DNA from: Acetobacter indonesiensis
GTDB lineage: Bacteria; Pseudomonadota; Alphaproteobacteria; Acetobacterales; Acetobacteraceae
Assembly (NCBI RefSeq): GCF_000963945.1
Contig: NZ_BAMW01000057.1
Location: forward strand, 1 to 64,000
Direction of reading: 5' to 3'
DNA: 64,000 nt
Shown: in pieces, positions 1-64,000 of the stretch
Layout: every line of letters begins with the position of its first letter
Numbering within the stretch: position 1 is the first letter of the stretch
Notes under the pieces: generated by a model
The model's database searches: none
Told to the model about the DNA's origin: nothing
What the model saw: only the letters and a program-made list of their open reading frames with translations
Program-made: the position numbers and the translations under genes

Positions 1-2081
<2,081 letters not shown>

Positions 2082-2116
2082 ATAGAGCGACCAGAACTTT
2101 CTGAACAAAGTGTAGA

Positions 2117-2812
2117 TCAGATACCCGGCAACTCGTTAACAGTTACCACACGCCACCCTTCTTCCAGCCGTTCCAGAATGGTGAGAGAAAGGTTCTGGAT
2201 GGAAAAATGAAGCGCTGTTTCAGCGTGAATACGCAATGCATGGGCCAGTGCCGCACGGATTGCGCCACCGTGGCTAACGGCAACGACGTCTTGTCCGGCA
2301 TATGCTTCCGCCAGCCGATCAAGCCCACGCCCCACACGGGCACAGACATCAATCATGCTCTCACCATTAGGGGGGCATTCAGACGCTGACACTGACCAGA
2401 AGGGATGGGGTGCCAGATGCAGATGGTGTGGCAGTTCATGGTGCGCCATACCCTGCCATGCCCCGAGGTCCTGCTCTATCAATGCGGGCTCGACCGTGAG
2501 CTGGGCTGTGCCGTATCCGGCATCCTGAATTGCCTCCGCCGTGCAGCGCGTTCGTGAAAGAGGGCTCACAAGCCAGTTTGCTTTTTTAGGCAAACGGGCT
2601 GCCAGCGCTTCATACATGGGGCGTTGGGCAATCAGACTATCGGGGCACAGAGGCACATCTAGCGTGCCATAGAGGCTAAGCCGGGCATTCTGTTCCACCA
2701 GTGCATGGCGAATCAGCCAGAAGCGGGTCACGCCTGACGCCAGTTGCGGCGTGTCCAGAAAATTACCCTGATTGGTTTGCGTTACTTTGGTCGGAGAAGC
2801 TGTCACAGTCAT
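2117..2812 (-). CDS. Histidine phosphatase family protein
   Basis: A 231-residue member of the phosphoglycerate mutase-like histidine phosphatase superfamily, which removes phosphate from small molecules through a phospho-histidine. The N-terminal catalytic motif reads FWLIRHALVEQN, so the usual RHG is RHA; a basic SPLSRTRCTAEA follows, then a central Glu region, and the second catalytic His is in AVSHGGAIRAAL. The size suits a CobC/GpmB-like phosphatase rather than a cofactor-dependent mutase. It starts 15 bp after the stop of the PLP enzyme on the same strand, so the two are probably one transcript and may act on the same compound. The substrate cannot be told from sequence; alpha-ribazole phosphatase is possible but no other cobalamin gene is near. 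Confidence 0.85.
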   Translation of the reverse strand: MTVTASPTKVTQTNQGNFLDTPQLASGVTRFWLIRHALVEQNARLSLYGTLDVPLCPDSLIAQRPMYEALAARLPKKANWLVSPLSRTRCTAEAIQDAGYGTAQLTVEPALIEQDLGAWQGMAHHELPHHLHLAPHPFWSVSASECPPNGESMIDVCARVGRGLDRLAEAYAGQDVVAVSHGGAIRAALAHALRIHAETALHFSIQNLSLTILERLEEGWRVVTVNELPGI

Positions 2813-2827
2813 AACGCTGTTGTGCGA

Positions 2828-5005
2828 TCAGGATTGCCCCAAGGCAAGCGAAGAAATCGTGACGCTGTCACGCTTTCCGTTGCCGTATATGTGGCTGCTC
2901 CTCGCGTCAGGCGGCACATCGTGGATAAAAATACCAGCCTGTGACCGCGGTGCATAAGAAGGGGAAGGGTCAGCCTGCTCGATAGGCTGCCAATAAGCCA
3001 GAATCAGGCTGATTTTGGCCAGAACCTTACCTGCGTCAGCAATTTCCCGTTCCAGTCTGGCGCTCGCCCCCAGTCCATCATGCGATGGTTCCCCTGAAAT
3101 GAGGCGCGCACCCGCTGAAAGCCGCAAAGCCGCAGCTTTACCGCCGCGCGCATGGGGATGCAGCAGAGCGACCGGCTGGCCAAGGTGACACAGGAGCGCC
3201 CCCAGCGTCCGGTGTTCAGGCGGTACAAAAGCGGAGACATCCGCGTTTAGCCATTGGTACAATTTGCGACATCGATCGAAATCAAGGGGGGTATCAATAT
3301 CCTCCGCTTCGGGTGCCCGCACCATGAAAGAAAGAATTGTCTGCTGCCTGTCCCAATCATGGGCAATGATTGGACGTTGCGGCACATATGGGGTCAGCAA
3401 CTGCAAGTCTGGCTGATTGAAAATAATCGTCATGACAGCATGTAAAAAACGCCCTAGCCGGTCTGACACCACATTCGCAGGAACGGCAGCAAAAGCCTCC
3501 ATTTCAGCTCGTGCCGCAGCCCAGCGTAGCAATAATCCATGATTGGCCCCATTCCCCAACACGCGACACGCCGGACTGGCTGGCCATTCGCAGCAATTGG
3601 CATAAGCCACCAACCCTGCTGGCAATGAAGCTGCCTGAAGCCGGTCTTTCCAATTTGGAGGCAAAAGCAATGCGCCGCAGAAGGGAGGGCCAGTAAAAAA
3701 TTTTGACCCGGTCACCATAACGGCCCAGCCTTGAGCCATGTAGGCGGCTATTCTGTCTGGCATAAGCCGCGCCTGACAGGCATCAACCACCACATCAAGC
3801 TGACCGGGATAAGCCGCACACAAAGCCGCAACTGCCTCCATATCCGGGGCTAGAAGACCGGTTTTAGACAGATCAAGCACATGCAGAAGCACTCGACGGC
3901 CCTGCGCCACTTCTTCAGCCACCATTGTCTGGCAGGCACGAATAACGTCTGAAGCCGGATATAAGCCTCCTTCCTCATTTCTAAGAGGAATGGTGAGGCA
4001 TTTTGTATCGGGCGCGAAGCCGTCAATGAGTGCTCCTTTCTCAACAGTAATGCCCATAGCCGTTTCATGAGCAAAGTGGCATCCTTTCGCCGCAAGCGGG
4101 ATTCCGCTCCCTGTTTCGTCTGGGGCCGTCAATATGGTGGTGACTGGTGCACCGCAGGCAGAAGACAAAGCAAGAACAGCCAACGCGCTATCCGTGCCAG
4201 ATGCTGAAAGGACAACAGCGTCCGTGTCTTCGATGCCAAAGAAGTCAGCCAAAAAAGCCCGCATATCCTGCATTTTCTGCTGCAAAAATGAGAGGGCTTG
4301 CCCTTGTAAGACAGCCCTCATCAGTTGAAGACGCAGGGCTTCACCCCCAGCAAATCCCCGTTCTGACAGAGAGGATGCTGTTGATGATGCAAACGTAATC
4401 GCCCATGGGCGCGGACGATGAGAGCAACCGTAATGGTTTAAGCCTGAACGACGCCCTACGCTTAGCCGAGCGTCCCCTCCTTCAGCCATAAGGTCTTCCA
4501 CCGGTCCAATCAGATGCCAGGCATCGCTCAACCAGACATGCAGACGTTCCCAGTCTGACAGCGTAAGAGCCGCCAGATCTGGGCTGACTTCAAGAAGGGA
4601 ACAAAGCGTTGGACTGATTTCTTGAAGAAAAGACAGAGCGGGTGGTTGTACATCACTAAAGACACGCACCCAAGACTCCGGCAGCCTACTTTCCGGCACA
4701 CTATCCAAAGACCAGCACCGTGCCGTCGTTCTGGCCGCCATCAGGGTGATTTTTGTAATATCAAGAACGGACGGTGCCGTATTTTTTAGTAAAACAGCCA
4801 GTTCAAGCGCATGGCGCAGATGAAATGCGACAACTGATTCCTCCCCAAGACAGGGAGCACCAAGAATAATTCCCTGACTCTGATCGACCTGAAAAGGAAG
4901 ACCGATAGAAGGGTCAAGTTGAATATAACAAGATGGTGCCAAAACCTTTAATTCTGGCCTTTGTAATACTTTAAGAAGCGTTTCTGTCAGGTTTTCAGCA
5001 AACAT
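2828..5005 (-). CDS. PLP-dependent enzyme, fold type I, large and divergent
   Basis: About 725 residues. The first ~200 have no motif I recognise. Residues ~205-520 (numbered from an upstream TTG at 5053) look like a class-V aminotransferase/decarboxylase core: SASGTDSA near 285 as phosphate-binding turn, VVVDACQAR near 424 with the Asp that would contact the pyridine nitrogen, and VTGSKFFTGPPF with Lys451 as likely Schiff-base lysine. A C-terminal ~220-residue region follows. This is much longer than ordinary aminotransferases (~400). The start is uncertain: ATG 5005 has GGAA 7 nt upstream, while TTG 5053 has GGAG only 3 nt away. It is divergent from rfbB and precedes the histidine phosphatase. 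Reaction and substrate are unknown; the PLP fold is inferred from motifs only. Confidence 0.75.
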   Translation of the reverse strand: MFAENLTETLLKVLQRPELKVLAPSCYIQLDPSIGLPFQVDQSQGIILGAPCLGEESVVAFHLRHALELAVLLKNTAPSVLDITKITLMAARTTARCWSLDSVPESRLPESWVRVFSDVQPPALSFLQEISPTLCSLLEVSPDLAALTLSDWERLHVWLSDAWHLIGPVEDLMAEGGDARLSVGRRSGLNHYGCSHRPRPWAITFASSTASSLSERGFAGGEALRLQLMRAVLQGQALSFLQQKMQDMRAFLADFFGIEDTDAVVLSASGTDSALAVLALSSACGAPVTTILTAPDETGSGIPLAAKGCHFAHETAMGITVEKGALIDGFAPDTKCLTIPLRNEEGGLYPASDVIRACQTMVAEEVAQGRRVLLHVLDLSKTGLLAPDMEAVAALCAAYPGQLDVVVDACQARLMPDRIAAYMAQGWAVMVTGSKFFTGPPFCGALLLPPNWKDRLQAASLPAGLVAYANCCEWPASPACRVLGNGANHGLLLRWAAARAEMEAFAAVPANVVSDRLGRFLHAVMTIIFNQPDLQLLTPYVPQRPIIAHDWDRQQTILSFMVRAPEAEDIDTPLDFDRCRKLYQWLNADVSAFVPPEHRTLGALLCHLGQPVALLHPHARGGKAAALRLSAGARLISGEPSHDGLGASARLEREIADAGKVLAKISLILAYWQPIEQADPSPSYAPRSQAGIFIHDVPPDARSSHIYGNGKRDSVTISSLALGQS

Positions 5006-5174
5006 ATTCTCGTTCCAACCCACTTCTAACGCTCTGTGACATTTGTATTTCAATATCTCCGTATGCCTTAAATTCGCAAATTTTACATGATTACTGGTGA
5101 AGGCTGATCTTCTGGGTTATGCCTAGTATGTAAATTTTAAGAGTGCCTTTTTGGTCCACAAGAGCGGAATCTCA

Positions 5175-6233
5175 ATGCGTATCTTATTGACAGGCGGGTG
5201 TGGGTTTATCGGGTCTGCGGTAATCCGGCATATTATAAAAGCAACCAACCATACGGTTCTGAATGTTGACTGCATGACCTATGCGGCATCGGAAGAAACC
5301 GTTGAAAACGCGCCTGACAGCGGGCGCTACGAGTTTGCACGCGCAAACATCGTGAACGGCAGCGAGATGAGCCGCCTGTTTGAAACATTCCGGCCGCATG
5401 CCGTCATGCATCTGGCGGCAGAAAGCCATGTGGACCGTTCGATCGACGGGCCGGGCGTGTTCATTCAGACCAACGTGGTTGGCACATATTCCCTGCTTGA
5501 AGCCGCCCGGAAATATTGGCTGACGCTTGATAAAGCTGACCGTGAAGCGTTCCGCTTCCACCATATTTCGACGGATGAAGTTTTCGGTGCTCTGGAACCA
5601 AACGATCCGCCGTTTACAGAAACGACACCTTACGATCCGCGTAGCCCATATTCGGCCAGCAAAGCCTCTTCTGACCATCTGGTGCGTGCTTGGTACCATA
5701 CCTATGGTCTGCCAACTTTCGTGACCAACACGACAAACAATTACGGGATCTGGCACTTCCCGGAAAAGCTCATCCCGCTGATCACGATCAACGCTATCGA
5801 AGGCAAGGATCTGCCCGTCTATGGTGACGGTGCCAATGTCCGTGACTGGCTGTTTGTCGAAGATCACGCTGAAGCCTTGGTCAAAGCAGTAGAAAACGGT
5901 GTGCCCGGCGAAACCTACGCCATTGGTGCCCGCCAGCCCCGCACCAATCTGGAAGTCGTCAAAACCATCTGTAAGGTTCTGGATGAACTGTCCCCGGACG
6001 CCCAAGGTCCGCGTGAGCGCCTGATCCGCTTTGTAACCGACAGACCGGGCCATGATTTCCGTTATGAAATTGATCCAACCCATGCTGAAAAAGCCTTGGA
6101 CTGGAAAGCCAAACACGACTTTGAAACCGGTATCCGCCGTACGGTGCAGTGGTATCTGGATAATCGTGACTGGTGGGAAGCTATCCGCGCCCGCCGCTAT
6201 ACTGGAAACCGTCTGGGAACCGCAGCAGAATGA
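5175..6233 (+). CDS. rfbB: dTDP-glucose 4,6-dehydratase
   Basis: Second step of dTDP-L-rhamnose synthesis: converts dTDP-glucose to dTDP-4-keto-6-deoxyglucose with NAD+. 352 residues, the family's normal length. The N-terminus carries the Rossmann motif GGCGFIGS; the active-site acid motif STDEVFG and the YSASK catalytic Tyr/Lys pair are intact. The open frame extends 8 codons upstream to a TTG, but ATG 5175 gives the expected MRILLTGG start. It heads the plus-strand cluster rfbB-A-C-D and glycosyltransferase; its ATGA overlap with rfbA indicates translational coupling. The 169 bp between it and the minus-strand PLP gene must hold divergent promoters. Rhamnose is likely destined for LPS or an exopolysaccharide. 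Confidence 0.97.
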
Positions 6234-7141
6234 CACAGAAACCCGCAGTCGCCACGCCCATGAAGGGCATTCTGCTGGCCGGTGGCTCCGGCACGCGCCT
6301 TTATCCAATGACGCTGGCAGCAAGCAAACAGCTTCTGCCTGTCTATGATAAGCCGATGGTCTATTATCCTTTGTCCACGCTGATGCTGGCAGGGATCAAG
6401 GACATCATGATTATCAGCACCCCTGCTGATCTGCCGCAGTTCAAACGTCTGCTGGGCGATGGGTCCCAGTTTGGTGTGACCTTTACGTACCGTGTCCAGG
6501 AATCTCCCGATGGGATTCCTCAGGCATTTCTGATTGCTGAAGACTGGCTGGGCGATGCGCCTTGTGCGCTGGCGCTGGGTGATAATCTGATTTTTGCCGA
6601 CCATTTGAGTGCAGCCCTGCAAAGTGCGGCTCTGCGACCCAAAGGGGCAACCGTGTTCGCCTATCAGGTCCGCGATCCGGAGCGGTATGGTGTGGTCACA
6701 TTTGATGAGACCGGACGTGCTCTTAGCATTGTTGAAAAACCCAAGGAAGCTCCCTCTAACTGGGCTGTGACTGGACTGTATTTCTATGACAACCGCGTTC
6801 TGGAGTTTGCAAAGCGCGTAAAGCCTTCTGCCCGTGGCGAGTTGGAAATTACAGACCTTAACCGCTTCTATCTGGAAGAAGGGTCTCTCCACGTTGACCG
6901 GTTGGGCCGTGGGTGTGCCTGGCTTGATGCAGGTCTGCCTGACAGCCTGATGGAAGCCGGCCAGTTTGTTCATACCATTCAAGCCCGACAGGGCATGTTG
7001 GTGGGATCACCAGCCGAGGTAGCGTATCGCCTTGGTTTTATTGATGCAAACCAGTTGCGTACCCACGCACAGCGTATGGGCAAGACGGAACTCGGTCGCC
7101 TGCTTCTGCAAATTGCAGACTCTGACCCTGCAGGAACCTAA
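6230..7141 (+). CDS. rfbA: Glucose-1-phosphate thymidylyltransferase
   Basis: First step of the pathway: joins dTTP and glucose-1-phosphate to dTDP-glucose. 303 residues, close to the usual ~290. The nucleotide-binding loop [11 protein letters not shown] begins about 15 residues in, followed by [16 protein letters not shown] and [19 protein letters not shown], all diagnostic of RmlA. The ATG at 6230 overlaps the rfbB stop as ATGA; an in-frame ATG at 6260, just before KGILLAGG, is an alternative without a clear ribosome-binding site. Feedback inhibition by dTDP-rhamnose is known for the family and not testable here. Confidence 0.97.
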
Positions 7142-7182
7142 GTCCCTTTTTATCATACCTTTCAGCCTGGAGCATTAACCCC

Positions 7183-7740
7183 ATGAAAGTCGAACGTCTC
7201 GCCATCCCGGATGTCATTCTGGTGACCCCCCCACGTTTTGGCGATAATCGTGGTTTCTTTTCAGAAACCTATAATGTTGACCGCATGCGTGATGCCGGGA
7301 TTGCCCAGCCATTTGTGCAGGACAACCAGAGTCTCTCCCGGCAGAAAGGGGTCGTCCGCGGCCTGCACTGCCAGCTCGACCCGCATGCGCAGGGAAAACT
7401 GGTGCGGTGCACCAAAGGGGCCATCTGGGACGTGGCTGTTGACGCCCGTACTGGCTCCCCCACTTACGGCAAATGGGTCGCAGCCGAACTGTCTGAAGAA
7501 AATTGGTCACAGCTGTGGATTCCACCGGGCTTTCTGCACGGTTTCTGCACACTGACTGAAAATGCGGAAGTGCAGTACAAATGCACCGGGCTGTATGACA
7601 AAGCCTCTGAACGCGCTGTAATCTGGAACAGTGCTGAACTGGCGATTGATTGGCCCATTAAAGCCGAAGAAGCCGTGCTATCTGAAAAAGACCTTGAAGC
7701 ACCAGAATTTTCAGCAGCCAAAGGCTGGTTTCACCTATAA
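7183..7740 (+). CDS. rfbC: dTDP-4-dehydrorhamnose 3,5-epimerase
   Basis: Third step: epimerises C3 and C5 of dTDP-4-keto-6-deoxyglucose. 185 residues, typical RmlC length. The cupin signature is present: FVQDNQSLSRQKGVVRGLH, with the catalytic His in RGLHCQ, and WIPPGFLHGF further on. GGAG lies 12 nt before the ATG. It sits 41 bp after rfbA and 18 bp before rfbD, so all four rml genes form one operon. Confidence 0.97.
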   Translation: MKVERLAIPDVILVTPPRFGDNRGFFSETYNVDRMRDAGIAQPFVQDNQSLSRQKGVVRGLHCQLDPHAQGKLVRCTKGAIWDVAVDARTGSPTYGKWVAAELSEENWSQLWIPPGFLHGFCTLTENAEVQYKCTGLYDKASERAVIWNSAELAIDWPIKAEEAVLSEKDLEAPEFSAAKGWFHL

Positions 7741-7758
7741 GACACGGAGCAGAAACAG

Positions 7759-8661
7759 ATGAGTATTCTGGCACCCGAGGGCGGTCCCATTCTGGTAACA
7801 GGTGGGACAGGCCAGCTGGCAACATCTCTGGTTAATTTAGGTGGACGGCGCATCAAGTGCGTGGGCCGCCCGGCTTTCGACTTTGATAAACCTGAAACGC
7901 TGGCCGCTACACTTGATGCTGTTAAACCTGTTGCTGTTGTCAATGCAGCCGCATGGACAGCCGTAGATCTGGCTGAAACCGAACAGGCTGGGGCAGCCCG
8001 CGCCAATACCAGCGGCCCGGCAGAGCTGGCGCGTCTGTGTGCAGAGCGTGACACTCCGCTGATTCATGTTTCGACGGATTACGTGTTTTCTGGTGACAAA
8101 GGCGCGCCTTACGTTGAAACCGATGCGGTTTCTCCTGAAACAGTGTACGGCTCGACCAAAGCCGAAGGGGAAAAGCTGGCTCTCGCAGCTAACCCCAAGA
8201 CCCTGATTTTCCGCACGTCATGGGTCTATTCAGCCCACGGCAAGAACTTTGTGCGCACCATGTTGAATGCTGGTGCCAAAAACCCTGCTCTGAAAGTTGT
8301 TGGGGACCAAAAAGGCAATCCAACCAGTTCAGATGATCTGGCACGGGCTATTCTGTCTGTACTAGCCATTATTGAAAAAGATGGCTGGAAAGCGGATTTC
8401 GCCGGCATCTACCACGTTTGCGGCACAGGGGACACCACATGGCATGGGCTGGCCGTTGCTGCCCTGAAAGATGCAGCTGCGCATGGGCAGGCCATGCCTG
8501 AAGTTTCTGCCATTCGTACGCAAGACTGGCCAACGCCCGCCAAGCGCCCGGCAGATTCCCGTATGGATAATTCAAAGCTAACCCGCGTCTTCGGGGTGAC
8601 TATGCCTGCGTGGGAAGACAGTGTAAAACAAACAGTAGATCAGATTTTTACTCAAGCCTGA
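7759..8661 (+). CDS. rfbD: dTDP-4-dehydrorhamnose reductase
   Basis: Final step, NAD(P)H-dependent reduction to dTDP-L-rhamnose. 300 residues. The nucleotide-binding motif TGGTGQLA is at the N-terminus, STDYVFSGDKGAPY in the middle, and the catalytic Tyr/Lys pair is in YGSTKAEGE. The ribosome-binding site ACGGAGCAG precedes the ATG. With RfbB, A and C it gives a complete dTDP-rhamnose pathway. A stable hairpin (8678-8709) separates it from the glycosyltransferase. Confidence 0.97.
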   Translation: MSILAPEGGPILVTGGTGQLATSLVNLGGRRIKCVGRPAFDFDKPETLAATLDAVKPVAVVNAAAWTAVDLAETEQAGAARANTSGPAELARLCAERDTPLIHVSTDYVFSGDKGAPYVETDAVSPETVYGSTKAEGEKLALAANPKTLIFRTSWVYSAHGKNFVRTMLNAGAKNPALKVVGDQKGNPTSSDDLARAILSVLAIIEKDGWKADFAGIYHVCGTGDTTWHGLAVAALKDAAAHGQAMPEVSAIRTQDWPTPAKRPADSRMDNSKLTRVFGVTMPAWEDSVKQTVDQIFTQA

Positions 8662-8677
8662 CCTCTACAAAGACTAA

Positions 8678-8709
8678 CAGGCACGGTCACATTTCAATAA
8701 CCGTGCCTG
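8678..8709 (+). terminator. Stem-loop between rfbD and glycosyltransferase
   Basis: Perfect 10-bp stem CAGGCACGGT / ACCGTGCCTG with a 12-nt loop, 16 nt after the rfbD stop. No U-run follows, so it is not a standard intrinsic terminator; it may stabilise the upstream mRNA 3' end or reduce read-through into the glycosyltransferase. Confidence 0.5.
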
Positions 8710-8730
8710 ACTGACCTAAAAGGACACTGT

Positions 8731-9717
8731 GTGCAGAAAGACAGTCAGAGCATTTTGCCCGGACACGCCTCTGCGCATAGTGAATCCAATAATTCCGTTA
8801 GTATTTTACTGTCTCTTTATAACGGAGCAAAGTATTTAGCGGAACAACTCGCCTCACTTGAAACCCAAACACATACAAACTGGGTTTTATACTGGCGGGA
8901 TGACGGATCTACAGACTCCTCTCTTTCTTTCATGAAAGCCTTCTCCCAGAAGGTCGGAGAAGATCGATGTGTTCTGATAAGCGATCAAAACGGACAGCAC
9001 ATTGGTGTCACAGCCTCATATACAAAACTTTTGGCCGCAGTTCCCTCTGGCACAGCCGTCGCGTTCTGCGATCAGGATGATGTCTGGTTCCCGGACAAAC
9101 TTGAACGCGGCCTGAATGCTCTGGCTCCCTTCACCGCACAACCAAGCCTTTACTGTGCCAGACAGATGCTAACGGATAAGTCTCTGTCTCCTCTGGGTCT
9201 CTCTCCATCTTTACCAGACCAGACTTCTTTTCTGGCGGCGCTGACACAGAATATTGCTACGGGCTGTACTCTTCTTCTGTCTCCCGCCGGGGCTGAATTA
9301 TTAAAAAAAGCTCTGCCTGCGCCGCAGCATATTCTGCACGACTGGTGGGCCTATCTGATGGTTACCGGCGCAGGCGGCGTTATTCACTTAGATAATGAGC
9401 CCTGCCTGTTTTACCGTCAGCATGGCCAGAATGCCGTCGGGGCACATGTGCAATTTGCCAAACGGGCTTTTGCCGCCTTAAAGCGCGGACCACGGCTTTT
9501 CATGAGCATCTTCCGCGCTAACACAATGTATCTGATGCAGCGCAAACAGATGCTGACCCCCGATAACCAGAAAAACCTGATTTTCATTGCAAACGGCCTA
9601 CGTCGAGGAGTCGGTGGCGTTCAAGCCCGATTCTCCATTTTGCGGCAGCTACAGCAATTACGAAGACACGAAAAACTGGAACAGTTGGTCTTCCAAGTTT
9701 GGTTTCTGTTCGGTTAA
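8731..9717 (+). CDS. Glycosyltransferase family 2
   Basis: 328 residues. The GT-A fold markers are present: SVSILLSLYNGAKYLAEQL at the N-terminus, YWRDDGSTDSS for the nucleotide-sugar site, and DQDDVWFPDKLERGL as the DxD-like metal-binding motif. These resemble rhamnosyltransferases of the RfbN/WbbL type. The start is GTG at 8731 with AAGGA 7 nt upstream. Directly following rfbBACD, it probably transfers rhamnose or a neighbouring sugar to an LPS core, O-antigen or exopolysaccharide; donor and acceptor are inferred from position only. No membrane segment is evident. Confidence 0.88.
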   Translation: MQKDSQSILPGHASAHSESNNSVSILLSLYNGAKYLAEQLASLETQTHTNWVLYWRDDGSTDSSLSFMKAFSQKVGEDRCVLISDQNGQHIGVTASYTKLLAAVPSGTAVAFCDQDDVWFPDKLERGLNALAPFTAQPSLYCARQMLTDKSLSPLGLSPSLPDQTSFLAALTQNIATGCTLLLSPAGAELLKKALPAPQHILHDWWAYLMVTGAGGVIHLDNEPCLFYRQHGQNAVGAHVQFAKRAFAALKRGPRLFMSIFRANTMYLMQRKQMLTPDNQKNLIFIANGLRRGVGGVQARFSILRQLQQLRRHEKLEQLVFQVWFLFG

Positions 9718-9828
9718 GCCTGAAAAAATTGGGCTTTTGCCAAAACTCTGCCTTACAAACCTTCTTTAGAACAGCAGATCACGGTAGGTTAAGCCACCGT
9801 TTCTGAACGAAGCCTTTGTTTTAACTGT

Positions 9829-9868
9829 CCTGAAAAGAACGGCAGCCCCGATGCTGCGTCTCTTCAGG
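9829..9868 (+). repeat. Imperfect inverted repeat upstream of ftsK
   Basis: Outer arms CCTGAA / TTCAGG and inner arms GCAGC / GCTGC with a CCCGAT loop form a long imperfect hairpin ending ~25 nt before the likely ftsK start. It could shield or expose the start region, or be a relic terminator; no U-run is present. Confidence 0.5.
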
Positions 9869-9893
9869 CCTCTTGGAGTCAGGATCCAGACCT

Positions 9894-12476
9894 TTGGCGC
9901 GAGCAAGCCACCCACGATCTGCCGACTATGTTATCCCGACCTATAAAAGCGCGCTGCGCCTGCGCCTTGAAGAAGGTGGGGGCATTCTTCTGTGTCTGCT
10001 TGCCTGCGCCGTTCTGGTTGCCTTGGCCACCTACAACCCCAAAGACCCCTCTTTCAATACCGCCACGGGGCAAGCCCCCACCAATCTGCTGGGCATGTTT
10101 GGTGCTGTGCTTTCTGACACGCTGTTACAGGGAATCGGGATTGCGGCTGTTCTACCGTCCTTGATTCTGATGGCCTGGGGGTGGCGTTTCATGAGCCACC
10201 GTCTGCTTGGTCATGAATCTCTGGTCGTGTTCCTGCTGCGGCTGGTGGCCATACTCTGTCTGCTTCCTGTTAGTGGCGCGCTACTGGCTGGTATTCCCCT
10301 CCAGTTTACAGCACTCCCGCCCATTCACTGGCCAACCGAAGCTGGTATTGGTGGCGGCATAGGTTTTTCCATTGCCCAGACATCGCTATCCGCAGGCACT
10401 GCCGCTATCGGCCCGGCAGGGGGAATGGTTGTCTGGATTCTGGGGCTTCTGTTGTGCTGCCTGTTATTGGCATTAGGAACCGGGCTTCGCCGACAGGAGT
10501 GGCTGACCCTATGGCGTGGTTTCATGACCGTTATCCGCTTTCCAGGGCAGATGAGCATGCGGTTTGTGCGTTACTACGCCAGCCGCAAACCTCAAACTGA
10601 TCGCGTCGCAACAGGCTATGCCGGCAGTGGGTATGCAACGGGCGAGGAAACGTCTTACGCGCCCAGCCATGCATCATCTCGCGCCCTGTTTGAAGACGAT
10701 GACGAAGATGATCTGTCCCTTGCCCCCCATACACCGCCGGGAACAGCCCTTGCCCTGCGTGAAGATGATGGGGCAAGCATGCCTGTCACGCTGCCTCCGG
10801 CTCTGCGGGAAGATCCTGCACCGCAAGCCAGTCCAGCCCTTGCACCACACCCTGCGCCTGTTGCTCAACCTGCTAAAAACGGCCTGTTGGGACGTCTGTT
10901 TACAGGCAAGGAAAACGGAAACAGCCCAGCATCACGCAACGCAGCCTCCGCCAAAAAAGGCGGATGGGAACTGCCGCCGCTGTCCCTGCTGAAACCTGCC
11001 CCCAGCCATACTCAATACGGTCCCTCCCCCGAAGCACTGAACGCTACAGCCCGTATGCTGGAGCAGGTGCTGGCCGATTACGGCGTTCAGGGCACCATTG
11101 TCGGGATGAGCGCTGGCCCCGTCGTCACGCTGTATGAACTTGAACCCGCAGCAGGCATCCGGTCAGCCCGCGTGATCGGGCTGGCGGATGACGTTGCGCG
11201 TTCCTTGTCCGTTTTAAGTGTTCGTATTGCGACCGTACCGGGCCGCAATGTAATCGGGATTGAAGTTCCCAACCAGACTCGTGAAACTGTTTACCTTTCT
11301 GAATTGCTGAACCAGTCAACCTGGCAGGAAGACCCGGCGCACCTTTCGCTGGCACTTGGTAAAGATATTGCTGGCGAGCCTATCTTCAGTGACCTTGCCC
11401 GCATGCCGCACCTGCTGGTGGCAGGGACAACGGGGTCTGGTAAATCTGTTGGGGTGAATGCGATGATTCTGTCGTTGCTCTACCGGCTGTCGCCGGATGA
11501 GTGCCGCCTGATCATGATTGACCCCAAAGTGCTGGAACTCTCAATTTATGACGGGATTCCGCACCTGCTGACACCAGTGGTGACAGAACCCCCGAAAGCC
11601 GTGAACGCCTTGAAATGGGTCGTGCGCGAAATGGACCGGCGTTATCGCACAATGGCGCATCTACAGGTCCGTAATATTGCTGGCTATAACGCGCGCGCAG
11701 CCGAAGCCCGGGCTGATGGTGAAGTTGTTGTGCGGCGCGTGCAGACAGGCTTTGACCCTGAATCCGGCAATCCGATTTTTGAGGAACAGTCTGTAACGCT
11801 CGACCCCATGCCGTACATCGTCGTAATTATTGACGAAATGGCAGACCTGATGATGACAGCGGGGAAGGAAATTGATGCCTGCGTACAGCGTCTGGCGCAG
11901 AAAGCACGTGCTGCGGGTATTCACGTTATTATGGCAACACAACGCCCGTCTGTGGACGTCATTACCGGCACTATCAAGGCCAACTTCCCAACCCGTATCT
12001 CCTTCCAGGTGATCAGCAAGTTCGATAGCCGGACCATTCTGGGGGAACAGGGCGCGGAACAGCTGCTAGGTCAGGGTGACATGCTGTTTATGCAGGGTGG
12101 TGGCCGCATTACCCGTGTGCATGGACCGTTTGTGGCCGACAGCGAGGTTGAGCAGGTTGTCAACTTCCTGAAAGAACAGGGCGAGCCCATTTATGATGAT
12201 GACGTGCTGGCTGAACCCGTTGAAGAAGCGCCCTCCAGCGGCAGCGGTAAATCAGGCGGCGGTGGAGATGGTGGCGAATCTGACATGTATGATGAAGCCG
12301 TTGCCATTGTAACGCGTGAAGGCAAGGCTTCGACGTCCTTTGTGCAGCGTCATCTTTCAATAGGGTATAACCGCGCTGCCAAACTGATTGAACAGATGGA
12401 AAAGGAAGGCATTATCAGCCGCGCAGATCATGTTGGCCGCCGCAAAGTTCTGGTCGGCCCTGCGCGCGAGGAATGA
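9894..12476 (+). CDS. ftsK: DNA translocase FtsK
   Basis: Septal DNA pump that moves chromosome termini during division. About 860 residues. The N-terminal ~200 residues carry four hydrophobic segments, followed by a Pro/Ala/acidic linker (to ~residue 370) and the RecA-like motor with Walker A AGTTGSGKSVGVNAM and Walker B YIVVIIDEMADLMM. The C-terminal gamma domain, which reads KOPS sites, follows a Gly/Ser linker and ends YNRAAKLIEQMEKEGII...GRRKVLV. No in-frame ATG exists near the 5' end: TTG 9894 has AGGA 9 nt upstream, while TTG 9873 would add 7 residues. It overlaps the next gene by ATGA. Confidence 0.95.
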   Translation: MARASHPRSADYVIPTYKSALRLRLEEGGGILLCLLACAVLVALATYNPKDPSFNTATGQAPTNLLGMFGAVLSDTLLQGIGIAAVLPSLILMAWGWRFMSHRLLGHESLVVFLLRLVAILCLLPVSGALLAGIPLQFTALPPIHWPTEAGIGGGIGFSIAQTSLSAGTAAIGPAGGMVVWILGLLLCCLLLALGTGLRRQEWLTLWRGFMTVIRFPGQMSMRFVRYYASRKPQTDRVATGYAGSGYATGEETSYAPSHASSRALFEDDDEDDLSLAPHTPPGTALALREDDGASMPVTLPPALREDPAPQASPALAPHPAPVAQPAKNGLLGRLFTGKENGNSPASRNAASAKKGGWELPPLSLLKPAPSHTQYGPSPEALNATARMLEQVLADYGVQGTIVGMSAGPVVTLYELEPAAGIRSARVIGLADDVARSLSVLSVRIATVPGRNVIGIEVPNQTRETVYLSELLNQSTWQEDPAHLSLALGKDIAGEPIFSDLARMPHLLVAGTTGSGKSVGVNAMILSLLYRLSPDECRLIMIDPKVLELSIYDGIPHLLTPVVTEPPKAVNALKWVVREMDRRYRTMAHLQVRNIAGYNARAAEARADGEVVVRRVQTGFDPESGNPIFEEQSVTLDPMPYIVVIIDEMADLMMTAGKEIDACVQRLAQKARAAGIHVIMATQRPSVDVITGTIKANFPTRISFQVISKFDSRTILGEQGAEQLLGQGDMLFMQGGGRITRVHGPFVADSEVEQVVNFLKEQGEPIYDDDVLAEPVEEAPSSGSGKSGGGGDGGESDMYDEAVAIVTREGKASTSFVQRHLSIGYNRAAKLIEQMEKEGIISRADHVGRRKVLVGPAREE

Positions 12477-13141
12477 GTCGTCCCTCCACCCCGCCTTTTC
12501 TGCTGACCCTGCTGTATCAAGATCAGCATGTGGTCATTCTGGATAAACCAGCCGGTATTCCCGCACATGCGGGGCCGAAAGGAGGGGCAAGTGTGGAAGA
12601 CTGTTTTCCGTTTCTGTCCCGCCGCAAAGATGGGCCTTGGCTGGCCCACAGGCTGGATACTGAAACATCCGGATGTCTGGCCATAGCCCTCCGCAAGCAG
12701 CCACTACTAGCCATGCAGCAAGCGTTTGCAGACAAAACAGCCCAGAAAACTTACTGGGCTGTTGTGCATGGTGGCCCTACTGAACAATCAGGCACAATCG
12801 ACCTGCCCCTTTTGAAGCAGAGTGATCGTACCGGCTGGCGTATGGTCGTCAATCAACAGGGGGCAACCTCACGCACATCCTGGCGGGTGCTCGGGCGTAC
12901 CGACTCACTTTGCTGGCTTGAGCTTTCGCTCCACACAGGGCGCACACATCAGGCTCGGGTGCATTGCGCCGCTATGGGGTGGCCCATTCTGGGTGACACA
13001 CTCTATGGCACTCCACATCCTGAAGGGCTGCATCTTCTGGCCCGCAGCCTTACCTTACCGTTTAGCCCACCTATTACGGCAACAGCCTCCCCCCGCCCCG
13101 GAATGGAAGCGGCGTTAAACCAGTGTGGGTGGGTGAAATAA
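12473..13141 (+). CDS. RluA-family RNA pseudouridine synthase
   Basis: Isomerises specific uridines in rRNA or tRNA to pseudouridine. 222 residues, with the catalytic-Asp signature HRLDTETSGCLAIA, the opening YQDQHVVILDKPAGIPAH and the C-terminal HTGRTHQARVHCAAMGWPILGD, all typical of RluA-type enzymes. No S4 domain, so it is a short single-domain member. Its ATG overlaps the ftsK stop (ATGA), suggesting translational coupling, though the functions look unrelated. The target base cannot be predicted. Confidence 0.92.
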   Translation: MSRPSTPPFLLTLLYQDQHVVILDKPAGIPAHAGPKGGASVEDCFPFLSRRKDGPWLAHRLDTETSGCLAIALRKQPLLAMQQAFADKTAQKTYWAVVHGGPTEQSGTIDLPLLKQSDRTGWRMVVNQQGATSRTSWRVLGRTDSLCWLELSLHTGRTHQARVHCAAMGWPILGDTLYGTPHPEGLHLLARSLTLPFSPPITATASPRPGMEAALNQCGWVK

Positions 13142-13244
13142 CGTCGCAGGGGAAGCATCGGGAAGAGAGGCACACGCTAGTGTTTGCCTTCAAGAATGAC
13201 ATCCGATTCAGGCTTCATCACTGTATCAATGACAGGACAGCTTT

Positions 13245-14390
13245 TCAGGCCTGAAAGGTTCCTTTCCAGCGCCATTGCCTGACAATATCCTGATGCAGCA
13301 AGCGGCGCTTTTCCCGCACAAGAGTGTTATCAAACAGCCATGCTCGTTGCCGGGCATCCTGCCCCATTGCCTGCCGGAGGGGGGCATCTGTTATCAGGCA
13401 TTCAAGCACAGAAACCAGTTCAGCTAGATTATCCGGGTCGGCATACAATCCGGTGTTGCCCACCACATCTGGCAGGCTGCCTTTATGAGACGCCACCACC
13501 GCTGCGCCGCACCCCATAGCCTCCAGCGCTGACATGCCGAATGGTTCGGGCCAACGGCTGGGAACCACAACAATGGCTGCCGCAGCCATTGCGTTCAGCA
13601 CAACATCATGCGGCTGATACCCCCGTAAATGAACACCGGCTGCCTGCGCCTTGGGTCGCAAGCCCGATAGAAACGGTGTCTCTGGCGAATCTGGGCCGAA
13701 GCGATCAGCCCCAATCATATCCGCCTGCCAGTCAGGATATTTTGGAAGAATCTGCTCACAGGCCGCCACAAAAGCATCGGCCCCTTTGTCCGCAACAACC
13801 CGACCGGCAAAAAGCAGTCGGTTTTCCCGCTGTACAGGTGAAGGCGGCAGGGTTGCCATATCCAGACTGTTGGGCAGAACACGCACGCAGGCTTTGACAT
13901 CCTGACTGACAAACCGGGAGCGAACCCACTCTGACACAGCAACAATGGCGGCAACCTGCCCCAGTTTCTCCCGTTCAGCGGGAGTGCGGGCCTGCCGCAT
14001 ACCGCATGGATCATTATGGAGAACCAGAACCACCGGCACAGTGGGGCATAATTTGCGCAGGGCTAACGCAACATCCGGCCGATTATGAATTTCCAGCAAG
14101 TCTGGCTTCATACGCCGCACAAGACGCGCCACCCCACCGGCATAACGGTTGATCCGACTAAAGGGCCGAAAGACGCGCTGCACAGGGGCAAAAGAAATCC
14201 CGGCAAACGGAGGGCCATCGGGCGGTAGACCGACTACCACCTCTCCCCTTCCGGCCATCCGTTGCACTAACAAGGAAATGGCCCCGGCCTCACCGGGGGC
14301 AAAACGTTCACGCGGCGGCAGCACCGTCAGAACTTTCAGGCCTGTTGTTTCCTGAAAGGCCGTTTCAGCAACCGTTGTTGAAGGCACCAT
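13245..14390 (-). CDS. Glycosyltransferase family 4 (GT-B)
   Basis: 381 residues. The C-terminal half has the GT4 donor-site motif PEPFGMSALEAMGCGAAVV (E-x7-E type), followed by SHKGSLPDVVGNTGLYADPDN; the N-terminal half contains the acceptor-domain pattern PGEAGAISLLVQRMA. The start is ATG 14390 with GGAG 8 nt upstream; a GTG 6 codons earlier is less likely. It probably builds a cell-surface glycan. It is the last gene of the minus-strand run that begins with the cysteine desulfurases, 29 bp after the GST gene, but its function seems unrelated to theirs. The stop lies inside the palindrome TTTCAGGCCTGAAA (13243-13256). Confidence 0.88.
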   Translation of the reverse strand: MVPSTTVAETAFQETTGLKVLTVLPPRERFAPGEAGAISLLVQRMAGRGEVVVGLPPDGPPFAGISFAPVQRVFRPFSRINRYAGGVARLVRRMKPDLLEIHNRPDVALALRKLCPTVPVVLVLHNDPCGMRQARTPAEREKLGQVAAIVAVSEWVRSRFVSQDVKACVRVLPNSLDMATLPPSPVQRENRLLFAGRVVADKGADAFVAACEQILPKYPDWQADMIGADRFGPDSPETPFLSGLRPKAQAAGVHLRGYQPHDVVLNAMAAAAIVVVPSRWPEPFGMSALEAMGCGAAVVASHKGSLPDVVGNTGLYADPDNLAELVSVLECLITDAPLRQAMGQDARQRAWLFDNTLVREKRRLLHQDIVRQWRWKGTFQA

Positions 14391-14419
14391 TTCCTGCTCT
14401 CCACCCACAGCGCTTGCGC

Positions 14420-15109
14420 TTAGGCGATGGATTCGTACCGTTCAAGATGCCATGCTTCCGGTTCCCGTGCCGCAGCATCGTACCATTCCTGCATGAGGGG
14501 ATGGTTGCGGACAGCCTGCATGTAAGCCAATGAATCGTCTGATAAATCTGACACACCGTAAGACAGAAAGCGGCAGACAACAGGGGCAAACATGGCGTCC
14601 GCATTTCCAAACTGGGCACCAAACAAAAAGGGGCCACCCTGCCCGTAACGCGTGCGCGCATTGGTCCAGAGAGCATCAATACGCTCAATATCTTGCAGCA
14701 CATCGGCTTCAAGCGGCTTAGCCAGTGGCCGATTATCCCGGCCCAGATTCATGGGCAGCGTGGAGCGTACCCCCCGGAAACCAGAATGCATTTCGGCTGC
14801 AACAGATCGGGCAACGGCGCGTGCGCGCCGGTCAGCAGGCCACAAGCCGGGGGCAAATTCCGCACAATATTCTGCAATGGAGAGCGAATCCCACACGACA
14901 GCCCCATCATGTTCCAGATACGGGACACACCCATTGGGCGAGAGTGTTTTCAGGGCACGGGTCTGGCCGCCGCCTTCCAGTGGTATGACGTCCACCGAAA
15001 CGGGCACGTCGGCCAGTTTGACCATTAGCCAGCCACGCAGAGACCATGAAGAATAACGCTGGGTGCCAATAACCAGACGACCGTCTGCCATAGTCTCTGT
15101 TTCCTTCAT
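14420..15109 (-). CDS. Glutathione S-transferase family protein
   Basis: 229 residues. The N-terminal thioredoxin-like domain contains the GST motif YSSWSLRGWLMVK with the likely catalytic Ser, LSPNGCVPYLEHDG with the cis-Pro glutathione-binding turn, and WDSLSIAEYCAE; the C-terminal part is the helical domain. The ATG at 15109 overlaps the mnmA stop (ATGA); an internal ATG at 15091, preceded by AAGGA at good spacing, is an equally plausible start. It may conjugate or reduce thiols, and its place behind thiolation genes suggests a redox role, which is inference. Confidence 0.88.
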   Translation of the reverse strand: MKETETMADGRLVIGTQRYSSWSLRGWLMVKLADVPVSVDVIPLEGGGQTRALKTLSPNGCVPYLEHDGAVVWDSLSIAEYCAEFAPGLWPADRRARAVARSVAAEMHSGFRGVRSTLPMNLGRDNRPLAKPLEADVLQDIERIDALWTNARTRYGQGGPFLFGAQFGNADAMFAPVVCRFLSYGVSDLSDDSLAYMQAVRNHPLMQEWYDAAAREPEAWHLERYESIA

Positions 15110-16188
15110 GCTGCCGAGGCGTTTGCTTCCCGGCGAATAAAACCACCACCCAGAATACGGGTGCCATCATAAAACACACAGGCCTGACCGGGCGCGGGCA
15201 TTGCAGGTTCGGTCAGATGTACCAGAGCCCCGTCCGCTGTTGGCACAATACGGGCCGGACGTGGCACTTCACGGGCGCGCATCTGCACATGGCAGGACAA
15301 TCCCTCCGGCGGCGCATCAACCAACCAGTTTACATCCCGCACTGACAGGGAACTGACGAAGGAGTGTTCACGCGGACCAATAATGACGCGACGCCGCCCC
15401 GGCTCCACGCCGACCACCATCTGGCGTTCGCCATTCAGGCGGGCAGCATTTCCCAGACGTTTGCTCTGCCCCACGGTAAAGCGCATGACGCCTTCATGGT
15501 GACCAACAACCTGACCGGCGCTATCAACAATCTCGCCCGGACCCGCCATTTCGGGGTGCATGCGTTCAACCAGATCAACATATGATCCGTCACTGACAAA
15601 ACACAGGTCCTGACTGTCCGGCTTACCGGCAACAACCAGACCAAACTTCTCGGCATCGTCACGCACCGCGGCTTTGTCTGGCATGTCCCCTAGTGGGAAG
15701 CGCAGAAATTCAAGCTGTTCACGCGTGGTGGCGAATAGAAACCATGACTGATCGCGCGCACTATCCACCGGACGATGCAGTTCAACCCCCTGCGGGCCTT
15801 CCACACGGCGCACATAATGGCCAGTAGCCATGGCATCTGCCCCGATTTCTTTCGCAAGGCCAAGCAGATCGGTAAATTTCACGCCCTGATTGCAGGCCAC
15901 GCACGGCACGGGAGTTTCACCCGCGGCATAGGCATCTGCAAACCGTTCAATCACGCTGTCCTGAAAGCGGCGTTCCGCATCAATAACGTAATGCGGAAAA
16001 CCCAGGCGATCAGCCACAGCGCGGGCATCGCGGATGTCCTGCCCGGCACAGCAGGCCCCTTTTTTGGCAGCACCGCGCGAATCATAAAGCTGAAGGGTGG
16101 CGCCAATGACCTCGTGCCCCTCTGCCTGAAGGCGGGCGGCAACCACGGAACTGTCCACCCCCCCGGACATGGCCACAAGAATGCGCAT
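15106..16188 (-). CDS. mnmA: tRNA-specific 2-thiouridylase MnmA
   Basis: Inserts sulfur at C2 of U34 in Lys, Glu and Gln tRNAs using ATP. 360 residues, normal length. The PP-loop is SGGVDSS at residues ~8-14, the first catalytic Cys is in PCVACNQGVKF and the persulfide Cys in DLCFVSDGSY. The open frame begins 25 codons upstream, but ATG 16188 has GGGAAG upstream and gives the standard MRILVAMSGG start. It lies downstream of two cysteine desulfurases and a ferredoxin, so the local operon can supply the sulfur it consumes. Confidence 0.97.
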   Translation of the reverse strand: MRILVAMSGGVDSSVVAARLQAEGHEVIGATLQLYDSRGAAKKGACCAGQDIRDARAVADRLGFPHYVIDAERRFQDSVIERFADAYAAGETPVPCVACNQGVKFTDLLGLAKEIGADAMATGHYVRRVEGPQGVELHRPVDSARDQSWFLFATTREQLEFLRFPLGDMPDKAAVRDDAEKFGLVVAGKPDSQDLCFVSDGSYVDLVERMHPEMAGPGEIVDSAGQVVGHHEGVMRFTVGQSKRLGNAARLNGERQMVVGVEPGRRRVIIGPREHSFVSSLSVRDVNWLVDAPPEGLSCHVQMRAREVPRPARIVPTADGALVHLTEPAMPAPGQACVFYDGTRILGGGFIRREANASAA

Positions 16189-16219
16189 GGCGCTTCCCTT
16201 TCTTTTCTTAAACCTTGGT

Positions 16220-16534
16220 TCAGGCCGTACGGGGCAACCGCACGACCAGACCGTCCAGATCATCCGTCATGACAATCTGGCACCCAAGACGGGACGTCTT
16301 TTCCAGTCCGAATGCCAGATCAAGCATATCTTCTTCATCATCCGTGGGTTCGTTCAGTTTAGGTGCCCAGGACGGATCAACAATGACATGACAGGTTGCA
16401 CAGGCCAGCGAGCCTTCGCACGCGCCTTCCAGATCAATGCCATGCTTGTGGGCAATTTCTAGCACAGAAAGGCCTAGGGGCGCATCAACCGTACGCTCTG
16501 TTCCATCCTGCTCAACAAACGTCATCTGGGGCAT
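16220..16534 (-). CDS. fdx: 2Fe-2S ferredoxin, adrenodoxin/Isc type
   Basis: 104 residues; electron carrier of the Isc/adrenodoxin family used in Fe-S cluster assembly. The four cluster ligands follow the pattern C-x5-C-x2-C in [12 protein letters not shown], with the last Cys in SRLGCQIV. An acidic DDEED stretch matches the partner-binding helix of adrenodoxins. It sits between a cysteine desulfurase (43 bp upstream) and mnmA, consistent with electron supply for persulfide or cluster chemistry. Confidence 0.95.
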
Positions 16535-16577
16535 TCGTCTTTTATCCTGCCAAGGCTGTCTTTTCGTGCGGTGGGTC

Positions 16578-17762
16578 TCACACGCATGCGGTGTTTTCGG
16601 GCAGGCGGTGGCCGCTTACCCGCAGGGCGGCCTGCGCCAGGAGCTCTGCCGCACGTTCCGCCTCGGCGGGTGAGGTAAAACGTCCGGGAGACAGACGCAA
16701 GCTTCTTCCCGCTTCATCGCGCGTCAAACCCATGGCTTCAAGCACGTAAGACGGTGCCAGTTCTGCCGAAGAACAGGCAGAACCAAGGGACACAGCAACC
16801 CCGGATACAGCTTCGACAACATCGACAGCCCGGATATCCGCAGGCAGACGCACACTCAAGATACCGGGCAGATGTGGGGCTGTTTCCGCATTTACGATAC
16901 AGCCGGGCAGACACTGAAGCAGACGTTTCAGAAATACCTGCCGAAGGTGCGTCAGATGCACGGCATCATGAGGTTGTTCCAGCTTGGCTATGCGACACGC
17001 TTCACCGAATCCGGCCAGCAGGAATCCCGGCAAGGTGCCCGACCGTAAGCCGCGTTCCTGCCCGCCCCCGGAAAACAGGGGTTGAATCCGGACACGCGGC
17101 CGCCGCCGCACATACAAAGCCCCGGCCCCCTTGGGCCCATACAGTTTGTGCGAGGAAACCGACGCCAGTGAGAGGCCCATAGCCTTTACATCGACCGGTA
17201 TTTTACCAGCCGCCTGCGCCAGATCAGCATGCAGCAAAGCCCCGGCCTGCTGCACAAGTGGCGCAAGCGTTGCGAAATCCTGCACGACACCGGTTTCATT
17301 ATTTACCGCCATGAGCGAGACAAGCGCTGTTGGTACCTCAAGCGCGCACGCCAGCGTTTCAGGCGCAAGCAGACCATTGGGCTGCACGGGCAGAATAACA
17401 GGCTCAAACCCCTCGGCAGCCAGATCACGCACACTTTCCAGAACACATTTATGCTCGGTTGCCACTGTTATCACGCGCCTACGTGTGTCGCCCTGCGCGG
17501 CCAACTGACGGGCGGCCCCTTTTATGGCCAGATTATTGGCTTCTGTTGCACCAGACGTAAAAATGATCTCACGCGGGTCGGCTCCCACTAAAGACGCTAC
17601 GTGCTGCCGCGCTGCTTCGACCAAAGTCGCAGCGCGTCGGCCCGATTCGTGGGTAGCGCTATGGGGGTTGCCGTTTTCCTGTTCCAGCACCGCCATCATC
17701 ACCGCAGTTACACGTGGGTCACACGGTGTGGTTGCAGCATGATCGAAATAGAGTTCTGCCAT
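16578..17762 (-). CDS. Cysteine desulfurase (IscS/NifS-like), second copy
   Basis: Removes sulfur from L-cysteine as an enzyme persulfide, giving alanine, with PLP. 394 residues. Motifs: YFDHAATTP at the N-terminus, [24 protein letters not shown], the PLP lysine in [12 protein letters not shown], and the flexible-loop active Cys in [11 protein letters not shown]. The open frame runs 20 codons further up, but ATG 17762 has GGGGAG just before it and yields [12 protein letters not shown]. It follows another cysteine desulfurase on the same strand by 92 bp; the two are clearly different in sequence, so this is not a recent duplication. Confidence 0.95.
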
Positions 17763-17854
17763 TTGCTCCCCCGTCAGATGCCTGCTCGCTTTTCCTCCAA
17801 CCCCACGTCGCGGCCACAACACAGTTGGAAAAAATCAGGTGCACGGTACGGCTG

Positions 17855-19000
17855 CTACAGGCCCAGAACTGGTGACGCGCTTTGCGCCATGCCAGCATAA
17901 GCCTGAATAAATTTATCTATGTCGGCTTCCTCCACATTCCAGGGGAGTGAGACCCGAATCGCCTGTCCGGCAAGGTCTTCAAGCCCCATGGCCTGCAAGA
18001 CATGAGAAAACGCGACTTTACCGGATGAACAAGCCGACCCTGCCGAAACACAGATATTGGCCAGATCAAGCCGCATCAACTGCCCTTGGGCCTGTCGTCC
18101 TGGCAACGCCAGAGAGCTGGTATTGCCCAATCTGGGGGCTGCCCCCCCACATACAACCGCCCCGGCGGAAACAGCCGCCTGCTCCAGTTTGTTACGCAAG
18201 GTGCTGAGATCTCGGGGCGTTTCCATCGCTGCTTTCAGGGCGGCAGAAAGCCCTGCAATAGCGGGTAAGGGCTGTGTGCCGCCCCGACGTCCCTGTTCCT
18301 GCCCGCCGCCTTCAAAAAGTGGAGACACGCGCGCAGGCGCAGGCCCGGCCAGTAGCAAGGCTCCGGCTCCTTTGGGGCCACCAATTTTATGGCCCGAGAT
18401 TGCCAGACTATTGGCCCCCGTCGTTGCGACTGAAAACGCCATCCGGCCCGCTGCCTGCACAGCATCAATATGCAGATGAGCCCCATATTTGCGGCATGTC
18501 GCAGAAATGTCCGTCATAGGATGAAGGACGCCGGTTTCGTTATTGGCCAACATCACGCAGACAAAAGCAGGGGTTTCATCTTGCGCCAGCGCTTGCTCCA
18601 GCGCGTCCAGATCAAGTTGGCCATCCATTTTTACCGGCAGAATCTGGCAGGGCGTACCCTCTGGTACACCTTTCCGCACGGCATCATGTTCGGTTGCCCC
18701 AACCAGAAAACGATGCCCGTGCGACAACCCATGCATGGCCAGAACATTGGCTTCCGTGCCGCCTGACGTAAAAATGCAGTTCAAAGGGGCAACGTCAAAC
18801 ATCTGGGCCACGTCATCCCGCGCTGTCTCCAACACTGCGCGCGCCAGACGCCCTGCTTTATGCACCGATGACGGGTTGCCGGTCAGGGTTGCGGCCTCAA
18901 TCAATGCCTCCCGCGCCTGTGGGCGCAAGGGCTCCGTCGCGTTGGCATCCAGATACACAACACGGTTCTGCGCATCCCGGTTGTGTGTGTGTGACATCAT
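17855..19000 (-). CDS. Cysteine desulfurase (IscS/NifS-like), first copy
   Basis: 381 residues, PLP-dependent and sulfur-donating. Motifs: VVYLDANATEPL, FTSGGTEANVLAM, LANNETGVLHP, the PLP lysine in SGHKIGGPKGAG, and the active Cys in SAGSACSSGKVAFSHVL. The open frame extends ~21 codons upstream, but ATG 19000 has GGAG 7 nt before it. It differs from its neighbour in having ANATEPL where that has HAATTPC, and a shorter middle. It is first gene of the sulfur operon; upstream is a 464-bp non-coding region with strong stem-loops. One copy may serve Fe-S assembly and the other tRNA thiolation; which does what cannot be told. Confidence 0.95.
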   Translation of the reverse strand: MMSHTHNRDAQNRVVYLDANATEPLRPQAREALIEAATLTGNPSSVHKAGRLARAVLETARDDVAQMFDVAPLNCIFTSGGTEANVLAMHGLSHGHRFLVGATEHDAVRKGVPEGTPCQILPVKMDGQLDLDALEQALAQDETPAFVCVMLANNETGVLHPMTDISATCRKYGAHLHIDAVQAAGRMAFSVATTGANSLAISGHKIGGPKGAGALLLAGPAPARVSPLFEGGGQEQGRRGGTQPLPAIAGLSAALKAAMETPRDLSTLRNKLEQAAVSAGAVVCGGAAPRLGNTSSLALPGRQAQGQLMRLDLANICVSAGSACSSGKVAFSHVLQAMGLEDLAGQAIRVSLPWNVEEADIDKFIQAYAGMAQSASPVLGL

Positions 19001-19464
19001 AATCCCGCTCCAGCCTGTTTCCGGGGCACCATAGTGGCCCTGCAAAGGGCACAAAACAGCCATTGTAACGATTTATGTGGAAATTTCTGCTCCGCACCCG
19101 TTATAGAGGGGCCTATGGTCAATACCATACAGCGCAGCAGAACGGTCTTTGCGGGAAACAGTGTTTCCACCACCAAAGACTGTGAGACACGAGCAGGCAA
19201 TTATGCCTGCATCTTCGGCACCGTCAATGCCGGAAAGACTGTCTCCCTCTTTTCCTGCCGCTTGCATGATACCATGTCCATACTGTATGCCCGCCGCCCT
19301 CTGCCCTGTTTCCATGGCAGCGGTTGAACAGTTTTTTGCTTATTCCGCGGGTTTGATCACCCGCCAGTTTCTGCACGGTGCGCGGCATCGCTCGCTGCGG
19401 GAACCTTCGCCAAACCTGAATGTGCCATGCCCCCGGGCGCATTCAAAGATTATGCGGAATAAAA
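19001..19464. other. Divergent intergenic region with clustered stem-loops
   Basis: 464 bp between the cysteine desulfurase (minus) and the alpha/beta hydrolase (plus). No convincing gene: several open frames of 70-110 codons exist on both strands but none has a good ribosome-binding site or recognisable composition. It must hold two promoters. Positions 19145-19245 carry several stem-loops described separately. Confidence 0.7.
19145..19245. ncRNA. Candidate structured RNA element (unknown family)
   Basis: Seen directly: (1) a two-tier hairpin, GTCTTTG 19145-19151 with CAAAGAC 19174-19180, enclosing GGAAAC-AGT-GTTTCC at 19154-19168; (2) a six-bp closing stem GAGACA 19184-19189 with TGTCTC 19240-19245, enclosing (3) GCAGGCA-ATTA-TGCCTGC at 19193-19210 and (4) a CGGCA/TGCCG stem at about 19214-19232. 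Items 2-4 form a three-way junction. A direct repeat AAAGACTGT occurs at 19175 and 19234. The strand is unknown: it would be a 5' leader of the sulfur operon on minus or of the hydrolase on plus. It does not match the conserved bases of TPP, FMN, cobalamin or glycine riboswitches as I know them. Confidence 0.4.
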
Positions 19465-20130
19465 ATGCCTGAGGTTATGTTTGCCGGCCCTGACGGTCGC
19501 CTTGAAGGGCGTTACCATCACTCAAACGAGCCCAATGCGCCGCTTGCCCTCGTGCTGCACCCCCACCCGCTGCATGGCGGCACGATGAACAACCGTATTA
19601 CATATGCCATGTACCGGTCCTTTGAAAAAATGGGCTTTTCGGTCATGCGCTACAATTCGCGCGGCGTAGGACGTTCCCAGGGTCGGTATGACGGCGGTAT
19701 TGGCGAAATTTCTGACGCTGCCGCAGCCCTTGATTGGATGCAGATGGTCAACCCGAATGCCTCCGGCCTGTGGATTGCCGGTTATTCATTCGGTGCTTTT
19801 GTGGGCATGCAGCTTCTGATGCGCCGTCCTGAAATCACAGGCTGGATCAGCGTTGCACCACCTGCCACCTATTATGATTTTGGCTTTCTGGCTCCGTGTC
19901 CCTGCGGTGGTCTGATGATTGCTGGCGGCAAGGACGATATGGCCCCTGAACCCGCCATTCATAAACTGGTGGACAAGCTGAACACCCAGAAAGGCGTTAC
20001 TGTCGATTACCGCGTCTTTCCTGAAGCAGACCATATTTTTGCAAAACAGGCTGACAAGATTACAGCGGCCCTTGAAGACCATGTGACAACAGCCATGGCA
20101 CAGCGCAACATGCCACTGGCTGCTGACTGA
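19465..20130 (+). CDS. Alpha/beta hydrolase
   Basis: 221 residues. The catalytic triad is visible: Ser in the nucleophile elbow AGYSFGAFVG, Asp in GGKDDMAP and His in EADHIF. HPHPLHGGTMNN near the start and RYNSRGVGRSQG are typical of the small bacterial hydrolase family near YsgA/dienelactone hydrolase. The start is ATG 19465; an open frame upstream has no good ribosome-binding site. It is divergent from the cysteine desulfurase operon. The substrate is unknown; an esterase or thioesterase role is only a family-level guess. Confidence 0.9.
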   Translation: MPEVMFAGPDGRLEGRYHHSNEPNAPLALVLHPHPLHGGTMNNRITYAMYRSFEKMGFSVMRYNSRGVGRSQGRYDGGIGEISDAAAALDWMQMVNPNASGLWIAGYSFGAFVGMQLLMRRPEITGWISVAPPATYYDFGFLAPCPCGGLMIAGGKDDMAPEPAIHKLVDKLNTQKGVTVDYRVFPEADHIFAKQADKITAALEDHVTTAMAQRNMPLAAD

Positions 20131-20138
20131 CGTCCTTT

Positions 20139-20174
20139 TTTGTCGGGCGGCCTGAAAAATGGCTACCCGACAAA
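20139..20174. terminator. Hairpin between convergent genes
   Basis: TTTGTCGGG pairs with CCCGACAAA, with an inner GCC/GGC pair and a TGAAAAAT loop. It sits between the stops of the hydrolase (plus) and the methyltransferase (minus), where a bidirectional terminator is expected. Neither side is followed by a U-run, so activity as an intrinsic terminator is doubtful. Confidence 0.4.
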
Positions 20175-20184
20175 CGGTTGAACA

Positions 20185-20958
20185 TCAGCCTTTAGCGCGG
20201 CGTTTATTCGCCAGTTCGCGCACAACACCATGTAGAGTACGAAGCTCCTGCTCGGTCACTTCCCCACGGGTGAAGAAGTGCCGCAGGTTACGCACCATAC
20301 CTGGGCGTTTCTGTTCATTATGCAGAAAACCGCAGTCATCCAGTTCGCGCACCAGATGCCCCATAAAGTTTTCCAACTCCCCCTTGGTCGCGACGTGGGT
20401 TTCGTTGGTCATTAAGTCGCGTGGTGGGGTCTGATCTGCTGCCAGCCACCATTCGTACGCCATAATCATGACGGCCTGTGCCAGATTAAGTGACATAAAC
20501 GCTGGATTCAGTGGATAACGGATGAGCGCATCAGCCCGCGCCATATCTTCATTATCAAGACCGGCCCGTTCGGGGCCAAACATCAGGCCCACGCGCAGGC
20601 CACGATTGGTTGCCGCCCGCAACTCGGCAGCGCCACCACGCGCCGTCATAACCGGTTTAACGATATGACGAGGACGCGGGCATGTTGCAAAAACGTGGTG
20701 CAGATCCGCTACGGCATCATCGACCGTTTCATACACCGTGGCGGCATCCAGAATACGGTCCGCGCCAGAGGCTGCGCGCCATGCACGCTCCTGCGGCCAT
20801 CCGTCACGCGGGGCCACAAGACGCATGTGAAACAGGCCACCATTGGCCATGGCCCGCGCCGTAGTGCCCACGTTTTCAGCAAGCTGTGGGCGCACCAGAA
20901 TAACAACCGGGGTATTCCCGACCGGCACCAAAGGCGCGCCGCCGTCACGACCGGTCAT
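20185..20958 (-). CDS. RNA 2'-O-methyltransferase, TrmJ type (SPOUT)
   Basis: 257 residues. The SPOUT fold motifs match TrmJ: VVILVRPQLAENVGTTARAM at the N-terminus, VGLMFGPERAGLDNED and NPAFMSLNLAQAV for the knotted SAM site. TrmJ methylates the ribose of nucleotide 32 in several tRNAs; the family call is good, the exact target inferred. Its ATG overlaps the cysS stop (ATGA), so it is the second gene of a cysS-trmJ unit; both act on tRNA. Confidence 0.92.
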   Translation of the reverse strand: MTGRDGGAPLVPVGNTPVVILVRPQLAENVGTTARAMANGGLFHMRLVAPRDGWPQERAWRAASGADRILDAATVYETVDDAVADLHHVFATCPRPRHIVKPVMTARGGAAELRAATNRGLRVGLMFGPERAGLDNEDMARADALIRYPLNPAFMSLNLAQAVMIMAYEWWLAADQTPPRDLMTNETHVATKGELENFMGHLVRELDDCGFLHNEQKRPGMVRNLRHFFTRGEVTEQELRTLHGVVRELANKRRAKG

Positions 20959-22325
20959 GCGCGCCTCCAGCTTGTGCCATCCTTGTTATCTTCCAGCACA
21001 ATCCCCTGTGCCTGAAGCTGATCTCGCAGAGCATCAGCCTTGGCAAAGTCACGGGCTTTCTTCGCGGCCAAACGGTCTGCAATCAGAGCCTCAATGGCGG
21101 CATCCTCTTCTGACGCCTCCCCTTTGAACCATTTTTCCGGGTCTTCCTGCAAAAGGCCGAGCATGCCTGCCCCGGCTTTCAACGCCCCCGCCGCAGCACG
21201 ATCACCCGCCAGCGCCTGCCCTGCCAGAGCATGCAGTTCCGCAATGGCCATGGGAGTATTCAGATCATCTGCCAACGCTTTCATGACCCCTTCCGGCACG
21301 TCCGTGTCTGGCACGGGGCCAGCAGCCAGCGCCCGGTAAAAACGATCAAGCGTTTTGCGGGCTTCCTGCAAGCCAGCCAGCGTATAGTTCAGGGTTGAAC
21401 GGTAATGCGCACCCAGCAGAAGCAAACGTAACGCTTCAGCGGGGGCTTGGGCCAAAACATCGCGAATGGTCAGGAAGTTACCGAGAGATTTTGACATCTT
21501 CTCGCCTTCCACCAGCAGCATGGCATTATGCACCCAGTAATTGGCAAACTTGCCCTGTGGAAAGCAGCAAAGACTTTGTGCCCGTTCATTTTCATGATGA
21601 GGAAACAGAAGGTCTGACCCTCCACCATGAATATCAAAGCTCTCGCCCAGATAGCGGTGAGACATGGCGGAACATTCAATATGCCAGCCTGGTCGGCCAC
21701 GGCCCCAAGGACTGTCCCACCCCGGCTGGTCCGTGTCTGATGGCTTCCACAGCACAAAATCACCGGGGTCTTTTTTATAAGTGGCGACTTCCACCCGTGC
21801 GCCGGCCACCAGTTCTTCCGGATCCCTGCCAGACAACGCCCCATAAGACGGGAAAGAAGCTACTGAAAACAGGACATGGCCGTCAGCAGCGTAGGCATGG
21901 CCGTTTTCAATCAGGCGCGCGATCAGGTCCTGCATTTCAGCAATATTGTGTGTGGCGCGGGGTTCGATATCGGGGGGCAGCACGTTCATGGCTGCCAGAT
22001 CAGCATGAAACTCCTGCGTTGTGCGCTCGGTCAGGGTCGCGATATCTTCCCCATTGGCACGGGCGCGGGCGGTAATCTTGTCATCAACATCGGTAATGTT
22101 GCGCACAAAGGTTACGCGAGGAAACAGGTGGCGCAGCAGGCGCACCAGCACATCTGCCGTCAACATCGCACGCAGATTGCCAATATGGGCCAGATCGTAC
22201 ACGGTTGGCCCACAATAATAGACCTTCACATGCTCCGGATCGAGCGGTGTGAAAGGCACTGTTGCGCGGCGCTGGCTGTCGTGCAGAGAAAGATGGGGCA
22301 TATGTGCTGGCTCTGAATACGGCAT
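20955..22325 (-). CDS. cysS: Cysteinyl-tRNA synthetase
   Basis: Charges tRNA-Cys. 456 residues, class I synthetase. The HIGH signature reads AHIGN after the zinc-ligand Cys in YYCGPTVYD; other zinc ligands are in WHIECSAMS and the PHHENE segment. The KMSKS loop is EKMSKSLGNF. The C-terminal anticodon-binding helical domain is intact. Start ATG 22325 has AGG upstream; an ATG 8 codons later is possible. It is placed beside a tRNA methyltransferase and, 136 bp upstream, a tRNA gene of the opposite strand. Confidence 0.97.
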   Translation of the reverse strand: MPYSEPAHMPHLSLHDSQRRATVPFTPLDPEHVKVYYCGPTVYDLAHIGNLRAMLTADVLVRLLRHLFPRVTFVRNITDVDDKITARARANGEDIATLTERTTQEFHADLAAMNVLPPDIEPRATHNIAEMQDLIARLIENGHAYAADGHVLFSVASFPSYGALSGRDPEELVAGARVEVATYKKDPGDFVLWKPSDTDQPGWDSPWGRGRPGWHIECSAMSHRYLGESFDIHGGGSDLLFPHHENERAQSLCCFPQGKFANYWVHNAMLLVEGEKMSKSLGNFLTIRDVLAQAPAEALRLLLLGAHYRSTLNYTLAGLQEARKTLDRFYRALAAGPVPDTDVPEGVMKALADDLNTPMAIAELHALAGQALAGDRAAAGALKAGAGMLGLLQEDPEKWFKGEASEEDAAIEALIADRLAAKKARDFAKADALRDQLQAQGIVLEDNKDGTSWRRA

Positions 22326-22406
22326 GATGGCCTAGATGCGCCACCGTCTTGCGGGATGCAATATCATAACAGCCAAAAAAACTGTGGGATAAGCGAAATC
22401 CAGGCC

Positions 22407-22436
22407 TTGACGTGCGCCAAAAATTACCGTTTTAAT
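22407..22436 (+). promoter_or_regulatory. Predicted promoter of tRNA-Thr
   Basis: TTGACG (22407-22412) and TTTAAT (22431-22436) are separated by 18 nt and each match the sigma-70 consensus at five of six positions. Transcription would start around 22443, about 20 nt before the mature tRNA. Confidence 0.6.
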
Positions 22437-22461
22437 CCGAGCCCTGCACCAAGTGTGCTGT

Positions 22462-22536
22462 GCCCTTATAGCTCAGTGGTAGAGCAACCGCCTTGTAAGC
22501 GGTAGGTCTTCAGTTCAAATCTGAATGGGGGCACCA
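22462..22536 (+). tRNA. tRNA-Thr (anticodon TGT)
   Basis: 75 nt including an encoded CCA. The acceptor stem GCCCTTA pairs with TGGGGGC (two G-U), the D arm is GCTCAGTGGTAGAGC, the anticodon stem ACCGC/GCGGT holds loop CTTGTAA with anticodon TGT at 22494-22496, and the T arm is TTCAG-TTCAAAT-CTGAA. It reads ACA codons. Its 3' end is 13 bp from the stop of the AT-rich membrane-protein gene on the other strand. Confidence 0.97.
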
Positions 22537-22549
22537 TTCTTTTCCCTGC

Positions 22550-23815
22550 TTAATGTATTTGCGTTTTTGCGTTCAGCAGAAACCGATCACGCACATGCAG
22601 CATGATGTTTTGCAGCAGACAGCAGGCATAAATAACCAGCGTCATGTCCATAAGAAACAGGATACGGTTGCTGGAGACATACACCGTGGGAGAAAACCCC
22701 ATAAGCAGTGTAATCAAAACGCCCGCAAGCAGGGCAGTAAATGCAACGATGGAATCCTTGATTGATAAGGCGCACCACAAAAGCGAAGCGATGGTCGCCA
22801 ACATAATGAACAGTGCCATGTAGCTGTTCAGATAAACCCAGTTCAGATCTACCAGAAAGCGTTCAGCACGCAGGATGGTAAAAACACTTCCCAAATTGAC
22901 AAAGTGTGACACCACCAAAACAGCACTCAACACACAAAAGCCTGTTGCCAGAACATCCTGTAAGGTTCGGTTTCGCTTCAGTCCATTTAGGGTAATAACG
23001 GTTAAAACCAATGCCAAAAGCAGAATGAAGTTGTTCTGATTGCCCCACTCGTCATGAATGCGATCAAGAGCAAAAGACAGTTTCTGCCCCAAAGAGAATT
23101 GGGGAAACTCAGGAAACCAGTGTTCGATTTCAGCAAAATATCTGCGCTTGTTACCAGGGGCTATAAAAACAACACCAGAAATTACTCCTGCCACCAGAAA
23201 ATATAACCGGCAATAAACAGAATTAACCCGGTTTATAAACCAGTGTAACCCCGTACACAGCAGTAAAAACAGGGCTGACTGTTCAACAGAACACGCCACA
23301 GGAAGAGCCATTAAAGAAAAAAAGCGAACAATCGAGCTTGTCTCTTTTTGTCTTATGAAAACACTTACTGAAAAGAAAGCAAATGAGACGGGAAAAAGGT
23401 AAACATAGAACCCCGTCAGCCAGTAAACTGATTGTTCAAATGCTCCGTGTGGGACAAGCAGCATCAGCATTAAAACCAGAGGAATACCAAAACTGAAAGA
23501 GAGGCTCTTCCTAAGTGTCGCAGACCAGATGGCATAGGCTGCCAATACTGCACAGAATGGAATGAACCATTCCCAGAAATAGGGTCGGCCTATGGTTTCA
23601 ACCATGACCCCTTCAATAAAAAACCTTCCTGACCATATTAAGTAACGGTTTTTAAGGAACGAGAACAAACTAATCTGGTCAAGAGAATGCTTGAATAGTT
23701 CGTTGTCTATAAAAATCGTCTTATCAATCTGTGTATTCAACCAGACTGACCACAAAACAATAAATATTATAAAAAGGTTATATTTTATTATTTTATCTTT
23801 AAGAGTGGCAAACAT
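22550..23815 (-). CDS. Polytopic membrane protein, DUF6056-like
   Basis: 421 residues, mostly hydrophobic, with about ten predicted membrane segments. The loop HGAFEQSVYWLTGFYVYLFP and the later IAPGNKRRYF resemble the DUF6056 family, which looks like GT-C membrane glycosyltransferases; this is recalled resemblance, not a search. Codon use is visibly AT-richer than in neighbouring housekeeping genes, suggesting transfer. Its start (ATG 23815, AGGGTG upstream) lies 17 nt inside the preceding gene, so the two are translationally coupled. It may modify LPS or another surface glycan; function unknown. Confidence 0.8.
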   Translation of the reverse strand: MFATLKDKIIKYNLFIIFIVLWSVWLNTQIDKTIFIDNELFKHSLDQISLFSFLKNRYLIWSGRFFIEGVMVETIGRPYFWEWFIPFCAVLAAYAIWSATLRKSLSFSFGIPLVLMLMLLVPHGAFEQSVYWLTGFYVYLFPVSFAFFSVSVFIRQKETSSIVRFFSLMALPVACSVEQSALFLLLCTGLHWFINRVNSVYCRLYFLVAGVISGVVFIAPGNKRRYFAEIEHWFPEFPQFSLGQKLSFALDRIHDEWGNQNNFILLLALVLTVITLNGLKRNRTLQDVLATGFCVLSAVLVVSHFVNLGSVFTILRAERFLVDLNWVYLNSYMALFIMLATIASLLWCALSIKDSIVAFTALLAGVLITLLMGFSPTVYVSSNRILFLMDMTLVIYACCLLQNIMLHVRDRFLLNAKTQIH

Positions 23816-24272
23816 ACTGCACCCTGTTGAGAATATGGCCGGAAATAAGGTTCAGATGCAAAGCAGTATTTTGCCCTATGGCACCTTTGCGCCTGATAAG
23901 CCCGGTAAAACCGTATCTATTATAAATAGTCGTGCCATTAAGGTGGTATTTTTCGGCTATATCAGGTCTTTCATACAACCGGTAGGGAATGGAAAACTCC
24001 CCCTTCCCCTCACCTGCTGTCAGCACTAACCGGCTTTTATGGGCTGACCAGGATTCTGAAACCAGCCAGCCAGACACCAGAAAATCTTTCTTTCCTATCC
24101 GGCATTCTTCAATCTGGAAACGAAGGGTTGGGTCTGTTTCCAGAGTATATTCTGCACTTCTAAACGGTGTCGGCCCATTCCATGCGTAATACACTGCACA
24201 GATTAAAAGCAGGCAGGCAGGCACAGTCAGATACAGAAAATATTTCCTGAAAAAACCCACTAAATCAGTCAT
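23799..24272 (-). CDS. Membrane-anchored protein of unknown function
   Basis: 157 residues. One hydrophobic segment at about residues 12-30 (LYLTVPACLLLICAVYYAW) would anchor it, leaving a ~125-residue C-terminal domain, probably periplasmic, rich in Tyr and Arg, with FLVSGWLVSESW and YNRYGFTGLI. I do not recognise the fold; the alternating pattern suggests beta structure. It overlaps the polytopic membrane protein gene by 17 nt and shares its AT-rich composition, so the two probably act together. Confidence 0.75.
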   Translation of the reverse strand: MTDLVGFFRKYFLYLTVPACLLLICAVYYAWNGPTPFRSAEYTLETDPTLRFQIEECRIGKKDFLVSGWLVSESWSAHKSRLVLTAGEGKGEFSIPYRLYERPDIAEKYHLNGTTIYNRYGFTGLIRRKGAIGQNTALHLNLISGHILNRVQYVCHS

Positions 24273-24335
24273 GAGTTTGGCCTGTCACCCGCGCTATCCT
24301 TATTGTGCATTCAACAGGCAAAGAAAATCCGTGAT

Positions 24336-25685
24336 TTATGCGCCGGGTTGCCACCCATCCTGCGTCAGCGCGACCCCCGCCAGATACAGGCTGCCACAAA
24401 TCAGAACCCGAGCCGGTTTTGCAGCAGACTGAACTTTCAGGCTTTCAAGAGCCTGCACCAACGTTGGCCCGACATGGGCTTTACCGTCCGATGCAGCCAC
24501 AATAGCTTCTACCGGCAGGGCCAAATGCTGTTTTGGCTCCTGAATGGCCCAGATTGTGGTGGCATAGGGCAATACGGGGCTCAGAAACCCTGATGCATCC
24601 TTCGTCTGCTTCATGCCGACAAGCAGGTGCACAGGCCGGTCGGCCCAACTTTGGAGCGTGTTAGCCAAAGCATGCCCCGCACCAGGGTTATGGCCTCCAT
24701 CAAGCCAAAGCTCCCACCCATCTGGCAAATGGGCCGCCAATGCACCATGAAGGCGTTGCATACGCGCAGGCCAGGATACGCGGCTGATCCCCTGCCATGC
24801 GGCATCGGGCACAGCCAAACCTGCGGCCCGCAGTGCTTCAACTGCCAAACCGACATTTTCCGTTTGCCACTGCCCCGGAAGAGCAGACACAGGCAACTGT
24901 AACTTACCCTTGGAGTCGATAAAAATCAGGCCCGAAGGAGGTGTCTGCGGCGTTTCAGACGCAACCGGTTCTATCTGCCACTCATGCCCACGACGGAGCA
25001 GCGTGGCCCCAATCTTCTGGGCTTCAGCGTTCAGCACCTGCATGACGGCATCAGGCTGAGCGCCTGTAATCGCGGGAACCCCGGGTTTGAAAATACCGGC
25101 TTTTTCTGCCGCAATCGCCTGAAGCGTGTTGCCCAAAAATGCTTCATGATCCATTGATACCGAGGTCACGATGCAGGCTGCGGGGTGTTTGAGAACATTG
25201 GTGGCGTCACACCGGCCACCCAGCCCCACCTCAATAATCGCCAGTTCTGCCGGGTGACGGGCAAACAGCAGAAAGCCTGCTGCCGTCAGAACTTCAAAGA
25301 CGGTTATGGGCGCGCCTGCGTTTACGCGCTCAATTTCTTCAAGGGTGGCAACCAGTTCCGCTTCGCTCACCAGCTTCCCGGCAATACGGAATCGTTCCGT
25401 AACATCCACCAGATGCGGGGATGTCATGACATGCACACGCCAGCCAGCGGCCTCACCAATGGCGCGAAGCGTTGCGCAGGTGCTGCCTTTTCCGTTGGTG
25501 CCCGCCACATGAATAACAGGAGGCAACGCGTCTTCCGGGTGCCCCAGCTTTCCCAGAAGCGTTTCAAGCCGACCGAGCGAAAGATCGATTAAAGCCGGAT
25601 ATAAACGGTTCAGCCGTTCCAGCACTTCCCCCGTGCGGCCAGAGAACTCGGTTGTGGGAGGAGCACTGGGCACAGAAGAAGACAT
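24336..25685 (-). CDS. folC: Folylpolyglutamate / dihydrofolate synthase
   Basis: Adds glutamate to dihydropteroate and to folates. 449 residues, Mur-ligase fold. The P-loop is HVAGTNGKGSTCATL; MTSPHLVDVTERFRI, IEVGLGGRCDATNV and LDGGHNPGAG are the expected family motifs. It is the last gene of the accD-folC pair, starting 11 bp after the accD stop. Only a weak ribosome-binding site precedes ATG 25685, consistent with translational coupling. Confidence 0.96.
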   Translation of the reverse strand: MSSSVPSAPPTTEFSGRTGEVLERLNRLYPALIDLSLGRLETLLGKLGHPEDALPPVIHVAGTNGKGSTCATLRAIGEAAGWRVHVMTSPHLVDVTERFRIAGKLVSEAELVATLEEIERVNAGAPITVFEVLTAAGFLLFARHPAELAIIEVGLGGRCDATNVLKHPAACIVTSVSMDHEAFLGNTLQAIAAEKAGIFKPGVPAITGAQPDAVMQVLNAEAQKIGATLLRRGHEWQIEPVASETPQTPPSGLIFIDSKGKLQLPVSALPGQWQTENVGLAVEALRAAGLAVPDAAWQGISRVSWPARMQRLHGALAAHLPDGWELWLDGGHNPGAGHALANTLQSWADRPVHLLVGMKQTKDASGFLSPVLPYATTIWAIQEPKQHLALPVEAIVAASDGKAHVGPTLVQALESLKVQSAAKPARVLICGSLYLAGVALTQDGWQPGA

Positions 25686-25696
25686 GGGCAGAAAAC

Positions 25697-26605
25697 TCAG
25701 GCGGAGGGTTCGGCAGGGGCCGGTGCGGCGGGTGTGGAAACAATCCCTTCCGCGACTACAGGCGCGCGCGTCAGCATCCCGATCAGACGGCCGAGAGTGG
25801 CCCGCATATCCTTACGCACCACCACCATGTCCAGCATACCGTGATCGAGCAGGTATTCGGAACGCTGGAAGCCCTCCGGCAGTTTTTCGCGCACGGTATC
25901 CTGAATAACGCGAGGCCCCGCAAAGCCAATCAGCGCGTTTGGTTCAGCAATCTGAACGTCACCCAGCATGGCGAAAGATGCGGTTACGCCGCCGGTTGTT
26001 GGGTTGGTCAGCACAACAATGTAAGGAAGTCCGGCTTCCTTGAGCATTTGCACGCCAATAGTGGTGCGCGGCATCTGCATCAGGCTGATGGCACCTTCCT
26101 GCATACGGGCCCCGCCCGATGCCGTGAAAATAACTAGCGGGGCTTTTTGCAGCACAGCCAGACGGGCTGCCGCCACAAAACGCTCACCAAAGGCAGCTCC
26201 CATGGTGCCAGCCATGAATTCAAACGCCATAACGGCCACAACGGCCGGGTGGCCCCCAATCGTACCGTGTGCAACCACCAGAGACTCATCAACGTGGCTT
26301 TTGGCACGGGCGTCTTTCAGCCGGTCGGTGTATTTTTTCTGGTCACGGAAACCAAGGGGGTCAACCGGCGCAGAAGGCAGTTCAATACGGGTGAACTCCC
26401 CGTTATCAAACGTCCATTCAAGCCGTTCTGCCACAGGCGCCTTCATGTGGTGTCCACAATGTGGGCACACATTCTGGTTCTTGTGCAGTTCCTTGGTCAG
26501 AATCATCTGACTGCAGGACTCACAGTTGGTCCACAAATTATCCGGCACTTCACGGCGCAGAAGACCGCGAATTTTAGGACGGACATATTCGGTGATCCAG
26601 CTCAT
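25697..26605 (-). CDS. accD: Acetyl-CoA carboxylase carboxyltransferase beta subunit
   Basis: Transfers carboxyl from biotin to acetyl-CoA, giving malonyl-CoA for fatty acids, together with AccA. 302 residues. The N-terminal zinc ribbon is CESC ... CPHC at residues ~27-50; the crotonase-like core has FTASGGARMQEG and VVLTNPTTGGVTASFAMLGD. ATG 26605 (AAGG upstream) gives MSWITEYVRPK, the normal alphaproteobacterial start; a longer open frame of 28 codons is not used. The C-terminus is Ala/Pro-rich. Confidence 0.96.
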   Translation of the reverse strand: MSWITEYVRPKIRGLLRREVPDNLWTNCESCSQMILTKELHKNQNVCPHCGHHMKAPVAERLEWTFDNGEFTRIELPSAPVDPLGFRDQKKYTDRLKDARAKSHVDESLVVAHGTIGGHPAVVAVMAFEFMAGTMGAAFGERFVAAARLAVLQKAPLVIFTASGGARMQEGAISLMQMPRTTIGVQMLKEAGLPYIVVLTNPTTGGVTASFAMLGDVQIAEPNALIGFAGPRVIQDTVREKLPEGFQRSEYLLDHGMLDMVVVRKDMRATLGRLIGMLTRAPVVAEGIVSTPAAPAPAEPSA

Positions 26606-26757
26606 TTTGAACCTTGCAACTGCGAGACATAAAAACGGGCATGCCGCCCCAATGAGGGCTGCATTACGCTGCTTGCGCCGTCCTGCCAAGCATTATGCAC
26701 AGGGCACACACGCCCGCACAGCCGGACAGAACAGCCCAAAGCCGAGAAAATCAGGGG

Positions 26758-27084
26758 TTAAAGTGCGCCTTCAACCCAAGCCTTAAGCTGGCTTTTTGGC
26801 AGAGCGCCAACTTTTGTTTCAACCACTTTCCCATCACGCACAAGCATAAGTGTGGGGATGGACCGAACACCGTAGGACGTGGGGGTGCCCGGGTTTTCGT
26901 CAATGTTCACTTTGGCGACAGTGACCTTACCGGCAAATTCCTTGCCAATTTCTTCCAGCGCCGGGCCAATCATTTTGCACGGACCACACCACTCAGCCCA
27001 GAAATCGACCAGCACCAGACCGGAAGCCTTCAGTACATCAGCTTCAAAAGTGGAATCGCTGACAGCAAGCGTATGTTCACTCAT
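26758..27084 (-). CDS. trxA: Thioredoxin
   Basis: 108-residue cytoplasmic disulfide reductase. The active site is [13 protein letters not shown] at about residues 29-41, and the cis-Pro turn is in [14 protein letters not shown] lies 9 nt before ATG 27084. It lies 116 bp after addA on the same strand; addA-trxA is a recurrent alphaproteobacterial order, which supports the assignment as the main TrxA. Confidence 0.97.
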
Positions 27085-27200
27085 TAACCTGTTCCTTTTT
27101 CTGGGCGGGGCGTTTGAACGCCTGCCTCTCTAGCTGCCATAAACCGCATGTTGGAAAACGGTTCCGTTAGTCCCTACACTTAAGGCGGTCTGGCCTGTGG

Positions 27201-30200
27201 TCAAGATAGGGGCTGGCCGGGTGCGTGTTTCTCCAACAGACTCTCAGGCAGAACGTCTGCACGCGGGCCTTCTGTCCAGACCAAAACGCAGATGATGAGT
27301 CTATCCGGGTAAAGCCCCTGCAACAAAGCGCGATATGCCGCCATCTGCCGCAGATACAAAACAGGCGTGCCAGAAACAGTGCGTGGCGTGTGACGGCCGG
27401 TTTTAAAGTCACAGACCAGCACCCGGTCAGACAGAACACGCATGCGGTCAACCTGCCCCACCACCACCTGCCCCCCGGCAACACCTGCCAAGCGTTGTTC
27501 GGCCCGCGCCTGTGGCGCGAAAAGGGCTGCCAGATCGGGTAGCTGCAACACACCCAGCACCTGTTGGGCTAATAGACGCGCTTCGTCCTCTTTCAGCCCA
27601 CTGGCGGGCCGCAGCAACCAGCTTTCAGCTAACTGCGCCCAATTTTCTGGTGCGTGCTCTGGCAGATATTGCAGCAACGCATGCACCAATGTGCCCCGCC
27701 GAAATGCTGCTTCACGCGCTGCAGCAGGTGTCACAGAGGCGATATCAAGCGGGGACCGGACGGGAGGAAGCGGGCCAAGCATGGCATCATCCGGACGACT
27801 GGGAGCCAAAGGCCGCGCCAATCGTGTTTCCACCACGGGGGGGATAGGCCGCCAATCCGGGGCCTGACCCATCCAGACAGGAGCCGGAACCGGAGCCTTT
27901 TGCTTCCCCTTTCCCTGTTGGCTGTCAGATTGCACGGCCTGCGCGTCTTCGGTCGGGTGTGGGATTTCCTCAATAACCAGCTTGGAATCGCCCCAATCCC
28001 CTTCATCCCAGGGTCTGCTTTCTGCGCCAGCGGCTTCAAACCCTTGGCGGCATCGTTCGTACCAGCTTTCAGCTGGCACATGGCGACCCGGCATCCAGCC
28101 ACAGACAATAAGATTTTCGGCAGCCCGCGTCAGCGCCACATAGAGAAGACGATTATATTCCTCGATTGCTGCCGCCTGCATGGCTGCGCGGAAAGACTGC
28201 GTCATTTCCACACCCAACGCACTGCGGGGCACATAAACCGGCACATCCATGCCCGTGTGTTTATCTTTGGCCCAGAACAGCCGTTCTTCATAACGCGGCT
28301 TGCTGACCGTATCTGGCAGGATAACCAACCGCGCCTGTAGACCCTTGGCCCCGTGAGCCGTCATGACCCTGACAGAATCGCCCCCGGCTTCTGCCTCACG
28401 CTTTACGCTCTCTTCTGAATTGCGCAGCCAGTGCAGAAACCCTTGCAGTGAAGGAGGATGCATATCCTGATATCGCAGCGCGGCAGACAGAAGCTCATCT
28501 ATCGATTCAGCGGCTTCTGGGCCCAGACGCGCCAGAAGGCGTGCCCGTCCCCCACTTTTGCCCAAGGCTTCAGACAACAATTCATGCGGGGTCAGATAAT
28601 CCACGCGCCGAAACAGACTATCCAGCAGCGCCCAGGCCCGTGCCCAGTCAGGACGTTCTGCATGGCGGTCACGCAAGGCAGACCATAAAGGCTCGGCCGA
28701 TTTGCGTTCCGTTGCCAGCACCATCAGGCTTTCATCAGACACTCCACCCAACGGCGATGTCAGAACACAGGCCAGAGTCAGATCATCCTGCGGCAACAGA
28801 AGTGCGGCACACAGCGCCATCAGGTCCTGCACGGCAAGCTGATCTGCCACACCTGTGCGCACAAGCGTGGCAACCGGCACATTTTCGGTTTTCAAGGCAC
28901 GGATCAGGGCCGTCACAAATGCTGACCGACGCGGCACCAGAATAAGCACATCGCCCGGCGTAAGGGGCTTTTGCCCCGGTGTGGGTGGGGCTGAAAGCTG
29001 CCGTGCAATATGTCTGGCTAAGGTATCTGCCAATTTCTGTTGTGGATTCTGGCGGCTGGTATTGGCCTGCGCGGGTTCCCACGGGTTGAGGGCTTCAGCT
29101 TCCTCTCCCACAGCTTCAGCCAGCGGCCACAGTTCAACACGTCCCCCCTGCCCCGGCCGGGCTGTACTATGCTGCATGGGCCGGCCATCTTCTTCAGCAA
29201 CGCCTTTTGCGGCTTCTGGCAAAGAAAAAACCGAATCAACCAGCTTCAGAACTGGCGCTGTCGAGCGGAAAGAGACCGTCAGTTCTGGCTCTCTCCACGG
29301 CAGAGTGGCAAAATGTGCTCTTTCCTTGAACCTGCGCCGCCACTCTCTGAACGAGTCAGGGTCTGCACCCTGAAACCCGTAAATAGACTGCTTGTAATCC
29401 CCCACTGCAAAAACCGTGCGCGGGCTGTCGTCAGGCGTATGAGTACCAACGCCTGCAAAAAATTCCTCTGTCAGATCCCCGGCAATTTTCCACTGTTCGG
29501 GCGATGTGTCCTGCACTTCATCCAGCAGCAGATGGTCAATGCCACCATCCAGTTTGTACAAAACCCATGCTGCACCCGGTTCTTTCAACAATCTAAGAGT
29601 CCGATGAATCAGGTCATCATATTCGACCAGACCGCGCTGCGCTTTCCGTGCATCATAAAGCTGTGCCACGGGCGCGGTATTTTTCATGATTGCCACGCCA
29701 AGACGCGCAAGCTCTCTGGCACGTAGGGCGTCTTCTATTCCCTGAATACGCCCCGCCTCCTGCACCAGACACTCGGCCTGTTCGGGATATTTTTCAGTCA
29801 GTTTTTTAGTAATAAGGCCAGTTTTGCGGGGTTTCCCGTCTTTTGTCAGGAATCCGTTGCGCCAGACGGCCCAATTTTCAGCCCGGCTGCCTGATGGCAG
29901 GGATAACCAATCCAGCAAAAGAAAGGCTGTGCGCTTGACCGCATCTGTGCCTTCATCTGATAAAATTTCTAGAAAATGACGGAGTTTTTCCTCCCCAGAA
30001 AACCCCGTACACTCCGCCTGTAGATACGCCGTGCGCCCCTTCTTCAAGGCATCTGGCGCAAGCCCCAGAACACGGCAGAAAAGTGCCGGCAGTTCTGCCG
30101 GGTTTTGCAGCGCTATGTTCCGTATCCGCTCTGTTCGGGCTTCGTGACGTAACTTACCAGCCAACGCGATGAAATCTGCTAACCCGATTTGCCCTGCAAG

Positions 30201-30770
30201 CGGTGCAAGCGCCGTAACATCCCGGCTCCCTAAAACAGTTTCCACACATCCCTGTAAGGCAAGCGAGGCATCTGTTTCTTCCATGACCGTAAAATGCGGA
30301 TTCATGGCTGCTTCAAGGGGGAAACGCCGCAACAGGGACTGACAGAATGCGTGAATGGTGCCAATCCGCATCCCGCCTGGCAGATCAAGCACATCGGCAA
30401 AAAGAGCACGGGCCATTCGCCGTGTTTCTGGCGTGCAGGGCACAAACAGGGCGTGCAGTTCCTTGTCCAGTTTGGCATCCGGAAGTGTGACCCAGCGACC
30501 CAGCCGGGTTTGCAGCCTGATAGCCATTTCGGCTGCTGCCGCTTTTGTAAATGTCAGGCACAAAATACGCGCCGGGTGACTGCCCGGCACAATCTCCCCA
30601 TGCGGGGCAACGCGCGGCAACATCAGACGCAATAACCGGTCAATCAGCAATTTTGTTTTGCCGCTACCGGCCGAGGCTGAAACAAACACTGACGCAAACG
30701 GGTCAGACGCCAAGGCCTGCTGCTGGTTGGCTTGTGCAATGGCGTCCGATTGGGAAGTGTTGTTCGTCAT
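27201..30770 (-). CDS. addA: Double-strand break repair helicase-nuclease AddA
   Basis: UvrD-like 3'-5' helicase and nuclease that, with AddB, processes double-strand ends for RecA. 1189 residues. The Walker A motif is SASAGSGKTKLL near residue 35, the helicase DEVQDTSPEQW is central, VRVMTAHGAKGLQA is motif V, and the C-terminal nuclease motif is VLVCDFKTGRH. ATG 30770 overlaps the addB stop as ATGA, and the encoded MTNNTSQ start fits better than the open-frame start 10 codons upstream. This is the alphaproteobacterial form of AddA. Confidence 0.96.
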   Translation of the reverse strand: MTNNTSQSDAIAQANQQQALASDPFASVFVSASAGSGKTKLLIDRLLRLMLPRVAPHGEIVPGSHPARILCLTFTKAAAAEMAIRLQTRLGRWVTLPDAKLDKELHALFVPCTPETRRMARALFADVLDLPGGMRIGTIHAFCQSLLRRFPLEAAMNPHFTVMEETDASLALQGCVETVLGSRDVTALAPLAGQIGLADFIALAGKLRHEARTERIRNIALQNPAELPALFCRVLGLAPDALKKGRTAYLQAECTGFSGEEKLRHFLEILSDEGTDAVKRTAFLLLDWLSLPSGSRAENWAVWRNGFLTKDGKPRKTGLITKKLTEKYPEQAECLVQEAGRIQGIEDALRARELARLGVAIMKNTAPVAQLYDARKAQRGLVEYDDLIHRTLRLLKEPGAAWVLYKLDGGIDHLLLDEVQDTSPEQWKIAGDLTEEFFAGVGTHTPDDSPRTVFAVGDYKQSIYGFQGADPDSFREWRRRFKERAHFATLPWREPELTVSFRSTAPVLKLVDSVFSLPEAAKGVAEEDGRPMQHSTARPGQGGRVELWPLAEAVGEEAEALNPWEPAQANTSRQNPQQKLADTLARHIARQLSAPPTPGQKPLTPGDVLILVPRRSAFVTALIRALKTENVPVATLVRTGVADQLAVQDLMALCAALLLPQDDLTLACVLTSPLGGVSDESLMVLATERKSAEPLWSALRDRHAERPDWARAWALLDSLFRRVDYLTPHELLSEALGKSGGRARLLARLGPEAAESIDELLSAALRYQDMHPPSLQGFLHWLRNSEESVKREAEAGGDSVRVMTAHGAKGLQARLVILPDTVSKPRYEERLFWAKDKHTGMDVPVYVPRSALGVEMTQSFRAAMQAAAIEEYNRLLYVALTRAAENLIVCGWMPGRHVPAESWYERCRQGFEAAGAESRPWDEGDWGDSKLVIEEIPHPTEDAQAVQSDSQQGKGKQKAPVPAPVWMGQAPDWRPIPPVVETRLARPLAPSRPDDAMLGPLPPVRSPLDIASVTPAAAREAAFRRGTLVHALLQYLPEHAPENWAQLAESWLLRPASGLKEDEARLLAQQVLGVLQLPDLAALFAPQARAEQRLAGVAGGQVVVGQVDRMRVLSDRVLVCDFKTGRHTPRTVSGTPVLYLRQMAAYRALLQGLYPDRLIICVLVWTEGPRADVLPESLLEKHAPGQPLS

Positions 30771-33700
30771 AGATCTTCTTCTGCCCGCGCCGTATTCCAT
30801 TCTGGCACCCGCGCCAGCCGGGCATAATCGGCAAAGCGGGGTTCCTGCCCCGGATGCGGGTGCGACAGATATGGCTGGGCCGGATTATCATAAGCTGCCA
30901 CGCGTTCCCGCAAGCGCAGCCATGTCTGTTCTGCCAGATCTTTCAAAGAAACATCTTTCCCGGCAGACACAGCAACTTCCTCGCCCGGTTCTGCCCCGCC
31001 TGTCAGCCGCCAGTACACCAGACCGCCAATATCCAGCCCCTCTTCGCTGGGGGGCTGCGGCACCCCTGAAAAGCCACCCCGCAGAATCATGGCTGCTTCC
31101 AAGGGCAACTGGGGACTCCATCCAGCAAGAACGTCGCCCGCTTTGGGGAGTGTGCCGGTTTTATAGTCGCGCACCAGAACCCGGTTTTCGGCGTCAAAAT
31201 CAATCCGGTCAGCGCGCCCGACCAGACGAAAACTGCCATTTGGGGCGTCTGGTATTTCCACCTGTCCGCGCAGTTCCGTTTTAATGGCGCAAGGCGTTCC
31301 GGCCTTTTCTCGCCATGCTTCTTCTGCCTGTGCCACCCACGCGGCAATGCGCATAAGGCGGGGCTCCCACCATGCCCGCAAGGCAGGCCGTAAAGGCTGC
31401 GCCAGCAAGACCATACGGAACGTCTGTTTCAGACCCTCTTCCGCATTGGCTGGCCATGATGTGCCATGCTCAGTAAACCAGTGTTCAAGAGCATCATGCA
31501 CAATCATCCCGTAATCTGACGCATCGGCCGGTTCTTCCAACTCCGGCAGGGGCAGTAGGCGCAAAATGTGGCGGGCATAAATGGCGTAAGGGTCGCGCAT
31601 CCATGTCTCAATTTCCGTCACACTCAACCGACGCGGGCGCAGAGACACCGGGGGCGTTGGCCGAGGCGGTGAAACCGGTTGGGCTGGGCCGGCCGGACTA
31701 TCAAGCGTTTTCAGCCATTCCATAACAGGATGAACCGGCACCGACTGCCCATGCCCAGCCAGAAACGCATCCAATCGGGACAGCCAGCGGGCTGGCACGA
31801 CCGGCGCACCATCCCGCCGGCGCGGACAGGACAACACAACCGATTCGGCTGCGGCGGCACAGGAATAAAAATCATACGCTGCCTGCCCCACTCCCTGTTC
31901 GGGCGAAGGCAGGCCGACGCGCTGCCGCATGGGGCGGCTCATCCACGGTCCGGCCTCTGCCACCGGAGGCCAAACACCCTCCGCCAAGCCACCCAGAATC
32001 ACAGTGTCCGCGGTTTGCAGACGGGCTTCAAACAGACCCCAGATCAAAACACGCGGATGCAGGGCTGCCGGGTCTCCCCCGCGGCGGCTGGCAACGCGCT
32101 CCTCCGCCAGAACGGCTGTTAAGAGACCGTCAAGAACAGCCGGGGGTTGCGGGGGTAGAATATCTGCGGCCATCATCAACTCGGTAAGACGGTTGGCCAG
32201 TAAGTTCCCTTCTTCCCCACGCCACAAACGTTGCGCTGCTTCCTCCGTATCGGTACGCACCAGACGTTCGACCGTTTGCACCAGGGTTTCCAGCAACTCC
32301 GGCACGGGAGCACGGTAGGCCTGTATAATTTCAGGTCGCCACTCGGCTGCGCTTGGGGCGGCTGCCTCACTCTGGGCAGGCCATGCCAGAACAGGTTCAA
32401 GGCAAACGGCCAGCCTGTCCATAAATATAAGCAGCGGTTCCGGGCCGAAAGGACGGTCCGCCTCTGCTCCAGCTTCCATACGCTCTGCCTTTCGGTCATC
32501 GCGCATCTGATCGGCAAGTGCCCGTTCAACCGCCTGCCTCAATGCTTTAAAACCGGACGAAGGCGCTGGCCCACGCAGCACAACACGCTCAAGCAAACGA
32601 GCAGAAGCCCGGCATACGCCCGGTGCCAACCCACACGATACCAAAGGATGCTTCAGCACAGATAAAAGAGCCACAGGAGAAAACTGGCTTTCGACCAGTT
32701 GTGCCACAAGCCGAAGCAACACACCGCCCGGTGTGCCAAGAAGCGACGCCCCCCCACTATCATCCGCCAGAATGCCCCAGCGAGAAAGCTCGGTCACCAC
32801 ACGGGCAGCCAGATTTCGATCGGGTGTTATCAGCGCAACCCGTTTTTCGGGTTGTTCAATACTATCCCGCATCAGCATGGCGATGGCGACAGCCTCTTCC
32901 TGCTGATCTGCCGCTTCCAGCTTAGTAAGGTGTGAAAAAGCCACATCCCCGCCGTGTGCCCAATCTTCCAGCGCCGAGGCTGGCAGAAGCGCGCGGGCAA
33001 GGACCCGTGCACGCGCCGTCTGACCGCCTGACCCCGCCCAGATCTGAACATCCGCTCTGACGGCACCCAACGCAGCAAGCAAATGGCTATGTCCAGCCTG
33101 TGGGTGGCTGTCTGGAAGTGCTGAAAAAACACTTTCCGGCATGGTCATATCCAGACCGGGCACAATGACCATACCGCCGGGACACGCCATGACCGCCCGT
33201 AGCGCCTCTGCCGTGGCGGGCATGATATTGGTAAATCCTGCGGCCCACAGCCGCGTGTTATCTCCGTCAGCGGCCTGCTTCTGCCACAGGTCAGCCTGGG
33301 CCCGCAGCAATGCGACCTGCCGGGCAATCGGGTTCATGACCCCGTTTTGCTGGAGCCATTGGGGCCAAGTGGCCGTCACAATTTCCAAAAAGCGTAAAAT
33401 GGTTTGCCAATGTTCGGCAAAATCTTCCTGCACGGCATCCGGCAGGCGGGTTGCAAGGTCAACGTCAGCCCATTCTGCTTCGTCCATAAGGTCTGCCAGC
33501 GCTTTGGCCAAAGGCCATGCCTGATCAAGCGTCGGACGTGTTCCAAAAGCCTGATCCGCTTTCAGAACCAGCACGGTAAGCACAGCAAGTCGCGTCATGC
33601 TGGCAACGGCAGGCGGTAAATTGATGCCCGCTGCCCCACCTACGCCGGAAGCCAGACCTAGCTCCGCTTCATCCAGCGCACTGACCGGCATAATACGCGG

Positions 33701-33886
33701 CAACAGCATGGGTTTGCCGTCCATATAGCGCAGAAAGGCCTCCGTCAGCCCGCGTGCCGCACGACGACCTGGCAGAATAATGGTGCCTTCACCCATGGCG
33801 TGCGGGTCACCCCCCGCAGCATCCATCCATCGCAAAGCCAGTTGATCCAGAAACGGCAGATCAGCCGGAATAGTCGCCAATTTCAT
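30767..33886 (-). CDS. addB: Double-strand break repair protein AddB
   Basis: Partner of AddA; 1039 residues. The N-terminal half is a degenerate helicase-like region (GTIILPGRRAARGLTEAFL lacks a good Walker A, as in alphaproteobacterial AddB). The C-terminal third is a RecB-type nuclease with GRADRIDFD and VRDYKTGTLP carrying the catalytic Asp and Lys. I see no four-Cys Fe-S motif as in Bacillus AddB, in line with this clade. It follows tsaE by 29 bp and overlaps addA. Confidence 0.95.
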   Translation of the reverse strand: MKLATIPADLPFLDQLALRWMDAAGGDPHAMGEGTIILPGRRAARGLTEAFLRYMDGKPMLLPRIMPVSALDEAELGLASGVGGAAGINLPPAVASMTRLAVLTVLVLKADQAFGTRPTLDQAWPLAKALADLMDEAEWADVDLATRLPDAVQEDFAEHWQTILRFLEIVTATWPQWLQQNGVMNPIARQVALLRAQADLWQKQAADGDNTRLWAAGFTNIMPATAEALRAVMACPGGMVIVPGLDMTMPESVFSALPDSHPQAGHSHLLAALGAVRADVQIWAGSGGQTARARVLARALLPASALEDWAHGGDVAFSHLTKLEAADQQEEAVAIAMLMRDSIEQPEKRVALITPDRNLAARVVTELSRWGILADDSGGASLLGTPGGVLLRLVAQLVESQFSPVALLSVLKHPLVSCGLAPGVCRASARLLERVVLRGPAPSSGFKALRQAVERALADQMRDDRKAERMEAGAEADRPFGPEPLLIFMDRLAVCLEPVLAWPAQSEAAAPSAAEWRPEIIQAYRAPVPELLETLVQTVERLVRTDTEEAAQRLWRGEEGNLLANRLTELMMAADILPPQPPAVLDGLLTAVLAEERVASRRGGDPAALHPRVLIWGLFEARLQTADTVILGGLAEGVWPPVAEAGPWMSRPMRQRVGLPSPEQGVGQAAYDFYSCAAAAESVVLSCPRRRDGAPVVPARWLSRLDAFLAGHGQSVPVHPVMEWLKTLDSPAGPAQPVSPPRPTPPVSLRPRRLSVTEIETWMRDPYAIYARHILRLLPLPELEEPADASDYGMIVHDALEHWFTEHGTSWPANAEEGLKQTFRMVLLAQPLRPALRAWWEPRLMRIAAWVAQAEEAWREKAGTPCAIKTELRGQVEIPDAPNGSFRLVGRADRIDFDAENRVLVRDYKTGTLPKAGDVLAGWSPQLPLEAAMILRGGFSGVPQPPSEEGLDIGGLVYWRLTGGAEPGEEVAVSAGKDVSLKDLAEQTWLRLRERVAAYDNPAQPYLSHPHPGQEPRFADYARLARVPEWNTARAEEDL

Positions 33887-33915
33887 GAACAGCCTTTCTG
33901 GCCCACCAAGTCTGT

Positions 33916-34365
33916 CTAAAAACCTGTTGATTGACGGATAACATCCAACCTTGATGCGTTTCCATCAAGAGTGACGGAACGCTCACCCGAAGAAGCAACA
34001 GAGAACGTAAGATGCAAAGCGTCTGGCGGGGTTAGGTCTTCCAATCGTTCTGGCCACTCAACCAGAACAACTCCCTCACGGGCTTCTTCCCACCCTAGTT
34101 CTTCAAGCTCTTCTGGCCCACTCAAACGCCAGAGATCAAAATGAGACATGCTGCACACTTGTGCAGAGTATGTCTGCACAAGCGTATAGGTGGGACTGGG
34201 AACCTCCAGCAGGTCATTATCACAAGCTGCCCGCAGGAAGGCACGGGCAAAAACACTTTTTCCTGCTCCCAATGGCCCAGAAAGCAAAATGACATCTCCG
34301 GGCACGACAAGCTTTGCAAGCATACGCGCTAAATGCTCGGTTGCTGCCTCATTATCAAGAATCAT
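33916..34365 (-). CDS. tsaE: tRNA t6A biosynthesis ATPase TsaE
   Basis: ATPase needed with TsaB, C and D to make threonylcarbamoyladenosine at position 37 of ANN-reading tRNAs. 149 residues. The Walker A is SGPLGAGKSVFARAF, followed by SPTYTLVQTY, HFDLWRL and VVLVEWPERL, all TsaE hallmarks. ATG 34365 has GGGG 7 nt upstream; a TTG 4 codons earlier is unlikely. It is the first gene of the minus-strand run to addB-addA-trxA-accD-folC and faces the AT-rich regulator locus. Confidence 0.95.
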   Translation of the reverse strand: MILDNEAATEHLARMLAKLVVPGDVILLSGPLGAGKSVFARAFLRAACDNDLLEVPSPTYTLVQTYSAQVCSMSHFDLWRLSGPEELEELGWEEAREGVVLVEWPERLEDLTPPDALHLTFSVASSGERSVTLDGNASRLDVIRQSTGF

Positions 34366-34697
34366 AAACAACCCCAAATCTTAACCAGAAATGCCCAATA
34401 CTTCAAAAAAATGTAATCCTTACCTTATATAACAGAAAATATCACAACATCCCAATTCTTAATTTAATAATATTTTTCTTATTTTTTACTTTATATTTTT
34501 ATAATTTTTCGAATTTTTACAATATTAATTCCATCAATTCATGATGTGTAAATGTATTTATTTTTTGGTAATCTCTTGGTAACTTTCATAAACAACATAA
34601 ATTTGATTTTTAAAAAGAAGCCTAATTTTCTTATGTTTACAGAAAAAGTGACTTATTTTTTCTATTGGTATGCGCAAAACACATGCCTCGCCACCCG

Positions 34698-34712
34698 ACA
34701 ACCGTAGGTTGT
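34698..34712. promoter_or_regulatory. Dyad 1, ACAACC-N3-GGTTGT
   Basis: Perfect 6-bp inverted repeat with spacer GTA, about 105 bp before the regulator start. It shares both half sites with dyad 2, 72 bp downstream centre to centre, so the pair looks like two operators for one dimeric protein. Confidence 0.55.
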
Positions 34713-34767
34713 AATATCTTTTTCTTCTTTTATAAAAAGCTATAAATCAATGGTTTTATTATGTTAG

Positions 34768-34786
34768 ACACAACCAAGGGTTGTGT
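34768..34786. promoter_or_regulatory. Dyad 2, ACACAACC-N3-GGTTGTGT
   Basis: Perfect 8-bp inverted repeat with spacer AAG, ending 31 bp before the regulator ATG. The core is identical to dyad 1. Its place near the start codon suits repression or autoregulation. As RNA it would be a hairpin with only a 3-nt loop and no U-run, so an operator is more likely than a terminator. Confidence 0.6.
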
Positions 34787-34817
34787 TTCTCATCCTCTTT
34801 AGGAAAGGTTAACAGGC

Positions 34818-35570
34818 ATGCGTATCCTATTTGCAGAGAGTGATCGCTCATCTTGTGAAAAAGTGCTCGCAGCCTTTGCTGATGCAAAACTTGAAGTGGA
34901 TATTGCAGATTCCGGGCACCATGCCATAGAAATGCTGCGCAATTATCCTTACGGAGCCGCTATTATTGACCTTATCCAACCAGATATGGATGGATATGAT
35001 ATTATAAAAAAATTAAGATCTATAAAAATAGAAACCCCTATCATTATTGTTTCTTCAATTGATAAACCTTACGCAAAAATAAAAGCTCTTTCCACCGGAG
35101 CAGATGATTACATTAGCAATAAATTTGACGCTGATGAACTTGTTGCACGCATCAAGGCTCTTCTTCGCCGCACCAACAACTATACACAGCCTGTTGTACA
35201 GGTCGGTAATCTTGTTCTTGATTTCAATACACAATCCGTTTCCGTTGATGGTCAAATGGTCCATCTGACAGGGAAAGAGTTTGCGATTCTTGAGCTTCTT
35301 GCCCTTAGAAAAGGAGCGTCTCTTTCAAAAGAGACGCTCCTTAATCATCTTTATGGCGGACGGGATGAGCCTGATATCAAGATTATTGATGTTTTTGTCT
35401 GCAAATTGCGCAAAAAACTTCATGCAGCTGGAGCAAGAGACCTTATTGCGACCATATGGGGCAGAGGGTATGTCCTGAACGACCCTAAACCCATACAAAA
35501 AATTTCTATCTCTTCTGCAAAACCTTACATAATAGACAACAAGACACAGGTTTTTTCTTTAAACGATTAG
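34818..35570 (+). CDS. CtrA-like response regulator with degenerate receiver
   Basis: 250 residues, OmpR/PhoB class. The DNA-binding half is clearly CtrA type: VHLTGKEFAILELLALRKG, LLNHLYGGRDEPDIKIIDVF, CKLRKKL and WGRGYVLNDP align closely with Caulobacter CtrA. In the receiver, the phospho-acceptor Asp51 is kept, but the acidic pair at 8-9 is Ser-Asp, and the conserved Lys of the TKPF motif is Asn101 (SNKF). Signalling by phosphorylation is therefore probably altered or lost. A ~23-residue tail after NDP ends FSLND, without the Ala-Ala end of Caulobacter CtrA that serves ClpXP. Codons are AT-rich. AGGAAAGG precedes the ATG. A canonical CtrA probably exists elsewhere; this would be a paralogue. 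Confidence 0.9.
   Translation: MRILFAESDRSSCEKVLAAFADAKLEVDIADSGHHAIEMLRNYPYGAAIIDLIQPDMDGYDIIKKLRSIKIETPIIIVSSIDKPYAKIKALSTGADDYISNKFDADELVARIKALLRRTNNYTQPVVQVGNLVLDFNTQSVSVDGQMVHLTGKEFAILELLALRKGASLSKETLLNHLYGGRDEPDIKIIDVFVCKLRKKLHAAGARDLIATIWGRGYVLNDPKPIQKISISSAKPYIIDNKTQVFSLND
35311..35342. repeat. Perfect 15-bp inverted repeat inside regulator gene
   Basis: Arms AAGGAGCGTCTCTTT (35311-35325) and AAAGAGACGCTCCTT (35328-35342) are exact reverse complements with a 2-nt spacer. It lies in the codons for RKGASLSKETLLNH, a stretch conserved in CtrA proteins, so the dyad arose by synonymous choice or insertion without harming the frame. As mRNA it would be a very stable hairpin in mid-gene. 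Confidence 0.95.
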
Positions 35571-35577
35571 CAACGCA

Positions 35578-36414
35578 TTATCGAGTGTTCGTGTGTGATC
35601 TAAAAGGATGCGCATGCCATAAAGGGCCGTCCCCTTTACCGAAATGGGGCGCTTCCAGAATGGCCTGCCTGACATACGTCCTCGCCAAAGCAACAGCATC
35701 TATCAAAGTTTTTTTCTGCGCCAGAAATGTTGCCAACGCGCTTGCCAATGTACAACCGGTGCCGTGGGTGTGACACGTATCAAGGCGCGTATCAGAAAAT
35801 TCGGTGAACCCATCCTGGGTTAACAAAACATCGACCAGCGTATCGCCAGATAAATGGCCACCTTTCAACAAAATAGCGTTCCCACTCTGCGCATGCAGCA
35901 TGCGGGCTGCGGCTTTCATGTCAGCCACGGATGCTAGGCTAAGGCCTGTCAATCGCTCGGCTTCGGGCAGGTTGGGGGTCAAGACGGTAGCAAGCGGAAA
36001 AAGTTTTTTCTGAATGCTCTGGATAACGTCTTCCTGCATCAGAGCAGCCCCACCTTTGGCGACCATAACAGGATCCAGCACAAAAACTGTATTGGGGTTC
36101 GTAAGACGATATTCTGAAATTTCGTCAGCAATAACGTCTATCTCGGCATTACCGCCCAGCATACCCGTCTTAAAAGCGTCTGTTCCTAAATCTGACAGCA
36201 CACTGCGTATCTGCTGGCTCAAAAAAGACGCGAGGACAGGATAAATAGCCTGTACCCCTACCGTGTTCTGCGCTGTCAGTGCCGTGATGGCCGTTGTGGC
36301 ATACCCACCCAAGGCTGTAATTGCCTTGATATCAGCCTGAATACCGGCACCGCCGCCTGAATCACTTCCCGCGATGGAAAGAACGCGCACAGGTTTGCTT
36401 ATCTGCTCGCTCAT
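35578..36414 (-). CDS. thiD: Hydroxymethylpyrimidine/phosphomethylpyrimidine kinase
   Basis: Phosphorylates HMP and HMP-phosphate in thiamine synthesis. 278 residues, ribokinase-like fold. Motifs: VLSIAGSDSGGGAGIQADIK at the N-terminus, VLDPVMVAKGGAAL, and CHTHGTGCTLASALATFLA with the anion hole and catalytic Asp region. AGGGAAAG precedes ATG 36414. It converges on the CtrA-like gene with 7 bp between stops, leaving no room for a terminator outside coding sequence. It follows glmM by 28 bp. Confidence 0.95.
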   Translation of the reverse strand: MSEQISKPVRVLSIAGSDSGGGAGIQADIKAITALGGYATTAITALTAQNTVGVQAIYPVLASFLSQQIRSVLSDLGTDAFKTGMLGGNAEIDVIADEISEYRLTNPNTVFVLDPVMVAKGGAALMQEDVIQSIQKKLFPLATVLTPNLPEAERLTGLSLASVADMKAAARMLHAQSGNAILLKGGHLSGDTLVDVLLTQDGFTEFSDTRLDTCHTHGTGCTLASALATFLAQKKTLIDAVALARTYVRQAILEAPHFGKGDGPLWHAHPFRSHTNTR

Positions 36415-36442
36415 GCTTATTCTTTCCCTGTTTCAGATGGTA

Positions 36443-37801
36443 TCAGGCGGGTTCGCTTACGGCTTCAAGTGCATTGCACATCTGGGTCACCACATCATCC
36501 ACCAGTACGGCGTCTTCTGCCTCAGCCATAACCCGCACCAAAGGTTCTGTGCCGCTTTTCCGCAAAACCAGCCGCCCGCGCCCTGACAGCAGCTTTTCCA
36601 CTTCCTCTTTCTTGGCCTGAACACTGTCTGCTTCCAGAGGGCTCGCGCCCTTGAAACGGACATTCTGGAGCTTCTGCGGGAATGGCTGAAACATACGACA
36701 TACTTCGCTGGCCGGGCGTCCGTCTTCAACCAGAACCGCAAGAATCTGCAACGCTGCAATCAGGCCATCACCCGTTGTAGCAAAATCAGTCAGCACCATA
36801 TGGCCTGACTGTTCACCGCCAATATTGGTTCCAAGCTCGCGCATCCGTTCAACCACATAGCGGTCACCAACCGCAGTACGCTCAAGCCCGACATTCAGAT
36901 TTTGCAGAAAACGCTCCAACCCCATGTTAGACATAACGGTGGCCACAACAGAATTCCCCACAAGGCGACCGTCTCGGGCCCATGACTGCGCAATCAGAGC
37001 CAATATCTGATCCCCATCAATCAGGCGGCCCGTTTCATCAGAAATCAGAACACGGTCAGCATCGCCATCCAGAGCTATGCCCAAATGCGCCTTATGCTGA
37101 ACCACCGCCGCACACAGCGCCTCGGGGTGGGTAGAACCACAATTTTCATTGATATTCACACCATCTGGCGCACAACCAAGACGGATGACCTCTGCCCCCA
37201 ACTCCCACAACGCTGTTGGCGCAACACGATAGGCCGACCCATTGGCACAATCGAGCACGATTTTCATCCCATCCAAACGCAGTTTACGCGGGAAGGACGC
37301 TTTCGCGCTTTCAACATATCGTCCCGCCGCATCATTCAGACGCGATGCGCGGCCGATTTTTTCTGGTGTGGCCAACCGACCGTTCAGGTCAGCTTCCATC
37401 AGATCTTCAATTTCCGTTTCATCCTGATCGGAAAGTTTGAAGCCATCCGGGCCAAACAGCTTGATGCCGTTATCACCAAACGGATTATGCGAGGCGGAAA
37501 TCATGACGCCCAGATCGGCCCGTAAAGAACGGGTCAACATGGCAATAGCAGGGGTGGGAAGTGGGCCGACAAGGGTAACGTCCATCCCGGCAGACAGGAA
37601 CCCGGCGACAAGAGCACTTTCAATCATGTAGCCAGACAGACGGGTGTCTTTTCCCAGCAGAACGCTGTGGCGATGATCACCCCGTGTAAAACGCAAACCC
37701 GCCGCCTGCCCTAGGCGTTGAGCAGTTTCAACCGTCATGGGCGCAAGATTGGCAGTGCCGCGAATGCCATCTGTCCCGAAAAGACGTTTTGTTCTGCCCA
37801 T
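36443..37801 (-). CDS. glmM: Phosphoglucosamine mutase
   Basis: Converts glucosamine-6-phosphate to the 1-phosphate for UDP-GlcNAc, the precursor of peptidoglycan and lipid A. 452 residues. [11 protein letters not shown] opens the protein, the phosphoserine loop is [16 protein letters not shown] near residue 100, the metal loop is ALDGDADRV, and GGEQSGH and [14 protein letters not shown] complete the active site. It lies between folP and thiD in the usual alphaproteobacterial ftsH-folP-glmM-thiD order. Confidence 0.97.
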
Positions 37802-37937
37802 TTTGCGTATCTCCCTACCCGCTGCTCATTCCGGACGGATCTCTTATCCGAAAATGGCTTTTTTCCTTCTTTAGTCTTTTCCCTAAAGCGATTCAGCGCA
37901 TGAAGGAACCACAAAGACCGAAAATATTACGCGTTTT

Positions 37938-38972
37938 TCAGACTTCATGCACCGCACGCCAAAGGGCTGCGGACTGTACCATCCCTTCCACATCATGTAC
38001 ACGCAGCACACTTGGCCCAAGCGCCAAGGCTTCCAGAGTGGCTGCATATGTCGCAGGATCCCGACGTACAGGCTCTTTCACACCCGTCAAATCCCCAATC
38101 ATGCGTTTGCGTGACACGCCCAGCAACACGCGACAGCCCAAATTGGCCAGCAATGGCAAACGGGACAGCAGTGTCCTGTTCTGTTCTGTGGTTTTTGCAA
38201 AACCCAGTCCGGGATCAACCACCAGCCGTTCCAGAGTAATTCCTCCTTCCACTGCGGCGTAAACCCGCTTTCCCAGTTCACGCACAACGTCGTACCCAAC
38301 ATCCTGATAGACGGCATGCTGTGACATAGTTTCGGGGGTGCCACGCATATGCATCAGCACCACACCACATGTTTTTTCTGCAAGGAGAGGTAGGGCGTCC
38401 GGGTCATGGGCAAGTGCGGATACGTCATTAATAAGGTCCGCCCCAGCCGCGAGTGCCTGCGCCATGACAAAACTGTTGCGTGTATCCACAGACAATACGG
38501 CTGTTCTTGCTTGCGCACGCAAAGCAGCCAGTGCGGGACCAATGCGGTCCCATTCCTGCTGCGGGGTCACAGGTGCTGCACCGGGGCGTGTGCTTTCACC
38601 ACCCAGATCAAGCACCCTTGCACCAGCCTGATTCATGGTCAGACCAGCCGCAACCGCTTTCTCTGGTGCAAGATGTTGCCCACCATCACTGAAGCTGTCT
38701 GGCGTCAGGTTTACAATCCCCATCACCAAGGGGCCATCCGGTAACCTGCCACTGACTGGTTTCTGCGTGACACCCGCAAGTTCGGCCTGCCACGCAGCAG
38801 GCACAGACGCGACAGGAATAAAGCCGCTTCTCGTGTCGTCTTCTATCAAATCCACACAGGTAAAAGCCGCCGCACCGCCCGCCAGCGGTAACGCATTGCC
38901 CCGTGCAATCATATCACGCGCTGCTGCGCCGTAGAGCAGACCTGCGGGTTCAACCAGACGTCTGAAATCCAT
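37938..38972 (-). CDS. folP: Dihydropteroate synthase
   Basis: Joins p-aminobenzoate to the pterin pyrophosphate; the sulfonamide target. 344 residues, longer than the ~280 usual core because of a ~80-residue N-terminal extension common in this group. The core has VMGIVNLTPDSFSDGG, DLGGESTRPGAAPVTP, VDTRNSFVMAQAL, VVDPGLGFAKTTEQN and GVSRKRMIG. It follows ftsH with a terminator-like hairpin between, so it may have its own promoter. Confidence 0.96.
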   Translation of the reverse strand: MDFRRLVEPAGLLYGAAARDMIARGNALPLAGGAAAFTCVDLIEDDTRSGFIPVASVPAAWQAELAGVTQKPVSGRLPDGPLVMGIVNLTPDSFSDGGQHLAPEKAVAAGLTMNQAGARVLDLGGESTRPGAAPVTPQQEWDRIGPALAALRAQARTAVLSVDTRNSFVMAQALAAGADLINDVSALAHDPDALPLLAEKTCGVVLMHMRGTPETMSQHAVYQDVGYDVVRELGKRVYAAVEGGITLERLVVDPGLGFAKTTEQNRTLLSRLPLLANLGCRVLLGVSRKRMIGDLTGVKEPVRRDPATYAATLEALALGPSVLRVHDVEGMVQSAALWRAVHEV

Positions 38973-38990
38973 TCGACTGTCTCCAAACGC

Positions 38991-39020
38991 AAAGAAGGCG
39001 GCATTGCTGCCGCCTTCTTT
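38991..39020 (-). terminator. ftsH: Intrinsic terminator after ftsH
   Basis: Perfect 13-bp stem AAAGAAGGCGGCA / TGCCGCCTTCTTT with a 4-nt loop, 22 nt after the ftsH stop. On the minus strand the stem ends in CTTCTTT then GCG, a modest U-tract; on the plus strand it ends TTCTTTTTC. Confidence 0.75.
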
Positions 39021-39042
39021 TTCGTGCTTTTTGTCTATCGCA

Positions 39043-40992
39043 TCAACCGGGCTGGGGAGCCGGTGTCATACCGCCATCTTCCCCCTCCGGCTTTGACCCC
39101 GGTGGCGTAATTTCCGGCCCTGAAACCTGTGGCACGGAAGACCGACGGTTAACGGGCGTTGCCTCATCAACCTCAACCCGTTCGATCGGCTGACCACGCA
39201 TAATCTGGCGAATATCTTCACCTGTGAGCGTTTCAAACTCAAGCAGAGCTTCAGCCAGACGATGCAGTTCATCAACATGGTCGTGCAGGTAATTGCGAGC
39301 CTGATCATAAGCTTCGTCAATCAGGCGTTTAATTTCCGTATCAATTTCCTGCGCCGTATGTTCAGAGAAGTTTTTGGCAGCACCCCCGAAGAAGCCCATG
39401 CCACCGCCCTGATCATCATTGGCATAAGCGATCATGCCGACTTTTTCGCTCATACCCCATTCAGTCACCATGCTGCGCGCAACACGGGTAGCCATCTGGA
39501 TATCACCCATAGCCCCGTTGCAGATGTTATCCTTACCGTAGACAACTTCTTCAGCCACGCGGCCACCCATGGCGACCACCAGATGAGCAATGCAGTTCTT
39601 CTTGCTCATGGACAGGCGGTCACCTTCTGGCAGCCGCATAACCATACCCAGCGCACGACCACGCGGAATGATGGTGGCCTTATGGATCGGCTCACTTTCC
39701 GGCACCAGCACAGCTGTAATGGCATGGCCTGCTTCATGATAAGCCGTACGCTTCTTTTCCTCATCACTCATGACAAGAGAGCGACGCTCGGCCCCCATAA
39801 GTACCTTGTCCTTGGCGTCTTCAAATTCCCGCATGGCCACAGTGCGCTTGCCCAGACGGGCTGCTGCCAGAGCCGCTTCATTGACCAGATTGGCCAAGTC
39901 CGCACCCGAGAACCCGGGGGTACCACGGGCAATAATGCGTGGGTCAACGTCAGATGCCAAAGGCACCTTGCGCATATGCACCCGCAGGATTTTTTCACGA
40001 CCTGACACATCCGGGTTCGGCACGACAACCTGACGGTCAAAGCGGCCCGGGCGCAAAAGAGCAGGATCAAGCACGTCAGGACGGTTGGTCGCCGCAATCA
40101 GGATCACGCCTTCGTTGCTTTCAAACCCGTCCATTTCAACCAGCATCTGGTTCAGGGTTTGCTCACGTTCGTCATTGCCGCCGCCCATACCGGCACCACG
40201 ATGACGGCCAACGGCGTCAATTTCGTCAATGAAGATAATGCATGGGGCGGCTTTCTTGCCCTGCTCAAACATGTCGCGCACACGGGAAGCGCCAACACCC
40301 ACAAACATTTCAACAAAGTCAGAGCCGGAAATGGTGAAGAACGGCACATTGGCTTCACCCGCGATGGCACGGGCCAGCAGGGTTTTCCCTGTTCCCGGCG
40401 GGCCGCACAGCAGCACGCCTTTGGGGATTTTACCGCCCAGACGGGTAAATTTCTGCGGGTCTTTCAGAAAATCAACGATTTCCTGCAACTCGCTCTTGGC
40501 TTCATCAATGCCAGCCACGTCTTCAAACGTCACGCGCCCATGTTTTTCAGTCAGCATCTTGGCGCGGGATTTACCAAAGCCCATGGCACCCCGGCCACCG
40601 CCGCCCTGCATCTGGCGCATCATGAACAACCAAGCACCAACCAGCAGTATAATAGGGAGCGAGTTCAGGAAGTAACGCAGCAGCGGGCTCCCTTCCTGAT
40701 CAAGCGGTTTGGCCACAACCTCAACACCCTTGCCCACCATGCGGGAGACAAGTGAGGGGTCTTGTGGCGCAAATGTTTCAAACGCCGTGCCATCTGTCAG
40801 CGTACCGGAGATATTGTGGTTCTGCATCACCACCGAGCGGACATGGCCTGAATCCACGTCTGCCACAAAATCCGAATATGCCAGTTGCTGGGCCGCATGC
40901 TGTGTGCTCCCCGGCTGGAAAACATCCACCAGCAAAAGCAGCAGCACGATGATGCTGACCCAGAGAGCCAAATTGCGGCCTAAATTGTTCAT
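39043..40992 (-). CDS. ftsH: ATP-dependent zinc metalloprotease FtsH
   Basis: Membrane-bound AAA+ protease for quality control of membrane proteins and LpxC turnover. 649 residues. Two membrane segments (about residues 8-26 and 105-125) flank a periplasmic domain; Walker A is [14 protein letters not shown], Walker [14 protein letters not shown], the arginine-finger region [18 protein letters not shown], and the zinc site HEAGHA. The C-terminal ~50 residues are Pro/Gly-rich. ATG 40992 gives [11 protein letters not shown]; an open frame of 26 codons upstream is not needed. Confidence 0.97.
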
Positions 40993-41079
40993 CTTGGCTG
41001 TGTTTCCATACTTATCGTGCGAGAGCGCCGGAGAGCCCCCAATCTGAACGGCAGATGCCGGAAAATGCAACCTCTGCTG

Positions 41080-42438
41080 TTATAAATGGGATGCTGTACG
41101 GATATTCCTACCCTGCAGAGCGTTTTTTCTGCCAGCACTCCACCCCCTATCGTCATTTTTCACCCATTTTGATGGGCCATTTTGATAGGTTAAGTCATAC
41201 ATTGCTCCGCCAGAAACCGGAACCGGGGGCTGGAATGTAAAACGAGCCTGCGTCAATGACGGGTCTTCCCACATCCCTAGATGCGGAACAGCTATTCGCT
41301 GCCCGTTGCGCCATAACGCGGGTAGCGTGGCACAAAACCGCGCAGGCCATCCCTGACGCAAAGCACGGGGCACCCCGGTACCAGTTGCGGCAACCGTAAG
41401 ACCCGCACCATCGTATCCCGCTGGTAACGTCAGGCCAAAACGATTGTCCCAAACAATCTGATTATGCGCCGCCATCGCAGGGTGCATGGCCGCCACTTCA
41501 CGCAACAGAAACCATTGGTTCTGGTGACGAAGCACCTGCACCCCCGCTAATGTGCTTTCTTTCTGGGCCGAGACCAGACGCTCTACCGCCGCGTGTGACG
41601 GCGGGTACGTCATGCCCCCCACACAGCGTATTAACGCGCCAAGACAATCTGGATCCGGCAAGCTATTCCCGAGGCAAGCCCACCCATGAGGCAAAAGTGC
41701 AACAGTTTGCGCAAGCTGGTGCGAGCGCACAGCTTCACGCTGCATCCGGCTTTGCCCGTTTTGTATAGCCAAGCGCCACAACGCCGCACGGCTATCTCCA
41801 GCAGCAAGCGTTTTCCGCACCCGGACACGCTCTGCCGTTATGTCGTTGTTGGAGGGATCATCCACCCAGTTCAGCTGTGCTGCCCGCAATGTATTGCGCA
41901 ACGCTGATCGGGAAAAGGCCAGCAACGGACGGACCAGCCGTATCTGTGGGCGGGCGGTAATCCATGCCATACCAGCCAAACCATCTGCGCCGCTTTGCGC
42001 GCGTTGCCGTATAGCAACAGTTTCGGCTTGGTCGTCTGCCTGATGCCCCAATAACAAATCAACACAGCCAGCATCACGGCAGGCCTCGGCCATTACGGCG
42101 TATCGCGCCTGACGTGCGCGATCAGCTATCCCTGCCCCCTTTACCAAATTGGTAAGGGTAAGAATCCGTGCTCTCACCCCGAAAGCGTTTAGACGCTGGG
42201 CGGTCAGCTCTGCCTCGGCCGCAGACTCTGGCCGCAGACCGTGATCAACCACCAAAGCCAGCAAATGACGCCGCCAGCGGGATGCCAGCCATGCCAAGCA
42301 TAGACTGTCCCCCCCACCAGAAACAGCGAGTGCGATGGGCGACGATGGGCTGTCAGGCAACCAAGGCCCCAGTTGCACCATAACCGCCTGAAACTGTTCA
42401 GGCGTTATGGCGTGTTCGGAGAATGGGTCACTTATCAT
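41080..42438 (-). CDS. tilS: tRNA(Ile)-lysidine synthetase
   Basis: Attaches lysine to C34 of the AUA-reading isoleucine tRNA. 452 residues. The PP-loop is LAVSGGGDSLCLAWL, followed by VDHGLRPES, GHQADDQAET and RPLLAFSRSALR; the C-terminal region is divergent, as usual for TilS. ATG 42438 (MISDPFSEH) is preferred over a TTG 7 codons upstream; neither has a strong ribosome-binding site. It is placed between cpoB and ftsH, as in many alphaproteobacteria. Confidence 0.95.
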   Translation of the reverse strand: MISDPFSEHAITPEQFQAVMVQLGPWLPDSPSSPIALAVSGGGDSLCLAWLASRWRRHLLALVVDHGLRPESAAEAELTAQRLNAFGVRARILTLTNLVKGAGIADRARQARYAVMAEACRDAGCVDLLLGHQADDQAETVAIRQRAQSGADGLAGMAWITARPQIRLVRPLLAFSRSALRNTLRAAQLNWVDDPSNNDITAERVRVRKTLAAGDSRAALWRLAIQNGQSRMQREAVRSHQLAQTVALLPHGWACLGNSLPDPDCLGALIRCVGGMTYPPSHAAVERLVSAQKESTLAGVQVLRHQNQWFLLREVAAMHPAMAAHNQIVWDNRFGLTLPAGYDGAGLTVAATGTGVPRALRQGWPARFCATLPALWRNGQRIAVPHLGMWEDPSLTQARFTFQPPVPVSGGAMYDLTYQNGPSKWVKNDDRGWSAGRKNALQGRNIRTASHL

Positions 42439-42488
42439 AGGGAGCCTAAGAGAGGGCAAAATCCCTGATGAAACAGGCTTTTCAGAAA

Positions 42489-43370
42489 TTACTGGCAGCC
42501 GCCCCGGCCGGCATAGATTTCAGCCGCATGTGAGACACGCTGCGTAGGAGACGGGAATTCGGTTTTCAGCTTTTCCAATGCCTGACAGGCTGCTTTTTTA
42601 TCGCCCATTGCCAGCAGAGACGCCGTTACACCCAGCAGAGCATCCGGTGCACGCGCACTTTTGGGAGACTGACGATAGGCGTCATAATAAGCTACAGCTG
42701 ACTGACGATATTGTTTTTCACCAGCCAGAGACTGCGCCATCAGAAACTGTGCATCGACCTTAAAACTGCCTTTGGCGTTTTTCAGTGCGGCTTCGGCATT
42801 TTCGTGCGCGGTTGCGTAATCACGCTTCTGCAACGCGGCCTTTCCTGCTGCCAGCAAAGCATCCGGGGTTGTTGGCTTGGCAGGAGCACTTCCACTTTCG
42901 TCTGCCCCACTTGCTGCCGCAGCCGCCGGTGCGGCAGAGGCCGCGGCTGCGCCGCCCCCATTCTGGGCCGCAAACTGTGCATCAGAAATCTGCTTTGAAA
43001 GCGTTGCCGTCTGCTTTTGCAGGTCATTGGTCAACTGATCAATTTCGCCACGCATTTCGCGCTGCTGCTGTTCAAGCGTATTCACACGCTCCAGAAGCTG
43101 CGCTGTCAGATCTCCACCGCCTGCGGCAGAGGAAGACCCGGCTGTTGCGGATGGGGCTGGCAGTGCGCCACCATTCCCGCCAGACGACTGAATCTGGCTA
43201 AGTTGCTGCTGCAACGCCATAATCTGGTTCTGCAGGGCAAGCCCTTCACGGCTGGACACATCCTGCGCGTGGGCAACTGAACTGCTGGCGGCCAATGCTG
43301 CCATAACAGGCAGACACAAAGCTGCTGCTCGGCCACGGGCAGAAACAGAAGTGATCAACAGGCGTTTCAT
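42489..43370 (-). CDS. cpoB: Cell division coordinator CpoB (YbgF)
   Basis: Periplasmic protein linking Tol-Pal with peptidoglycan synthesis at the septum. 293 residues: N-terminal signal peptide (to about AHA at 35), a coiled coil (LQNQIMALQQQLSQIQ and LLERVNTLEQQQREMRGEI), an Ala/Gly-rich linker, and C-terminal TPR repeats (ALLAAGKAALQKRDYATAHE; FLMAQSLAGEKQYRQSAVAYY). GAGG lies 6 nt before the ATG. A terminator separates it from pal upstream. Confidence 0.93.
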   Translation of the reverse strand: MKRLLITSVSARGRAAALCLPVMAALAASSSVAHAQDVSSREGLALQNQIMALQQQLSQIQSSGGNGGALPAPSATAGSSSAAGGGDLTAQLLERVNTLEQQQREMRGEIDQLTNDLQKQTATLSKQISDAQFAAQNGGGAAAASAAPAAAAASGADESGSAPAKPTTPDALLAAGKAALQKRDYATAHENAEAALKNAKGSFKVDAQFLMAQSLAGEKQYRQSAVAYYDAYRQSPKSARAPDALLGVTASLLAMGDKKAACQALEKLKTEFPSPTQRVSHAAEIYAGRGGCQ

Positions 43371-43441
43371 AAAGACCTCACCCTTTTAAAAAGCGGGCAA
43401 GGATTTCATTATTCCAGCCCAAAAAACAAGAGCGTTAATAC

Positions 43442-43475
43442 AAAAACAGGCTGGGGGAAAATCCACCCAGCCTGT
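43442..43475 (-). terminator. pal: Intrinsic terminator after pal
   Basis: On the minus strand, ACAGGCTGGG / CCCAGCCTGT form a 10-bp stem with a 10-nt loop, followed by TTTTTG. It starts 33 nt after the pal stop and precedes cpoB. Confidence 0.85.
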
Positions 43476-43508
43476 GTTGTCAGACCAAATCTGAACGAAC
43501 GCGCAAAC

Positions 43509-43985
43509 TTACTTTACAGAAGTGATCGCGTTACGGTTCTGGGCCCATGCGCTTTCATCATCACCAACTGCCGTCGGACGGTCCTTACCGTAGGAGATGG
43601 TGGAGATGCGAGAAGAAGCCACACCCTTGGCAACCAGGAAGTCACGTGCAGCATTTGCACGACGCTGGCCCAGAGCAATGTTGTATTCTTCCGTGCCACG
43701 GTCATCGCAGTTGCCAGCAACTTCAACGTTAACCTGCGGGTACTGAGCCAGCCAGGAAGCCTGCTTCTGCAGCGTTGTCTGGGCGTCAGAGGTCAGGCCG
43801 CTTTTGTTCAGGTCATAGAACACGCGGTCACCAACGTTGGCCACCAGGTCAGCTTCACTGCCGGGAACGGGGCCGCTTGGCTGTGCCGTCGCAGCGCCTG
43901 TAGACGCACCGGTATCTGCCTTTTCATGCGCACAGGCGGAAAGGAGGGCAACCATACCAAGCGCAGCGATAAACTTCAGTCTCAT
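43509..43985 (-). CDS. pal: Peptidoglycan-associated lipoprotein Pal
   Basis: Outer-membrane lipoprotein that binds peptidoglycan and TolB. 158 residues. A short signal ends in the lipobox LLSAC at about residues 13-17; an OmpA-C domain follows with VFYDLNKSGLT, VAGNCDDRGTEEYNIALGQRR and YGKDRPTA. ATG 43985 has AGGA 8 nt upstream. The frame stays open for 49 more codons up to ATG 44132, itself preceded by GGAAG, but a lipoprotein needs its signal at the N-terminus, so the shorter form is preferred. Confidence 0.96.
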   Translation of the reverse strand: MRLKFIAALGMVALLSACAHEKADTGASTGAATAQPSGPVPGSEADLVANVGDRVFYDLNKSGLTSDAQTTLQKQASWLAQYPQVNVEVAGNCDDRGTEEYNIALGQRRANAARDFLVAKGVASSRISTISYGKDRPTAVGDDESAWAQNRNAITSVK

Positions 43986-44342
43986 GTGTCGGATCCTGAG
44001 AATTAGTTCCCTGTTGGAACTATTCGGAGAAAAAAAACAAACTATGTGCTTGCATCTCCGCGTATCCTTCCGCTCCTCTCCGAAGCCTTCGAAGAGCCGA
44101 CGAATTTTGGAGACTACCTCGCCGTAAGCCATAGCTTATTCTTCCGGTCAAGCGACATCTCAGATTTAGATGACAGCCATTCGCAAACCGATGCCAAATA
44201 GTCACAGAGAGACCGTCTGGCAGCAGTTTACTTAGCGTGCGAAGTAATAATTTTGAGACAAAACTGTTTTACTTGAATTCGGAGCAACCGGTTTGCCACC
44301 GAGTCGTACCGACTCTTTTTTGATGGCAGCCATATGCGGCAC
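43986..44342. other. Pal leader / intergenic region
   Basis: 357 bp between the tolB terminators and pal. It must hold the pal promoter. It contains an in-frame ATG (44132) with a ribosome-binding site that would extend Pal by 49 residues, an imperfect 9-bp hairpin at 44076-44096 (CTCTTCGAA / TTCGGAGAG on minus), and a plus-strand terminator-like hairpin at 44301-44321. No other gene is convincing. Confidence 0.6.
44301..44321 (+). terminator. Plus-strand terminator-like hairpin
   Basis: GAGTCG-TAC-CGACTC followed by TTTTTT. It reads as an intrinsic terminator on the plus strand although no plus-strand gene is known upstream; it could end a small RNA. The stem is short (6 bp), so chance is possible. 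Confidence 0.4.
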
Positions 44343-44373
44343 AAAAAAGGCAGCGGACTTAAAATCCGCTGCC
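44343..44373 (-). terminator. tolB: Intrinsic terminator after tolB (distal)
   Basis: On the minus strand GGCAGCGGA / TCCGCTGCC form a perfect 9-bp stem with a 7-nt loop, followed by six T residues: a classical Rho-independent terminator. Confidence 0.9.
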
Positions 44374-44379
44374 TTCTTC

Positions 44380-44415
44380 AAAAAACCAAAAGGGGAAGGC
44401 CAGCCCTCCCCTTTT
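44380..44415 (-). terminator. tolB: Intrinsic terminator after tolB (proximal)
   Basis: AAAAGGGG / CCCCTTTT stem (44388-44415) followed on the minus strand by GGTTTTTTG. It starts 11 nt after the tolB stop and forms a tandem pair with the next hairpin. Confidence 0.75.
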
Positions 44416-44425
44416 GCCCAAACGG

Positions 44426-45787
44426 TTACCCGTTAAGTGGAGACCATGCCGGGTCAGATGCCTGACCAGGGGTTGGCAGAACGCGGTCGTTAAAGCCGGT
44501 AATATCAACCATACCAATAGTTGAATTAAACCCTGCTCCCCCAGCGCCTGCACGGCTCTGACGGCAATAAGCCAGCACACGCCCATTCGGGCAGAAGCTT
44601 GGGCTTTCAACAGTGAAGCCTTCGGTCATAATCCGCTCACCCGTGCCATCGGGGTTCATGACGCCCAGAGAGAAGCTGCCGTTCGCAATACGGGTGAAAG
44701 CAATCAGATCGCCACGGGGAGACCACACGGGTGACCCATAGGTTCCGTGCCCGTAGGAAATACGGCGCGCACCACCACCCGATGCACTCATGACGTAAAG
44801 CTGTGGCGTGCCACCCCGGTCAGAGTTGAACACAATCTGCGACCCGTCCGGACTGTAGCTGGGGCTGGTATCAATCGCACCAGAAGACGTAATCTGACGG
44901 CGCGACCCGGAGGCCAGATCAACCACAAACAGGTCAGACCCGCCATTACGGGTTACAGACAGCACAACCGAACGCCCATCTGGCGCAAAACGGGGCGCGA
45001 AGGAGATACCGGCAAATTCACCCAGAATCTGCTGGCGGCCACTGGCCAGATCAAACAGGTAAACGCGCGGGCGGTTATTGGCGTAAGACATAAACGCCAC
45101 CTGATCTTTCACCGGGTTGAAACGCGGTGTCAGAGTCAGCCAGTTTCCGGCTGTCAGCATGCGGCTGTTGGCCCCATCCTGATCCATGATGGCAAGACGG
45201 GTGCGTTGGTGTGCGCGTGCGCCAGAACGGGCAATGAAGGCAATCCGGGTATCGAAATAACCCTTTTCACCCAGCATGCGTTCATAAATGACGTCACCCA
45301 CAATATGGGCGATACGCCGCCAGTTGGCGGAAGATGTGGTGTAGGCTGTGCCCTGAATCTGCTGCTGGGTCAGAACATCCCACAACCGCATTTCAACCCG
45401 CACGGAACCACTGCCAGAAACGGTGCCCGTTACCAGAGCCCGTGCACCCATGGATTTGGCAGAAGAAAAATCAGGTGACCCTGAAGATGCGCCACCCGGT
45501 AAAACCTTGAACAGACCGGTATTGGTCAGGTCATTGGCCAGCACTTCGGCAATCTGTGCACCCAAGCCTCCGCCAAAATTTGGCAGAATAATTGGAATGG
45601 GGGCCGTGCGCGCCTGATCGACCGTAATTTCTGCTTCCGGGGCAGCAGCCGCAGCAAAAGCTGAAAGCGGTGTTGCCAACAGCCCACCCGCAGCCAGCCC
45701 TGCCCCCATAAGGGTACGGCGGCCCAGAAAGGATACCAGATTATCGGCTTCCTGGTCAGAAATAAGCGGCCGGGTATTCATCAGCAT
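44426..45787 (-). CDS. tolB: Tol-Pal system beta-propeller protein TolB
   Basis: Periplasmic protein that binds Pal and TolA. 453 residues: a signal region, an N-terminal alpha/beta domain, then WD40-like PD repeats (for example ISFAPRFAPDGRSVVLSV, TSPSYSPDGSQIVFNSDRGG, GSPVWSPRGDLIAFTRI). The signal is unusual: GRRTLMGAGLAAGGLLATPLSAFA looks like a twin-arginine (Tat) signal starting ~22 residues in, after a hydrophilic leader. GGAG lies 9 nt before ATG 45787. It is followed by two tandem terminators, which separate it from pal. Confidence 0.96.
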   Translation of the reverse strand: MLMNTRPLISDQEADNLVSFLGRRTLMGAGLAAGGLLATPLSAFAAAAAPEAEITVDQARTAPIPIILPNFGGGLGAQIAEVLANDLTNTGLFKVLPGGASSGSPDFSSAKSMGARALVTGTVSGSGSVRVEMRLWDVLTQQQIQGTAYTTSSANWRRIAHIVGDVIYERMLGEKGYFDTRIAFIARSGARAHQRTRLAIMDQDGANSRMLTAGNWLTLTPRFNPVKDQVAFMSYANNRPRVYLFDLASGRQQILGEFAGISFAPRFAPDGRSVVLSVTRNGGSDLFVVDLASGSRRQITSSGAIDTSPSYSPDGSQIVFNSDRGGTPQLYVMSASGGGARRISYGHGTYGSPVWSPRGDLIAFTRIANGSFSLGVMNPDGTGERIMTEGFTVESPSFCPNGRVLAYCRQSRAGAGGAGFNSTIGMVDITGFNDRVLPTPGQASDPAWSPLNG

Positions 45788-45811
45788 ACGTTTTTTCTCC
45801 GTGTGGCCTGA

Positions 45812-46804
45812 TTAAGGCCTGAATACAAATTTCAACTGCCGGGTCTGGCCCAGAAGGTTTTTGGGGATCGGCAGCTTGGAGCAGGTTGGGCTCAGCACGG
45901 CTGCCCGCGCCCGTTCCGCCAAGGCGCGGTACGAGGAGTCAGCGTTCATCTGCGCCTGAGTCTGCGGTGCAAACTGCACAATACGGGCTTCACCTGCGGC
46001 ATCTACTGTCACAATCAGGTGCGCTACAAATGTGGCGTAATTTTTGGCAGCCGTATCTTCCGTATAGCACCGGCGTACAGCCCCACCGATTGCCTTTTGC
46101 TCACCCACACTCAAGCTACGCGTAATATCACCCGTTGGTGACCCGCCCCCATTTGGTGCACCGCCTTGCGTCGGGTTGGCCTTGGCCGTTGGTACATGGG
46201 TCTGCTTCTGGTCAGACCGGAACGAATCCAGCGTCTCCAGCAGGGAATGGGTATCCGCCTGCGTTTTCTTCGCCTTGTTCGGCTGCGTGATGTGAGACGG
46301 AATGGGCGTTTCCGGCAGCGTATCCGTCGGCTCCGTAACCGGCGAAGGCGGTGCAACACTCGGCGTCGCCTTGGGAGGTGACGGCGGAGACGGCGGCGTT
46401 TTCACCACATCCGGCGAAGGCTCATCCGCTTTGGGCGGAATGGGCGTATCAGGCAGTTTTTCCGCCTGCGGAACAGGCGGAGGCGGCACAGGTTGCGGAG
46501 GCGGAGGCGGTGGAGGCGCTTCCTCGTTCGGAACCGGTTTGGGTGGTTCTGGCGTAGGGGGCGCGTCATTTGGCACCGGTGCCGGAGGGGGCGCAGGCGT
46601 GGGCGAAGGCTTGTCTGCCTTGGCCGTAGAGCCGCCACTGTCAGCACTTTCAAACTGCATTTCAACCACCGGTGGTGGTTCTTCAGGCGGTTTGGGGGCT
46701 GGCAGGGAAAGAAGAAGCGCCAGAAGGAGCGCAATATGCGCCCCACCTGACAGATAGAGAGACCGCCTGAGCAGAATCTGTTCGGAACGGCGTGGCCGCA
46801 CCAT
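45812..46804 (-). CDS. tolA: Cell envelope integrity protein TolA
   Basis: Inner-membrane protein that spans the periplasm and transmits TolQR energy to Pal. 330 residues: one membrane segment at about residues 15-35, then a ~180-residue Pro/Lys/Glu-rich stretch (PPPPPPQPVPPPPVPQAE and similar) instead of the Ala/Lys helix of E. coli, then a C-terminal domain with CYTEDTAAKNYATF and QLKFVFRP. It is 24 bp upstream of tolB. Confidence 0.93.
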   Translation of the reverse strand: MVRPRRSEQILLRRSLYLSGGAHIALLLALLLSLPAPKPPEEPPPVVEMQFESADSGGSTAKADKPSPTPAPPPAPVPNDAPPTPEPPKPVPNEEAPPPPPPPQPVPPPPVPQAEKLPDTPIPPKADEPSPDVVKTPPSPPSPPKATPSVAPPSPVTEPTDTLPETPIPSHITQPNKAKKTQADTHSLLETLDSFRSDQKQTHVPTAKANPTQGGAPNGGGSPTGDITRSLSVGEQKAIGGAVRRCYTEDTAAKNYATFVAHLIVTVDAAGEARIVQFAPQTQAQMNADSSYRALAERARAAVLSPTCSKLPIPKNLLGQTRQLKFVFRP

Positions 46805-46831
46805 GAGTTTGTCCTCTCCGCGTGGGAGAAT

Positions 46832-47263
46832 TTAGTGTCCGCTGCTGGCGGGTTGCTGCGCCAGCAGGGCCACGTGGGTGAAGCCGCCTTCGGTGATCTG
46901 ACCCATCACCTGCATGACACGCCCATAATCAATATGGGCATCACCACGGACAAAAATACGGTGTTCGGCATCGTTGTTGGCAGCAGCCTTTAACTGCGCC
47001 ACCAACTGATCAGCCGAAACCTCGGAATCGCCCAGATACAGGGTACCATCTGATTTGATGGAAACCGTAATGGGTTTGGTGTCTGAATTGACCGGACGCG
47101 CATCCGTCTTGGGTAGGTCAACATTCACGCCGCTTGTCATCATGGGGGATGTGACCATGAAGATGATAAGCAGAACCAGCATGACGTCGACCATCGGCGT
47201 CACGTTGATTTCGGCCATCGGACGCCGCTTGCGGCGTCCCGCTCCTCCCGACGGCATACCCAT
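46832..47263 (-). CDS. tolR: TolR, ExbD-family proton-channel subunit
   Basis: 143 residues. With TolQ it forms the proton-driven motor of the Tol system. The single membrane segment VMLVLLIIFMVTSPMM carries the key Asp just before it (MVDVML), and the N-terminus has RRPMAEINVTPMVDV, diagnostic of ExbD/TolR. The ATG overlaps the tolQ end within 4 bp. The C-terminal periplasmic domain is complete. Confidence 0.96.
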   Translation of the reverse strand: MGMPSGGAGRRKRRPMAEINVTPMVDVMLVLLIIFMVTSPMMTSGVNVDLPKTDARPVNSDTKPITVSIKSDGTLYLGDSEVSADQLVAQLKAAANNDAEHRIFVRGDAHIDYGRVMQVMGQITEGGFTHVALLAQQPASSGH

Positions 47264-47266
47264 TGC

Positions 47267-47986
47267 TCAGGCCCTTTCTTCGGACTGGCGAGACAGAATG
47301 GCAGCAAATTCCGTGCCAAAGCCTTCCAGACGGTCCTGGAACAGATCAAGACTGTTGCTGATAACGTTGTAGGCAACATAGGCAGGAACAGCCGTCATCA
47401 GACCAATGGCGGTCGCGAACAAGGCTTCAGAAATACCCGGGGCAACAACACTCAGATTGGTGTTGTGCATGGCAGCAATGGACGCAAACGAGTGCATGAT
47501 ACCCCAAACGGTACCAAACAGGCCCACGAATGGTGCAACGGGAGCCACTGTTGCCAGAAACACCACCCAGCGACGCAGGCGGTCCATTTCACGCGTCACG
47601 GTGATACCAATGGCGCGGTCAACGCGTTCCTTCACGCCGCCACGCACCAGATCAACACCGGGAATACGGGCAGAGCGACGCCATTCACCCATGGCGGCAC
47701 CAAAAACAGCGGCCAGAGGGTGCACAGGCTTGGCGCCATCGCTTTCGTACAGATCATCTAGACTGCCGCCAGACCAGAACCGGTCTTCAAAGGCTGCAGC
47801 CTGCTTATTGATGCGCCGCAGCGTTACAATCTTGTCGAAAATAATGGCCCAAACCATCACGCTGCACAGCACCAGCCCCAGCATGACCAGCTTGACCATA
47901 AAAGAGGCATTCATAAACATGCCCCATACCGACAGATCTCCCGCCGCTGCTACGCCGAGATTTGCCGCGTCAACCGCACGATCCAA
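47267..47986 (-). CDS. tolQ: TolQ, MotA/ExbB-family proton-channel subunit
   Basis: 239 residues with three membrane segments; the conserved GLFGTVWGIMHSF and GISEALFATAIGLMTAVPA of the second and third helices line the proton path. Start choice: TTG 47986 is preceded by a perfect AGGAGG with 5-nt spacing, better than the GTG at 48007. A non-ATG start with such a strong site is notable. It heads tolQRAB; ybgC lies 118 bp upstream. Confidence 0.95.
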   Translation of the reverse strand: MDRAVDAANLGVAAAGDLSVWGMFMNASFMVKLVMLGLVLCSVMVWAIIFDKIVTLRRINKQAAAFEDRFWSGGSLDDLYESDGAKPVHPLAAVFGAAMGEWRRSARIPGVDLVRGGVKERVDRAIGITVTREMDRLRRWVVFLATVAPVAPFVGLFGTVWGIMHSFASIAAMHNTNLSVVAPGISEALFATAIGLMTAVPAYVAYNVISNSLDLFQDRLEGFGTEFAAILSRQSEERA

Positions 47987-48104
47987 AAACGCCTCCTGCC
48001 TCTGCACCCACCATGGGGCAACCAGTCACCGACTCGGGCTTTTTACCAAGCTGCCCAATCGCCCCATTTTCTACTGTCTTCCGTACAAAAGCAGAAGAGG
48101 GCCT

Positions 48105-48518
48105 TTACTCTTCTGCTGCAAGTCGGCGTAAAAGATCACGCCATAACGGCGGAAATCGGGCAGGACGCCCATCTTCTGCTTTAACGCATGCCAGCACCAC
48201 ATCAACCCGGGCGCAAAAATCCTCTCCGCGGGTAAAAACCTGCTCAAGCCGGCAACTGGCTGCCTTCTGGTCAAGAAGGCGGGTTGTGACCGTTACAATA
48301 TCATCCAGCTTCAGCGGTATGCGGTAATTGATGGTGGCATCATGCACCACAAACACCAGCCCAAAATCAGTCAGAAGGCTAGCGGCTGGCATACCCAGAC
48401 TGCGAATGGCTTCGGTGCGCGCCCGTTCCGCAAAAGCCAGATACCGGGCATGATAGACAATGCCGCCCGCGTCCGTATCTTCATAATAAATACGGAAATC
48501 GATGCTGTGCGTGGTCAT
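48105..48518 (-). CDS. ybgC: Tol-Pal-associated acyl-CoA thioesterase YbgC
   Basis: 137 residues, hotdog fold. The active-site motif [21 protein letters not shown] is intact with catalytic Asp. Family members hydrolyse short acyl-CoA or acyl-ACP thioesters; the link with Tol-Pal is by conserved gene order. The ATG overlaps the ruvB stop (ATGA), so ruvCAB-ybgC is one coupled unit. Confidence 0.95.
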
Positions 48519-49594
48519 TCCCCCTCCTCATCTTCCGGTAGAAGATCCATCTGGGCAGACCGAGGCTCATCCGGTCGGGCTGGTGGTGTCAGCCCCAGAT
48601 GTCGCCAGCCCCGTTCACCCAACACGCGCCCCCGACTGGTACGCATCACCAACCCTTCCTGAATCAGATAGGGTTCAATCACGTCTTCCAGTGTATCCCG
48701 GGCTTCAGCCAAAGCAGCCGCGAGCGTTTCCACCCCCACCGGGCCACCATGATGAAATTCTGCAATGCGACGCAGATAACGTCTATCCATCGCATCCAGC
48801 CCAAGCGCATCGACTTCAAGCCGACTAAGGGCTGCATCAGCCACTTCCCGGCTGACGGGGGCGTCTCCCGCACCACTGAAGGCTGCAAAATCACGCACAC
48901 GCCGCAGAAGCCTGCCTGCAATACGGGGTGTACCGCGTGACCGGCGAGCAATTTCCTCTGCCCCCGCATGACTCAAGGCAAAGCCGATTTTTTCTGCCCC
49001 GCGGGACACAATCAGCCGCAGTTCATCCGGCGTATAAAAAACCAGCCGCAGCGGGATACCAAATCGGTCACGCAACGGGGTGGCCAGCAAGCCGGCACGG
49101 GTCGTTGCTGCCACCAGAGTAAACGGCGGCAAATCAATCCGCACCGACCGGGCGGCTGGCCCTTCCCCAATAATCAGATCAAGCTGAAAATCCTCCATCG
49201 CGGGATAGAGGATTTCTTCAATCGCAGGCTGAAGACGGTGTATTTCGTCAATAAACAGCACATCACGCGGCTGAAGATTGGTCAGAATCGCTGCCAGATC
49301 ACCCGCACGCTGAATAACCGGGCCAGACGTCGCCCGGAAACCAACCCCCAGTTCACGGGATACAATCTGCGCCAATGTGGTTTTACCCAGCCCCGGTGGC
49401 CCATGCAGCAGAACATGATCAAGCGCCTCCCCCCTCTGTCGGGCAGCGGCAATGAAGATGGCCAGATTTTCCCGGCTGGCTTTCTGCCCGGTAAAATCAG
49501 CCAGAGTTTGGGGGCGAAGGGTCGCCTCGGCGCTATCTTCCTCCCGTCGCGTGGCGTCAATTTCGCGATCAGGGGTGAATTCGGCCCCACTCAT
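48515..49594 (-). CDS. ruvB: Holliday junction helicase RuvB
   Basis: Hexameric AAA+ motor for branch migration. 359 residues. Walker A is [14 protein letters not shown], Walker [12 protein letters not shown], then [19 protein letters not shown] and the C-terminal winged helix with [15 protein letters not shown]. Overlaps ruvA and ybgC by ATGA on both sides. Confidence 0.97.
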
Positions 49595-50199
49595 CGGGCA
49601 AGCTCTTTCAGGCTGTCACGCAGCACAGTATCAAGCGTGGCATCACCCCCCCGTTCATCCAGCAGGCGGCGCACAACCGGCACGGCCTCTGACCGACGGA
49701 AACCCAAGCCTGCAAGTGCCATAAGCGCATCGGCCTCAATCCCGCCGCCGGGAGTAGCGGCTGCAGGAATCATCACGCCCCCGCCGCCACCGGGCATTTT
49801 TCCAGCCTTGTCGCGCAGTTCTGTCAGAATACGGTCAGCCAGACGGCCACCAACACCCGGGGCGCGCGTCAGGTTGGCTTTGTCAGCCGTTGAAATAGCC
49901 GCAACCAACTCACCCGGTGATAAGGTAGAAAGAATACCCAGTGCGACTTTGGCCCCAACACCCTGCACGCTGGTCAACAGCCGGAACCACTCGCGTTCCG
50001 CACTTTCCATGAAGCCGTAGAGCAGAATGGCATCTTCACGCACCACGGTTTCAATCAGAACGCGGGCTTTTTCAGGTGGGTTAGGCAACGCTGCCAATGT
50101 ACGGGTCGAAGCCGCAACCAGATACCCCACGCCATTGACGTCAATCACGCATGAACCGGTTTCAACCTGAATGACCAAACCGCATAGAAACGCAATCAT
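49591..50199 (-). CDS. ruvA: Holliday junction binding protein RuvA
   Basis: Tetrameric junction-binding partner of RuvB. 202 residues: an N-terminal OB domain, helix-hairpin-helix repeats ([18 protein letters not shown] and [18 protein letters not shown]), and a C-terminal RuvB-binding domain with [13 protein letters not shown] Gly-rich linker connects the last two. The stop and start overlap the neighbours as ATGA. Confidence 0.96.
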
Positions 50200-50702
50200 G
50201 CCATTCTTACCCCGGCTGCAATATGGCGGGCGCTGGCCCGATGATGAGCATGACAGATAGCAACCGCCAGAGCATCAGACGCGTCCGCCCGGATCACTTT
50301 AACGCCCGGCAAAAGCCGACGCACCATCATTTCCACTTGGTCTTTGTCAGCCGAGCCCGTGCCAACCACTGATTTTTTAACCGAGAGCGCGCCGTATTCC
50401 GCAACATCCAACCCGGCCAGAGCCGGGGCCAGCAAGGCCACGCCGCGGGCGTAGCCCAGCTTTAGCGTGGCGGTACCATTTCGGTTGACGTAGGTTTCCT
50501 CAACTGCCGCTTCAGCCGGAGCCAGACGGTCTATCAGCAGCATCAGGTTTTCATGCAGCACCTTCAACCGGTCTGGCACGCTGTCTGCGCTGTTGGTTGC
50601 GATCACACCATTTTCGACATGCCGCAACCGATTACCCTCAACATCAATCACCCCCCAGCCTGTAAACCGCAGGCCGGGATCAATGCCGAGCAGGCGTACC
50701 AC
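50196..50702 (-). CDS. ruvC: Holliday junction resolvase RuvC
   Basis: Cuts Holliday junctions. 168 residues, RNase H-like. Catalytic acids: Asp in LLGIDPGLRFTGWG, Glu in AAVEETYVNRN, and Asp in RADASDALAVAICHAHH. The start is GTG 50702, two bases after the yebC stop, with no strong ribosome-binding site of its own, which suggests coupling to yebC. Confidence 0.96.
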   Translation of the reverse strand: MVRLLGIDPGLRFTGWGVIDVEGNRLRHVENGVIATNSADSVPDRLKVLHENLMLLIDRLAPAEAAVEETYVNRNGTATLKLGYARGVALLAPALAGLDVAEYGALSVKKSVVGTGSADKDQVEMMVRRLLPGVKVIRADASDALAVAICHAHHRASARHIAAGVRMA

Positions 50703-50704
50703 TG

Positions 50705-51454
50705 TCAGGAAGACAGTTTTTCGGCCAGATCATCCGGCAGTTCAAAATTGGCATACACGTTCTGCACGTCGTCATTGTCTTCAAGGACGTCCAGCAGCTT
50801 GAACACGCTAGTGGCTTTTTCTTCATCCAGCATGACAGTATTTTCTGGCCGCCAGTCCAGCTTCGCACTTTCCGGCTCACCAAATTTTGGCTCCAGAGAA
50901 TCGCGCACGGCGAAGAACGATTCCACTTCACAGGTGATTTCATGCGTGGTGTCAGAAGACACTACGTTTTCCGCACCCGCTTCAATCGCGGCTTCCAGCA
51001 TGTCATCTTCAGATGCCACGGAAAGCGGATAGGTGATCACGCCCAGACGCCGGAACATGAAAGAAACCGAATTGGTTTCACCCATTGACCCGCCGTATTT
51101 TGAAAATGCAGCCCGCACGTCAGATGCGGTACGGTTACGGTTGTCGGTCAGACCTTCAACAATAACGGCAACACCGGCCGGCCCGTAGCCTTCGTAACGC
51201 ACTTCAACATAGTCATCGCCGCCCGCAGTGCCTGTCGCTTTTTTAATAGCGCGATCAATGTTGTCTTTGGGCATGTTCACGTCGCGCGCCGCGGCAATAG
51301 CGGCACGAAGGCGCGGGTTAGATGTCGGGTCAGGCAGGCCAGACCGTGCGGCCACAGTCAGTTCACGAATAACCTTGGCAAACTGTTTGGCCCGCTTGGC
51401 ATCCTGCGCCCCTTTGCGGTGCATGATGTTTTTAAATTGGGAATGACCCGCCAT
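50705..51454 (-). CDS. yebC: YebC/TACO1-family protein
   Basis: 249 residues. [34 protein letters not shown] and [19 protein letters not shown] are the family hallmarks. Members were long annotated as transcription regulators; recent work ties them to translation of proline-rich stretches. The latter would fit this window, where TolA and the parvulin are Pro-rich, but that is only suggestive. It lies immediately upstream of ruvC, the common order. Confidence 0.96.
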
Positions 51455-51505
51455 GTTCTCTTACCTATCTCACTCTTGCAGCCTGTCCGTTCAAACCTGA
51501 TCGTT

Positions 51506-54229
51506 TCAGATCAGGCGACCATGACAATGCTTGTATTTCTTGCCCGAACCACACGGACAGGGTGCGTTACGCGGTGTTTCGCCCCAGCTTGACGGGTCAT
51601 CCGGCATAATAGCACTCCCCCCGATCGGCGTTGCCATTTCTGGCGCAGCACCGGGGGAAAGACCCGGCCCCGGTTCAGAGGCAAAGCCCGGTATTTCAGG
51701 GTTGGCATGAATTTCAGCCGTGCCCGCAAACGGGTCAACCGTGCCGGGCGGGGCGACTTCTACCCGCGCGACCAGAGACACAACCCGTTCCCGCATTTCT
51801 TCAAGCATGATGGTGAAGAGCTGGAAGGCTTCATGCTTATATTCGTTCAGCGGATCTTTCTGACCATATGCCCGCAGACCAATACCCTGACGCATCTGAT
51901 CAAGGGCATGCAGATGCTCTTTCCACACCGCGTCGTAGGTCGTCATCAGCACCTGCTTTTCAATGAAGCGCATCAGATCAGGGCCCAGATTTGCAGCACG
52001 GGCAGCGTGAGCCTGTGTTGCAGCCTGATTAATCCGTTCCGCAACCTGTTCGGCGTCCATGCCATCTTCCTTCGCCCAGTCTGCGATTGGCAGATCAAGG
52101 TTCAGGTTTTTGTGCACAGCAGCCGTCAGGCCAGCCACATCCCATTGTTCAGCAAAGGATTTTTCCGGGATATGCCGCATAACCATCGCGTCAATCACAT
52201 CATCCTGCGCTTCAGACAGAATGGCGGAAACATCCTCGGTTGACATATATTCCCGGCGCTGGGCGTACACTTCCTTGCGCTGGTCATTCATCACGTCATC
52301 ATATTTGAGCGTGTTTTTCCGCATGTCGAAGTTGCGGGCTTCGACCTTTTTCTGCGCACGCTCCAACGCCTTGCTCAACCACGGATGAACAATGGCTTCG
52401 CCTTCCTTCATGCCCATTTTCTGGAACATGCTGCCCATACGGTCAGACCCGAAAATACGCATCAGGTCATCTTGAAGCGAGATAAAGAAGCGCGAATTGC
52501 CCGGATCACCCTGACGGCCAGCACGGCCCCGCAACTGGTTGTCAATGCGGCGGCTTTCATGGCGTTCGGTGCCGATAACGTACAGACCGCCTGCCTGCTT
52601 CACAATTTCATGGTCACGGGTCACTCGATCGCGAATCGCCTGTTCAGCAGCATCGCGCTCGGGTGACGGTTCAGCCTCGCCAAGCTGCTGGTCGATCAAC
52701 ATATCCACGTTGCCGCCCAGCTTAATGTCGGTGCCGCGCCCTGCCATGTTGGTGGCAATGGTAATGGCCCCCGGAGACCCTGCCTGCGCAACAATTTTGG
52801 CTTCCATTTCATGGAAACGCGCATTGAGCACATTATGCGGAATACCCTGCTGCTTCAGCAGGTCAGACAACGCTTCACTTTTTTCAATGGACGTTGTGCC
52901 CACCAGAATAGGCTGCTGGCGTTCGTGAATTTCACGGATAAGACGGCTGACCGCGGCAAATTTTTCAGCTTCGGTCAGATAAATTTCGTCATCTTCATCC
53001 TTACGGGCAACCGGGCGATTGGTGGGAATTTCCACCACATCCAGCTTATAGATTTCCGCAAATTCGTCCGCTTCGGTCATAGCCGTGCCGGTCATGCCTG
53101 ACAGTTTGGGATAAAGGCGGAAAAAGTTCTGGAAAGTGATGGAGGCCAGTGTCTGGTTCTCCTGCTGAACCTCCACATGCTCCTTTGCTTCCAGCGCCTG
53201 ATGCAGACCGTCGGAATACCGGCGGCCATCCATCATACGGCCGGTGAATTCGTCAATAATCACAACCTTGCCGTCGCGCACGATGTAATCGACATCGCGT
53301 GAGAACAGGGTATGGGCCCGCAGCGACTGCTGAACGTGATGCACCACCGCAACATGGTGCAGGTCATACAGGCCGCCTTCATCCAGCACGCCAGCTTCCC
53401 GCAGCAGGTCTTCAACCTTGTCAGACCCGGCGTCAGTCAACACGACGCTGCGGAATTTTTCGTCCTTGTCGTACGTAGCAGGGTCCTGCACCAGCCTGAC
53501 CACCACTTCATCAACAGCCCGATACAGTTCAGAACTGTCTTCAGCCGGGCCAGAAATAATCAGCGGGGTCCGTGCTTCGTCAATCAGGATGGAGTCTACT
53601 TCGTCCACAATGGCGTGGTAGAAGGGGCGCTGCACCATCTCTTCCAGGCGATATTTCATGTTATCGCGCAGGTAGTCGAAGCCGAATTCGTTATTGGTGC
53701 CGTAGGTAATGTCTGCCGCGTACGCTGCACGACGCGCATCATCAGGCATGTTGGGCACAATGGTGCCGGTGGTCAGCCCAAGGAAGCTGTAAAGGCGGCT
53801 CATTTCAGCGGCGTCACGGGCGGCCAGATAGTCGTTCACGGTGACAACATGAACGCCCTTCCCTGCCAGAGCGCTGAGGTAAACGGCCAGTGTTGCCACC
53901 AGCGTCTTGCCTTCACCCGTGCGCATTTCAGCAATACGGCCGGCCTGCAGCACCATACCGCCAATAAGCTGCACGTCGAAATGACGCATACCCAGCACAC
54001 GGCGCGATGCTTCGCGCGCTACGGCAAAGGCTTCAGGCAGCAGGCTGTCAAGCGTTGCTCCCTTGGCCAGCCGGTCGCGGAATTCGACGGTTTTTGCAGA
54101 AAGAGCAGCGTCGTCCAACGCCTGCATCTGGGGTTCCAGGGCGTTGATTTCCGGCACGCGGCGCTGGAACATCTTGAGCGTCCGGTCATTGGCGGTGCCG
54201 AACAGGGCGCGGACGAAGCTTGCGAGCAT
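51506..54229 (-). CDS. secA: Preprotein translocase ATPase SecA
   Basis: Motor of the Sec translocon. 907 residues. NBD1 has Walker [16 protein letters not shown] and [19 protein letters not shown]; the preprotein-binding and scaffold domains follow; NBD2 has [14 protein letters not shown]. The C-terminus is a Gly/Pro linker and the zinc/SecB-binding motif [17 protein letters not shown] 54229 with GGAAAGG upstream gives [11 protein letters not shown]; 43 additional open codons upstream are not coding. The stop lies in a small hairpin (CCTGATC/GATCAGG, 51496-51515). Confidence 0.97.
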
Positions 54230-54461
54230 GAAAACCTTTCCGAAACAATGCACGCCCATTCCGCCTTCCACCCGGAACCAGACCGGAGGAAACAAAAAGG
54301 CATCAGCATGGAGTGGCTCGTGGGGAAAATAGGGCCGGGGCCGCCTGCGGTCAACCAATCAGCCCGGTTTCTTGCCTTGCAACAGGCAAGAGGGGTTGCA
54401 GGCCTCTTTAGCCTCCTTCATAGAGGAAGCACAGTTTATTCCTTATTCAAGGTTTGTCCTC

Positions 54462-55409
54462 ATGCGGTTTACCAATCAGGCCATCGCTCTTGCAGCTACG
54501 GCCCTGCTTGCCTCCACTGCCTTTTCTGCTCCTTCTTTTGCCGCTCCGGCAGCACCGGCCGCAGCCCCTGCTGCACCCGCCGCGCCGCCAGCCAAGCCGG
54601 TTGACCCCAATGCTGTGGTCGCCACCGTGAACGGTGAAAAAATCACCGTCAGCGATGTGCAGGATGCACTGGGCAACATGCCGCCGCAGATGCGCCAGCT
54701 GCCGCCAAACATGATTTACCCCATGCTGGTAAACCAGTTGGCTGACCAGAAAGCCATTCAGCTGGTTGCCCACAAGGAAGGTCTGGACAAGACCCCTGAA
54801 GTTCAGAAAATGATGGCTCAGGCTTCTGCCAACGCCCTGCAGAACGCATGGCTGTCAAAGCAGGTTACGCCGCAGCTGACCGATGCCGCCATTCAGGATT
54901 ATTATCAGCAGAATTACGCTGGCAAACCGGCAGAGCAGGAAGTGCATGCTCGCCACATTCTGGTTAAGACCGAAGCTGAAGCCACCGATGCTATTAAAAA
55001 GCTGAAAGCTGGCGAAGATTTCGGGAAGCTGGCTGCCCAGATTTCAACCGACACAGGCAGCGCCAAGCAGAATGGCGGCGACCTGGGCTGGTTCAAGAAA
55101 GAAGACATGATCCCGGCTTTCTCTGACGCCGCTTTCGCCATGAAAAAAGGTGAAATCAGCAGCACGCCGGTTAAAAGCCAGTACGGTTATCACGTCATTC
55201 AGGTGCTTGATACACGCACGGACCCGATCCCGGCTCTGGACAGCGTGAAGGACAAGATCCGTCAGGCTCTGATCCAGAAATACGTGCGTGATGCAGTTGG
55301 CAAGGCCACAGCGGGCGTGAAAATTGTCCGTTTTGACCCGGCTACGGGCAAACAGCTGGCTGATGCACCGCCTCCGGCTGCGGCCCCGGCTGCTCCTGCC
55401 AAAAAATAA
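54462..55409 (+). CDS. Periplasmic peptidyl-prolyl isomerase, parvulin type
   Basis: 315 residues. A signal peptide ends about FAAPA near residue 29, then an Ala/Pro-rich linker (about 30-48), a SurA-like N-domain with VVATVNGEKITVSDV, and a parvulin domain (about 165-265) with VHARHILVKTEAEA, NGGDLGWFKKEDMIPAF and KSQYGYHVIQV. The C-terminus is again Pro/Ala-rich and ends in AKK. It probably folds outer-membrane or secreted proteins. Divergent from secA by 232 bp. AAGG precedes the ATG. Confidence 0.93.
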   Translation: MRFTNQAIALAATALLASTAFSAPSFAAPAAPAAAPAAPAAPPAKPVDPNAVVATVNGEKITVSDVQDALGNMPPQMRQLPPNMIYPMLVNQLADQKAIQLVAHKEGLDKTPEVQKMMAQASANALQNAWLSKQVTPQLTDAAIQDYYQQNYAGKPAEQEVHARHILVKTEAEATDAIKKLKAGEDFGKLAAQISTDTGSAKQNGGDLGWFKKEDMIPAFSDAAFAMKKGEISSTPVKSQYGYHVIQVLDTRTDPIPALDSVKDKIRQALIQKYVRDAVGKATAGVKIVRFDPATGKQLADAPPPAAAPAAPAKK

Positions 55410-55434
55410 TCTGACCTTACCGTTATTTTTTCAG

Positions 55435-55457
55435 CCCGCCATGCCCTGCATGGCGGG
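55435..55457 (+). terminator. Hairpin between parvulin gene and argJ
   Basis: Perfect 10-bp stem CCCGCCATGC / GCATGGCGGG with a 3-nt loop, 25 nt after the stop. It is followed by TCTGTCGCTTT, not a clean U-run; a weak terminator or mRNA 3'-end stabiliser. Confidence 0.5.
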
Positions 55458-55482
55458 TCTGTCGCTTTAAGGACATAGCGTT

Positions 55483-56730
55483 ATGGCACACGCCCTCCCC
55501 GTTTCTCCTCTTGCCCGGCCGCTTCCCGCGCTTGGTGTTGTTCGTGGAGTACGATTGGGGGCAGCCGAAGCTGGCATACGCTATAAAGGCCGAACTGATC
55601 TGGTTCTGGCCGAATTTGCACCGGGCACAACTGTCGCGGGTGTTTTTACACAGACAAAATGCGCAGGCGCGCCAGTTGACTGGTGCCGCTCTATTCTGCC
55701 GCAGGGTCAGGCTGGCGCGTTGGTGGTCAATGCTGGCAACGCCAATGTCTTTACCGGCCGCGCCGGGCGTGAAACCTGTCAGGCAACGGCCGAAGCCGCG
55801 GCAAAGCTGGCGGACTGCCCACTGGATGCCGTGTATCTGGCATCTACCGGGGTTATCGGGGCTATTCTGCCGCACGACCGTATTACCGACGCGCTGCCAG
55901 CCCTGCATGACTCGTTAAGCGAAACCGGGTGGGAAGCCGCCGCGCGTGGCATCATGACCACCGATACCTTTCCCAAGGCCGCAGTTCGCACCGCCACGCT
56001 AAACGGCACAACCGTAACCATTCAGGGCATTGCCAAGGGCAGTGGCATGATTGCGCCTGACATGGCCACCATGCTGGCATTTGTGGCCACCGATGCAGCG
56101 CTCCCTGCCCCTGTCTTGCAGAGCCTTCTGTCAACGGATGTGAAAACCACCTTCAACTGCATCACGGTCGATTCTGATACCTCGACCTCTGACATGGTGC
56201 TGCTGTTTGCAACCGGCGCGGCCCAGAATGCTCCCGTTTCAGCCGAAACTGACGCGTTGCAGGACCCCGCACTGGCAGACTTCCGCAGCGCCCTGAAAGC
56301 GGTGCTGCATGACCTTGCCCTTCTGGTTATTCGCGATGGTGAAGGGGCCACCAAGCTGATGAGTATTACCGTCACCGGCGCTGCCTCACAGAGCTCTGCC
56401 TGGCGGGTGGGGATGGCCATTGGTAATTCGCCTTTGGTCAAAACCGCTATTGCTGGCGAAGATGCCAACTGGGGCCGTATTGTCATGGCTGTTGGCAAAT
56501 GCGGGGAACCGGCTGACCGGGATACGCTTTCTGTTTCTATTGGCGGCGTATGCATTGCCCGCGACGGCACCGTTGTGGATGGTTATGATGAAACCCCGGT
56601 TGTGGCCCACATGAAAGGCCAGGAAATTGATATCGCGGTTGACCTCGGCCTCGGATCAGGTTCGGCACAGATCTGGAGTTGCGACCTGACGCACGGCTAT
56701 ATTGATATCAATGGGTCTTACCGTAGCTAG
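55483..56730 (+). CDS. argJ: Bifunctional ornithine acetyltransferase/NAGS ArgJ
   Basis: Recycles the acetyl group from N-acetylornithine to glutamate in arginine synthesis; many forms also use acetyl-CoA. 415 residues. The self-cleavage site is in KGSGMIAPDMATMLAF with Thr as nucleophile, giving alpha and beta chains; TCATLSTD-type residues and GRIVMAVGKCGEP lie in the beta chain. AAGGA lies upstream of the ATG. A single-gene unit between two hairpins. Confidence 0.96.
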   Translation: MAHALPVSPLARPLPALGVVRGVRLGAAEAGIRYKGRTDLVLAEFAPGTTVAGVFTQTKCAGAPVDWCRSILPQGQAGALVVNAGNANVFTGRAGRETCQATAEAAAKLADCPLDAVYLASTGVIGAILPHDRITDALPALHDSLSETGWEAAARGIMTTDTFPKAAVRTATLNGTTVTIQGIAKGSGMIAPDMATMLAFVATDAALPAPVLQSLLSTDVKTTFNCITVDSDTSTSDMVLLFATGAAQNAPVSAETDALQDPALADFRSALKAVLHDLALLVIRDGEGATKLMSITVTGAASQSSAWRVGMAIGNSPLVKTAIAGEDANWGRIVMAVGKCGEPADRDTLSVSIGGVCIARDGTVVDGYDETPVVAHMKGQEIDIAVDLGLGSGSAQIWSCDLTHGYIDINGSYRS

Positions 56731-56811
56731 GTGCGGTAAACCCAATCTTTAGGACATCGGGCCAAGACATGGCCCTTGGCTGAACGAATTTTTTTCTAAG
56801 GAACAGGCCCG

Positions 56812-57459
56812 ATGCCCCCTTCTGACCTCCCCCCCGGCTGGAGCGGACCTTATCAATCCCCCAACACCGCCGCCCCCTATACCCAACCGGGCGGGATAGG
56901 GCAGCCCACATGGGTGTATGCCGGTTTTTGGTGGCGGGTCTGGGCGTTTCTGATTGATGCGCTGATCCTCAGCGTGGTGGATAGCGTGCTGGGCTTTTTC
57001 ATGCTGCCCGACCTGAAAGTCGAATGGCAGGAAACGCCTATTCCTGATGCGTCAGGTCAAACAGTTGATGTGGTTGATATTGCCGATTTTGTGCAGCCCG
57101 ACACCATTTCAGTGTTGATCCCCCACATTCATGCAGGCAACTGGCATCTGCCCAGCCTGTTTCTGGCGCTTCTGCCTGCGCTGTATTTCATTATTTTTGA
57201 ATCTTCGTCCTTCCGCGCAACACCCGGCAAGCGCCTGTGCCGGCTGGAAGTGACAACATCCCGCGGCAGACGGCTCTCCATCGGGCGGGCAGCTTTGCGG
57301 TTTGCTGTGAAAGCGTTTATCTCGTTTCCGTTTTTCTATATCGGCGTATTGATGGTTGCGTTCACCCGGCACAAACAGGGCCTGCATGACCTGATAGCCG
57401 ATACTGTTGTCATCCGTGCCGAAACGGCTGAAGTCGTAACCTTCGAACCGCGTTCCTGA
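56812..57459 (+). CDS. RDD-family membrane protein
   Basis: 215 residues. A Pro-rich N-terminus (about 40 residues) is followed by the RDD motif region GFWWRVWAFLIDALILSVV, a periplasmic loop, a second helix, then SSFRATPGKRLCRLEVT and a third helix ending in KQGLHDLIADTVVI. Function of RDD proteins is mostly unknown; transport roles have been proposed for some. AAGGAACAGG precedes the ATG. The upstream 81 bp contain two mutually exclusive small hairpins around 56758-56779. Confidence 0.85.
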   Translation: MPPSDLPPGWSGPYQSPNTAAPYTQPGGIGQPTWVYAGFWWRVWAFLIDALILSVVDSVLGFFMLPDLKVEWQETPIPDASGQTVDVVDIADFVQPDTISVLIPHIHAGNWHLPSLFLALLPALYFIIFESSSFRATPGKRLCRLEVTTSRGRRLSIGRAALRFAVKAFISFPFFYIGVLMVAFTRHKQGLHDLIADTVVIRAETAEVVTFEPRS

Positions 57460-57583
57460 CACGCGGGCCTTTTCTGCTGCCAGGCGGTCTTGATGCCGCC
57501 TGAATTGCCCCCTACCCTTACACGCATCATACGGGCGTTTTATCGCCCTTTTCCTTCTGCGTTGAATAAGGATACGGCACGCC

Positions 57584-60091
57584 ATGGCGGCAGACAGCCT
57601 GGATCGGGGCACGACCAGACTCGCTTCTGATTTTTCTTCTGTTTTTCTCTATGCACTCAGGCTCTGCTTTGTCTGTGCCATGCTGGTCGGGGTGTCTTTC
57701 AGCATTCCTGAACAGGCGCACGCAGAAGCAGCACCTGTCGCCACCGGCACCGGGTCACTCAGCCAACAGGACGCTCAACAGCTTCTCAGCGTTCTGAATG
57801 ATCCTAAAAAGCGCGAAGATTTCACCCATACCTTGTCCCTTATGGCAAAGGGTCTGCCTACCGCCGCACCTGCAAAAGCAGCCACGACCGCCCCGGCTGT
57901 GGTGGATAGTGACGTCAATTCCGAACTGGATAGCCTGACATCGTCCATGCAGGGGTATGTCCGCAACTTTGCTGGCCTGTTTAAGGATCTCGGGTCTGTC
58001 GGTTCCTGGTTCCATTCTGAACTTCGCAACCCGGAAACACGCCAGACGCTGATTGATGCCTTCAGTCGGGCACTGATTATTCTGCTGGTGGCTCTGGCGC
58101 TTGAACGCTGCGCCAGCATGCTTCTGAAAAAACCTCTGACATCTGTCACGGCCCACGCTGAAGCCCGGGAACGCAAGCAGGAAGCAGCGGCAGCCGTTGA
58201 AAGCGTGGAGGCTGCGACCTCAACCCCGGATGGCGACAACACCCAAACCCGCGCTGATGATCAACGCAGACGTAATGAAGTCATGCGGTATCTGGTCCGT
58301 GTGCCTTACAACGTGTTGCACTTTCTGCTGAAGCTGCTGCCGGTTGTGGTGTTCCTGGCCCTTGGGTATCTGGGCGCGGAATTCCTGACCACCACCACGC
58401 AGGCCCGCACCGTTACCATCACGCTGACAAACGCATATGTCATTGCGCGTGGCCTGTATCTGCTGGTTGAAACGGCTCTGGCCCCTCGTTCTCCTGCCAT
58501 TCGGCTGGCACCGGCCAGCGATAGCACGGCCCGGATGCTCACCCGGTGGTGGAATGTGCTGGTTGCCGCGCCATCGCTGGTTATCTGCCTCTCGACTTTG
58601 GGGAGTGAGTTCAATCTGGCACCCCGCGGTACGGAAGCCATGCTGCGGGCCGTTATTCTGATCCAGCATCTGATTATTGCTGCCTTCATCTGGCGCATAC
58701 GCCACATTGTAGCCAATGCCCTACAGCCGTCAGAAACACTGCGTAAAAACGCATTCTGGGCCTTTGCCGGGGCGATGGCCCGTTTCTGGTGGATACCGGT
58801 TCTGTTTCTGGATATCGCGTTGTGGTTTGTCTGGGCGGCCCACCTTAAGGGCGGGTATCAATGGATTCTGCGCGGCACAATCCTGACGCTTGTCTGCCTG
58901 GTTCTGTCCCGGCTGATTGCGGTTCTGACCTATGGCTTGCAAGACCGGCTCTTCCGTATCAGCGACACAACGGAAGCTGAATATCCCGGCCTGCAAAAAC
59001 GCGCCGACTATTACTATCCGTTTGTGCGCCGCATGCTGACGGTCTTCATTATTTTTGTCACCTGCGTCAGCATTGCCCAAAGCTGGAGCATCCCGAGTTT
59101 TCACTTCTTCCTTGAAAATCCGCTTGGTTCGCGACTGATCAGTGCCGCCGTTATTCTGACAATCGGGCTGGTCATTGCGTCTGTTGCGTGGGAAGTCATT
59201 AACGGTCTGCTGAACAAGCAGATTGACCGCTACACGTCCTCCGCACAGGCAGGGCGTGCGACCCGTCTGCGCACCATTCTGCCGATTATCCGCACCGTGC
59301 TGCTGGGTTTTATTATTGTGATTGTTACTGTCACCACCCTGTCGCAGATCGGGATTAACGTCACACCATTGCTGACGGGTGCCGGGATTCTGGGTGTTGG
59401 TCTGTCCTTCGGGTCACAAAGCCTCTGGAAAGACGTGATCACCGGCTTCTTTATGTTGGCTGAAGACGCCATTCAGGTTGGCGACTGGGTCACAACCAGC
59501 GGTGTTGCCGGGACGGTGGAGCAACTTTCCATTCGTACGCTAAGAGTACGATCTTTCGATGGCGATTTGCATATTATTCCGTTTTCGTCCGTAACTTCTA
59601 TTGCCAATACGGGACGTGGCTTCAACCAGATCATCGTCAAGCAGGTTCTTGATCTAAGCGAAGATAGCGGAAAAGTGGTCCACATCATGTCTGATGTGAT
59701 TAAAGAAATGCGGAAAGAGGATGCGTTCCGTCACATTATTTTCTCTGACTATAATGATCTGGGCGTCGATTGCAGTGACAGTAACGGGGCGATCCTTATC
59801 GGTACCATCCGCACTGCCCCGATGATGAAATGGAAAGTGCAACGCGAGTTTTATCGTCGTCTGGCCAACCGTATGGCCGACGCTGGCGTGAAGTTTTACA
59901 CCCCGACATCCTACTACACCACGCCACCGGGCAATTCGATGCATCTGACAGTTGATGATCTGCCTGATGCGTTCCCTCCGCCGCGTGACGCGCCCTCCCC
60001 GGTTACCACCCCGGAACCACCCTCTCCCTCGCTGTCACATGGCAACAAACCGCAGGGCCACGGCCCAGCAGAAGGCCCAGCACATGCCTGA
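57584..60091 (+). CDS. Mechanosensitive ion channel, large MscS family
   Basis: 835 residues, far longer than MscS (~286). An N-terminal signal or first helix (about 22-42), a periplasmic region, and several extra membrane segments precede the MscS core: the pore helix and beta domain GAGILGVGLSFGSQSLWKDV, GFFMLAEDAIQVGDWV, and TLRVRSFDGDLHIIPFSSV. The cytoplasmic part ends with a Pro-rich tail. Large members such as MscK and YbdG/YnaI act in osmotic downshock. It overlaps the following gene by 8 bp. Confidence 0.92.
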   Translation: MAADSLDRGTTRLASDFSSVFLYALRLCFVCAMLVGVSFSIPEQAHAEAAPVATGTGSLSQQDAQQLLSVLNDPKKREDFTHTLSLMAKGLPTAAPAKAATTAPAVVDSDVNSELDSLTSSMQGYVRNFAGLFKDLGSVGSWFHSELRNPETRQTLIDAFSRALIILLVALALERCASMLLKKPLTSVTAHAEARERKQEAAAAVESVEAATSTPDGDNTQTRADDQRRRNEVMRYLVRVPYNVLHFLLKLLPVVVFLALGYLGAEFLTTTTQARTVTITLTNAYVIARGLYLLVETALAPRSPAIRLAPASDSTARMLTRWWNVLVAAPSLVICLSTLGSEFNLAPRGTEAMLRAVILIQHLIIAAFIWRIRHIVANALQPSETLRKNAFWAFAGAMARFWWIPVLFLDIALWFVWAAHLKGGYQWILRGTILTLVCLVLSRLIAVLTYGLQDRLFRISDTTEAEYPGLQKRADYYYPFVRRMLTVFIIFVTCVSIAQSWSIPSFHFFLENPLGSRLISAAVILTIGLVIASVAWEVINGLLNKQIDRYTSSAQAGRATRLRTILPIIRTVLLGFIIVIVTVTTLSQIGINVTPLLTGAGILGVGLSFGSQSLWKDVITGFFMLAEDAIQVGDWVTTSGVAGTVEQLSIRTLRVRSFDGDLHIIPFSSVTSIANTGRGFNQIIVKQVLDLSEDSGKVVHIMSDVIKEMRKEDAFRHIIFSDYNDLGVDCSDSNGAILIGTIRTAPMMKWKVQREFYRRLANRMADAGVKFYTPTSYYTTPPGNSMHLTVDDLPDAFPPPRDAPSPVTTPEPPSPSLSHGNKPQGHGPAEGPAHA

Positions 60092-60842
60092 AACACCGGC
60101 TTCCTCCCTCTCCCAGACTGACCTCCAGCGCCTTACCGCGCTGGAGAAGCCACTGTCTGAATCAGGTTTTGCCTACCAGCCAGCCGCCGATATGCGGCCC
60201 CTGCTGGAACAGTTTGGCCTGAAACAGTGGGAGGAATTTGCCGAAAGCTGGAATCATCTGGGCGTGGACCGCTATATGGCCGATGGCGGCCGCTACCGGC
60301 GGCGGCGCTATGCCACGTTCTCGCTCACGGACGATGGTATTATTCGTAAGCCCCATCAGCCCCATTACCAGAGCCGGGATTACAATACCTTGAATGGGGG
60401 TATTGAACGCTGGTTCAAACCCGTGACCCCGGCCATCGGCCAGAATCCGGCCCTTCTGGCCATACTGGCTTTGACCCATCGTGTTGCGACAGACCTGACA
60501 CCCGCAACCCTGCAACCCAAAGCCTGGCATACCGAAATTCATCAATTCCGGATTGAAGCCAGCCCGGACTCAGCGGGGCAGCCAACCCCCGAAGGCCTGC
60601 ACCGGGATGGTGTGGATTGGGTGTGTGTGCTGATGGTGAACCGGGAAAACATTGCCAGTGGTGAAACCACCATTCACGATCTGAACCGCAAATGTGTAGG
60701 GAGCTTTACCCTGACCCAACCACTGGATACGGCATTCGTAAATGATAGCCGTGTCTACCACGGCGTAACGCCGGTCAAACCTGTTGACCCGACGCGGCCT
60801 GCCTACCGGGATGTGCTGGTCGTTACCTTACGGCATGAATAA
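60084..60842 (+). CDS. 2-oxoglutarate-Fe(II) dioxygenase family protein
   Basis: 252 residues. Likely iron ligands: HRDG (His and Asp) after PTPEGL, and His in RVYHGVTPVKP; an HQFRIEA strand and GETTIHDL lie nearby. These match the BsmA-like 2OG-Fe dioxygenase family (PF10014), some of which hydroxylate free amino acids such as isoleucine. ATG 60084 has AAGG 8 nt upstream and lies inside the end of the channel gene; an in-frame ATG at 60039 is an alternative. Substrate unknown. Confidence 0.85.
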   Translation: MPETPASSLSQTDLQRLTALEKPLSESGFAYQPAADMRPLLEQFGLKQWEEFAESWNHLGVDRYMADGGRYRRRRYATFSLTDDGIIRKPHQPHYQSRDYNTLNGGIERWFKPVTPAIGQNPALLAILALTHRVATDLTPATLQPKAWHTEIHQFRIEASPDSAGQPTPEGLHRDGVDWVCVLMVNRENIASGETTIHDLNRKCVGSFTLTQPLDTAFVNDSRVYHGVTPVKPVDPTRPAYRDVLVVTLRHE

Positions 60843-60845
60843 AAC

Positions 60846-60884
60846 AAAAGGCATGGAGCGCTTTTCTGGCCCTCCATGCCTTTT
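60846..60884. terminator. Bidirectional terminator
   Basis: Perfect 13-bp stem AAAAGGCATGGAG / CTCCATGCCTTTT with a 13-nt loop, between the converging dioxygenase (plus) and small membrane protein (minus). U-rich ends on both strands (TTTTC; TTTTGTTTTA). Confidence 0.85.
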
Positions 60885-60923
60885 CAAAAAAACCAATAAT
60901 CACCGGTCTTGGTGCTGTCGGGT

Positions 60924-61226
60924 TTAGTATCCGGCATATGAAATGGCGTGTAACCCAAGGGCGGCAAAACCGAAAACAAACACCATGGCACCCACCATCT
61001 GCGCTATTTCTTTCATACTAACGTCATGTTCCTTTACTGGTGCGGTCTGAACCGGGGCTGGTGTAACGGGGATAACGGGGTCAGGCATAACGGCATGCGT
61101 CTGTGCCGTAACATCTTCCCTGACATCGGCCGTCGTCACGTCATAATCCGCTGGGATCTGCCCTTCATCCGCCGCGAGAGGGTGCATGGAAACGGGTTCA
61201 TCGTGAGATGACTCTGTTCCTATCAT
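60924..61226 (-). CDS. Small protein with one C-terminal membrane segment
   Basis: 100 residues. The first ~75 are acidic to neutral and Pro/Val/Thr-rich (DPVIPVTPAPVQTAP), without Cys; the last ~25 form one hydrophobic helix (MVGAMVFVFGFAALGLHAI). The layout is that of a tail-anchored protein. AAAGGG precedes the ATG. I do not recognise the family. It is divergent from the exported protein gene by 177 bp. Confidence 0.7.
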   Translation of the reverse strand: MIGTESSHDEPVSMHPLAADEGQIPADYDVTTADVREDVTAQTHAVMPDPVIPVTPAPVQTAPVKEHDVSMKEIAQMVGAMVFVFGFAALGLHAISYAGY

Positions 61227-61403
61227 GGCAAAACCCTTTCATTTTTTGCAATGCAGATTTGTAATCCCCACTTATCTGGTGATCAAATGCTCATCCGTCA
61301 AGGGCCGCTCCTTAAAGCGTGCGCATCACGATCCCGATGTGAAGGGATAGACGAAGCTGGCCCAGACAGGCACATGAGAAGACCCATTTCAGGAGTTCCG
61401 GTC

Positions 61404-61820
61404 ATGAAAAGCCTGTCCGTTTTTTCTTTTGCCTGCGCTGTTTCTCTGGCGACGGCTGCTCTGTTCCCAGCGGCACAGGCTGCCAGCACAGCAGCACCAG
61501 CTCTGGCTGATGCCCACACGCAGTATCCGACATCCCTGTTCGAAGGTCAGTGGGCCATCATGGCCATGAGCCCCGTTTCCGTGGCAGCCAACAAAGCCGT
61601 TGGTCCTGCCGCGCGCCTGCTGGTGACACTGCCTGAAGCGCTCAAGAAAATTGTGGGCCAGGATAAGTTCAGCCTGTCCCGCCAGTCTGGCACATCATGG
61701 AGCGCGAAGCAGGGTGACCTGACTGTTACGTTCTCGCTGATTTCTGAAAACAGTGCCCAGCTTCAGGTCAAGGGAACAGGCAACCATAAGCTGGACCTGC
61801 CCCTGTATCGCGATAACTGA
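61404..61820 (+). CDS. Small exported protein of unknown function
   Basis: 138 residues. MKSLSVFSFACAVSLATAAL is a signal peptide, probably cleaved after AQA at about residue 26; the mature part (~112 residues) has no Cys and no known motif. AGGAG lies 8 nt before ATG 61404, a strong site. The open frame upstream (51 codons) lacks one. Likely periplasmic. A terminator follows 11 nt after the stop. Confidence 0.8.
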   Translation: MKSLSVFSFACAVSLATAALFPAAQAASTAAPALADAHTQYPTSLFEGQWAIMAMSPVSVAANKAVGPAARLLVTLPEALKKIVGQDKFSLSRQSGTSWSAKQGDLTVTFSLISENSAQLQVKGTGNHKLDLPLYRDN

Positions 61821-61831
61821 CCCCACATTAA

Positions 61832-61867
61832 AAAAGCCTGCGCCCCTTTTCAGGGCAGCAGGCTTTT
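61832..61867. terminator. Intrinsic terminator
   Basis: AAAAGCCTGC / GCAGGCTTTT stem with an inner CCC/GGG pairing; followed by CTGG on plus, and by TTTTTTAATG on minus. It lies between the exported protein (plus) and dnaJ-like gene (minus), serving both. Confidence 0.8.
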
Positions 61868-61901
61868 CTGGGGTTCTCACCCAACATTACAGGGAGCTGT
61901 T

Positions 61902-62807
61902 TTAGACAGAGTCGGGCGTCCAGTTTTTCAGGAATTCCTGTAACGCCGCATCAGGCTTGCCAATCTTGATCTGCAAGGTGACATACAAATTCCCCGCATC
62001 GCGCGAGCCATGAGCCTGCACGCCCTTCCCCCTAAGCCGTAATTTTGTGCCCGTGTCTGAACCCGCAGGCACGTTCATTTTCACAGCCCCGGTTGGGGTT
62101 GGAACGGTGATGGACCCACCAAGGACCGCCGTTTTCAGATCAACTGGCAGCGTTTCATGCAGGTCATGACCATCACGTGTGTAGGTTGCGTCTGGCAGCA
62201 CCGTGACAGTAATCAGCGCATCACCCTGCGGGCCACCTTGCACACCCGCATCCCCCTTTCCCCGCAAACGCAAGGTCTGGCCGTCTTCAATTCCCGGTGG
62301 AATTTTAACATCCAACGTAGCCCCATCCGGCAACGTAATGCGCGATGTGCTCCCGGTGACCGAGTCAAGAAAACTGACCTTCAACGAATAAGAGCGGTCC
62401 GCCCCTTTCTGCGGGCCTCGTCGTGCGCGGCCACCGCTGAACATGCTGCCAAACAGGTCGCTCAGGTCTTCTTCCGAAAAACCAGCCCCGCCAGGACCAC
62501 CCGGCCCGCCATAGCGGAAGCCCCCCATTCCTTCGCCATAGCCACGCTGACCACCACCAAAACCGGGATGCATCCGCTCCTGCCCTGAGGCATCAATTTC
62601 CCCACGATCATACCGGGCACGTTTTTCAGCATCGGACAGCAGTTCATTTGCCTGACCAATAGCCTTGAACTGTTCTTCCGCTACCTTGTCGCCAGGGTTC
62701 AGATCGGGGTGGTATTTCTTGGCCAGCTTGCGGTAGGCCTTGCGGATATCATCCTGACTGGCTGTTTTTGAAACGCCCAGAACCTCATACGGGTCGCGCA
62801 CACTCAT
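61902..62807 (-). CDS. DnaJ-class co-chaperone, CbpA type
   Basis: 301 residues. N-terminal J domain with the HPD tripeptide in [11 protein letters not shown] stimulates DnaK; a Gly/Phe-rich region (about 80-125) follows; two C-terminal substrate-binding beta domains ([30 protein letters not shown]) complete it. There is no Cys-rich zinc domain, so it is CbpA-like rather than DnaJ proper. GGGAG lies 8 nt before ATG 62807. The ATG overlaps the stop of a 56-codon ORF upstream (ATGA). Confidence 0.93.
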
Positions 62808-62974
62808 GCCTGTTCTCCCTTCCGGGTGTCAGAGGGAGCAGAAAATATGTCCGTATCAAGCAGACTTATCAGCAACGCGATAATAACATCCTGAGAATAA
62901 CCTGCTTCTTGAGCCTCCGCGACCAGAGCCTTCAGGCGAGGCTGCAGGAATGCCTCTGCCGATATGGTTGTCAT
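62804..62974 (-). CDS. 56-residue ORF coupled to the DnaJ-like gene
   Basis: Starts ATG 62974 (GGAG 11 nt upstream), stop overlaps the chaperone start as ATGA. Sequence opens [20 protein letters not shown], continues [20 protein letters not shown] and ends with a charged RKGEQA: one or two amphipathic helices. No known family comes to mind; it is too short and unlike CbpM. The overlap, ribosome-binding site and regular helix pattern support a real gene. It may modulate the chaperone. Confidence 0.65.
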
Positions 62975-63002
62975 AGGGTGACCATCTCCACTTCATGCAA
63001 AC

Positions 63003-63025
63003 AGGCACGTCTATTGAGCGTGCCT
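63003..63025. repeat. Inverted repeat downstream of pta-like gene
   Basis: AGGCACG / CGTGCCT with a 9-nt loop, between the acyltransferase gene end (63129) and the 56-residue ORF. On minus the stem is followed by GTTTGC, a poor U-run, so only a weak terminator. Confidence 0.4.
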
Positions 63026-63128
63026 TAATGATTTCAATATCTTGATAATAATAATGGGAACGCAGAAGCCTGCGGTCAATGGACAAGACTGCTTTGCAGG
63101 CCCCCTTCAATTCTGGCAGAAAAACCGT

Positions 63129-64000
63129 CTAGGACTGACCTGTCGCCTGATCTTCCGCCACCAGCCTGCCAAGCACACAAGACAGCACACGGGCGCGTTC
63201 TGAATCGGCACGACTTGTCAGGATAATCGGCACTTTGGCCCCAAGCACAATGCCGGCAGCATCGGCACCGGCCAGAAACGTCAATTGCTTCGCCAACATA
63301 TTTCCTGCTTCAATATCCGGCACCAACAGCACATCCGCCTGGCCTGCAACGGGGGATACAATTTCTTTCTCCCGCGCTGCGTCCATATTAATTGCGTTAT
63401 CAAACGCCAACGGGCCATCAACCAACGCCCCTGTAATCTGGCCTCTGTCGGCCATTTTGCTCAGGGCGGCAGCATCAATGGTGGACGGTAAGGCCGCCGT
63501 AACGGTTTCAACGGCCGACAACACAGCTACTTTGGGGATATTGAGGCCCAAAGTGTGAGCCAGAGCGACAGCGTTACGCAGAATATCGACCTTACAGGCC
63601 AGATCAGGGGCAATATTCACCACACCATCCGTGACCAGCAAAGGGCGCGGATAAGCAGGAACATCCATAACAAACACGTGGCTTACCCGCCGCCCTGTAC
63701 GCAGCCCGTTTTCATGCTGAAGCACCGCATGCAGCAGCATGTCCGTATGGAGTGCTCCTTTCATAATCAAACTAACAGTTCCGTCATGCACTAACTGCAC
63801 AGCGTATTCAGACGCGGCCTTTGCGTCCGGACAGCACACGATTTTACAGAGGCTCAAATCCCGGCCGCATTCAGCAGCCAAAGACCGGATCGTTTCTTCA
63901 GGCCCCAGCAAAACCGGATGCAGCAAACCGTCTTCCGCCACATCAACCGCAGCATTCAAAACAACAGGGCTACAGGGATAAACTACCGCAACAGAAACCG
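63129..64000 (-). CDS. Phosphate acetyl/butyryltransferase (5' end outside window)
   Basis: At least 290 residues; the frame stays open to the right edge, so the start is missing. The visible N-terminal part reads VAVVYPCSPVVLNAAVDVAE, then HPVLLGPEETI, GALHTDMLLHAVL, RRVSHVFVMDVPAYPRPL and GIVLGAKVPIILTSRAD, as in Pta/Ptb enzymes. It interconverts acyl-CoA and acyl-phosphate, likely acetyl-CoA and acetyl-phosphate, and would pair with an acetate or butyrate kinase not seen here. The length fits the short Ptb-like or the bifunctional MaoC-Pta form; the missing part decides. Confidence 0.9.
   Translation of the reverse strand, partial: VSVAVVYPCSPVVLNAAVDVAEDGLLHPVLLGPEETIRSLAAECGRDLSLCKIVCCPDAKAASEYAVQLVHDGTVSLIMKGALHTDMLLHAVLQHENGLRTGRRVSHVFVMDVPAYPRPLLVTDGVVNIAPDLACKVDILRNAVALAHTLGLNIPKVAVLSAVETVTAALPSTIDAAALSKMADRGQITGALVDGPLAFDNAINMDAAREKEIVSPVAGQADVLLVPDIEAGNMLAKQLTFLAGADAAGIVLGAKVPIILTSRADSERARVLSCVLGRLVAEDQATGQS

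Follow-up and report, generated by a model that had tools for sequence, protein, structure and literature searches.

Textbooks present CtrA as the master regulator of the cell cycle in Alphaproteobacteria, and regulation through phosphorylation and proteolysis is regarded as its essence. The 64-kb stretch of Acetobacter DNA analysed here (the window) carries a ctrA gene whose product has an altered receiver and lacks an Ala-Ala end, which raises the question of how such a CtrA is controlled. From sequence comparisons and a structure model, we consider it likely that it is an orphaned sole CtrA with a pseudo-receiver, probably acting as a phosphorylation-independent DNA-binding dimer that is controlled through its supply. 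The features concerned are collected in Table 1.

Table 1. Features of the ctrA locus in the window
Feature	Position	Strand	Basis or remark
ctrA ORF, ATG start, 250 aa	34818-35570	+	the one CtrA orthologue detected in this genome (Acetobacter)
Pseudo-receiver domain, residues 1-118	34818-35171	+	PF00072 match, residue table, pLDDT 82-95 per ten-residue block
Codon AGT, Ser8, replaces second metal-binding acidic residue	34839-34841	+	residue table
Codon GAC, Asp51, phospho-acceptor position, retained	34968-34970	+	residue table
Codon AAT, Asn101, replaces conserved Lys	35118-35120	+	residue table
Winged-helix DNA-binding domain, ~residues 124-222	35187-35483	+	PF00486
C-terminal tail, 28 residues ending SLND, no Ala-Ala, mostly low model confidence	35484-35567	+	
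Inverted repeat ACAACC-AAG-GGTTGT, proposed ctrA operator	34770-34784	.	conserved in Acetobacter
Second exact copy ACAACC-GTA-GGTTGT	34698-34712	.	72 bp further upstream

The ctrA product matches the Pfam families Response_reg (5e-19) and Trans_reg_C (1.3e-21), and among NCBIfam families it scores best with CtrA (NF045991, 282.7 bits; runner-up family 149.7), a score below the 350-bit equivalog cut-off of that model, which just 1 of 14 control genomes passed. The active-site positions read E7, S8, D51, S79 and N101, with the motif S100-N101-K102-F103, so that this CtrA lacks the full set of receiver active-site residues (two acids, D, T/S, K). Codons and residue table agree in this with a preliminary description of the locus, which had reported Ser8, a retained Asp51 and Asn101 within SNKF. 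It had also called the DNA-binding domain nearly unchanged, and indeed this domain keeps 51 of the 59 positions that are conserved at 95% or more in 42 CtrAs from genomes with ChpT, against 30 of 52 in the receiver. The extra tail of ~20 residues that had been described stands when measured against Caulobacter CtrA, which is ~231 aa long, but in the 68 ChpT-positive genomes the median CtrA length is already 245 aa. An Ala-Ala C-terminus is the ClpXP-type degradation signal of CtrA; the protein was correctly said to lack it, ending in ND, and it occurs in 47 of 68 ChpT-positive rows vs. 0 of 21 Acetobacter rows. The region from 34378 to 35570 is AT-rich, with a GC content of 0.40 in ctrA and 0.27 upstream of it, where a AGGAAAGG stretch is found, vs. 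0.555 in the window; the ctrA genes of A. pasteurianus and A. pomorum are similarly AT-rich (0.41-0.42).

Despite these changes, the architecture of the protein is that of an OmpR/PhoB response regulator, with a receiver, a winged helix and an alpha4-beta5-alpha5 dimer face. Residues D96, D97, E107, R111 and R118, invariant across all 21 Acetobacter rows, and K87, found in 20 of them, are what we take to be the salt bridges of this face in OmpR/PhoB regulators. The AlphaFold model is confident for receiver and winged helix (mean pLDDT 83; residues 225-250 below 50), and the top Foldseek match in the PDB was DNA-bound PmrA (TM 0.69), with DNA-bound CosR at 0.67; most other full-length matches reached TM 0.35-0.51, presumably owing to different domain orientations. 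When the pseudo-receiver definition set out in a passage of Bourret et al. 2025 (PMC12632262) is applied, the residue table and the model identify the receiver as a pseudo-receiver, since two of the five active-site residues (D8 and K101) are missing while the receiver fold is modelled and matched. In this respect the protein resembles HP1043, ChxR and CosR, orphan OmpR/PhoB-type regulators without phospho-site residues; its model matches DNA-bound CosR, as noted, and HP1043 (2hqr) at rank 32. In the literature, ChxR and HP1043 are said to dimerise or to act without being phosphorylated (PMC3960148, PMC12632262, PMC8345958). These regulators belong to other orthologous families; in the present case the change can be compared between members of a clade, side by side with the absence of a kinase pathway.

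To what extent that pathway is absent was examined with sequence profiles. PF10090 (ChpT) matched none of 25 genomes of this and the same genus, 14 of 16 genomes from other families of the class and 185 of 299 genomes of the family, in the last case often weakly. Because of these weak matches, a family-specific ChpT profile was built from 8 proteins and applied to 13 control genomes, none among its sources. All 13 controls scored 138-236 bits with it, and four of seven doubtful genomes 108-181 bits; the remaining 58 of 75 genomes, among them 55 suspected negatives including this one, reached at most 43.3 bits, in frames of at least 456 aa, the size of histidine kinases. The published Caulobacter CckA model gave no family genome above its cut-off and left orthologues and paralogues unseparated, and a family CckA profile was therefore made from 10 proteins. 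With this profile, 11 of 12 controls scored 449-720 bits and the twelfth, G116, 393 bits; for 49 of 50 ChpT-negative genomes the top score did not exceed 420 bits, about the level reached by secondary kinases of the controls (up to 408.8 bits). ChpT-negative G127, which is 84% complete, does have a CckA (619 bits), and G065, at 419.5 bits slightly above the controls' secondary kinases, might conceivably hold a diverged one. Orthologous CckA was found neither in this genome, whose best match (E 1.2e-92) and other matches are paralogue-level hybrid kinases only, nor in the 22 same-genus genomes searched.

With neither ChpT nor orthologous CckA found in this genome, normal CckA-ChpT phosphorylation is not expected, as the preliminary description had supposed. 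Within the sensitivity of the profiles, the double absence suggests that the CckA-ChpT phosphorelay was lost in this lineage. That chpT and cckA are seldom detected in Rhodospirillales has been noted before, in passages that leave it doubtful whether the genes are lost or divergent (PMC8116508, PMC2877005); the residue changes in the receiver raise the likelihood of a real loss. In two ChpT-positive genomes, G064 and G211, chpT lies ~6 kb from ctrA, which adjoins a FliI-type ATPase gene, and in G211 genes for CheA and CheR stand between ctrA and chpT. A relative of the ATPase gene still adjoins ctrA in G012, G017 and G062, but no longer in the window, G001 or G021. The CtrA of the window thus resembles that of Caulobacter and other Alphaproteobacteria as an orthologous, single-copy OmpR/PhoB-type regulator with a nearly unchanged DNA-binding domain, and departs from the CckA-ChpT-CtrA system in its undetected partners, its pseudo-receiver, its C-terminus and its gene neighbour. 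The Ala-Ala relay contact described in part of PMC9981736 was discarded as a marker, the helix-1 positions being too variable even in ChpT-positive genomes.

The receiver active site was then tabulated in 142 genomes, 68 ChpT-positive and 74 ChpT-negative; these residue counts exclude G126 and G072 (incomplete CtrA) and named records without a genome number. ChpT status follows from the PF10090 and family-profile results, for some ChpT-negative genomes from the family-wide PF10090 search alone, and rests on weak matches in G026 and G115; the incomplete genomes G079 and G127 were scored as negative although the gene may fall in a gap, as was G203 although G058 of the same genus has ChpT. Among ChpT-positive genomes, Asp51 and Lys101 were each present in 68 of 68, E7-D8 in 67 of 68 and the whole phospho-site set in 67 of 68, whereas the whole set was found in just 9 of 74 ChpT-negative genomes. 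Residue 51 in the latter is Glu (37), Asp (21), Thr (6), His (3), Ser (3), Arg (2), Asn (1) or Ala (1), so that its replacement is most often Glu. Counted by genus, 50 of 51 ChpT-positive genera are intact throughout, while the 33 ChpT-negative ones comprise 27 with no intact site, 1 mixed and 5 intact; Glu51 occurs in 17 of the 33 (counting g1). No significance is claimed for the association between ChpT and receiver, because few independent events underlie it on the tree: a sign test over 2-3 independent pairs gives p = 1. Judged from these residues, the degeneracy of the receiver is a phenomenon of the clade. Glu51 is found in the three nearest tree relatives of this CtrA (G001, A. senegalensis and A. 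tropicalis), and its own Asp51 may have been retained or may have arisen by reversal.

The retention of Asp51 bears on the strongest alternative, namely that the receiver is still phosphorylated there, with altered chemistry, by another histidine kinase or by acetyl phosphate. Asp51 and Ser79 both remain, and this makes weak phosphorylation from another donor conceivable; the genome also encodes hybrid kinases with HisKA, ATPase and receiver domains, four same-genus genomes without detected ChpT (G008, G009, G023 and G070) carry the full phospho-site set, and Brilli et al. 2010 suggest in one passage that other phosphotransferases may substitute for ChpT (PMC2877005). However, the second metal-binding acid, Lys101 and the Gly at T+1 have all been lost from this receiver, and position 51 holds Glu, Thr, Ser, Asn or His in other Acetobacter. 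We therefore regard phosphorylation at Asp51 as unlikely.

A further alternative is that the gene is decaying toward loss, as in relatives without ctrA. No CtrA-level match was obtained in G011, G015, G019, G069, G117 and G140, and the gene is both AT-rich relative to the window (GC 0.40 vs. 0.555) and among the less conserved ones of its neighbourhood: its identity to the ctrA of G001 is 61%, and one of the neighbours compared lies lower (58%). Against this, the ORF is intact, the DNA-binding domain and the dimer face are conserved, the upstream repeat is maintained and related pairs show low dN/dS. In 77 Acetobacter pairs with measurable dS, the median dN/dS was 0.113 for the receiver and 0.075 for the DNA-binding domain, compared with 0.150 and 0.144 in 275 ChpT-positive pairs. 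The Acetobacter pairs showed no excess of receiver over DNA-binding-domain dN relative to the ChpT-positive pairs (ratio 1.17 vs. 1.81). These values stand for related pairs, as pairs involving the ctrA of the window itself are mostly saturated, being too distant from their relatives; relaxed constraint on the receiver, tried as an explanation, found no support in dN/dS on this basis. Because dN/dS is low in the measurable pairs, the altered Acetobacter receivers are, by this measure, under purifying selection and not freely decaying, and decay of ctrA appears improbable.

The presence of another CtrA was examined as well. In this genome (3.41 Mb, 100% complete) neither a protein search nor the CtrA model found a second CtrA-type protein: the next-best protein match has 39% identity over residues 40-223, and the model scores 282.6 bits at ctrA and 174.8 at the next locus. 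Named genome records yielded relatives of this CtrA at 29 loci, of which 21 are from Acetobacter (19 named to species and 2 MAGs; 52-64% identity), a set from which the records nearest to this genome may be missing. In a tree of 117 of 173 rows, with duplicates and some ChpT-positive rows left out, the Acetobacter CtrAs group in a single clade of 26 rows (support 100/100), in which our protein stands beside those of A. senegalensis and A. tropicalis (100/85). The neighbours of ctrA, named by eye, are identical in G001 of the same genus and the same but for a thiD-like gene in G021, with partial synteny in G012, G017, G048 and G062. Domain content, best-scoring model, phylogeny and synteny thus all identify the gene as orthologous to ctrA of its relatives. 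The preliminary description had proposed a paralogue that may compete for the sites of a canonical CtrA, a notion invited by the intact DNA-binding domain next to an odd receiver; it had called for a search of the same genome and for a tree, and since these returned a single CtrA, a place among the ctrA genes of other Acetobacter and synteny with G001 and G021, with no second CtrA-level match per same-genus genome among the matches listed, that proposal is hardly credible any longer, unless an unassembled gap hides a second ctrA. Of the two findings that the description had named as counting against it, the lack of another ctrA is borne out, and normal phosphorylation of the protein looks unlikely.

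We then return to the proposed orphaned, supply-controlled CtrA and to the region from which its supply would be governed. The repeat ACAACC-N3-GGTTGT has no exact copy in the window besides the two upstream of ctrA, and three more exact sites occur in the genome, two within reading frames and the third within a 596-aa kinase frame. Of 40 Acetobacter ctrA genes (duplicate species included), 36 have a relaxed form within 300 nt of the start, vs. 1 of 2000 shuffled upstream regions and 11 of 133 other upstream regions. Both arms vary between Acetobacter species (L051-L079, upstream of ctrA), and related repeats precede ctrA in Acidisoma and a few ChpT-positive genera. These features make the repeat a candidate control site of ctrA. 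At up to one mismatch the genome holds 27 sites vs. 10 for a reversed control; however, 17 of 20 near-match sites examined fall inside reading frames and several lie in a prophage-like region, and no regulon of the repeat was therefore derived from them. That region, on C160 of G000 (L285, L286) and prophage-like by eye, carries a cluster of near-match repeats, most of them inside reading frames. Classic CtrA autoregulation was likewise set aside, as TTAA-N7-TTAA occurs neither in the 64-kb window nor in the 443-nt stretch upstream of ctrA.

Taken together, we propose that the CckA-ChpT phosphorelay was lost in the lineage and CtrA was orphaned. Its receiver would then have become a pseudo-receiver, with the second metal-binding acid and the catalytic lysine gone and the fold and dimer-face residues kept, and unphosphorylated CtrA would dimerise and bind CtrA-type DNA sites. 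Its activity would be set mainly by the amount made, as phosphorylation and probably the Ala-Ala degron are gone, with synthesis perhaps controlled through the conserved inverted repeat. According to one review, a Glu in place of the acceptor residue or constitutive dimerisation may make pseudo-receiver proteins active, and such proteins may be regulated through their synthesis or degradation (PMC12632262).

Because 16 ChpT-negative genomes have ctrA and no FlhA match (in G072 ctrA is only an incomplete frame) and G011 has FlhA and no ctrA, CtrA is not tied to flagella, and its remaining role in those 16 genomes cannot, going by gene content, be flagellar control. In this genome a single FlhA was found, at 565 bits against a family cut-off of 772. 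In G000 (C177, L298), G001, G007 and G070 the sole FlhA is a second, more distant one at 552-565 bits, while many other same-genus genomes have one of 818-845 bits; a replacement of the flagellar system in these four is possible.

Glu for Asp51 is a known phosphomimetic substitution. The Caulobacter laboratory alleles CtrA(D51E) and ctrA(D51E) delta3-omega find a natural counterpart in the 37 of 74 ChpT-negative genomes with Glu51, in relatives of our CtrA though not in the protein itself, which has Asp51. Part of one report describes G1 arrest under ethanol or salt stress in Caulobacter with a stable active allele carrying D51E (PMC5189948). In A. senegalensis, A. tropicalis and G001, Glu51 and an end other than Ala-Ala are combined naturally, and, by analogy, CtrA could for this reason hardly have the same replication-blocking role there. 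More tentatively, we suggest for the acetic acid bacteria that loss of CckA-ChpT made CtrA constitutive, with Glu51 as a phosphomimetic in about half of the ChpT-negative genera, and that in Acetobacter the acceptor was freely substituted and the degradation signal lost, giving a stable active CtrA with control at the repeat in the ctrA promoter; such a CtrA would now be harmless because regulon and timing have changed and control has moved to the promoter. This is possible, if somewhat doubtful, and the ChpT-negative genera outside Acetobacter are for the most part inferred to be acetic acid bacteria. No earlier report of the acceptor-site loss with frequent Glu replacement was found in the full-text literature, a search mostly outside subscription journals. 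A clade that keeps CtrA without its phosphorelay, often with Glu51 fixed, would offer a natural experiment on the dismantling of a phospho-switch.

Two further observations concern the receivers of relatives. The CtrAs of G108, G063 and G136 (L165, L166, L169), in which ChpT was not detected, form a separate, very divergent group (branch length 2.96) with Arg or Ser at position 51 and an altered N-terminus. The CtrA of A. tropicalis (L062:6001-6720, L025) lacks 12 aligned receiver residues without a frameshift, and the gap lies around strand 4 and helix 4 and takes in the position of Ser79.
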